A program made the translations under genes and the position numbers. Positions 1-34,322 of a stretch of 34,322 bases of DNA are shown piece after piece; position 1 is the first letter of the stretch; each line of letters begins with the position of its first letter. Under the pieces are notes generated by a model. The model had not been told where the DNA came from. It worked only from the letters and a program-made list of their open reading frames with translations, and searched no databases. The stretch spans positions 1 through 34,322 of IMG/VR virus record IMGVR_UViG_3300009105_000017; one strand, 5' to 3'. The stretch comes from a virus.

Positions 1-2
1 TA

Positions 3-22
3 GATTGCCACCAGTGGCAATC
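3..22. repeat. 20-bp palindrome, copy 1
   Basis: GATTGCCACCAGTGGCAATC: 9-bp arms around a CA centre. It lies directly before the ribosome site of the tail fibre gene. Bases 1-3 read TAG and overlap the first G of the repeat, so the gene before the window probably stops here, as happens at other copies. Confidence 0.95.
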
Positions 23-35
23 CAAGGAGTAAATT

Positions 36-1103
36 ATGACTGTATCAAGTGAAACTGCAAGAATGGAATACGCGGGTAATGATGTTACTGTTGAGTTTGC
101 TGTATCATTTTATTTCTTTATAGATGGAGATATTGATGTATACTTAGATGATACATTGCAGACTATTGTTACGCATTATACTGTAGCAGGCGCTGGAAAT
201 CCTGCTGGTGGAACAGTCACAATGGTAGCTGCTCCAGCTACAGGAGAAACTCTTACTATTATTCGTGATGTTGCGCTCACTCAAGGCACGGATTATGTAG
301 AAAATAGTTCGTTTCCTGCTGACAGTCATGAAGATGCTCTTGATCGTGCTATGATGGTTAGTCAACAATTGCAAGAGCAAATTAATCGGGCTATTATAGC
401 TTCTCCTGAATCCCAAGCTGTTGTAACAATGCCTTCACCTGAGGCAAAGAAAGGATTGGTCTGGAATGATGCTGGTACTGATCTGGTAAATACTACAGAT
501 GCGTTGAATGATATTGTTACTGATGCGGAAGCTGCTCAAACTGCTGCGGAGACAGCGCAGACCAATGCTGAAACAGCAGAGACTAATGCTGAGACAGCGG
601 AGACTAATGCTGAGACAGCGGAGACTAATGCTGCTGCGTCTGCTGTACTTGCAGATAAATGGGCAACTGAAGTGGAAGATACTCCAGTATCCGGTGATGA
701 GTATTCAGCATATCATTGGGCGCAGAAATCTGAAGATTTTGCGCTCACCGCAGTTCAGACTACAAATGCTAATGAGTTTACACAACTCCAAAATCATGAT
801 GCAGAAACTCTTTCAATATCATCAAGTACTGTTGATTGGGATATGACTGCTTCACCATATGCTGTTGTATCTGCAACTGAAGATTTCACTCTTAATGCTC
901 CTTCTAATAAAGTTGACGGTGGGGTGATGGTGTTACGAGTTGAGAATACCGGAGCTTTCGGTATTAATTTTAACGCAGCGTATGATTGGGGTGATCAAGA
1001 TACTCCTGATCTTGTATCAGGCGCAGATAAGGATACAATTTTTGTGTTCACTTCAGATGGAACCCGAGTTTATGGTGTATCTTCGTGGAGTGATAGTGCA
1101 TAG
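36..1103 (+). CDS. T7-like tail fibre protein
   Basis: This 355-residue protein is probably the tail fibre that links the short tail to host receptors. Residues 1 to about 130 resemble the N-terminal tail-attachment domain of T7 gp17 (Phage_T7_tail): an aromatic and beta-rich start, then a helix with many Gln and Ala. Residues about 171-198 are four heptads (AETAQTN, then AETAETN three times), a clear trimeric coiled coil. The remaining 150 residues are beta-rich and not recognised, and would form the distal shaft or tip. It is shorter than T7 gp17 (about 550), so receptor binding may be shared with the larger protein directly downstream, 9 bases away. The ATG has the ribosome site AAGGAG. 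The N-terminal assignment is by resemblance; the coiled coil is seen directly. Confidence 0.85.
   Translation: MTVSSETARMEYAGNDVTVEFAVSFYFFIDGDIDVYLDDTLQTIVTHYTVAGAGNPAGGTVTMVAAPATGETLTIIRDVALTQGTDYVENSSFPADSHEDALDRAMMVSQQLQEQINRAIIASPESQAVVTMPSPEAKKGLVWNDAGTDLVNTTDALNDIVTDAEAAQTAAETAQTNAETAETNAETAETNAETAETNAAASAVLADKWATEVEDTPVSGDEYSAYHWAQKSEDFALTAVQTTNANEFTQLQNHDAETLSISSSTVDWDMTASPYAVVSATEDFTLNAPSNKVDGGVMVLRVENTGAFGINFNAAYDWGDQDTPDLVSGADKDTIFVFTSDGTRVYGVSSWSDSA
546..629 (+). repeat. 21-bp tandem repeat in tail fibre gene
   Basis: Four in-frame 21-bp units encode the heptads AETAQTN and AETAETN. Units three and four (588-608 and 609-629) are identical and unit two differs at two bases. Near-identity at the DNA level points to recent duplication, so fibre length may change by recombination or slippage. 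Confidence 0.9.
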
Positions 1104-1112
1104 GAGATCAAT

Positions 1113-3521
1113 ATGTTTATTAGTGAGTTCGTGAATTATCCTTTGTTGTTTGGAAAGCCTGTAAGTGCTGCTTTCTATCCCCGCAACATCGACTACGCAG
1201 GGGTGTTTAATGATGATGATTCAGATTATCTGAGTCGAACACCAAGTGAAACTGGCGATAGGCAAAAATGGATCTTTTCTGTTTGGGTAAAAGAAGGAAA
1301 CTTAGGAACAAATACATTTATTTTTGGTAGCCACGAAGATGGGGAAAATACAACCTCTTTTTATATTAATAGTCAGCATAAAATATATTTTACTAATGGT
1401 GACGGCGGCGGGGCTGGAGCAATAGTTTTTGTTTCAACTCCTTTGTATAGGGATCCTACAAATTATATGAATATAGTTGTTGAATGCGATACAACACAAG
1501 CAGTTGAAGCCGATAGATTTAATATATTTGTTAATGGTTCTAAAGTAACAGCATGGTCCACTGAAATATATCCAAATCAAAACGATAATACACAAATAAA
1601 TCGCCAATCACCACATAACATTGGAGCCCATAATGGAGCTAATTTTTGGGATGGTTATATTGCGGAAGCAATACTACTTGACGGAGAAACTTCTGCTGAT
1701 CCACCCGCATTATTCGGAGAAACCAAAAACGGAGTATGGGTGCCAAAAGAATCACTTGATTTAACCTACGGCACCAATGGATTCCTTTTAGATTTTGCAA
1801 ATTCCGGAGCAAACCTTGGCGACGATGCTTCCGGAAATGGGAATGACTTTACTCGTAATGGGACACCGGAACAAGTAACGGATACTCCTACCAATAATTT
1901 TGCTACTATACTTTCTGTTCCTCCAGTAGGGGTAGATTTAACCTATACTTATGGTAACACAAAAGCCTTGCAACCAAATGCGGGTGGAAACGATATCGGT
2001 GTTTCCTCAATAGAGGTTCCATTAAACTTTAGATTTTATGCTGAAGCTAAGATCACCCTTAATGCTGGTAGTTATAATATTGGCTTTGTAAATGATTCTG
2101 CCTTGCTTGGTGGAAATAACGCCCTTGGTACAATCGCAGGGACATGGGCATATGCAGATGCTAACGGTCAGATATATGCCGAAGGTGCAGGTGGAGTCGC
2201 TTATGGAGATACCTATGCTACTGGTGATATTATAAGCATAGCTGCTTATAATGGGAATGTGTGGTTTGCTAAAAATGGCACATGGCAAAATAGTGCTACT
2301 GCAAACGAAATAGCGACAGATGATAATTCCAATGCTGCGGTTACTGGCATAACAAGGCCGATTAGGTTTGCTTTTTCTCTTAACGCTCAAAACGATGTCG
2401 TTGAAATTAACCAAGGCAATCCTTCTTTCTCCATCACTTCCGGCAACACAGATGATAATGGCTATGGCAATTTTGAGTATGCCCCACCAACAGGATACCT
2501 CGCCCTCTGCTCTGCAAACATAGCCGACTCTCTCACCATCCTTGACTCCATAGACCAACCGGCAGAAGCGGTCTATGTTAATACAAGGGCTGGCACTGGA
2601 GCAGAAGCAACCATCAGCGATGTACTCTTTGATGTGAGTGCGGGGGCGAAGGTCACTACTAAAAACCGTGATGCTGCTGACGAGTGGGTGACTACAGATA
2701 CGGTGAGGGGAGCAACTGTAGAACTAAATTTTGATAGTGCTAACAACGAAAGTACGGTAGCACAAGGTCATAAAAGTTACACTTTAACAGGGTACGTTGT
2801 TGGAACAGATGATAGATACAATACGAACGGAGAGAACTTTCTTGATTGGGTTCTTAGAGAGGGAGCGGTTTATGGCTTGGACATAGTTGGATATACTGGA
2901 ACTGCCGCTACATTATTGGTTAATCATTCTCTTGGAGTTGTTCCCTCTATGATCTGGACTAAAGTTAGGGATAACGCAGGAAACCCCAGAGCGTGGCCAG
3001 TCTATCACTCCTTGGCCGCAAGCGATCCAGAAACAGATTATGGGTTCTTAGATCAAAATTTGGCTTTTTCTGATAATGATACAATGTGGAATGATACAGC
3101 TCCTACATCAACGCAGTTTACTGTTGAAACAAGTATTAATAATGAAAGTGGTAAGGATCATATAGCCTACCTTTTCGCCGACATCCCCGGTCTTTGCAAA
3201 GCCTTTGCCTACACCGGGAACGGAAACGCAGATGGGCCATATGTGCCTTTGGGGTTCAGGAGTATTATATATTTTATCAAGGAAGTCCCGAATGCGGATA
3301 GCTGGCTTTTCTACAATGGGAAAACTCAGGTTTACAACCCTGTTGAAACAGAAACATTGGTGCTTGATGACACTGCCGCTGAGGCAACTAAGGGACCGTT
3401 GGATATATTAGCGCAGGGGTTGAAGATAAGGGATACAGATGGAGATTATAATACAAATGCTGCGCTTTATGTAGGCTTCGCATGGGCAGAGCAGTTCGGG
3501 CCATATAGTAATGCAAGATAG
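1113..3521 (+). CDS. Large tail protein with lectin-like domains
   Basis: This 802-residue protein follows the tail fibre by nine bases and is probably a tail-associated host-recognition protein. Residues about 35-210 look like a concanavalin A/LamG jelly-roll, with Trp-rich strands (WIFSVWVKEG) and an FWDGYIAEAILLDG segment typical of that family. Residues about 290-450 resemble a SPRY-like beta sandwich (FYAEAKITL, VWFAKNGTWQNS). The last 250 residues form a third beta domain with many Trp and Tyr. I see no enzyme motif, so carbohydrate binding is likelier than depolymerase activity. The ATG has GGAGAT upstream. The TAG stop lies 3 bases before a palindrome copy. The tail role is inferred from position. 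Confidence 0.7.
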   Translation: MFISEFVNYPLLFGKPVSAAFYPRNIDYAGVFNDDDSDYLSRTPSETGDRQKWIFSVWVKEGNLGTNTFIFGSHEDGENTTSFYINSQHKIYFTNGDGGGAGAIVFVSTPLYRDPTNYMNIVVECDTTQAVEADRFNIFVNGSKVTAWSTEIYPNQNDNTQINRQSPHNIGAHNGANFWDGYIAEAILLDGETSADPPALFGETKNGVWVPKESLDLTYGTNGFLLDFANSGANLGDDASGNGNDFTRNGTPEQVTDTPTNNFATILSVPPVGVDLTYTYGNTKALQPNAGGNDIGVSSIEVPLNFRFYAEAKITLNAGSYNIGFVNDSALLGGNNALGTIAGTWAYADANGQIYAEGAGGVAYGDTYATGDIISIAAYNGNVWFAKNGTWQNSATANEIATDDNSNAAVTGITRPIRFAFSLNAQNDVVEINQGNPSFSITSGNTDDNGYGNFEYAPPTGYLALCSANIADSLTILDSIDQPAEAVYVNTRAGTGAEATISDVLFDVSAGAKVTTKNRDAADEWVTTDTVRGATVELNFDSANNESTVAQGHKSYTLTGYVVGTDDRYNTNGENFLDWVLREGAVYGLDIVGYTGTAATLLVNHSLGVVPSMIWTKVRDNAGNPRAWPVYHSLAASDPETDYGFLDQNLAFSDNDTMWNDTAPTSTQFTVETSINNESGKDHIAYLFADIPGLCKAFAYTGNGNADGPYVPLGFRSIIYFIKEVPNADSWLFYNGKTQVYNPVETETLVLDDTAAEATKGPLDILAQGLKIRDTDGDYNTNAALYVGFAWAEQFGPYSNAR

Positions 3522-3524
3522 TTA

Positions 3525-3544
3525 GACTGCCACCAGTGGCAGTC
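3525..3544. repeat. 20-bp palindrome, copy 2 (paired variant)
   Basis: GACTGCCACCAGTGGCAGTC. Both arms carry the change T3 to C and A18 to G, so pairing is kept. It lies between the stop of the large tail protein and the ribosome site of the next gene. Confidence 0.95.
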
Positions 3545-3559
3545 CAAAGGAGAAATAAA

Positions 3560-4111
3560 ATGTCAGAATACAAAGTACCAGAAGGGATATTAAGAAAACA
3601 AGGAGCTAATTGGGTTCCTTGTGGACTTATTATTAATGGAAATCCGTGTTTACTGATTGATAATAATCAGTATGCTAAAACAATTTATCAGTCTCACCGA
3701 CAGGAGGAACGCATTGCTCTTGGTATCAAAGAGGTGGTACGCAAAAATTTCGATAGTACTCTTTTCCGTCAAATCGGTGAAACCGTTGAAGAGACAAATG
3801 AGCAGTATATCATTACTCCTGTTACCGAAGCTCTTATTAATGTTGAAGGTAAACGGACAGAATTGCTCGCTCAAGTAGAGAATGAATTGATGGATAACTA
3901 TGGAGCCAAAGCAATTGCTCGTCGTCTTATCTACATTGAATTTAGTAAGACAGGTAAGGCTGATGCGATGACAGATTATCTTGCAGCTCTTAAATTGGCT
4001 TGGGTACAAGATATACGTCCTTCTCTTCAGGTAACAGCAGCACCTGATTACGTAACATTGATTGCAAATCATAAAATATGGACTACTCTATTACCTGAAT
4101 TTCCAGAATAA
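3560..4111 (+). CDS. Hypothetical protein of the tail/lysis region
   Basis: A soluble-looking 183-residue protein that I do not recognise. The start is the ATG at 3560 with an AAAGGAGA ribosome site. A longer reading from a GTG at 3536 would begin inside the palindrome and is unlikely. The N-terminus is beta-rich (WVPCGLIINGNPCLL) and the rest mainly helical, ending in a Trp-containing region. It lies between the tail proteins and a membrane-protein pair, so a chaperone or accessory tail role is possible but unsupported by any motif. Confidence 0.75.
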   Translation: MSEYKVPEGILRKQGANWVPCGLIINGNPCLLIDNNQYAKTIYQSHRQEERIALGIKEVVRKNFDSTLFRQIGETVEETNEQYIITPVTEALINVEGKRTELLAQVENELMDNYGAKAIARRLIYIEFSKTGKADAMTDYLAALKLAWVQDIRPSLQVTAAPDYVTLIANHKIWTTLLPEFPE

Positions 4112-4134
4112 TTTTTATTTTAAGGAATATAATT

Positions 4135-4569
4135 ATGGCGGAGGAAAAAGAAGTAACCTGTCTTCATTGTTTTGCAGGTATTTTAGAAATCAAAGTTCAA
4201 CTTGAAATGCTTAATAAGACATCGTTGAAAATGATGATGGCTATGCTTGGTATTATTGCAGCCACAGTAGGAGCAGAATTTCTTGGTACTCCTTGGTATG
4301 TTCACGTATCCCAATATGCTGGTTTGTTTGCAGGTGTGTTTCTTTTTTCAAGTGTAGTTTTTATGTGGAAAAGACTATCATATAAAAGAATTTTATTACG
4401 ATTGGTATTTTCTTTAATGTTGTTTTACTCAATTGGAACCAGAACTTTCATTTTTGAAAATAGGATGGATGTATTTCCTTCTTGGTTTCCTGTGGGAATT
4501 AATATTTTTTATATTTTTATCGCAATTTTACTTGTGTATAAAGTATGGAATCATAAAATAATACGATGA
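4135..4569 (+). CDS. Multi-span membrane protein, holin candidate
   Basis: This 144-residue protein starts with a short charged region holding a CLHC motif. About four hydrophobic segments follow (roughly residues 33-52, 58-76, 86-101 and 117-135), and it ends in a basic tail (NHKIIR). Its position after the tail fibre genes matches the T7 holin gene (17.5), although T7 holin is much smaller with one span. It overlaps the next small membrane gene by four bases (ATGA), which suggests coupled translation. A holin or antiholin role is inferred from topology and place only. Confidence 0.65.
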   Translation: MAEEKEVTCLHCFAGILEIKVQLEMLNKTSLKMMMAMLGIIAATVGAEFLGTPWYVHVSQYAGLFAGVFLFSSVVFMWKRLSYKRILLRLVFSLMLFYSIGTRTFIFENRMDVFPSWFPVGINIFYIFIAILLVYKVWNHKIIR

Positions 4570-4718
4570 AAAATTTTGTCATCATTTTTGTGGTGTTATA
4601 TGCTATTAAATGTCAATTTTATCCGATATTCACAATGTTTACAGCTTACAGTTATTATAGGGATAGTTTTTATTTTCTCTTTCAAGGATATTTCTTTTTC
4701 ATAAATTATAATATCTAA
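4566..4718 (+). CDS. Small 50-residue membrane protein
   Basis: This short reading frame starts at an ATG that overlaps the TGA of the preceding membrane gene (ATGA) and ends in TAA at 4716-4718, just before the ribosome site of the next gene. The product begins MKNFVIIFVVLYAIKC, a hydrophobic N-terminal segment, followed by an unusually Phe- and Tyr-rich stretch. With no ribosome site of its own it would depend on translational coupling. It could be a holin partner or spanin-like peptide. The Cys at residue 16 is preceded by AIK, which is not a good lipobox. It fills an otherwise unexplained gap. Confidence 0.5.
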   Translation: MKNFVIIFVVLYAIKCQFYPIFTMFTAYSYYRDSFYFLFQGYFFFINYNI

Positions 4719-4727
4719 GGAGTTTAT

Positions 4728-5411
4728 ATGAAACCTGAAGACTTCAACCCAGTCGAATTACTACATAATAGATTGGTGGCTAAACAACCCCAAGCATTTT
4801 ATTGGGATGTAGAGGACAGAAAAGTTCATATCACTCGTGAGAATATAACTCGGGATGGGCCGTGGCTCTGGCCTTTTCGTTCAGGTATGCGTCATTGCAT
4901 GTTATACCAACGAGTGATGTTTAAGTATCTTGATATCCTTCCTTATCCTTGTCTTGGGTGTTGGAAAGTGCTTGTCACTATTCCTACTATTGAACTTCTG
5001 TATGAGATGTATAAGTTCATGCTCAACTGGAAGTATGAAGAATGTAAACTCGGTATCGAGACTCGTTATTATGTTAAACGAGATTATGGTGCTTACTTTT
5101 ATCATCGAACTAAACAAGAAGGACTTAAATGTCTAAAAGAGTTTAGAGAATCTGAGATTGCTACCAGTGGCAATCTGTTAGCTAAACTCAAGAGAGGATG
5201 TACTGAGTTTGAAATAAAATTTGGTCCTTCAGATAAGTGGGATGACATTATTACTTCTGATGAAATGAAGTTACAAGATATGGTAATGTCCTTTTTAAAT
5301 ATAACTAAGACAACACATGTTCAAGAAGTATATCAAAGACAGATGACTTCTAAACTTTGGCAAACATTTGCTGCAGAGGTCACAACTGAATCAATAACTT
5401 ATGAAGAATAA
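4728..5411 (+). CDS. Hypothetical Cys-rich protein with inserted palindrome
   Basis: A 227-residue protein that I cannot name. The ATG follows TAAGGAGTTTAT, a good ribosome site. The first 140 residues are rich in Trp, Tyr and Cys (GPWLWPFRSG, LPYPCLGCWK, CKLGIETRYY, YGAYFYHR), which suggests a compact, perhaps metal-binding domain. The palindrome at 5156-5175 reads IATSGN at residues about 144-149 and sits at the join to a less ordered, charged C-terminal third. This is where an inserted peptide would be best tolerated. Confidence 0.75.
   Translation: MKPEDFNPVELLHNRLVAKQPQAFYWDVEDRKVHITRENITRDGPWLWPFRSGMRHCMLYQRVMFKYLDILPYPCLGCWKVLVTIPTIELLYEMYKFMLNWKYEECKLGIETRYYVKRDYGAYFYHRTKQEGLKCLKEFRESEIATSGNLLAKLKRGCTEFEIKFGPSDKWDDIITSDEMKLQDMVMSFLNITKTTHVQEVYQRQMTSKLWQTFAAEVTTESITYEE
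5156..5175. repeat. 20-bp palindrome, copy 3 (inside a gene)
   Basis: GATTGCTACCAGTGGCAATC, one base from the consensus (C7 to T). It lies inside the 4728-5411 gene in the ATSGN frame. Confidence 0.95.
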
Positions 5412-5431
5412 ATAAAGAAAGGAGAATGATT

Positions 5432-5704
5432 ATGACATAGGTAGCAAGTGCTTACGCATCACCAAACCACACAAAAAGTGAATGGTTACACGCAACTGGT
5501 GCGGGTGCTCTCGCAGAAACATTAGCACCAGGTAAACTTTTCTCTATTCGAGAAATGCGAATTCATCTTAGTGCTGATAAGACTTGAATGGCTTAACAAG
5601 TTATTATAAGGCTTGGGCGGCGTAGTGATGAGATTGATTTCGCATTGGCAAACGGTAATGCAAAAACCTGGGGACTGGAAATCCGATATGATGTTCTTGA
5701 ATAG
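5432..5704 (+). pseudogene. Open frame broken by three nonsense codons
   Basis: A strong ribosome site (AAAGGAG) precedes ATG ACA TAG. The same frame then runs 90 codons with three in-frame stops: TAG at 5438-5440, TGA at 5585-5587 and TAA at 5594-5596, before a final TAG at 5702-5704. Between the stops the translation looks like a real protein (VASAYASPNHTKSEWLHATG, LAPGKLFSIREMRIHLSADK, QVIIRLGRRSDEIDFALANG) and there is no frameshift. Each stop is one base from a sense codon (CAG, GGA or CGA, GAA or CAA). It is probably a small structural or tail accessory gene lost by point mutation. Recoding is unlikely because neighbouring genes end at all three stop codons. Confidence 0.75.
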
Positions 5705-5717
5705 GAGGTAAAATATT

Positions 5718-6149
5718 ATGATTGCAGGATGCTTTAGTTTACAATTAGTAGATGTAGAAGGATGGGAACTCCTCGTTCCTATGTCTTATATCAACGCATC
5801 TAAGGAAGAAATTGATAAAAAAACTGGTGGTTGTGGTCCAGGAAGTATTGGGGATTGGTTTGTTCCTGATACTATGTATGGTGAGTCTGTATTTCTTGCT
5901 TGTCAGATTCATGACTGGATGTATAACGAGGGCAAAATAGAAAAGGACAGATTCATAGCAGACATGGTATTCGATTGGAACATGAAAGTTCTTATTCTCA
6001 TAGCTCCGAAGGTAGGAAGAATGGAAGATGAAATGCTTGATAAACTTCGACTGCATAGATCCACTACTTATTTTGAGGCTGTCAGATTCGGTGGTAAAGA
6101 TGCCTTCGCAGAAGGTAGAACTATGAAGAAGATAGAAGTTTCTGTGTAA
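5718..6149 (+). CDS. Phospholipase A2-like protein
   Basis: This 143-residue protein contains CGPGSIGDWFVPDTMYG (residues about 39-55) followed by ACQIHDWMY (61-69). The C-x-x-HD-x-x-Y arrangement matches the catalytic His-Asp helix of the phospholipase A2 fold, and the glycine-rich CGPG stretch could serve as the calcium loop. Few Cys are present for disulphides, so it would be a minimal, cytosolic-type version. No signal peptide is clear. Lying in the tail/lysis block, it could attack host membrane lipids at lysis or entry. The ATG has TAGGAGGTAAA upstream. Its end overlaps the convergent ligase gene by 29 bases. The motif is seen; the enzyme activity is inferred. Confidence 0.6.
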   Translation: MIAGCFSLQLVDVEGWELLVPMSYINASKEEIDKKTGGCGPGSIGDWFVPDTMYGESVFLACQIHDWMYNEGKIEKDRFIADMVFDWNMKVLILIAPKVGRMEDEMLDKLRLHRSTTYFEAVRFGGKDAFAEGRTMKKIEVSV

Positions 6150-6990
6150 TTTTCAACCATTCTTTATCAATAGATTGCATTTTAGGTACGCTTCTGGCAG
6201 TAGTATAATTCTGGAAGCGTATCTTTACTTCATGTCCTTTAAGATCTTCACGATATTTCCAGAGTAAATCTCTCTGTATTTTTGTTGGACCAGAACCTAC
6301 ACGAAAAAATTCAGTTTGATCATGAGTTATGCATACAAAAGCTCCGAATGTTCCTTTAGGTATTCCTGATAAATCTTGTTCCTCTATTACATCATCAATT
6401 GTGAAATACTCACTGAGTCTTGGTTTTAACTTTAGCATATTATTTGTTTTGCGTCTGACATATTTTGCATAAGGATCTCGTATTATAATTCCTTCGTATC
6501 CTTCTGCAAGATATTCTTCATATGCAGTCTGAAGTTCATTGAGAGTTTCTACAAGTTTATAGGAAACCATTTTTATAATTTCAGGAGGAATGTCTTCGAA
6601 TATGCATACTAATCTTTCAAGCCTATCTATCTGAACTTCATTATTTATTAAATCGTATACATGATATTGCATAACTTTATAGCATGGATGTATATTTTTT
6701 GTTCGACCTACTATACTTCTTATTTGACTATGCTTCATACCATGAACATATGTCTCACCATCTAATTCAACTTCTTGTATTGGAGAAATCAATAATGTTT
6801 TTCGTATGTGGGGGACACTCACTCTTTCTTTTGCGCCGGAACTTAGGAGTGTAGTATTTCTTGATCCACCAGTTATAGCCCTTAATCTATCTCCTTCCAA
6901 TTTTGGTTGGACAATTACAGGTTTATTTAGTCTATCCCAATACTTCTGTGTGAAAGCATATGCTAACATTATGTCTACTCTTTCAGTCAT
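6121..6990 (-). CDS. ATP-dependent DNA ligase
   Basis: This 289-residue enzyme would seal nicks during phage replication. Ligase motif I is KLEGDR (Lys30, the adenylated residue; the usual form is KxDGxR, so Asp is replaced by Glu). Motif III-like ELDGETY begins at residue 75, motif IV is EGIIIRD (166-172) and motif V is LKLKP (186-190). An OB-fold domain follows (FGAFVCI, FRVGSGPT), ending with the basic KIRFQNYT stretch. The size fits small phage ligases. The start has GGAAGGGAG upstream. It is the last gene of the leftward block, and its 3' end overlaps a rightward gene tail to tail. Confidence 0.92.
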   Translation of the reverse strand: MTERVDIMLAYAFTQKYWDRLNKPVIVQPKLEGDRLRAITGGSRNTTLLSSGAKERVSVPHIRKTLLISPIQEVELDGETYVHGMKHSQIRSIVGRTKNIHPCYKVMQYHVYDLINNEVQIDRLERLVCIFEDIPPEIIKMVSYKLVETLNELQTAYEEYLAEGYEGIIIRDPYAKYVRRKTNNMLKLKPRLSEYFTIDDVIEEQDLSGIPKGTFGAFVCITHDQTEFFRVGSGPTKIQRDLLWKYREDLKGHEVKIRFQNYTTARSVPKMQSIDKEWLKITQKLLSSS

Positions 6991-7007
6991 TGTTGTTCTC
7001 CCTTCCA

Positions 7008-7027
7008 GACTGCTACCAGTGGCAGTC
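7008..7027. repeat. 20-bp palindrome, copy 4
   Basis: GACTGCTACCAGTGGCAGTC, the paired GACT/AGTC form with one arm mismatch (T7). On the minus strand it begins at the last base of the primase-helicase stop codon (TAGACTGCC) and ends 17 bases before the ligase start codon. Confidence 0.95.
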
Positions 7028-9783
7028 TACTGTGTTCTTTCCAGTTCATCGACAAACTCAAAACTCAAGTCTATCCTTGGGCAAAGTCCAACTAATTTCC
7101 ATTTGTATTCTCCTTCTTCTGTTGCCATTCTTTGTTTTCGAATAGCTGGATATAGAGATTTTAAATTACGAATTGAAGCTCGCTTCTCTATTGAGTGCCT
7201 CCTTTCTGGATTATACTGTCCTAATCTTTCTAAGTATGCTCTAAAATATCTGATAAATAGTTTTTGTATGATCCAATTATGTGGATTACTTTTCATATTT
7301 AGATCAAAGAAAGTTTCTACAAAACTTTTAAGTGGATCTATCTGTTCCATTAAAGCTCTTTTAGCAGTAATTCCAGAGCGGGGTTCTATAAAATATCTTC
7401 TTTTACTTAATCGTTCAAGTCCCTTAAGATGCCAATGAATAATACTCGCAAGTCCATCAGTCATTATTTGTCTATCTAATCCTAATATTTCTTCAGAAGT
7501 ACCTCTAAAACATTTATTAAATCTGATCATCATAAGTCTTTGAGACAATGCTCCTGTGTCGTCTGGTATAACTGGAGTTCTGTTTGTCATCATAAAGATT
7601 TTACATTCTAATAATTCAGACATTGCATCTTTATGCTTTGCTTCAGTATCTATATAATCTTGACCTATAATTTTTAGTAGAATAGGTACAAGAGATCTAA
7701 GTACTCCAAAATCCGCTCCTCTTGCTTCAGACATTACTGCTAATTTTTTACCGGGAAGATCTCCTAATCCAAATCTTCCTGCTATTTTATCAATTGAAAC
7801 AGCAGAATGAAAAGATGATCCAACACAGTTTTGAAAAATTTTAGCAAGAATACTCTTACCACTCCCAGGTACTCCTTCTAATATTAACATTTTATGTAAG
7901 AAGTATGAATCAGCTATTACATATCCACCATATTCTCGAATTAATTCTACTGATTCGACATCTTCTTCACAAGATGCCAGCAAAAAATCTATATATTGTT
8001 CGGGTGTTTTTTTACGATTTTTCCATTGTTCATATGTTATAGGTAACTCTTTATAAATATGATCGCCTTTATTTAGAGTCTTAATGTTATTATTGAGTGC
8101 CCATCCTTCTTTTGAAAATAGCTTACCCATAAGAATTCCATAACGACCACCTTTAAAAGCCCATCCCAATCCTCTTCTAAAGTCTGTAATAGATAAACAA
8201 CAATCTCTCATAATAATTTTAGTTAGTTGTTCTGCTTTATAAAAATCTATTTCTATTTTAACTGGTAATGCTGCATGAATATGGTTATAAATAAATGCTT
8301 GAGTTTGTGAAGGATTACACCTCTTCCAAATTTTTAACTTACTAAAGTAACACCAAAAATCACCGTTCATAGTTTTATGATGAGAATATATAATATGCTG
8401 TTTCTTAAGTAGTCCTGCCATATTTCTGAGATTTGCATCAGGATCAAATGAATCTCTATCAAAGGCTTTATCTTTTTTAATAATATTCCAAGTAGATTCT
8501 AAAGTTTTCTTTGTTATCTTCTTGGTTTTATTAATAATACTATTAAATAAGTATTCTCTAACCATACCAGACACGCCCATACTATGTATATCTCTTAACA
8601 GACCATCAATAATTTTACGATTCTGACCTTCATAACCACTTTCAATTAGCCAATCTGTTCTTAGTAATAACTCCTGTTGAATTTCTTCTTGGTAAGCAGC
8701 ATCATTAAGGATAGCCTGATCCATCATAAATTCAAATTCTTTTATGAAAGATGGATCTGTATCTTTCATAAGTAACGCCCACCCTTTTATAAGATCATAT
8801 GAGTTTAAACTTCTTCGCTTGAAATTATGAATTTTAGCAGAGATAGTGTTAATAGGATCTCCTTCATGATGGGAGAATACATATCCATTATCAAAAATTA
8901 TAACTCCTGGTACACCTGTGTCTGACTGTGGAGCAAGGTATCTATTATCTCCTTTGTCCTGATATCCAAGTTGTATCAAAGCAGCATCAGTTTTAACGGC
9001 TCTACAAAAAGATCCTATTTTTCCAGGAAGTCTGCTTGCTGATGGAAGATTAGATACGTCAAGTCTTTCAGAATATTGAGGAACATAATAAGGTTGCCAG
9101 TTTCCTTTAACATGAGAGTGTTCTCTCTTTACCATACTGATTCGTGGAAAGTTCTCTCCTGTTAAAGTTAAAGGGTCTACTATATTACGGAAGATCGGGG
9201 AAGCTGTAAAAATAGGTTGAGTAAGATTGAAATAGAAAGTAGCATCGGTGGGTATATTATCATGCTTCATCCACATTCCAATTTCTCTTGGGTATTGTGA
9301 TTCTTCAAGGAGAAATATAAGATGACATCGTAAGTATGGATCAATGCCAATTAAAAATGAACTACTGAAACGTATGATGTAAGTAGTGTTTAGAAATTCT
9401 GGTGGAAGGTAGTCTTTAATGAAAGTATCTGCATCTTCGACAGCATTAAAGTATTTTATTTCCTTTCCATATGTTTTTATATTGGTAGATGCATATTTGT
9501 CAAGATCTAATACCAACATAGTGATTGGTTCTTCTTTGAAATTTGTTAGTTTTCGATCTGTATCTATGATTTCGGGACGAATAGCAGTCCCCATTACCAT
9601 ACATGTATCAATTTTGTTTTGAAGTAATTGAAGTATTTTTAGTGCAGCTTCTGGAGTATTTTCTATGGTCTGAAGTCCAATATTGTTATTCCATGTTGGA
9701 CCACTATAAGTTCCGTCTATCTTGGTATACGGTCTATTCTGTATTCGTGATCGAACCAGAGTTATGTGAAATTTATCCTCCAT
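7027..9783 (-). CDS. AEP-like primase and D5-type SF3 helicase
   Basis: This 918-residue replication protein would prime and unwind phage DNA. The N-terminal half looks like an archaeo-eukaryotic-type primase: VLDLDKY near residue 93 supplies the acidic metal site and RCHLIFLLEE near 152-161 the catalytic His strand. The C-terminal third is a D5/SF3 helicase: Walker A EGVPGSGKS (636-644), Walker B region KKLAVMSEARG (about 679-689), and sensor CKIFMMTNRTPVI (about 727-739) with the Asn typical of SF3. The size fits phage primase-helicases. The ATG at 9783 was chosen over the TTG at 9798 because GAGGAA lies seven bases upstream. It overlaps the previous gene by 11 bases. Confidence 0.9.
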   Translation of the reverse strand: MEDKFHITLVRSRIQNRPYTKIDGTYSGPTWNNNIGLQTIENTPEAALKILQLLQNKIDTCMVMGTAIRPEIIDTDRKLTNFKEEPITMLVLDLDKYASTNIKTYGKEIKYFNAVEDADTFIKDYLPPEFLNTTYIIRFSSSFLIGIDPYLRCHLIFLLEESQYPREIGMWMKHDNIPTDATFYFNLTQPIFTASPIFRNIVDPLTLTGENFPRISMVKREHSHVKGNWQPYYVPQYSERLDVSNLPSASRLPGKIGSFCRAVKTDAALIQLGYQDKGDNRYLAPQSDTGVPGVIIFDNGYVFSHHEGDPINTISAKIHNFKRRSLNSYDLIKGWALLMKDTDPSFIKEFEFMMDQAILNDAAYQEEIQQELLLRTDWLIESGYEGQNRKIIDGLLRDIHSMGVSGMVREYLFNSIINKTKKITKKTLESTWNIIKKDKAFDRDSFDPDANLRNMAGLLKKQHIIYSHHKTMNGDFWCYFSKLKIWKRCNPSQTQAFIYNHIHAALPVKIEIDFYKAEQLTKIIMRDCCLSITDFRRGLGWAFKGGRYGILMGKLFSKEGWALNNNIKTLNKGDHIYKELPITYEQWKNRKKTPEQYIDFLLASCEEDVESVELIREYGGYVIADSYFLHKMLILEGVPGSGKSILAKIFQNCVGSSFHSAVSIDKIAGRFGLGDLPGKKLAVMSEARGADFGVLRSLVPILLKIIGQDYIDTEAKHKDAMSELLECKIFMMTNRTPVIPDDTGALSQRLMMIRFNKCFRGTSEEILGLDRQIMTDGLASIIHWHLKGLERLSKRRYFIEPRSGITAKRALMEQIDPLKSFVETFFDLNMKSNPHNWIIQKLFIRYFRAYLERLGQYNPERRHSIEKRASIRNLKSLYPAIRKQRMATEEGEYKWKLVGLCPRIDLSFEFVDELERTQ

Positions 9784-10099
9784 TACGTATTTCCTCAAAT
9801 GTTCTTCCTTTATTTATGATTTGATTAAGTGTTGGATTGGTTTCACATGCCTTTTGTATGTGGGGTCTTTGTAATAGAATCACAGGAGTTTCTTTTATTG
9901 TTAATGTTTTGATGCTGTGATTACTATCTCTGATTCTGAAAAGAAACTCTCTTGTGTCATTATGTTGGAAGATACTGGTGAACACTGGCCATTGTGCATT
10001 TGGAAATAATTTTTGTATTATAAGAGAACATTCAAGTTGGGCTGTCAAATCATTTATTTGTTTTCTTACCTCCTTGATCTTCTTCAGTTTCTGATTCAT
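9773..10099 (-). CDS. Hypothetical coiled-coil protein
   Basis: This 108-residue protein starts with a charged helix (KLKKIKEVRKQINDLTAQLE), probably a coiled coil, followed by a mixed beta region. I do not recognise it. The ATG overlaps the TGA of the helicase gene and has AGAGG upstream; its end overlaps the primase-helicase start. The tight coupling between two helicases suggests a replication accessory, such as a loader or clamp, but no motif proves this. Confidence 0.75.
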   Translation of the reverse strand: MNQKLKKIKEVRKQINDLTAQLECSLIIQKLFPNAQWPVFTSIFQHNDTREFLFRIRDSNHSIKTLTIKETPVILLQRPHIQKACETNPTLNQIINKGRTFEEIRNGG

Positions 10100-11571
10100 C
10101 CTCTGTTCCTCTCTGGATTGCCACTGGTGGCAGTCTCACGATATTGTTTTAATGCCTCCAGTAAACTGGTTTGTGTTCGATTCTTTTCAATTAACGCCGC
10201 ATATATTACTTCATCTACTGTATTCCTGAATAATAAATGGTGTACAAATACTGGCTTCTCTTGCCTCTGTCGATATAATCTATCTATCAGTTGAATATAA
10301 TGCTCCAAATTCCAGGTCAATCCATACCATAATAGTTGATTGCCCCCATATTGAAGATTTAATCCATGTGGGTCACTAGCAGGATTATATAACATCACGC
10401 TATGTATACCCATATTCCACTCTTGGATTGCATTCATAGCTTGTTTTTCTGTAGTAGAACCATCAATGTGTGGTGCAGTAGGAAAGATAGATTTTAAATC
10501 TTCTCGTTCAAACTGAAAATTGTATGCTATGATAGCATTTCCTATTCCTTCTAATATTCTTGCTCCTCCTTTCTGTCTAAGATCTACCATTTCTTTTAAC
10601 GTTTGTAACTTCTCATCATGAATTAATATTGTTCTCCGTCTGTCTCCTTTCCCTTGATATATTCTACCTTGAATAAACTGTCTTAGTTTCATAGATAATG
10701 ATGTTCTTGAGAAGGCTTCGATTTTAGCTTCTTCTAATTCAAGGAAAAATTCTTTTTCAAGTTCATCATATTGTTTTCGTAATCGTTCAGGTAAGTCTAA
10801 ATACATTGCATTGTAATGAATAGGAGGTAGTTCAACATAGTCTTCTTTTTTCATATAGATAACACGATCTTGTATACGTCTGCGTATAGCTTTTTTGGCT
10901 CCAGTTAATGGTATATATTTTGAGAAATTACCCATTGGGATTGCAGTAAAGAAACGTTTGCGGAAACTGGTGATGTTCTGACCTAAGCTATGTCCAAGAT
11001 CCATTGTATAAATTTGTCCAAACAAATCCATGATTCCATTAGGCACGGGGGTTCCTGTCATTGGATATCTATATTTAAACCTACCCATGTATCGTTTAAA
11101 TTTTCTAAATCTTTGAGTAGTGGAATGTTTCATTTTAGTAGACTCGTCATACACAACAAGATCAAAAGGTAAGAGTCTATCATGGTATTGAGTATCTAAT
11201 GTATCTACTAACCACGAAATACCTTCATAATTTATAAGATATATATGAGCAGGTGACATAAGAGCAAAGCGTTTCACACGTTCACTGGCTCCTACTGCGG
11301 CGTCACCATGAATTAAATTGAATCTTAAATATTGAGTATGTTTCCAAGCCTGTGCTTCTTGTCTCCAAGTGTTAAAAACAGCTTTTTTAGGGGCTATCAC
11401 TAAAGCTGCTTTAATCCATTTACGTTTTAATAACTGGTCTATTATAGTTAGTGCGATGATAGTTTTCCCGAGTCCTGTACCTAAAAAAAGAGCTGCATAT
11501 TTAAGATTAATGGCTTCAATTATAGCTCTCTTTTCATACTTATGTAGGTCATCCAATGTCAAAATCTTCAT
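10096..11571 (-). CDS. SNF2-type DEAD/H helicase
   Basis: This 491-residue superfamily 2 ATPase has Walker A GTGLGKT (31-37), Walker B DEST (142-145, a DExx box), motif III MTGTPVPN (171-178) and a motif VI-like DRLYRQRQ near the C-terminus. Phage proteins of this type usually sit in replication modules with VRR-NUC, as here, and are thought to remodel forks or aid recombination. The start is the ATG at 11571, with AAGGAG upstream; a longer frame adds 20 residues without support. The last residues, TATSGNPERNRG, come from a palindrome copy at 10116-10135, so the C-terminus was probably extended or rewritten by the repeat. Confidence 0.9.
   Translation of the reverse strand: MKILTLDDLHKYEKRAIIEAINLKYAALFLGTGLGKTIIALTIIDQLLKRKWIKAALVIAPKKAVFNTWRQEAQAWKHTQYLRFNLIHGDAAVGASERVKRFALMSPAHIYLINYEGISWLVDTLDTQYHDRLLPFDLVVYDESTKMKHSTTQRFRKFKRYMGRFKYRYPMTGTPVPNGIMDLFGQIYTMDLGHSLGQNITSFRKRFFTAIPMGNFSKYIPLTGAKKAIRRRIQDRVIYMKKEDYVELPPIHYNAMYLDLPERLRKQYDELEKEFFLELEEAKIEAFSRTSLSMKLRQFIQGRIYQGKGDRRRTILIHDEKLQTLKEMVDLRQKGGARILEGIGNAIIAYNFQFEREDLKSIFPTAPHIDGSTTEKQAMNAIQEWNMGIHSVMLYNPASDPHGLNLQYGGNQLLWYGLTWNLEHYIQLIDRLYRQRQEKPVFVHHLLFRNTVDEVIYAALIEKNRTQTSLLEALKQYRETATSGNPERNRG
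10116..10135. repeat. 20-bp palindrome, copy 5 (inside a gene)
   Basis: Plus strand GATTGCCACTGGTGGCAGTC. On the coding (minus) strand it reads TATSGN, seven codons before the helicase stop, and it lies just upstream of the next gene's start. Confidence 0.95.
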
Positions 11572-11818
11572 CCTGATCTGTCTCCTTAAAATATGAAGTA
11601 GGAACTCCAGCTCCACCATGAACCATTTCAACGGCTAACGCTGGACTAATCTCTTCTGCGTATAGAACATAATGTTCTCGGTTCATTGCTATCCGTGCAT
11701 ATAATGTCCATCGAGCAGGAGATACGTCAGTAATGACAACTCCAAAACCTTCAGCCATTATTTGTTCTAATAAAAAATCTGACTCGACAAACTTATATGA
11801 GATAAACCATTTAGTCAT
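11549..11818 (-). CDS. Hypothetical protein with acidic C-terminus
   Basis: This protein of about 89 residues is not recognised. It has a mixed alpha/beta N-terminus and ends in a very acidic tail, KETDQDEDFDIG, which resembles the EDFDFM tip of the phage SSB. A GTG at 11821 directly precedes the ATG at 11818; either could start it, with GGGGAG upstream. It overlaps VRR-NUC at its start and the SNF2 helicase at its end, so the three are translationally linked. Confidence 0.7.
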   Translation of the reverse strand: MTKWFISYKFVESDFLLEQIMAEGFGVVITDVSPARWTLYARIAMNREHYVLYAEEISPALAVEMVHGGAGVPTSYFKETDQDEDFDIG

Positions 11819-12122
11819 CACACATTACTCCCCTTATTTTATTTAATGCTTTTCTAACTCCAGTCTTACTATCAACTACAAATACCCATTGGTCTAATTC
11901 TGCCAGTCTGTTTAACTCTCGCTCTTGGGCCTTAGTTGGTGATTCTCCAGGTGCTTTACACTCTACAAAGAACACAAGACCTGGAAGAACGCATAGTCTA
12001 TCAGGTACATTACGTCTACCTGGAGAAGTAAACTTATATGCGTGACCACCCATTGATTCTACTTCATCACATAGATATGTTTCAATATCTCTTTCACTCT
12101 GTCTCTTTTGTGTTCTTTTCAC
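11811..12122 (-). CDS. VRR-NUC domain nuclease
   Basis: This 103-residue stand-alone VRR-NUC nuclease belongs to the PD-(D/E)xK group. Key residues are visible: PDR (40-42), with Asp41 as the first acid, then FFVECKAPGESPT with Glu54 and Lys56 as the E-x-K pair, and a following helix with Gln. Proteins of this length usually work beside an SNF2 helicase in phage replication modules, and that is the arrangement here; a structure-specific nuclease role is known for the family. It starts with GTG after AAGGAGGATTTATT. The GTG overlaps the TGA of the upstream gene. Confidence 0.88.
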   Translation of the reverse strand: MKRTQKRQSERDIETYLCDEVESMGGHAYKFTSPGRRNVPDRLCVLPGLVFFVECKAPGESPTKAQERELNRLAELDQWVFVVDSKTGVRKALNKIRGVMCDD

Positions 12123-12361
12123 AATAAATCCTCCTTCTTTAATGCATTCAATCGATTAAATCGACCGATAGTTCTTGCCAAAAGTCGTCTGCTTTTCGGT
12201 CGTTCATCTACTAAGTACTTCATTAACTTCAACACTTTGACTTTATCGAATTGTGAAATCTTACTACAGAAATATCCCCAATCGCTGCATATTTGTACAA
12301 ATTCTTGATGTTCTAACTTAGATACATGAGCCATTGAGAGTATTTCTTTAAATCCTTTCAT
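12119..12361 (-). CDS. Small basic protein
   Basis: An 80-residue helical protein with a basic central stretch (RPKSRRLLARTIGRFNRLN) that could bind nucleic acid. It has an excellent ribosome site (AAAGGAGGTGATTG) and overlaps VRR-NUC at its stop (GTGA). I do not recognise the family. The operon position suggests a replication or nuclease accessory. Confidence 0.75.
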   Translation of the reverse strand: MKGFKEILSMAHVSKLEHQEFVQICSDWGYFCSKISQFDKVKVLKLMKYLVDERPKSRRLLARTIGRFNRLNALKKEDLL

Positions 12362-12547
12362 TCAATCACCTCCTTTTTTCTCTTTTATTATCATCGGGAG
12401 TTTTTTACGGGGTTCAATAGGTGCTACAGTCTCCCCGTTTCCCACATAACTCTCGGTTTCTCCGTCAGGATATATTATGACATATTCTACTCCTTTAACA
12501 TTATAGTCTAAGTAAGTTCCCGGCCCTCTTAATATCTTAGCTGACAT
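12362..12547 (-). CDS. Small beta-rich protein
   Basis: A 61-residue protein with a probable beta-hairpin fold (GVEYVIIYPDGETESYVG) and a Lys-rich tail. The ribosome site TAAGGAAGTAATCAG precedes the ATG, and the stop lies next to the following start (TGAATG). It is not recognised. Confidence 0.7.
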   Translation of the reverse strand: MSAKILRGPGTYLDYNVKGVEYVIIYPDGETESYVGNGETVAPIEPRKKLPMIIKEKKGGD

Positions 12548-12551
12548 CTGA

Positions 12552-12707
12552 TTACTTCCTTATTTGTTGTATATCTGTATTAATGTTTCTAAGTACTTCA
12601 ATAAGTTGTTTGAGAGTAGTTACTATATCATCAACTCCTCCTTCAATAGTCATATCTATCTTTCGTACCCTATCTTCAATTAATTCGATTTGTTCTTCTA
12701 AACTCAT
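12552..12707 (-). CDS. Short coiled-coil protein, 51 residues
   Basis: The ATG at 12707 follows a near-perfect ribosome site (AAAGGAGGTGATGAC) and reads 51 codons to TAA at 12552-12554, four bases before the next start. The product begins MSLEEQIELIEDRVRKID and continues VTTLKQLIEVLRNINTDI: a regular helix with hydrophobic residues at heptad spacing and two Gly in the middle, so probably a helical hairpin or oligomer. The function is unknown. It fills the gap between the palindrome at 12725 and the next gene. Confidence 0.75.
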   Translation of the reverse strand: MSLEEQIELIEDRVRKIDMTIEGGVDDIVTTLKQLIEVLRNINTDIQQIRK

Positions 12708-12721
12708 GTCATCACCTCCTT

Positions 12722-13018
12722 TCAGACTGCCACCAGTGGCGATCTGGAAAGTTTAATTAGATCTGAAAGTTCACCGTCAATCCAAGTATCAACGGTGTTA
12801 TGATCTAACGAGTTAGGTTTTAATTCAATGCTAAGCATAAGCTCACCATGAAATAGTATTTTACGGACTGGTACATCTCTATAATTTATAACTTGAAGAT
12901 CTTTAATTGGATATCGGAAAACATAAACTGCTAATTCCAATCCTTGTTCTATCATATCATCAAGATGACAAATTAACATTCGTTGTGCAGTCATTACATC
13001 TTCAATAGTTTCTAACAT
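12722..13018 (-). CDS. Hypothetical protein ending in a palindrome
   Basis: A 98-residue protein starting at the ATG at 13018, with AAAGGATTG upstream. A longer frame inside the polymerase gene is less likely. The N-terminal helix (MLETIEDVMTAQRMLICHLD) is followed by a beta-rich domain. The final residues, SPLVAV, and the base before TGA are encoded by palindrome copy 6, so the natural C-terminus may have been replaced. The TGA lies just beyond the repeat. Not recognised. It follows DNA polymerase with a single-base gap. Confidence 0.75.
   Translation of the reverse strand: MLETIEDVMTAQRMLICHLDDMIEQGLELAVYVFRYPIKDLQVINYRDVPVRKILFHGELMLSIELKPNSLDHNTVDTWIDGELSDLIKLSRSPLVAV
12725..12744. repeat. 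20-bp palindrome, copy 6 (inside a gene end)
   Basis: GACTGCCACCAGTGGCGATC on the plus strand. The minus strand reads it as PLVAV in a frame different from the ATSGN copies. Directly downstream on the minus strand is TGAAAGGAGGT, stop and ribosome site together. Confidence 0.92.
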
Positions 13019-13019
13019 A

Positions 13020-15020
13020 TCAATCCTTTCTATATCTCTGAGCTTCATATCCTTCTGCTTTAATTGGGATATCCTTAGCCCAAGGTTGAAGTGTACACAT
13101 GAAATATGCCATGCTCTGCCAATTCATACAAGAAGATTCAGGAACCTCTGCAATACCTTCGTCGTGAACGGAACCTATTATTGTATAGCCAGCCTGTTCT
13201 GCGCAAAGCAGGCCGTACATCAATATGTCTCTCGCCATTGCTTGAACAATATTTTCTACCAGTAATCCTGGGTGGGTGCCAACCCTGAGAAATGTGTTGT
13301 TCTTTACTCCCATATAGGAGAGTTTTGAGGTCATTGGAACATTGTTTCCATTCACTTGGATGGACCATTCGGCGTTCACCAAAGCCTGTGGATAGGACAA
13401 ACGCCGACCTGAAGGCAAGAGAATGAATAAGTATCCTCCGGCTGACCGGAATTCCAAGCGAGTAGAGCCTGTTAATAGTATTTGAGGATCTTTTGAAATA
13501 ACAGCTTCATAAGCCTTTACGAATACATCGCTCCATAGATCACACACCTTTTTATATTTATTACGATAGAAATTCACATCTCTTTGTGCTTCTTTCTTAT
13601 CTAATATAATACCATAGTCACCAGCCACACGCATAAGAGCATTTGGTCCACCTCCATAACCAAGACCTAAGACACAAGGTTTTGCATAAGTTCTTTGATC
13701 TTTAGTTACATTGTCATATTTAATACCGAATCGAGCAGCAGCATAAGTTTTATATTGATCAAGTCCCTGTTTAAATTCTTCTGTTGTTACTGTATCATTA
13801 GCGCACCAATGAAGTATGACATTTTCTATACTCTTATAATCTACAATTAATAGTTTATAACTTGGACTTGCTTTAATTACTGGACGTATTAATTTTTTAG
13901 CTGTATTAGTTATATTTGGAAATTTCAGGCGTATATGTTCTATACGTCTGGAGTTAAAAAGTTCAATTATATATTCTGGATTATCATGTTTTGCTCTTGG
14001 TAGATTATGTATCTGTACTCCACGACCTGCATTTCTGCCTGTGTGCGCACCAAAATATACTGCATTACCTCTTACTCTATCATCTTTTTGACAACCTTCA
14101 GCGATTCTATCAAATTTTGCTGTACTACTAAGAGCAAGTTCTTTACGTAATTCTAATACTTCTATGCAATTAGTAGGTATTTCTCTGTCTGGTCCTAACC
14201 ATTTATCAACAGTCTCTTTTTTAAGATTTAAAATATTACAACCATTTTCATTAAGCCATTCCTTTATCTTAGCAGTCTGTTTACCTGTTTGAATTTTTTG
14301 ATTTGTAATACTTTGAAGTTTATTTTCTTGTGTTATTTTATTTTGTCGAAGCATATAAATAATAGAATTAACTGCTTCAATATCAACTGGCATACCTCTC
14401 CAATTTTGCATAACTACATGTTGCCAGATATATTGTTCTAATGGTAACAGTTCTTCCATAGGTAAACGTTTGATTGCCTTACGCATAATCTCCACATCAT
14501 TCATACAGTATTCATATAATTCTTTGAAGTCTTTTGGATTTTTAGAAGGGTTAGGTTTACCAGAAGGATTGAATGCAGTTCTTTTTTGAGGAGTGCAGCA
14601 TTTATTTATAAGCCGAGTAGATCCGGCAGTTTTTCCATAAGGAAGACCAACAGCTTTGACAAATTTATCTAATTTTAAAGGGTATCCAAAAGTTCCTGCG
14701 AGTGCCATACAATCAACGAATTTATTAAGAGGTATATTATTGGGTAGTTGTGGGGTATTCTCTATTGTCTGCCATTCAAATTCTGCATTATGCGCATAAA
14801 TTTTTATATCAGGATCTGCAATTGCATCAAACAGTGCGCCTGGACCTCTACGAGAATATCCATCAGTAGTAGCAATCCATAAATTTACTGGACTATCATC
14901 AAAAGCATAGGCTGCGCACCATACTTTAAATGAAGAATGATCTGTGTATTTATACAATCCTACTTTCTTAATATCCAGATCGCAGTAAGTTTCGAAGTCA
15001 AGCCATAGTTTAGTTGTCAT
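13020..15020 (-). CDS. Family A DNA polymerase with 3'-5' exonuclease
   Basis: This 666-residue replicative polymerase has both domains intact. Exonuclease: Exo I DFETYCD (8-14), Exo II YAHNAEFEW (75-83), Exo III YCMNDVEIM (171-179). Polymerase: motif A DYKSIEN (394-400), motif B RTYAKPCVLGLGYG (443-456) and motif C VHDE (618-621). Motif A lacks the usual DYSQIELR form but keeps the catalytic Asp and the Ile-Glu pair. The length fits phage polymerases found with DUF2815 and DUF2800 proteins, both encoded directly upstream. The start ATG overlaps the TGA of the 58-residue gene before it (ATGA). Confidence 0.94.
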   Translation of the reverse strand: MTTKLWLDFETYCDLDIKKVGLYKYTDHSSFKVWCAAYAFDDSPVNLWIATTDGYSRRGPGALFDAIADPDIKIYAHNAEFEWQTIENTPQLPNNIPLNKFVDCMALAGTFGYPLKLDKFVKAVGLPYGKTAGSTRLINKCCTPQKRTAFNPSGKPNPSKNPKDFKELYEYCMNDVEIMRKAIKRLPMEELLPLEQYIWQHVVMQNWRGMPVDIEAVNSIIYMLRQNKITQENKLQSITNQKIQTGKQTAKIKEWLNENGCNILNLKKETVDKWLGPDREIPTNCIEVLELRKELALSSTAKFDRIAEGCQKDDRVRGNAVYFGAHTGRNAGRGVQIHNLPRAKHDNPEYIIELFNSRRIEHIRLKFPNITNTAKKLIRPVIKASPSYKLLIVDYKSIENVILHWCANDTVTTEEFKQGLDQYKTYAAARFGIKYDNVTKDQRTYAKPCVLGLGYGGGPNALMRVAGDYGIILDKKEAQRDVNFYRNKYKKVCDLWSDVFVKAYEAVISKDPQILLTGSTRLEFRSAGGYLFILLPSGRRLSYPQALVNAEWSIQVNGNNVPMTSKLSYMGVKNNTFLRVGTHPGLLVENIVQAMARDILMYGLLCAEQAGYTIIGSVHDEGIAEVPESSCMNWQSMAYFMCTLQPWAKDIPIKAEGYEAQRYRKD

Positions 15021-15193
15021 TTCTTAATCACCTCTTCTAAATAGTACTCCATTATCATTTTAGCTTCATCGAATGTATTTGCCCGTGTCATAAACATATC
15101 TGCTACCGCAGGATTTTCTGACATTTTTTCCGCACTTTCAATTTTATGATCCAGAGCCTTCTTTAAATTTTCATATGCTTCATGTAAATCCAT
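15017..15193 (-). CDS. Small acidic helical protein, 58 residues
   Basis: The ATG at 15193 has an excellent ribosome site (TTAAGGAGGATAAA) and the frame ends in TGA overlapping the polymerase start. The product begins MDLHEAYENLKKALDHKIES and ends YYLEEVIKK. It is a Met-rich, wholly helical peptide with no known domain. The stop-start overlap means its translation probably feeds ribosomes into the polymerase gene, so it may act as a leader cistron, a polymerase partner, or both. Confidence 0.75.
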   Translation of the reverse strand: MDLHEAYENLKKALDHKIESAEKMSENPAVADMFMTRANTFDEAKMIMEYYLEEVIKK

Positions 15194-15207
15194 TTTATCC
15201 TCCTTAA

Positions 15208-15227
15208 GATTGCCACTGGTAGCAGTC
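15208..15227. repeat. 20-bp palindrome, copy 7
   Basis: Plus strand GATTGCCACTGGTAGCAGTC, followed after two bases by a partial inverted copy. On the minus strand it directly precedes the ribosome site of the 58-residue gene. Confidence 0.93.
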
Positions 15228-15243
15228 TCCTGCTACCAGTGGC
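15212..15243. terminator. Perfect 14-bp hairpin made of two repeat copies
   Basis: GCCACTGGTAGCAG (15212-15225) and CTGCTACCAGTGGC (15230-15243) are exact inverses with a 4-base loop. It lies between the SSB stop and the next leftward ribosome site. The stem is strong but lacks a T run, so it may be a processing site or an mRNA-protecting structure rather than a terminator. Confidence 0.6.
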
Positions 15244-15311
15244 TCCGATGATGATTATGATCTTGTGTTGGCCAGTCTCACAACACGATTCATATACTTC
15301 ATAAGCACTTC

Positions 15312-16163
15312 TTACATGAAGTCAAAATCTTCTGTTGGATCAGGCTCACCAGCGTCTTTACCAGCATCCTCTTCACCTGTGAAAATAGATGCCGCTTCAC
15401 CAGCAAAGTCCCCAAAAGCATCAGATGCTTCTCGGGTAGTGGTTCCTGCGCCAAGATTAACGTCGTCTTTGACTTTCATGAGTGCTGCTATACTGGTACT
15501 GATACCTTTGTTACCAGCCTTGTCGTAATACCAGAACTCCAGCATAACACGATACCATGCTCCAGAGTAGATATCATCTGGTGTTAATTCCTCTGGATTA
15601 ACAGGTTTACCCATCGGTCCGATCACGTAGGGCTGCCTGAACTGATTGTTTGTGTTCATGAAGTAGTGACCGACCAATTGATCAGCGTTTGAGATTTTAG
15701 CAGTATCTTCTGCTTTATCTCCATCCCTTATAGGGAATGAACGTAGTATGGATATCTGCTTTGCAATCTCTTGAGCTTTACCTTCCCCAAATTTATCTAT
15801 CAGCACTTTACCATACAAGGGATTAAGTGCTTTGATCCATGCTGCAACAATAGGATCAGTTTTAGGGAACAGACATTGCATACCCCAGGCCAATTTTTCA
15901 CTGTCCGGTAACTGTCGAGGTTCAAGAATATTGACATAAGAACCCCTACAAACCGGCGTAACACATTTCTTTTTATCCATATCAATTGTAAATCCTTCTG
16001 GCATAATAAAATCCTCCTTATGTGCTCTAATAAAATTAATGGTTTGTTGATCTTTATATTCGGCGAAAGTAGGTTCAAACATAGGCATTGCCGTTAAGCT
16101 ATCACCTGTCTTCAATGCTTGCTGAAGTAAGTAATCAATATGTTCATCTGCCATTTCGCCCAT
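15312..16163 (-). CDS. Single-stranded DNA binding protein (DUF2815 type)
   Basis: This 283-residue protein resembles the DUF2815/Enc34 OB-fold family of phage single-strand binding proteins. The hallmark stretches are NPLYGKVLIDKFG, DDIYSGAWYRVMLEFWYYDK and GISTSIAALMKVKDDVNLGAG. Its C-terminal 50 residues are acidic and flexible, ending EDFDFM, which is analogous to the acidic tips that let SSBs recruit polymerase and primase. A second motif in the tail, EASDAFGDF, recurs in the neighbouring nuclease. Family members are about 190 residues, so this one has an extended N-terminus and tail. The ATG at 16163 follows TTGGAGATTATC; the TTG four codons earlier is less likely. Confidence 0.85.
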   Translation of the reverse strand: MGEMADEHIDYLLQQALKTGDSLTAMPMFEPTFAEYKDQQTINFIRAHKEDFIMPEGFTIDMDKKKCVTPVCRGSYVNILEPRQLPDSEKLAWGMQCLFPKTDPIVAAWIKALNPLYGKVLIDKFGEGKAQEIAKQISILRSFPIRDGDKAEDTAKISNADQLVGHYFMNTNNQFRQPYVIGPMGKPVNPEELTPDDIYSGAWYRVMLEFWYYDKAGNKGISTSIAALMKVKDDVNLGAGTTTREASDAFGDFAGEAASIFTGEEDAGKDAGEPDPTEDFDFM

Positions 16164-16190
16164 GATAATCTCCAAAGTTGATAGTTTGTT

Positions 16191-16394
16191 TTAAATTTTA
16201 TCCTCATCCAATTTATGATCTCCACACCAATCAGATAAGAATACTACAGGATAACCACTCATAGTGGGACAGCGGCGTCTGCATCGACCGACTTTGATGA
16301 TCGCTGCTTTACCACTTTTGTCAACGAACCACATACAAGTAGCACAAGACATCCCTTCACTTCTGTGTTCCCAATTATCTTCTTTTTCAGGCAT
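16191..16394 (-). CDS. Small Cys-rich, probable zinc protein
   Basis: A 67-residue protein with paired cysteines: CATC at 17-20, then GRCRRRC near 37-42, and WCGDH near 56-60. The spacing suggests one or two bound zinc ions. An AAGGAGGCAATT ribosome site precedes the ATG. It sits between the nuclease and SSB genes, so a DNA-associated adaptor role is plausible but unproven. Confidence 0.78.
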   Translation of the reverse strand: MPEKEDNWEHRSEGMSCATCMWFVDKSGKAAIIKVGRCRRRCPTMSGYPVVFLSDWCGDHKLDEDKI

Positions 16395-16558
16395 AATTGC
16401 CTCCTTCAGTGGGTGAGAGTCATTCCCCTTTTCAACAGACAGGTTGAACGTCCACTCTCGTCGGCAGTTAAAGGTTAAAAGAAACCTGAGTCAGTTTCTC
16501 CTGAATCCCGAAACATTTCCGAAAGGGTCTTTTTGCATAGTGAGGACTCTGAATTATA
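16395..16558. other. Non-coding gap between nuclease and zinc protein
   Basis: This stretch of 164 bases holds no reading frame with a ribosome site longer than about 15 codons. On the minus strand there is a small inverted repeat, GAAAC-8-GTTTC. I see no clear promoter or terminator. Confidence 0.5.
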
Positions 16559-18226
16559 CTACTCTGTGATTTTAAAAGTACCATCCGAGTACAGCTCATA
16601 ACCATACCCATCTCGTTCGTGAAGATAACGAATGTGCATTTTGACACTATTAACTCCACAACCAAGTGCTTTAGCCACTTCTTCTAACGATACACCTCCT
16701 TTCCCCATTGTTAATACTTGATGACGTTTAGTGGATTTTTTTGGCGGCAAGATTTTGTCTGATAGTGTTGCGGATTGAATAATGATTCGATCTTCAGATT
16801 CTGTCTCTCTGGTCTTGACTGTTGCTGCTTCTTCAGAGGAAGAAAAATCACCAAACATGTTTGATGCTTCTTCTATGTCTATTGCACTGGTTCCTCCGAA
16901 GAGTTCATCAACTGCATCAAGTTTATCTTCTGGATCTGGATCAGGTCGTGGATCATCTTCCATGTCAGCCATAGACAATTTTTGCATAAGAGTTAATGGT
17001 TTCAATCCATCCTCAAACTCTTCTGGATTGCCACTGGTAGCAGTCTCAACAATAACAGTCGTTTCCACAAACTCTTCGAACTGTTTCTCTACACTAACCT
17101 CCATTGCTGGTCGTTTATCTGTTTCATCAACCAGTGTCGGAGCACCAAGTGGAGTAGTAATGTAGTTTGCCAGTCCTACACCTTCAGATTTCTTCTTACC
17201 CATTTCCTTCTCTACTTTCGCGGGAGACAGAAGCTTCTCTTCATAAGGTTCAACTTGATGCTGTTTAAGAAAAGCAGCAATTTGAGAGTCGGAAACTTTC
17301 CATTTTCGATTTGCTCTGCCACGAACTAACTTAAGACCTGGGATTTCTGTACCTTTGATAGCTTCCTCCAGTAACCGAGCATCAATGTTATTCATCCAGT
17401 CTCGAATAAACCCAAAGGCTTTACGGAGGTTCGCCATACCTATTAAATCCATAAGAGGATCGGGAGCAGGTGGTGGTGGAGTCTCCACTTCCGTATAGGG
17501 CTTGAATGCTTGTTCTGTTTCACGGATAGCGAACTCCGCTTGAACGGTACATACACCAGCCGCAGGACACCAACGACATTGAGTCTCTCCAGGTACGCAT
17601 TTAACTGCTCCATTTTTCACAGCTTCCATTGTTGGTCTAAGAACTTTCATATACCACTTTATCAGTTCCTCCCGAGTATACTCGACTGGACGAATAGGAT
17701 TGACTGTTCGTGGTTGAATGATTAAGGTTTTGACTTTTTGAGGAGCAATGCTATACTCCATTTGAAGCCACTTCATTGCTCCAATAGCATAAACTTTCAT
17801 TTGCGGAGTATCACCTTCAACTATAACACCTTTACCAAACTTAGCGTCTGCTATGAGCAGCCACTCATCATTCCACATCATGGCATCCAGCATACCCCAA
17901 CAATCCTCTGTTATTTCGACCGTGTGTTCAATTTTACCACCTTTGACTCCAAGCTCCTTGGTCTGACCTCTGACCTCATCAATATACATTTGAATTGCTT
18001 CAATAAGTTCAGACTCCATATAAACTCCATCGATAGTTTCACCTGAGAAGTCATCGGCTGTTAGATTCTCTTTGAGACATCTTGCTGAGACTTCATGGCA
18101 TACAGTACCTTCGTGGGCATATACAGAAGTGGTTTCTTCGATACCTTCGGAGAGAGCCAGACTGCCTGGACAGGCAAGCCAGCGAGGAGATGCAGATGGT
18201 GCAAAATACGCATGTTTTCCTGGCAT
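16559..18226 (-). CDS. DUF2800 Cas4-like nuclease with C-terminal winged helix
   Basis: This 555-residue protein has an N-terminal DUF2800 domain related to RecB/Cas4 nucleases: PSASPRWLACPGS (10-22), Asp114, then the core IADAKFGKG with Asp127 and Lys129 (the D-x-K site), and a Cys cluster at 210, 217, 220 and 226 (QCRWCPAAGVC) fit for an iron-sulphur cluster. Family members usually end near 380 residues. Here about 170 residues are added: a palindrome-encoded TATSGNP (near 395), an acidic linker with EASNMFGDF, and a final domain (SLEEVAKALGCGVNSVKMHI) that looks like a winged helix-turn-helix. The fusion suggests DNA-targeted end processing. The ribosome site is TAAAGGAGAT. Confidence 0.85.
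   Translation of the reverse strand: MPGKHAYFAPSASPRWLACPGSLALSEGIEETTSVYAHEGTVCHEVSARCLKENLTADDFSGETIDGVYMESELIEAIQMYIDEVRGQTKELGVKGGKIEHTVEITEDCWGMLDAMMWNDEWLLIADAKFGKGVIVEGDTPQMKVYAIGAMKWLQMEYSIAPQKVKTLIIQPRTVNPIRPVEYTREELIKWYMKVLRPTMEAVKNGAVKCVPGETQCRWCPAAGVCTVQAEFAIRETEQAFKPYTEVETPPPPAPDPLMDLIGMANLRKAFGFIRDWMNNIDARLLEEAIKGTEIPGLKLVRGRANRKWKVSDSQIAAFLKQHQVEPYEEKLLSPAKVEKEMGKKKSEGVGLANYITTPLGAPTLVDETDKRPAMEVSVEKQFEEFVETTVIVETATSGNPEEFEDGLKPLTLMQKLSMADMEDDPRPDPDPEDKLDAVDELFGGTSAIDIEEASNMFGDFSSSEEAATVKTRETESEDRIIIQSATLSDKILPPKKSTKRHQVLTMGKGGVSLEEVAKALGCGVNSVKMHIRYLHERDGYGYELYSDGTFKITE
17026..17045. repeat. 20-bp palindrome, copy 8 (inside a gene)
   Basis: Plus strand GATTGCCACTGGTAGCAGTC. 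The coding strand reads TATSGNP inside the acidic linker of the DUF2800 nuclease, away from its catalytic domain. Confidence 0.95.
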
Positions 18227-18253
18227 ATTTATCTCCTTTATCAGTGTAGTAAG

Positions 18254-18283
18254 AAGCAGACTGCCACCAGTGGCAGTCTGCTT
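18254..18283. repeat. 20-bp palindrome, copy 9, extended stem
   Basis: The core GACTGCCACCAGTGGCAGTC (18259-18278) is the paired variant. Flanking bases also pair, giving 14-bp arms around CA, one of the strongest stems in the window. It lies between the ParB-like and DUF2800 genes with no T run on either side. Confidence 0.93.
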
Positions 18284-18304
18284 GAGGGATAACCAATGAG
18301 AAAA

Positions 18305-19417
18305 TTAGGCAGTAGCTTCTTCACTAACAGGTGTTTCACCTTCACCTTCAGTACCTTCGATAAACATGTCTGCAACTTCCGGCTCCTTGTCCAGTTCTTC
18401 TTGAACCAGCTCCATTGCAGCTTCGATCTGATCGATATGATCCTCTTTAAGATTCACACGTTCTTTGCGAATTAATTCGATCACTCGATCAACGGCAACC
18501 AGGACTTTCTCATGGGGTTCCTTGGGCGAAGGTTTCAAAGCATCCGCTTGCTCTTTGGCTGCCTTAAGTTTGGCTTTCTTTTTCTCAACCACTTCATTGA
18601 TGGCTGAAATCGGGTCCGGACCTTCACCTTTTCCTTTGGAGATTTTGATGGCATCCTCTACTTCAGCACGGGTAAGACTGCTTTTCAGGATTTTATCCTG
18701 GACCTTACGCTGAACATCTTCGGGAAACATTTCCATCACCTTACTTTGACCTTTGCCGGACTCTGTTTTGGTGACGAGTTTTTGGAACCGATTGGCTAGC
18801 GTTACATTGGGTAATTGCTGCGCCAGCTTGAATGTCGCTTCATCATTCTCGATGACTTGCAACGCATCATGGATGGTCTGTCTTGACCAGCAATCGCCCA
18901 GGAATGAAGCAATGACACTGGCACCAACTCCATGATTTTTCATACGGGTAAAACTCCGGTCATCAACCTTCAATGCGCCTTGATCTCCGACGTTCTTGAG
19001 GAACTGTTCCTTGTCTTTCGACGCCGCCAGCAGATTCGTCAAATGGGCCTGGAGTTGAATTACCGTCATGCAGAGATTCTGAGGATTTTCTCCCCAATCA
19101 TCTGCATTTTCATTCGCAAAGATCTTCAACATGCGCTCATCGGTCAGTTGTGTTTCCGGGCGCACATTGATTTTGATCTCAGTGAATTCGGTCATTCCTT
19201 CAGCCAGCAATTGTCGAAGGGCCTCAATTCTGTGATGCCCATATGCCAGCTGAATCCGGCCATCCTTAGTTTTTCTTGCCAGGAGATTTTCCCAGAAAGA
19301 TGTGTCCGCAATTTTCTCCTTCAAGCTCTCAATTTTCGGCTGATCGAAAACATAGCTTTCAGGATTACGGAACGGGTTGGATTCGATCTCTATCAACTTA
19401 GCTGTAATAAAAGGCAT
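18305..19417 (-). CDS. ParB-like nuclease-domain protein
   Basis: This 370-residue protein has an N-terminal ParB/Srx-type domain: LIEIESNPFRNP, then LAYGHHRIEALRQL (58-71), where GHHR replaces the GxRR box of true ParB. A helical middle region follows (SRQTIHDALQVIENDEATFK, residues 178-197), then a Lys/Ala-rich coiled coil and an acidic Glu-rich tail. Phage relatives may bind DNA, cut it, or hydrolyse CTP; no choice can be made here. The ATG at 19417 has a perfect AAAGGAGG site; the ORF extension upstream lies in the palindrome. The gene is clearly more GC-rich than its neighbours, suggesting recent arrival. Bases 18822-18881 recur inverted at 20571-20630. Confidence 0.82.
   Translation of the reverse strand: MPFITAKLIEIESNPFRNPESYVFDQPKIESLKEKIADTSFWENLLARKTKDGRIQLAYGHHRIEALRQLLAEGMTEFTEIKINVRPETQLTDERMLKIFANENADDWGENPQNLCMTVIQLQAHLTNLLAASKDKEQFLKNVGDQGALKVDDRSFTRMKNHGVGASVIASFLGDCWSRQTIHDALQVIENDEATFKLAQQLPNVTLANRFQKLVTKTESGKGQSKVMEMFPEDVQRKVQDKILKSSLTRAEVEDAIKISKGKGEGPDPISAINEVVEKKKAKLKAAKEQADALKPSPKEPHEKVLVAVDRVIELIRKERVNLKEDHIDQIEAAMELVQEELDKEPEVADMFIEGTEGEGETPVSEEATA
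18822..18881 (-). repeat. 60-bp inverted duplication, arm in ParB-like gene
   Basis: The coding strand of this segment encodes about QTIHDALQVIENDEATFKLA. It matches the plus strand at 20571-20630 in 59 of 60 bases, so the two arms are inverted. Here it lies within a helical region that fits the rest of the protein. Confidence 0.95.
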
Positions 19418-19436
19418 ATAATGCCTCCTTTCTTGG

Positions 19437-19655
19437 TTAAGGGTTATTGCCAGGATTGCCACTGGTAGCAATCTGTTCAAGCCTATTTTTAAGTAATTGT
19501 ACCACCTCCTTTCGTGCTATCCTTAGTTCTAACTTCTTCATTAACGCACTAACTACTTCATCCCGTACAGATAGTATTGCAGGAAGAATTATATTCTGTA
19601 AATATAAGTCTGCTTCCTTCATACGCATACGAATTTCTGATGTAGTAGATGTCAC
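19437..19655 (-). CDS. Small helical protein ending in the palindrome peptide
   Basis: A 72-residue, mostly helical protein (LQNIILPAILSVRDEVVSAL) starting at GTG after GAAGG. Its C-terminus, IATSGNPGNNP, is encoded by palindrome copy 10, which also sits just upstream of the ParB-like gene's ribosome site. It is the first gene after the leftward promoter near 19800 and the operator-like palindrome at 19673-19696. Not recognised. Confidence 0.7.
   Translation of the reverse strand: MTSTTSEIRMRMKEADLYLQNIILPAILSVRDEVVSALMKKLELRIARKEVVQLLKNRLEQIATSGNPGNNP
19454..19473. repeat. 20-bp palindrome, copy 10 (inside a gene end)
   Basis: Plus strand GATTGCCACTGGTAGCAATC. Read on the minus strand as IATSGN, with the stop five codons later. 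Confidence 0.95.
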
Positions 19656-19672
19656 AATACCTTCATTAGTTG

Positions 19673-19696
19673 TGTCTTATTACATGTAATAAGACA
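19673..19696. promoter_or_regulatory. Operator-like palindrome, site 1
   Basis: A perfect 24-bp palindrome with core TTATTACATGTAATAA flanked by TGTC and GACA. It ends 17 bases before the GTG of the 72-residue gene in the leader from the 19800 promoter. It could be bound by a dimeric repressor or fold as an RNA hairpin next to the ribosome site. Confidence 0.8.
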
Positions 19697-19722
19697 GAAA
19701 ATATGATAGGATTATCAACTCA

Positions 19723-19742
19723 GACTGCCACCAGTAGCAATC
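19723..19742. repeat. 20-bp palindrome, copy 11 (diverged)
   Basis: GACTGCCACCAGTAGCAATC, with two arm mismatches. It lies in the leader between the 19800 promoter and the operator-like palindrome. Confidence 0.88.
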
Positions 19743-19749
19743 TCAGGTG

Positions 19750-19800
19750 ATGGTATAGTATAAAGTGTGGGGAAGTTTTTCCAGCTTCATACTATACCAT
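19750..19800. repeat. 12-bp inverted repeat overlapping a promoter
   Basis: ATGGTATAGTAT (19750-19761) and ATACTATACCAT (19789-19800) are exact inverses, 27 bases apart. The second arm covers the -10 region of the leftward promoter, so the pair may be an operator or an early-transcript hairpin. Confidence 0.75.
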
Positions 19801-19824
19801 ATCATACTCTGGAGACTATGTCAA
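19796..19824 (-). promoter_or_regulatory. Sigma-70-like promoter, leftward
   Basis: On the minus strand, TTGACA (19819-19824), 17 bases, then TATGGT (19796-19801). It would drive the 72-residue gene, the ParB-like gene and the replication genes beyond. Confidence 0.65.
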
Positions 19825-19827
19825 GTA

Positions 19828-19925
19828 TTATTTTTTCAGCTCGATTTTAGTGATCCAGTACATCACAGCACAATTCTTTTTAGTACAGTGTACCTTTCTA
19901 ACGCATCTTCGAATAGTGTTGTCAT
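19828..19925 (-). pseudogene. Small Cys-rich gene apparently frameshifted at its start
   Basis: A TTAGGAGGAATA ribosome site is followed by an ATG at 19925 that reads only 20 codons. The neighbouring frame reads without stops NTIRRCVRKVHCTKKNC then AVMYWITKIELKK to TAA at 19828-19830: basic, with three spaced Cys, like other small phage zinc-type peptides. From ATG to that stop is 98 bases, one short of 33 codons. Adding one base after ATG (for example ATGG) would restore M-D-N-T-I-R-R-C. So either a base was lost, the sequence has an error, or the ribosome shifts frame. Confidence 0.5.
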
Positions 19926-19933
19926 TATTCCTC

Positions 19934-20167
19934 CTAAATAATTCCTGCCAATATTAACGCAGACACCACGCTGTTGGTTTCACATTCATCACACCAACCA
20001 CGATCTTGATCTGGCTCCATGTCGGTGGAATAATCGCATCCCTCATTCGTGCAAATTGCAGGAACACCAACACGCATTCCAAAGCCCATACATTCTTGCT
20101 CAATGAATTCTATTGAATCAGAATATCCTTCAGCATTCATCAATATTTCAAATTTACTCTTTGCCAT
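19934..20167 (-). CDS. Small four-Cys zinc-type phage protein
   Basis: A 77-residue protein with CTNEGCDYSTDMEPDQDRGW followed by CDEC: two CxxxxC/CxxC pairs that fit a single zinc site. Small early proteins of this pattern, ending in a hydrophobic ALILAGII tail, are common in diverse phages; their function is unknown to me. The ribosome site GGGAGGTGATAAGAG precedes the ATG. It lies in the early leftward unit with other tiny genes. Confidence 0.82.
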   Translation of the reverse strand: MAKSKFEILMNAEGYSDSIEFIEQECMGFGMRVGVPAICTNEGCDYSTDMEPDQDRGWCDECETNSVVSALILAGII

Positions 20168-20173
20168 CTCTTA

Positions 20174-20449
20174 TCACCTCCCTTTAATATGCCAACCATC
20201 ATTTAATAGTTCATCTGCTAATTCCCGAGTATTAGATTTTTTTATGTGCCTATCTGCTTCTTCTCTTGCTTTTGAAATCTCCTCTTGAGTTAATAGGATA
20301 GATAATCGGCCTTTTCTCCAATCGTCCAGAACAGCTTGTCTGCCTTCAATATAATAATGATTCTCACGCCATTGTTGCCAGAAAAACCGCATCTGGTATT
20401 CCATATGTGATGAGTATGGAATAGGAATTTTTGTGACGATTATTGTCAT
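20174..20449 (-). CDS. Hypothetical early protein
   Basis: A 91-residue protein with an aromatic N-terminal half (MEYQMRFFWQQWRENHYYIE) and a charged, helical C-terminal half. The ribosome site GAAAGGAGGTAATAAAAG is near perfect, and palindrome copy 12 lies just before it. Not recognised. Six bases separate it from the next gene. Confidence 0.75.
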   Translation of the reverse strand: MTIIVTKIPIPYSSHMEYQMRFFWQQWRENHYYIEGRQAVLDDWRKGRLSILLTQEEISKAREEADRHIKKSNTRELADELLNDGWHIKGR

Positions 20450-20468
20450 CTTTTATTACCTCCTTTCA

Positions 20469-20488
20469 GATTGCCACCAGTGGCAATC
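20469..20488. repeat. 20-bp palindrome, copy 12
   Basis: GATTGCCACCAGTGGCAATC, exact consensus. On the minus strand its first G is the last base of a TAG stop, and its end runs into TGAAAGGAGGT. Confidence 0.96.
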
Positions 20489-20808
20489 TATTCATAATAG
20501 TTTGTCCAGCAAGTAATGTATCTTTCGCCGGAATCGATGAGTGCTTCTGCCCAATGTGGTGGCCAGTGATACAGACCATCCATGATGCGTTGCAAGCCAT
20601 CGAGAATGATGAAGCGACATTCAAGCTGGCATGGAGGTTTACGAAAATCAATATTATCATCTGTGACAAATCCACTATGCACTTCAATAATATCTTTTAA
20701 TCTGACATCCAGCCAGCTATGATCGTCCATGTAAGCATAACTTCGATCACAGCACCAGCCGCGCATTGGTCTAAGGTTTGGGAAAAATGTGAAAACATAT
20801 GGTAGCAT
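20488..20808 (-). CDS. Early protein carrying the inverted ParB segment
   Basis: A 106-residue protein starting at the ATG at 20808 after AAGGAGGAAGTA; the ATG overlaps the TAA of the upstream small gene (TAATG). The N-terminus (MLPYVFTFFPNLRPMRGWCC) is aromatic and Cys-containing. Residues about 60-79 (CQLECRFIILDGLQRIMDGL) are read from the antisense of a 60-bp piece of the ParB-like gene. The sequence on both sides still looks natural (YHWPPHWAEALIDSGERYI), so either this gene is the original source or the insertion was absorbed in frame. Function unknown. The stop is TAG at 20488-20490, touching a palindrome. Confidence 0.72.
   Translation of the reverse strand: MLPYVFTFFPNLRPMRGWCCDRSYAYMDDHSWLDVRLKDIIEVHSGFVTDDNIDFRKPPCQLECRFIILDGLQRIMDGLYHWPPHWAEALIDSGERYITCWTNYYE
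20571..20630 (+). repeat. 60-bp inverted duplication, arm in early gene
   Basis: On the plus strand this matches the coding (minus) strand at 18822-18881 in 59 of 60 bases. The single difference is C at 20597 against T in the ParB coding strand. It lies antisense inside the 106-residue gene. Confidence 0.95.
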
Positions 20809-20954
20809 TACTTCCTCCTTAATACTCTGCTCATGCATTTCTTGCAATGTTTAATAATGGCTTTATTCTTGGTATCTGAAAAGTAGCCAAGTCTTGCCCG
20901 GGCGACATTGACTTCATTTCTGTTAAGCCATCTCCTTGCCGTTTTCTTTTGCAT
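20808..20954 (-). CDS. Small basic protein with CKKC motif, 48 residues
   Basis: The ATG at 20954 follows a near-perfect ribosome site (GAAAGGAGGTGAGTAA). The product starts MQKKTARRWLNRNEVNVARA and ends with HCKKCMSRVLRRK. It is strongly basic, and its CxxC could join His for metal binding, so it may bind nucleic acid. The TAA overlaps the next start (TAATG). It is the first gene after the promoter at 21036-21064 and the operator-like palindrome at 20977-20998. Confidence 0.75.
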   Translation of the reverse strand: MQKKTARRWLNRNEVNVARARLGYFSDTKNKAIIKHCKKCMSRVLRRK

Positions 20955-20976
20955 TTACTCACCTCCTTTCTGTTGT

Positions 20977-20998
20977 GTCTTATTACATGTAATAAGAC
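20977..20998. promoter_or_regulatory. Operator-like palindrome, site 2
   Basis: A perfect 22-bp palindrome with the same TTATTACATGTAATAA core and GTC/GAC flanks as site 1. It lies 37 bases downstream of the -10 element and just before the ribosome site of the 48-residue gene. Confidence 0.82.
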
Positions 20999-21035
20999 GT
21001 TATATTCATCATCTAAAACAATTCCCATCTTACTT

Positions 21036-21064
21036 ATTATACCACAACGTGCTATCTATGTCAA
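21036..21064 (-). promoter_or_regulatory. Perfect sigma-70 promoter, leftward
   Basis: On the minus strand, TTGACA (21059-21064), 17 bases, then TATAAT (21036-21041): full consensus. It shares the sequence AGTGCTTGACAT with the promoter near 22500, so the two probably share origin or control. Confidence 0.88.
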
Positions 21065-21110
21065 GCACTAATTTCAATGTTTTTCCATCTAAGATATAGT
21101 CCAGAATTAA

Positions 21111-21130
21111 GATTGTCACCAGTGGCAATC
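21111..21130. repeat. 20-bp palindrome, copy 13
   Basis: GATTGTCACCAGTGGCAATC, one change (C6 to T). It lies in the non-coding stretch upstream of the consensus promoter. Confidence 0.93.
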
Positions 21131-21140
21131 TAACAGTAAA

Positions 21141-21208
21141 ATATGCATATAAACACATATGTACACGAATGCACATATGCATATAAACACATATGCGCAC
21201 GAATGCAC
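21141..21208. repeat. 34-bp tandem direct repeat, two units
   Basis: Units 21141-21174 and 21175-21208 differ at two bases. Each holds ATATGCATATAAACACATAT, rich in CATATG-type half-palindromes. It lies between the promoter region and a terminator, and could be a protein-binding array or an origin-like iteron pair. Confidence 0.9.
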
Positions 21209-21220
21209 ATATAAAATGAA

Positions 21221-21257
21221 AATTTAAGCCCGTATCAAAATGATACGGGCTTAAATT
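21221..21257 (-). terminator. Strong terminator of the first leftward unit
   Basis: Perfect 17-bp arms with a 3-base loop (AAA on plus). Read leftward, the stem ends in AAATTTTCATTTT, a T-rich tail typical of Rho-independent termination. It lies directly after the stop of the 32-residue membrane gene. Confidence 0.85.
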
Positions 21258-21356
21258 CTATGACTCTAAAAATATTATCATCGCGTTAATACGACCGATG
21301 ATAAAACATAATACTGATACGAGTAACATACCGAATACGAAGATACTAAAAAGCAT
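21258..21356 (-). CDS. Tiny membrane protein, 32 residues
   Basis: The ATG at 21356 follows GGAAGGAGTATAGACC, a strong ribosome site, and the frame ends in TAG that abuts the terminator. The product begins MLFSIFVFGMLLVSVLCFII and continues GRINAMIIFLES, so it is a single membrane span with a short tail. It could be an early membrane effector such as an exclusion or inhibitor peptide. No family is recognised. Confidence 0.65.
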   Translation of the reverse strand: MLFSIFVFGMLLVSVLCFIIGRINAMIIFLES

Positions 21357-21410
21357 GGTCTATACTCCTTCCATGTATGGGGTTTACTTCAGTCTATCGC
21401 AATAGCCTAT

Positions 21411-21443
21411 ACAATGCCTGTATGAAGTCCATACAGGCATTGT
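21411..21443. repeat. 14-bp hairpin after the DUF3102-like gene
   Basis: ACAATGCCTGTATG and CATACAGGCATTGT are exact inverses with a 5-base loop (AAGTC). It lies 14 bases past the end of the leftward 21458-22219 gene with no T run, so it is probably an mRNA-protecting or processing hairpin. Confidence 0.75.
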
Positions 21444-21457
21444 CAAGGATACTCTGA

Positions 21458-22219
21458 TCACTTCTTAGGTTTATAATTGTCTACCAGTTTGAAGAAATTT
21501 GAAGCAAGTTTTTTGATATCCGCGTGCAGTACCTTGCTCACTTTTTCTTCATTATAAAGGGTGATTAAGGCATTGGTTGTAAACAACCAATGCTGCACCT
21601 TTTCTTCCTTCGACAGTTCAGACCGTTCAATGGGAATGCCGGTTTTTTCAACAGGTTCCGCGATAGAGATTTCTCTAATGTCCGTATCGGTATCCGTGCC
21701 GATACCCTTTACTACTTCGTCAACGTTTGGTACTTCGGGAACCTTTGTGACCATTGCTTCAAGTGCTTTATCGGCTATCTTTTTCTTATACCGATTGAAA
21801 GCCACATAGACTGAATAGGGATTTCTATATTCCCTATTCACTGTCTCCGCTTCCGTGGTCTCTATCCAATCTTCGATATCGTCTTTATGGACAATTAGGT
21901 TGATTGAATAGGAGACGAATTGATTAGTTAACATTGGGAAATGCTTTTCCCTCCACTTTCCGAAGGCTTTATTGTTATTGTTGACGGACCTTTTTGCCTG
22001 TTGAAACAACAGTCCAAAGTCAAATAACTCAACGATGTCATTGACTCTGTTGTTGAACCTGTTGGCATAGTGGATTTTGCAAGTATCAAACTGGATATTA
22101 TCCACTTTGACGACTGAATCAATCCAATTCTTTTTTGAATCTTCTACTACCTTAGAATCCATTTCATTAGTCTTAATTTCTCCGTTCTTCTTGCGCGTGA
22201 CTACTTTTTGTGTACTCAT
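21458..22219 (-). CDS. DUF3102-like early protein
   Basis: A 253-residue protein whose centre (FDFGLLFQQAKRSVNNNNKA then FGKWREKHFPML) resembles the DUF3102 pattern of a long helix, a G-x-W-x-x-x-x-FP turn and a helix-turn-helix-like region found in phage and plasmid regulators. The N-terminus is Lys-rich, and residues near 170-200 are acidic and probably flexible. The ATG at 22219 follows GGAG by nine bases; the earlier ATG is less likely. It is the main gene of the first leftward unit, so it is a candidate early regulator and might bind the nearby palindromes. Confidence 0.65.
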   Translation of the reverse strand: MSTQKVVTRKKNGEIKTNEMDSKVVEDSKKNWIDSVVKVDNIQFDTCKIHYANRFNNRVNDIVELFDFGLLFQQAKRSVNNNNKAFGKWREKHFPMLTNQFVSYSINLIVHKDDIEDWIETTEAETVNREYRNPYSVYVAFNRYKKKIADKALEAMVTKVPEVPNVDEVVKGIGTDTDTDIREISIAEPVEKTGIPIERSELSKEEKVQHWLFTTNALITLYNEEKVSKVLHADIKKLASNFFKLVDNYKPKK

Positions 22220-22223
22220 AGTT

Positions 22224-22316
22224 TTAATCTCCAGTGTACTGCTCAAAGGGCATGAACTGCCCTATATGAGCAGTCGGTAAAAGGTTTATTTCAATTACTA
22301 CTTGTGCTTTGTCCAT
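22224..22316 (-). CDS. Small leader reading frame, 30 residues
   Basis: The ATG at 22316 lies within the end of the preceding small frame and reads MDKAQVVIEINLLPTAHIGQ to TAA at 22224-22226, five bases before the DUF3102-like start. The ribosome site is weak. A hairpin (GGGCA-TGAAC-TGCCC inside GCTCA/TGAGC, 22241-22271) lies within it. It may be a coupled leader peptide or chance. Confidence 0.35.
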   Translation of the reverse strand: MDKAQVVIEINLLPTAHIGQFMPFEQYTGD

Positions 22317-22405
22317 AACCGGATATCAAGATTAAATGCTTCACTTTCGCGAAGCATAAGCCTTTGGTCCGTTTGGTTATGGATACATAAAAAACTATTT
22401 TCCAT
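22298..22405 (-). CDS. Small leader reading frame, 35 residues
   Basis: A strong ribosome site (GAAAGGAGTATT) precedes the ATG at 22405. The frame reads MENSFLCIHNQTDQRLMLRE and ends DIRLWTKHK before TAG. It is the first cistron after the 22500 promoter. The same bases hold nested inverted repeats, so the region may act both as a peptide gene and as a structured RNA. Function unknown. Confidence 0.55.
   Translation of the reverse strand: MENSFLCIHNQTDQRLMLRESEAFNLDIRLWTKHK
22312..22383. other. Nested inverted repeats in the early leader
   Basis: TCCATAACC (22312-22320) pairs with GGTTATGGA (22375-22383). Inside, ATGCTTC (22336-22342) pairs with GAAGCAT (22351-22357). The leader RNA could fold into a stem enclosing a second hairpin, covering most of the 35-residue frame. 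Confidence 0.55.
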
Positions 22406-22485
22406 AATACTCCTTTCATAAGTTATTGATATCATTGAAGATATCAGGTTTTGGTTTATGTTCGGGTTCCATTCCATGAGGTTTT

Positions 22486-22515
22486 ATTATCACATAAAAC
22501 GATATATTATGTCAA
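22486..22515 (-). promoter_or_regulatory. Sigma-70 promoter, first leftward unit
   Basis: On the minus strand, TTGACA (22510-22515), then GATAAT at 18 bases or TGATAA at 17. It shares AGTGCTTGACAT with the promoter at 21036-21064. An operator-like palindrome lies 10 bases upstream of the -35. Confidence 0.8.
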
Positions 22516-22525
22516 GCACTATTTT

Positions 22526-22547
22526 GTCTTATTACATGTAATAAAAC
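22526..22547. promoter_or_regulatory. Operator-like palindrome, site 3
   Basis: Core TTATTACATGTAATAA with GTC on one side and AAC on the other, so one mismatch. With flanking TTT/AAA the symmetry extends further. It is upstream of the -35 here, unlike sites 1 and 2, so a bound protein could activate at this site. Confidence 0.8.
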
Positions 22548-22958
22548 AAAGTGTTATAAACAGCTAAAATAAAACAATGTTTTATGTTAGTTTGCCCAAA
22601 GCAATTCGCGTATGTTTAATTATGTCATACCTAAGTTACTGTAATCATTGATTATTCCTTGTTATCATAGTAGTAAGTAATTATAAATATGAGTATAGAA
22701 ATTTTAGGTAAAAAGCGCGCGCAAACCTATAATAGAAAATAGGTTTTACTATGATAACTATGCAGAACTATGACACAAGAAAAACAGATAGTTTTATTGA
22801 TACCTCTTTTACTGCCTTGAATAAAAGACGGACTATGTTTCTGATTGCAATGTATTTTTCTACGCTTCAGTGTGTCGGCTAGTCAGCATACCGTAAAAGG
22901 TTTGATTACTAATACATTGTTTTACTTATGTCTTAATGTTAAGTTAGCTAAACAATTG

Positions 22959-22978
22959 GACTGCTACCAGTAGCAATC
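22959..22978. repeat. 20-bp palindrome, copy 14 (diverged)
   Basis: GACTGCTACCAGTAGCAATC. The inner arms are changed in a paired way (GCTAC/GTAGC), so the inner stem is kept while the outer C3-A18 pair is lost. Confidence 0.88.
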
Positions 22979-23109
22979 CTAATATCTGGTATACGATGTC
23001 TAATATCTGATATTTCAGAAGGGGTACCCCCAAAGTGTCGTTTCGCCAGCGCCAGGAACGGAACCCCTCACACGTCCAATCTCTATTCTACATAAAACAT
23101 TGTTTTACG

Positions 23110-23128
23110 GATTGCTTCAGTGGCAATC
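23110..23128. repeat. 20-bp palindrome, copy 15 (degenerate)
   Basis: GATTGCTTCAGTGGCAATC, 19 bases: one arm has lost a base and gained changes while the outer GATTGC/GGCAATC is intact. Confidence 0.75.
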
Positions 23129-23182
23129 TAACTGTCGGCTATCTGACATCCCCAATACCTTATTATATACGCATAGCTACCA

Positions 23183-23217
23183 GATTGCCCTAAGCTCCTC
23201 ACCTCATGGTGGCAATC
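23183..23217. repeat. 20-bp palindrome, copy 16 with enlarged loop
   Basis: GATTGCC and GGCAATC arms separated by 21 bases in place of the usual 6 between them. Probably a copy with an insertion in its centre. Confidence 0.7.
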
Positions 23218-23248
23218 CGCCCATACTACCCTACAGCCAAAAATTTCG

Positions 23249-23274
23249 GATTGCCCTACAGCCCGGTGGCAATC
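23249..23274. repeat. 20-bp palindrome, copy 17 with enlarged loop
   Basis: GATTGCC-12-GGCAATC. The loop begins CCTA like that of copy 16 (CCCTAAGCTCC, CCCTACAGCCC), so the two share an origin. Confidence 0.72.
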
Positions 23275-23370
23275 CACCATTTCTCCGTATGCAAGAATCA
23301 TGCCAACTTTTAACATCTCTAAATTTATTTTTTCTCCCTATTTTTCACTCCTCCACTTAAAAAATAATTC

Positions 23371-23399
23371 TTGACATTTAATAAAAAGTATGTTATAAT
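23371..23399 (+). promoter_or_regulatory. Perfect sigma-70 promoter, rightward late genes
   Basis: TTGACA (23371-23376), 17 bases, TATAAT (23394-23399): full consensus. It faces the terminase, lysis and virion genes, with a leader of about 110 bases. Confidence 0.9.
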
Positions 23400-23412
23400 A
23401 AAAACTCCCTTG

Positions 23413-23429
23413 GGTGGATTTTATCCACC
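23413..23429 (+). other. Leader hairpin 1 before small terminase
   Basis: GGTGGAT-TTT-ATCCACC, a 7-bp stem beginning about seven bases after the likely transcription start. Confidence 0.75.
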
Positions 23430-23431
23430 TA

Positions 23432-23457
23432 TCGGATTGCCACTGGTGGCAATCCGA
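23432..23457. repeat. 20-bp palindrome, copy 18, extended stem (leader hairpin 2)
   Basis: The core GATTGCCACTGGTGGCAATC (23435-23454) is exact, with paired flanks giving 12-bp arms. It is the middle of three hairpins in the late leader. Confidence 0.95.
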
Positions 23458-23469
23458 AATCCCTTTCCA

Positions 23470-23498
23470 GGTGGGTGGGTTGCGGTTGCCCACCCACC
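23470..23498 (+). other. Leader hairpin 3 before small terminase
   Basis: GGTGGGTGGG pairs exactly with CCCACCCACC across a 9-base loop. It ends 18 bases before the ATG and could mask or expose the AAAGGA ribosome site. Confidence 0.8.
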
Positions 23499-23516
23499 AA
23501 ACAAAGGACCAAACAT

Positions 23517-23999
23517 ATGACAAGCACACTTGAAGATTTTGACTTTATGGCAGAACCCACTGAACCCCTCATCTCACTCGGCAAAAGAGATGATGAAGTG
23601 GGCAAACCTACATCAAAAATGGATAATAAGAAATTCGCCCAGGCGATTCTTGACGTATTTGAACTTTTAGGCGGCTCTAAGTGGCTACTCTCCCAAGCTA
23701 ATATTGACCCTAAAGGATTTCTTGCGATGCTATCAAAAATGATTCCTAAATCTATCGATGCTGATGATCTTCAAGGTCTTACCATCATGCTCATCGATCA
23801 ATATGTTGAAGGTGGTGATAATAAAATCTTAAATATTGAAACTCGCAGCCCTGCCATTCCAGCTTCAGCTGCGCCTGCTGCTGGTGGTGGTCCGTCAGAA
23901 CTTGGTCAGCCGACAGATCAGTTTCCGACCACCGGGACTGCCACCAGTGGCAATCCAATTCCAAAATCTGAGATTGATATAATTGATATTTTTAAATGA
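23517..23999 (+). CDS. Probable terminase small subunit
   Basis: A 160-residue protein directly before the large terminase, with a 4-base overlap. Its middle (LLGGSKWLLSQANIDPKGFL then AMLSKMIPK) resembles the helical pattern of many small terminases or their adjacent recognition proteins. The N-terminus has the motif LEDFDFM shared with the SSB tip, and the C-terminal 45 residues are Ala/Gly/Pro-rich and carry the palindrome-encoded TATSGNP. It would recognise phage DNA ends or a pac site for packaging; the assignment rests mainly on position. The ATG at 23517 was chosen because a longer GTG start would fall inside the leader hairpin. Confidence 0.65.
   Translation: MTSTLEDFDFMAEPTEPLISLGKRDDEVGKPTSKMDNKKFAQAILDVFELLGGSKWLLSQANIDPKGFLAMLSKMIPKSIDADDLQGLTIMLIDQYVEGGDNKILNIETRSPAIPASAAPAAGGGPSELGQPTDQFPTTGTATSGNPIPKSEIDIIDIFK
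23936..23955. repeat. 20-bp palindrome, copy 19 (inside a gene end)
   Basis: GACTGCCACCAGTGGCAATC, read in frame as TATSGN in the low-complexity tail of the small terminase, 40 bases before the large terminase start. Confidence 0.95.
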
Positions 24000-25420
24000 A
24001 AATACAAATACCTTATAACTTTACACCCCGCGAATATCAAAAGCCTGTATACAACGCCCTCCCACAAGGTTTTATTAGAGGTGTAGTAATTTGGCATCGA
24101 CGTGCTGGTAAGGATAAGTCCTTTATTAACATACTTGGACGTGAATCGTTTAAACGTGTAGGTACATATTTCTATATTCTTCCTTACTACAAACAAGCGC
24201 GTTTAATTATATGGGAAGGCGCGGATTCTTCTGGATTTAGGTTTATAGACCATTTCCCTGAACGTGTCATTAAACGACGCGAAAACCAACAAATGGTATT
24301 GGAGTTGACAAATGGATCTATCGTCAGAATGCTTGGATCGGATAACATTGACGCAATTGTGGGAACTAACCCTATCGGAGTTATATTCTCAGAATTCTCC
24401 CTCCATAAACCCGCTGCATGGAATTATTTACGGCCCATATTACTTGAAAACAAAGGATGGGCATTGTTTAATGGAACACCTCGGGGTAAGAATGCACTCT
24501 GGAAAATGTATCAGTATGCGAAAAAAGATCCAGGATGGTTTAGTGAGTTACTCACTGTCCGTGATACAAGGAAACCTGACGGATCTCCTGTTATCACCGA
24601 AGAAGATATTGAAATAGAACGTCAGTCAGGAATGCCGGAAGAGCTTATCCAACAAGAATATTATTGCTCGTTTGAAGCAGGATTAGTCGGGTCGATTCTC
24701 GGGGATCTGATGACTGATGCAGCTGAACAAGGTCGTATAGGTCGTTTTCCTTGGGACCCAAACTTACCTGTCACTACTGCTTGGGATCTTGGATTTGATG
24801 ATACCAATACCATCTGGTTTGCTCAATTTGCGGGTCGAGAAATCCGATTAATAGATTGTTTATATGCTAACCGAAAGCCAGCGGGGTATTATGTCAATGA
24901 ACTTAATAAAAAAGCCTACACTTATTCTGAGCATTTCTTTCCGCATGACGTGGAAGTTCATGAATATTCCACAGGAAAAACTCGACGAGAAACTTTCGAA
25001 GATCTTGGTCTCCGAAATATCATCACAATTCCGAAAATGGCAGTCGCAGATAAATATGGTTTGTCTGAAGGTCATAATGTCATGCGGCAAACTCTCCCTG
25101 TATGTTACTTCGACGAAGAACACTGCGAAGATGGAATTGAAGGTCTCAAATCTTACAGACGTGAGTGGGATGAAAAGAAAGAGAAGTTCGGAGACTCGCC
25201 TGTTAAAGATTGGGCCAAACATTTTGCAGATGGATATAGACAGCTTGCGGCTGGTGTAGGGATGAGAATTGAAATGGCCGAATTGCCACTGGTGGCAATG
25301 CAAAGGTATAATGAGTTAGAGTTTACAGAATTAAGAAATCAGAGATATGATCCATTGGAGGATTACTTAAAAGATGATGATGATGATTGGCAACACCAAA
25401 ATGGGATATGGAGGCAATGA
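23996..25420 (+). CDS. Terminase large subunit
   Basis: A 474-residue packaging motor that pumps phage DNA into the capsid and cuts it. ATPase: Walker A-like WHRRAGKD (33-40), Walker B GVIFSEF with catalytic Glu133, coupling motif NGTPRGKN (159-166). Nuclease: first acid in TAWDLGFDD (Asp264) and the closing HFADGYRQL stretch. The family usually runs 450-600 residues. The palindrome at 25281-25300 reads LPLVAM near residue 430, after the nuclease core, followed by an acidic tail with five Asp in a row. The ATG overlaps the previous TGA (ATGA) with a poor ribosome site, so translation is probably coupled. Confidence 0.93.
   Translation: MKIQIPYNFTPREYQKPVYNALPQGFIRGVVIWHRRAGKDKSFINILGRESFKRVGTYFYILPYYKQARLIIWEGADSSGFRFIDHFPERVIKRRENQQMVLELTNGSIVRMLGSDNIDAIVGTNPIGVIFSEFSLHKPAAWNYLRPILLENKGWALFNGTPRGKNALWKMYQYAKKDPGWFSELLTVRDTRKPDGSPVITEEDIEIERQSGMPEELIQQEYYCSFEAGLVGSILGDLMTDAAEQGRIGRFPWDPNLPVTTAWDLGFDDTNTIWFAQFAGREIRLIDCLYANRKPAGYYVNELNKKAYTYSEHFFPHDVEVHEYSTGKTRRETFEDLGLRNIITIPKMAVADKYGLSEGHNVMRQTLPVCYFDEEHCEDGIEGLKSYRREWDEKKEKFGDSPVKDWAKHFADGYRQLAAGVGMRIEMAELPLVAMQRYNELEFTELRNQRYDPLEDYLKDDDDDWQHQNGIWRQ
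25281..25300. repeat. 20-bp palindrome, copy 20 (inside a gene)
   Basis: AATTGCCACTGGTGGCAATG: the inner 18 bases match while both outermost bases are changed, again with a frame different from ATSGN (LPLVAM). It lies in the C-terminal tail of the large terminase. Confidence 0.9.
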
Positions 25421-25707
25421 CACTAAGACAAAAACAATCTAAATTCGCTCATATGGTAGCATTACTAATTCTATTTACCTATGAACAAGGCTATGAAATT
25501 ACTTTTGGAGATGCATGGGCAAGCTCTGGTCATAAGGAAGGATCATTTCATTATAAACGACTTGCTATTGACTTAAATCTATTTTTAAATGGAAAATATT
25601 TAATAAATACAGAAGCTCACGAACCTCTTGGATTATTTTGGGAATTTTTAGGAGGCACTTGGGGTGGTCGATGGGGTGATGGTAATCATTATAGCTATGG
25701 AGAATAG
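25417..25707 (+). CDS. M15-family peptidase, probable endolysin
   Basis: A 96-residue compact peptidase of the M15 (VanY/T5-endolysin) type that would cut peptide bonds in the cell wall at lysis. The zinc-site pattern is SFHYKRLAIDLNL, giving His45 and Asp52, then GGRWGDGNHYSYG with Asp88 and His91. There is no clear signal peptide, so release would need a holin. The start is the ATG at 25417, with GGAGGCA upstream, overlapping the terminase stop; the longer frame from 25387 lies inside terminase. Confidence 0.85.
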   Translation: MTLRQKQSKFAHMVALLILFTYEQGYEITFGDAWASSGHKEGSFHYKRLAIDLNLFLNGKYLINTEAHEPLGLFWEFLGGTWGGRWGDGNHYSYGE

Positions 25708-25716
25708 GAGGCAATA

Positions 25717-26121
25717 ATGCAAAGTTTATGTAGATGGTGTGAAGAAAAGATTGAAGGTGGTATGGAAGTACGTGATGTTACTGGTAATTTTCACAAAGAA
25801 TGTGCAACAGAATGTTGTAGAAATTGTGGTACATGCTGTCATACAATATTGATTCCAACACGTTTTGAATGGTCAGACATGGACTCCCGTATTTTCTATG
25901 AGAAGAGAGACATATTAACGGTAAAGGATAATATGGGAGGTATTACTTTAGTAATGACAAATAATCCATGTGCTCTATTTGAAAAGGGTACTGGATGTAA
26001 AATATATGATAAAAGACCCTATTGGTGTCAGGTCTATGAACCAAAAAACGATCCTTTTCATGCCAGTCTGTGCCCTCTATGTGTAGAATTTGAAGGAGAG
26101 ATGCCAAAAAATAATGCTTGA
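25717..26121 (+). CDS. YkgJ-like Cys cluster protein
   Basis: A 134-residue protein with CRNCGTCC (34-41), the CxxCxxCC signature of the YkgJ family thought to bind zinc or an iron-sulphur cluster, followed later by the matching CALFEKGTGCKIYDKRPYWC. An extra N-terminal pair (CRWC) may bind another metal. Its role in phages is unknown. The ribosome site is TAGGAGGCAATA. Its TGA stop overlaps the -35 of the promoter at 26118-26146. Confidence 0.85.
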   Translation: MQSLCRWCEEKIEGGMEVRDVTGNFHKECATECCRNCGTCCHTILIPTRFEWSDMDSRIFYEKRDILTVKDNMGGITLVMTNNPCALFEKGTGCKIYDKRPYWCQVYEPKNDPFHASLCPLCVEFEGEMPKNNA

Positions 26122-26146
26122 CAAGTGACACGAAGTGTGGTATAGT
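26118..26146 (+). promoter_or_regulatory. Sigma-70 promoter, rightward
   Basis: TTGACA (26118-26123), 17 bases, TATAGT (26141-26146). It overlaps the YkgJ-like stop codon and faces the zinc protein and head genes, so it may boost the structural genes. Confidence 0.8.
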
Positions 26147-26187
26147 GTGGGTATACTGATATCTATATATTCTTGAAAAGGATAAAT

Positions 26188-26397
26188 ATGTGTAGGACTG
26201 ACGGTGAATCAAAGTGCCCTATATGTAATAGTCTTATGTATTGGGCAGGTAACGACATGACAGGCGAAGATTCGGGATGGCGATGCCTGGGGAAAAACTG
26301 TAGAGTGTTTTTTCCATCAAAAACCGATAACAAAGAAATTCAGGCAGACACAAGGAATCAACGTGCGTGCCCTGGTTTCTATGTTGATGATTTTTAA
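26188..26397 (+). CDS. Small zinc-ribbon protein
   Basis: A 69-residue protein with CPIC near residue 10, then WRCLGKNC near 31-38, a two-pair zinc ribbon, and a further Cys near the end. The ATG at 26188 has AAAAGGATAA upstream; a TTG five codons earlier is less likely. It is the first gene after the promoter at 26118-26146, and a regulatory or DNA-binding role is plausible but unproven. Confidence 0.72.
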   Translation: MCRTDGESKCPICNSLMYWAGNDMTGEDSGWRCLGKNCRVFFPSKTDNKEIQADTRNQRACPGFYVDDF

Positions 26398-26418
26398 ATT
26401 ATTTAAAGGAGAGCTAAA

Positions 26419-26715
26419 ATGGCTGATGAAAAAGTGAGAACTACTGCCGAAAAAGCTGCTCAATCTGAAGGGAGTGAGGATTTTGATTTCATGGGCGGCG
26501 ATGAGAAGACTCAAGTAGCAGGCAAGAAATCTAAAGACAAGATTGCCACTGGTGGCAATCCGGAGATTGGAAATCTCACGAGAGAAGTCATCCTTGAAGC
26601 CCGAAAAAGAGCAGCATCTCCGAAGGGGCTTGTTATAGATGAGTTTCTTAAGGAGTTTAAAATCATTTCAATGGATGTTGACGCGGTACTGCATGGCCCA
26701 CTTCCTAAGAAATAG
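26419..26715 (+). CDS. Hypothetical protein with EDFDFM and inserted palindrome
   Basis: A 98-residue protein in the head gene block. Residues 1-40 are charged and flexible and include EDFDFM (20-25), also found in the SSB tail and small terminase. The palindrome reads KIATGGNPEIGN near residues 41-52, between the flexible part and a helical C-terminal domain (EVILEARKRAASPKGLVIDE). The C-terminal part may be the real folded core. The ribosome site is AAGGAGAGC. Function unknown; the place suggests a head accessory. Confidence 0.7.
   Translation: MADEKVRTTAEKAAQSEGSEDFDFMGGDEKTQVAGKKSKDKIATGGNPEIGNLTREVILEARKRAASPKGLVIDEFLKEFKIISMDVDAVLHGPLPKK
26541..26560. repeat. 20-bp palindrome, copy 21 (inside a gene)
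   Basis: GATTGCCACTGGTGGCAATC, exact and in the opposite orientation; read as IATGGN, the same codon frame as the ATSGN copies. Confidence 0.96.
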
Positions 26716-26726
26716 GAGATCCTCCG

Positions 26727-34322: not shown

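Follow-up and report, generated by a model that had tools for sequence, protein, structure and literature searches.

A near-perfect inverted copy of a ParB-like gene segment inside a small early gene of a metagenomic phage

RESULTS

The locus and its inverted repeat

The window, which is the whole 34,322-nucleotide stretch of the viral record IMGVR_UViG_3300009105_000017 that was analyzed, contains a ParB-like gene and three small genes, all read leftward, and two arms of an inverted repeat that lie in the ParB-like gene and in one of the small genes (p106).

18305..19417, minus strand: ParB-like gene, 370 aa
18822..18881, minus strand: source arm, codons 180-199 of the ParB-like gene; inverted match of 59/60; in place in the window and in three diverged homologues
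19796..19824, minus strand: predicted second sigma-70-type promoter, TTGACA-17-TATGGT (10/12), upstream of the ParB-like gene
19934..20167, minus strand: p77, small gene between the arms; ORF with GGGAGGTGATAAG before its ATG
20174..20449, minus strand: p91, small gene between the arms; ORF with AAGGAGG
20467..20490, no strand: copy of a phage-specific palindrome (families D1, D2), directly at the 3' end of p106
20488..20808, minus strand: p106, orphan 106-aa gene with the inverted copy; ORF, ATG behind AAGGAGG
20571..20630, plus strand: derived arm with the ParB segment inverted; its reading within p106 is CQLECRFIILDGLQRIMDGL; the one changed base falls in the codon for valine 188
21036..21064, minus strand: predicted sigma-70-type promoter, TTGACA-17-TATAAT (12/12), upstream of the small-gene operon that includes p106

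The arms match as reverse complements at 59 of 60 positions across a spacing of 1689 nt and constitute the longest inverted repeat of the window, most of the next-longest dispersed pairs being copies of a 20-bp palindrome. Identity dropped to the background level immediately outside either arm edge. A BLAST search within the record recovered the second copy with an E value of 1e-25, which excludes a chance match. Upon recomputation, the arm coordinates and the 59/60 count given in a preliminary description of this DNA proved exact, and its two protein readings agreed with the ORF translations.

The source gene belongs to the ParB/Noc/KorB family by profile and fold: a ParB-type N-terminal domain and HTH fold were indicated by PHROG ParB-like profile matches (E values of 5e-6 and 4e-4) and by Foldseek matches to ParB/Noc (1e-4 to 7e-4, with a low overall TM) obtained with a modest structural model (mean pLDDT, 68). 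It differs from that family in the absence of a Pfam match and in its modest model confidence, and its partition role is putative; a PDB sequence search with the ParB alignment also returned no match. The model places helices at residues 179-191 and 193-200, and the copied stretch is thus predicted to encode the HTH recognition helix and the helix that follows it.

No relatives of p106 were found in Pfam, PHROGs, cultured phages, or IMG/VR, except in one near-identical contig; p91 and p77 likewise had no relatives and are orphans. In the p106 frame, the 60-base segment reads as 20 sense codons with no stop; a stop codon does occur in one of the three leftward frames. If 60 bases were inserted, the frame of p106 would have been kept, 60 bases being 20 codons. 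No protein function is carried over, since the ParB segment is read antisense in p106. The G+C content of the segment (0.50; third position, 0.63) exceeded that of the N-terminal part of p106 (0.39 and 0.31), a weak contrast given that it is drawn from only 20 codons.

A second assembly with both arms

The near-identical contig, IMGVR_UViG_3300009314_000027 (41,753 bases with 119-base terminal repeats), differed from the window by 8 bases and 2 one-base gaps over approximately 34 kb. It was assembled separately, from a sample that is possibly related, and carries both arms with the same one-base difference, which makes an assembly error unlikely.

Relatives and the direction of copying

Relatives were sought in IMG/VR with the ParB protein and its alignment, the p106 protein, the DUF2800 exonuclease, an arm 26-mer, the palindrome, and empty-site patterns, and also in GTDB genomes and cultured phages. 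Apart from the near-identical contig, only three diverged relatives were recovered, with ParB proteins of 63-68% identity, and p106 was present in none of the three.

IMGVR_UViG_3300035698_017269: ParB 64% identical; the contig spans the region from a 262-aa homologue to ParB
IMGVR_UViG_3300017527_000324: ParB 68% identical; the contig is broken in the arm region, so that absence of a copy says little
IMGVR_UViG_3300002180_000029 (G003): ParB 66% identical; 67-bp terminal repeats, whole region covered

The segment was in place in all four ParB sequences (e.g., RQTIHDALQVIEKDEATFKLAQ), with valine 188 invariant, whereas the p106 copy has an alanine reading at this position. This identifies ParB as the source and the copy as the site of the mutation, and settles in favor of the ParB locus the question of which arm is ancestral, for which the preliminary description had proposed a comparison of both loci in relatives. 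The opposite direction, from p106 to ParB, was rejected, as ParB codons 180-199 are conserved in place. No second copy was present in the 64% and 66% relatives, whose contigs cover the stretch from ParB to the terminase or to the 262-aa homologue, and no other long anti-ParB stretch was found in any of the three diverged relatives. The near identity had earlier been ascribed to either a recent event or strong conservation; the recent event is supported, and conservation is not, given the lack of a second copy in the region-covering relatives. An exact search of IMG/VR for the p106 flanks separated by 0-30 bases, i.e., for an empty site, returned nothing. Other local duplications were observed in the corresponding region of G003 (positions 1746-3306).

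Rarity of such repeats

A ribosome-site pattern was used to select 120 further viral stretches (1.11 Mb in total) for comparison; these contained two dispersed direct repeats of at least 45 bases and at least 93% identity but no inverted one. Contigs that share the palindrome, the near-identical contig excepted, also lacked an inverted repeat at this identity. The long, near-identical inverted pair is real and uncommon. Dispersed repeats in two contigs, L013 and L040, were not accepted as comparable events, as they look like promoter-type intergenic repeats. The repeat in the relative L013 (3973-4019 and 7217-7263) is a 47-bp direct repeat with 98% identity, 3.2 kb apart, whose reverse complement contains a near-consensus promoter of the TTGACA-17-TATAAT type, and it illustrates the copying of promoter modules.

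Complementarity of the two messages

Both genes are indeed read leftward with complementary RNAs, as had been described. The sole arm difference places a U in the ParB RNA opposite a G in the p106 RNA, and the single DNA difference thus yields a G-U pair, so that all 60 positions are paired (59 Watson-Crick and 1 G-U; -119 kcal/mol), slightly better than the near-perfect complement originally claimed. In the minimum-energy fold of a 2,726-nt read-through RNA, the arms pair completely around a loop of approximately 1.69 kb, in line with the earlier estimate of about 1.7 kb. The predicted promoters before both genes, together with the lack of any terminator-like site found between the arms on the leftward strand, suggest that pairing would be possible both in cis and in trans, although this is a prediction only. 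A substitution that preserves pairing has a 15-30% chance under neutrality, and the G-U-preserving mutation therefore adds little.

Palindromes and other nearby elements

The 20-bp palindrome GAYTGCYACCAGTRGCARTC is phage-specific and occurs at about 20-21 sites in the window, for example at 3-22, 3525-3544, 10116-10135, 18259-18278, 20469-20488, 23435-23454, 28407-28426, 31066-31085, and 31673-31692. It often lies at gene 3' ends and is sometimes intragenic, where it reads ATSGN. Its stems show compensatory pair changes (GAT..ATC/GAC..GTC and GCC..GGC/GCT..AGC), and we rate this element as more striking than the inverted copy. Long relatives carry 14-20 copies, and the exact palindrome was present in 32 IMG/VR stretches versus only 3 single matches in 257 Gb of GTDB genomes. 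An Rfam search of the window, palindrome included, gave no match. Two palindrome-like variants at 23183-23275, GATTGCCCTAAGCTCCTCACCTCATGGTGGCAATC and GATTGCCCTACAGCCCGGTGGCAATC, have longer, different loops with the outer stem kept.

A 24-bp dyad, TGTCTTATTACATGTAATAAGACA, is present in three copies (19673-19696, 20976-20999, and 22525-22548); three strong leftward promoters of the sigma-70 type each have one copy nearby, and the dyad is a candidate operator of an early repressor. A perfect consensus rightward promoter is predicted at 23371-23399, in a divergent non-coding region (22.5-23.4 kb) and not far from where the cumulative GC skew reaches its minimum, near 24 kb; this region may possibly be an origin region. 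A 34-bp tandem duplication (21141-21208; 94%) adjoins a 19-bp terminator-like hairpin at 21219-21259.

DISCUSSION

Our analysis suggests that the inverted repeat probably arose by a recent templated (template-switch) inverted duplication that was tolerated, with the RNA complementarity as its by-product. During phage DNA replication, synthesis in what is now p106 would have jumped for a moment to the ParB-like gene, 1.7 kb away, used its opposite strand as the template for about 60 bases, and then returned to the original strand. ParB codons 180-199 would thereby have come to lie in reverse complement within an early small gene in the variable region, with exactly 60 bp presumably inserted rather than exchanged. 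The insert may have been tolerated because it supplied 20 sense codons and no stop in the p106 frame, and the copy would have acquired one substitution later, presumably under neutrality. A single recent event of this kind accounts for the length and identity of the repeat, its sharp edges, the direction of copying, and its distribution among relatives. It is favored by the sharp borders and the 59/60 match, by the source segment in all four ParB sequences, and by the absence of a copy in the region-covering relatives; the open p106 frame, the weak G+C contrast, and the other local duplications in G003 lend further support.

Mutation by template switching, with reverse-complement copies as the result, is an established process (PMC8794818). 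The window has a reverse-complement copy in the same molecule and abrupt borders, as this process predicts, and, as in the reported cases, a single event would have yielded an almost perfect inverted copy whose RNA can fold into a stem. Those cases are local hairpins in RNA genes with source and target no more than 8 bp apart, whereas the arms described here lie in two protein genes 1.7 kb apart; such closeness is typical of the published RNA-gene cases but is not required. Patterns of up to 59 bp are mentioned, the largest of which failed quality control (Monttinen and Loytynoja 2022, PMC8794818), and longer source-target distances are allowed for rather than shown in that work. Against a template switch, most of the reported switches are local, a distance of 1.7 kb is long by the standards of the classical reaction, and such repeats are uncommon, with none in the 1.11 Mb surveyed. 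As to a source-only ancestral state, the relatives carry the source without the copy, but neither a homologue of p106 nor an empty site was found, and this absence also counts against the explanation.

An alternative is selected antisense regulation, in which a p106 message made from the strong promoter at 21064-21036 would pair with the ParB mRNA, either in trans or, on a read-through RNA, in cis, and RNase III would cut the duplex and so limit ParB or separate the two operons. The 60/60 pairing, the arms paired in the 2.7-kb RNA fold, the consensus-like leftward promoters before both genes without a terminator-like site between the arms, and a single change that keeps pairing as G-U are all consistent with such regulation, which is chemically possible, the complementarity being the whole of its support. 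We nevertheless consider it unlikely, as the pairing was not found in the three relatives (one of them without the region), which have no other anti-ParB segment; the pairing site, at codons 180-199, is in a translated part of the message that lies well away from the ParB start; neither message would survive cutting by RNase III; and a single recent event explains perfect pairing without selection. The preliminary description of the genes as mutually antisense thus holds as a property of the sequence, while as a function it was a guess. The stronger proposal of an intragenic antisense element that evolved via inverted duplication, with a small early message that pairs over 60 bases with the ParB mRNA and triggers cutting, appears less likely still. 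The lambda OOP RNA acts against the cII mRNA with RNase III cleavage (Krinke and Wulff 1987, 1990, cited in PMC5869508), and our case resembles it in a phage RNA that is complementary to an early coding message and is a possible RNase III target. OOP, a small RNA, is transcribed from the strand opposite to its target, whereas the complement here, long as it is (60/60), is a duplicated segment inside another mRNA, within an ORF of a leftward operon and with no promoter and terminator pair found around it as a dedicated small RNA would have, and the cutting is hypothetical.

The remaining explanations concern the DNA itself. Phages mosaic freely, and recombination could have brought in the segment from a related phage in which it was already present, in place of copying from the resident ParB gene, from which the segment differs at one position. 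This origin seems improbable, in that the ParB genes of known relatives are far more different over the stretch (approximately 80% DNA identity in L007) and the exact arm 26-mer was found in no other IMG/VR carrier. Inverted chimeras are known from whole-genome amplification, and the source is a metagenome assembly; an assembly or amplification artefact is nonetheless very hard to reconcile with the second assembly, which has both arms and the same difference, and with a joint that falls inside an uninterrupted reading frame preceded by a good ribosome site. Equally remote is a DNA switch in which the 1.69 kb enclosed by the repeats would be the invertible segment. Although 60-bp inverted repeats do flank such a segment, its inversion would split the conserved ParB gene, the orientation is the same in both assemblies, the repeat is absent from the region-covering relatives, and no invertase was noticed upon inspection of the large ORFs. 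A diversity-generating retroelement was also rejected: no reverse transcriptase was noticed upon inspection of the large ORFs of the near-identical contig, and 1 change in 60 is not the signature of such an element.

Collectively, the templated duplication would be a clear and recent instance in which an inverted templated copy sits in frame within a phage coding gene, and it illustrates how two messages can become complementary over a long stretch of RNA in one step. The main caution that follows is that long mutual complementarity alone is no evidence of regulation. Plant microRNA genes that arose from inverted duplication (PMC3237417) are alike in that an inverted partial gene copy gives an RNA complementary to the gene; they differ in that they act in eukaryotic silencing and carry the inverted copy on a non-coding transcript, and the comparison is an analogy only. 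If an antisense element had indeed evolved in this way, it would be a bacterial-virus parallel to the birth of microRNAs by inverted duplication, and if the pairing is used, this locus would show the birth of antisense control in a bacterial virus.
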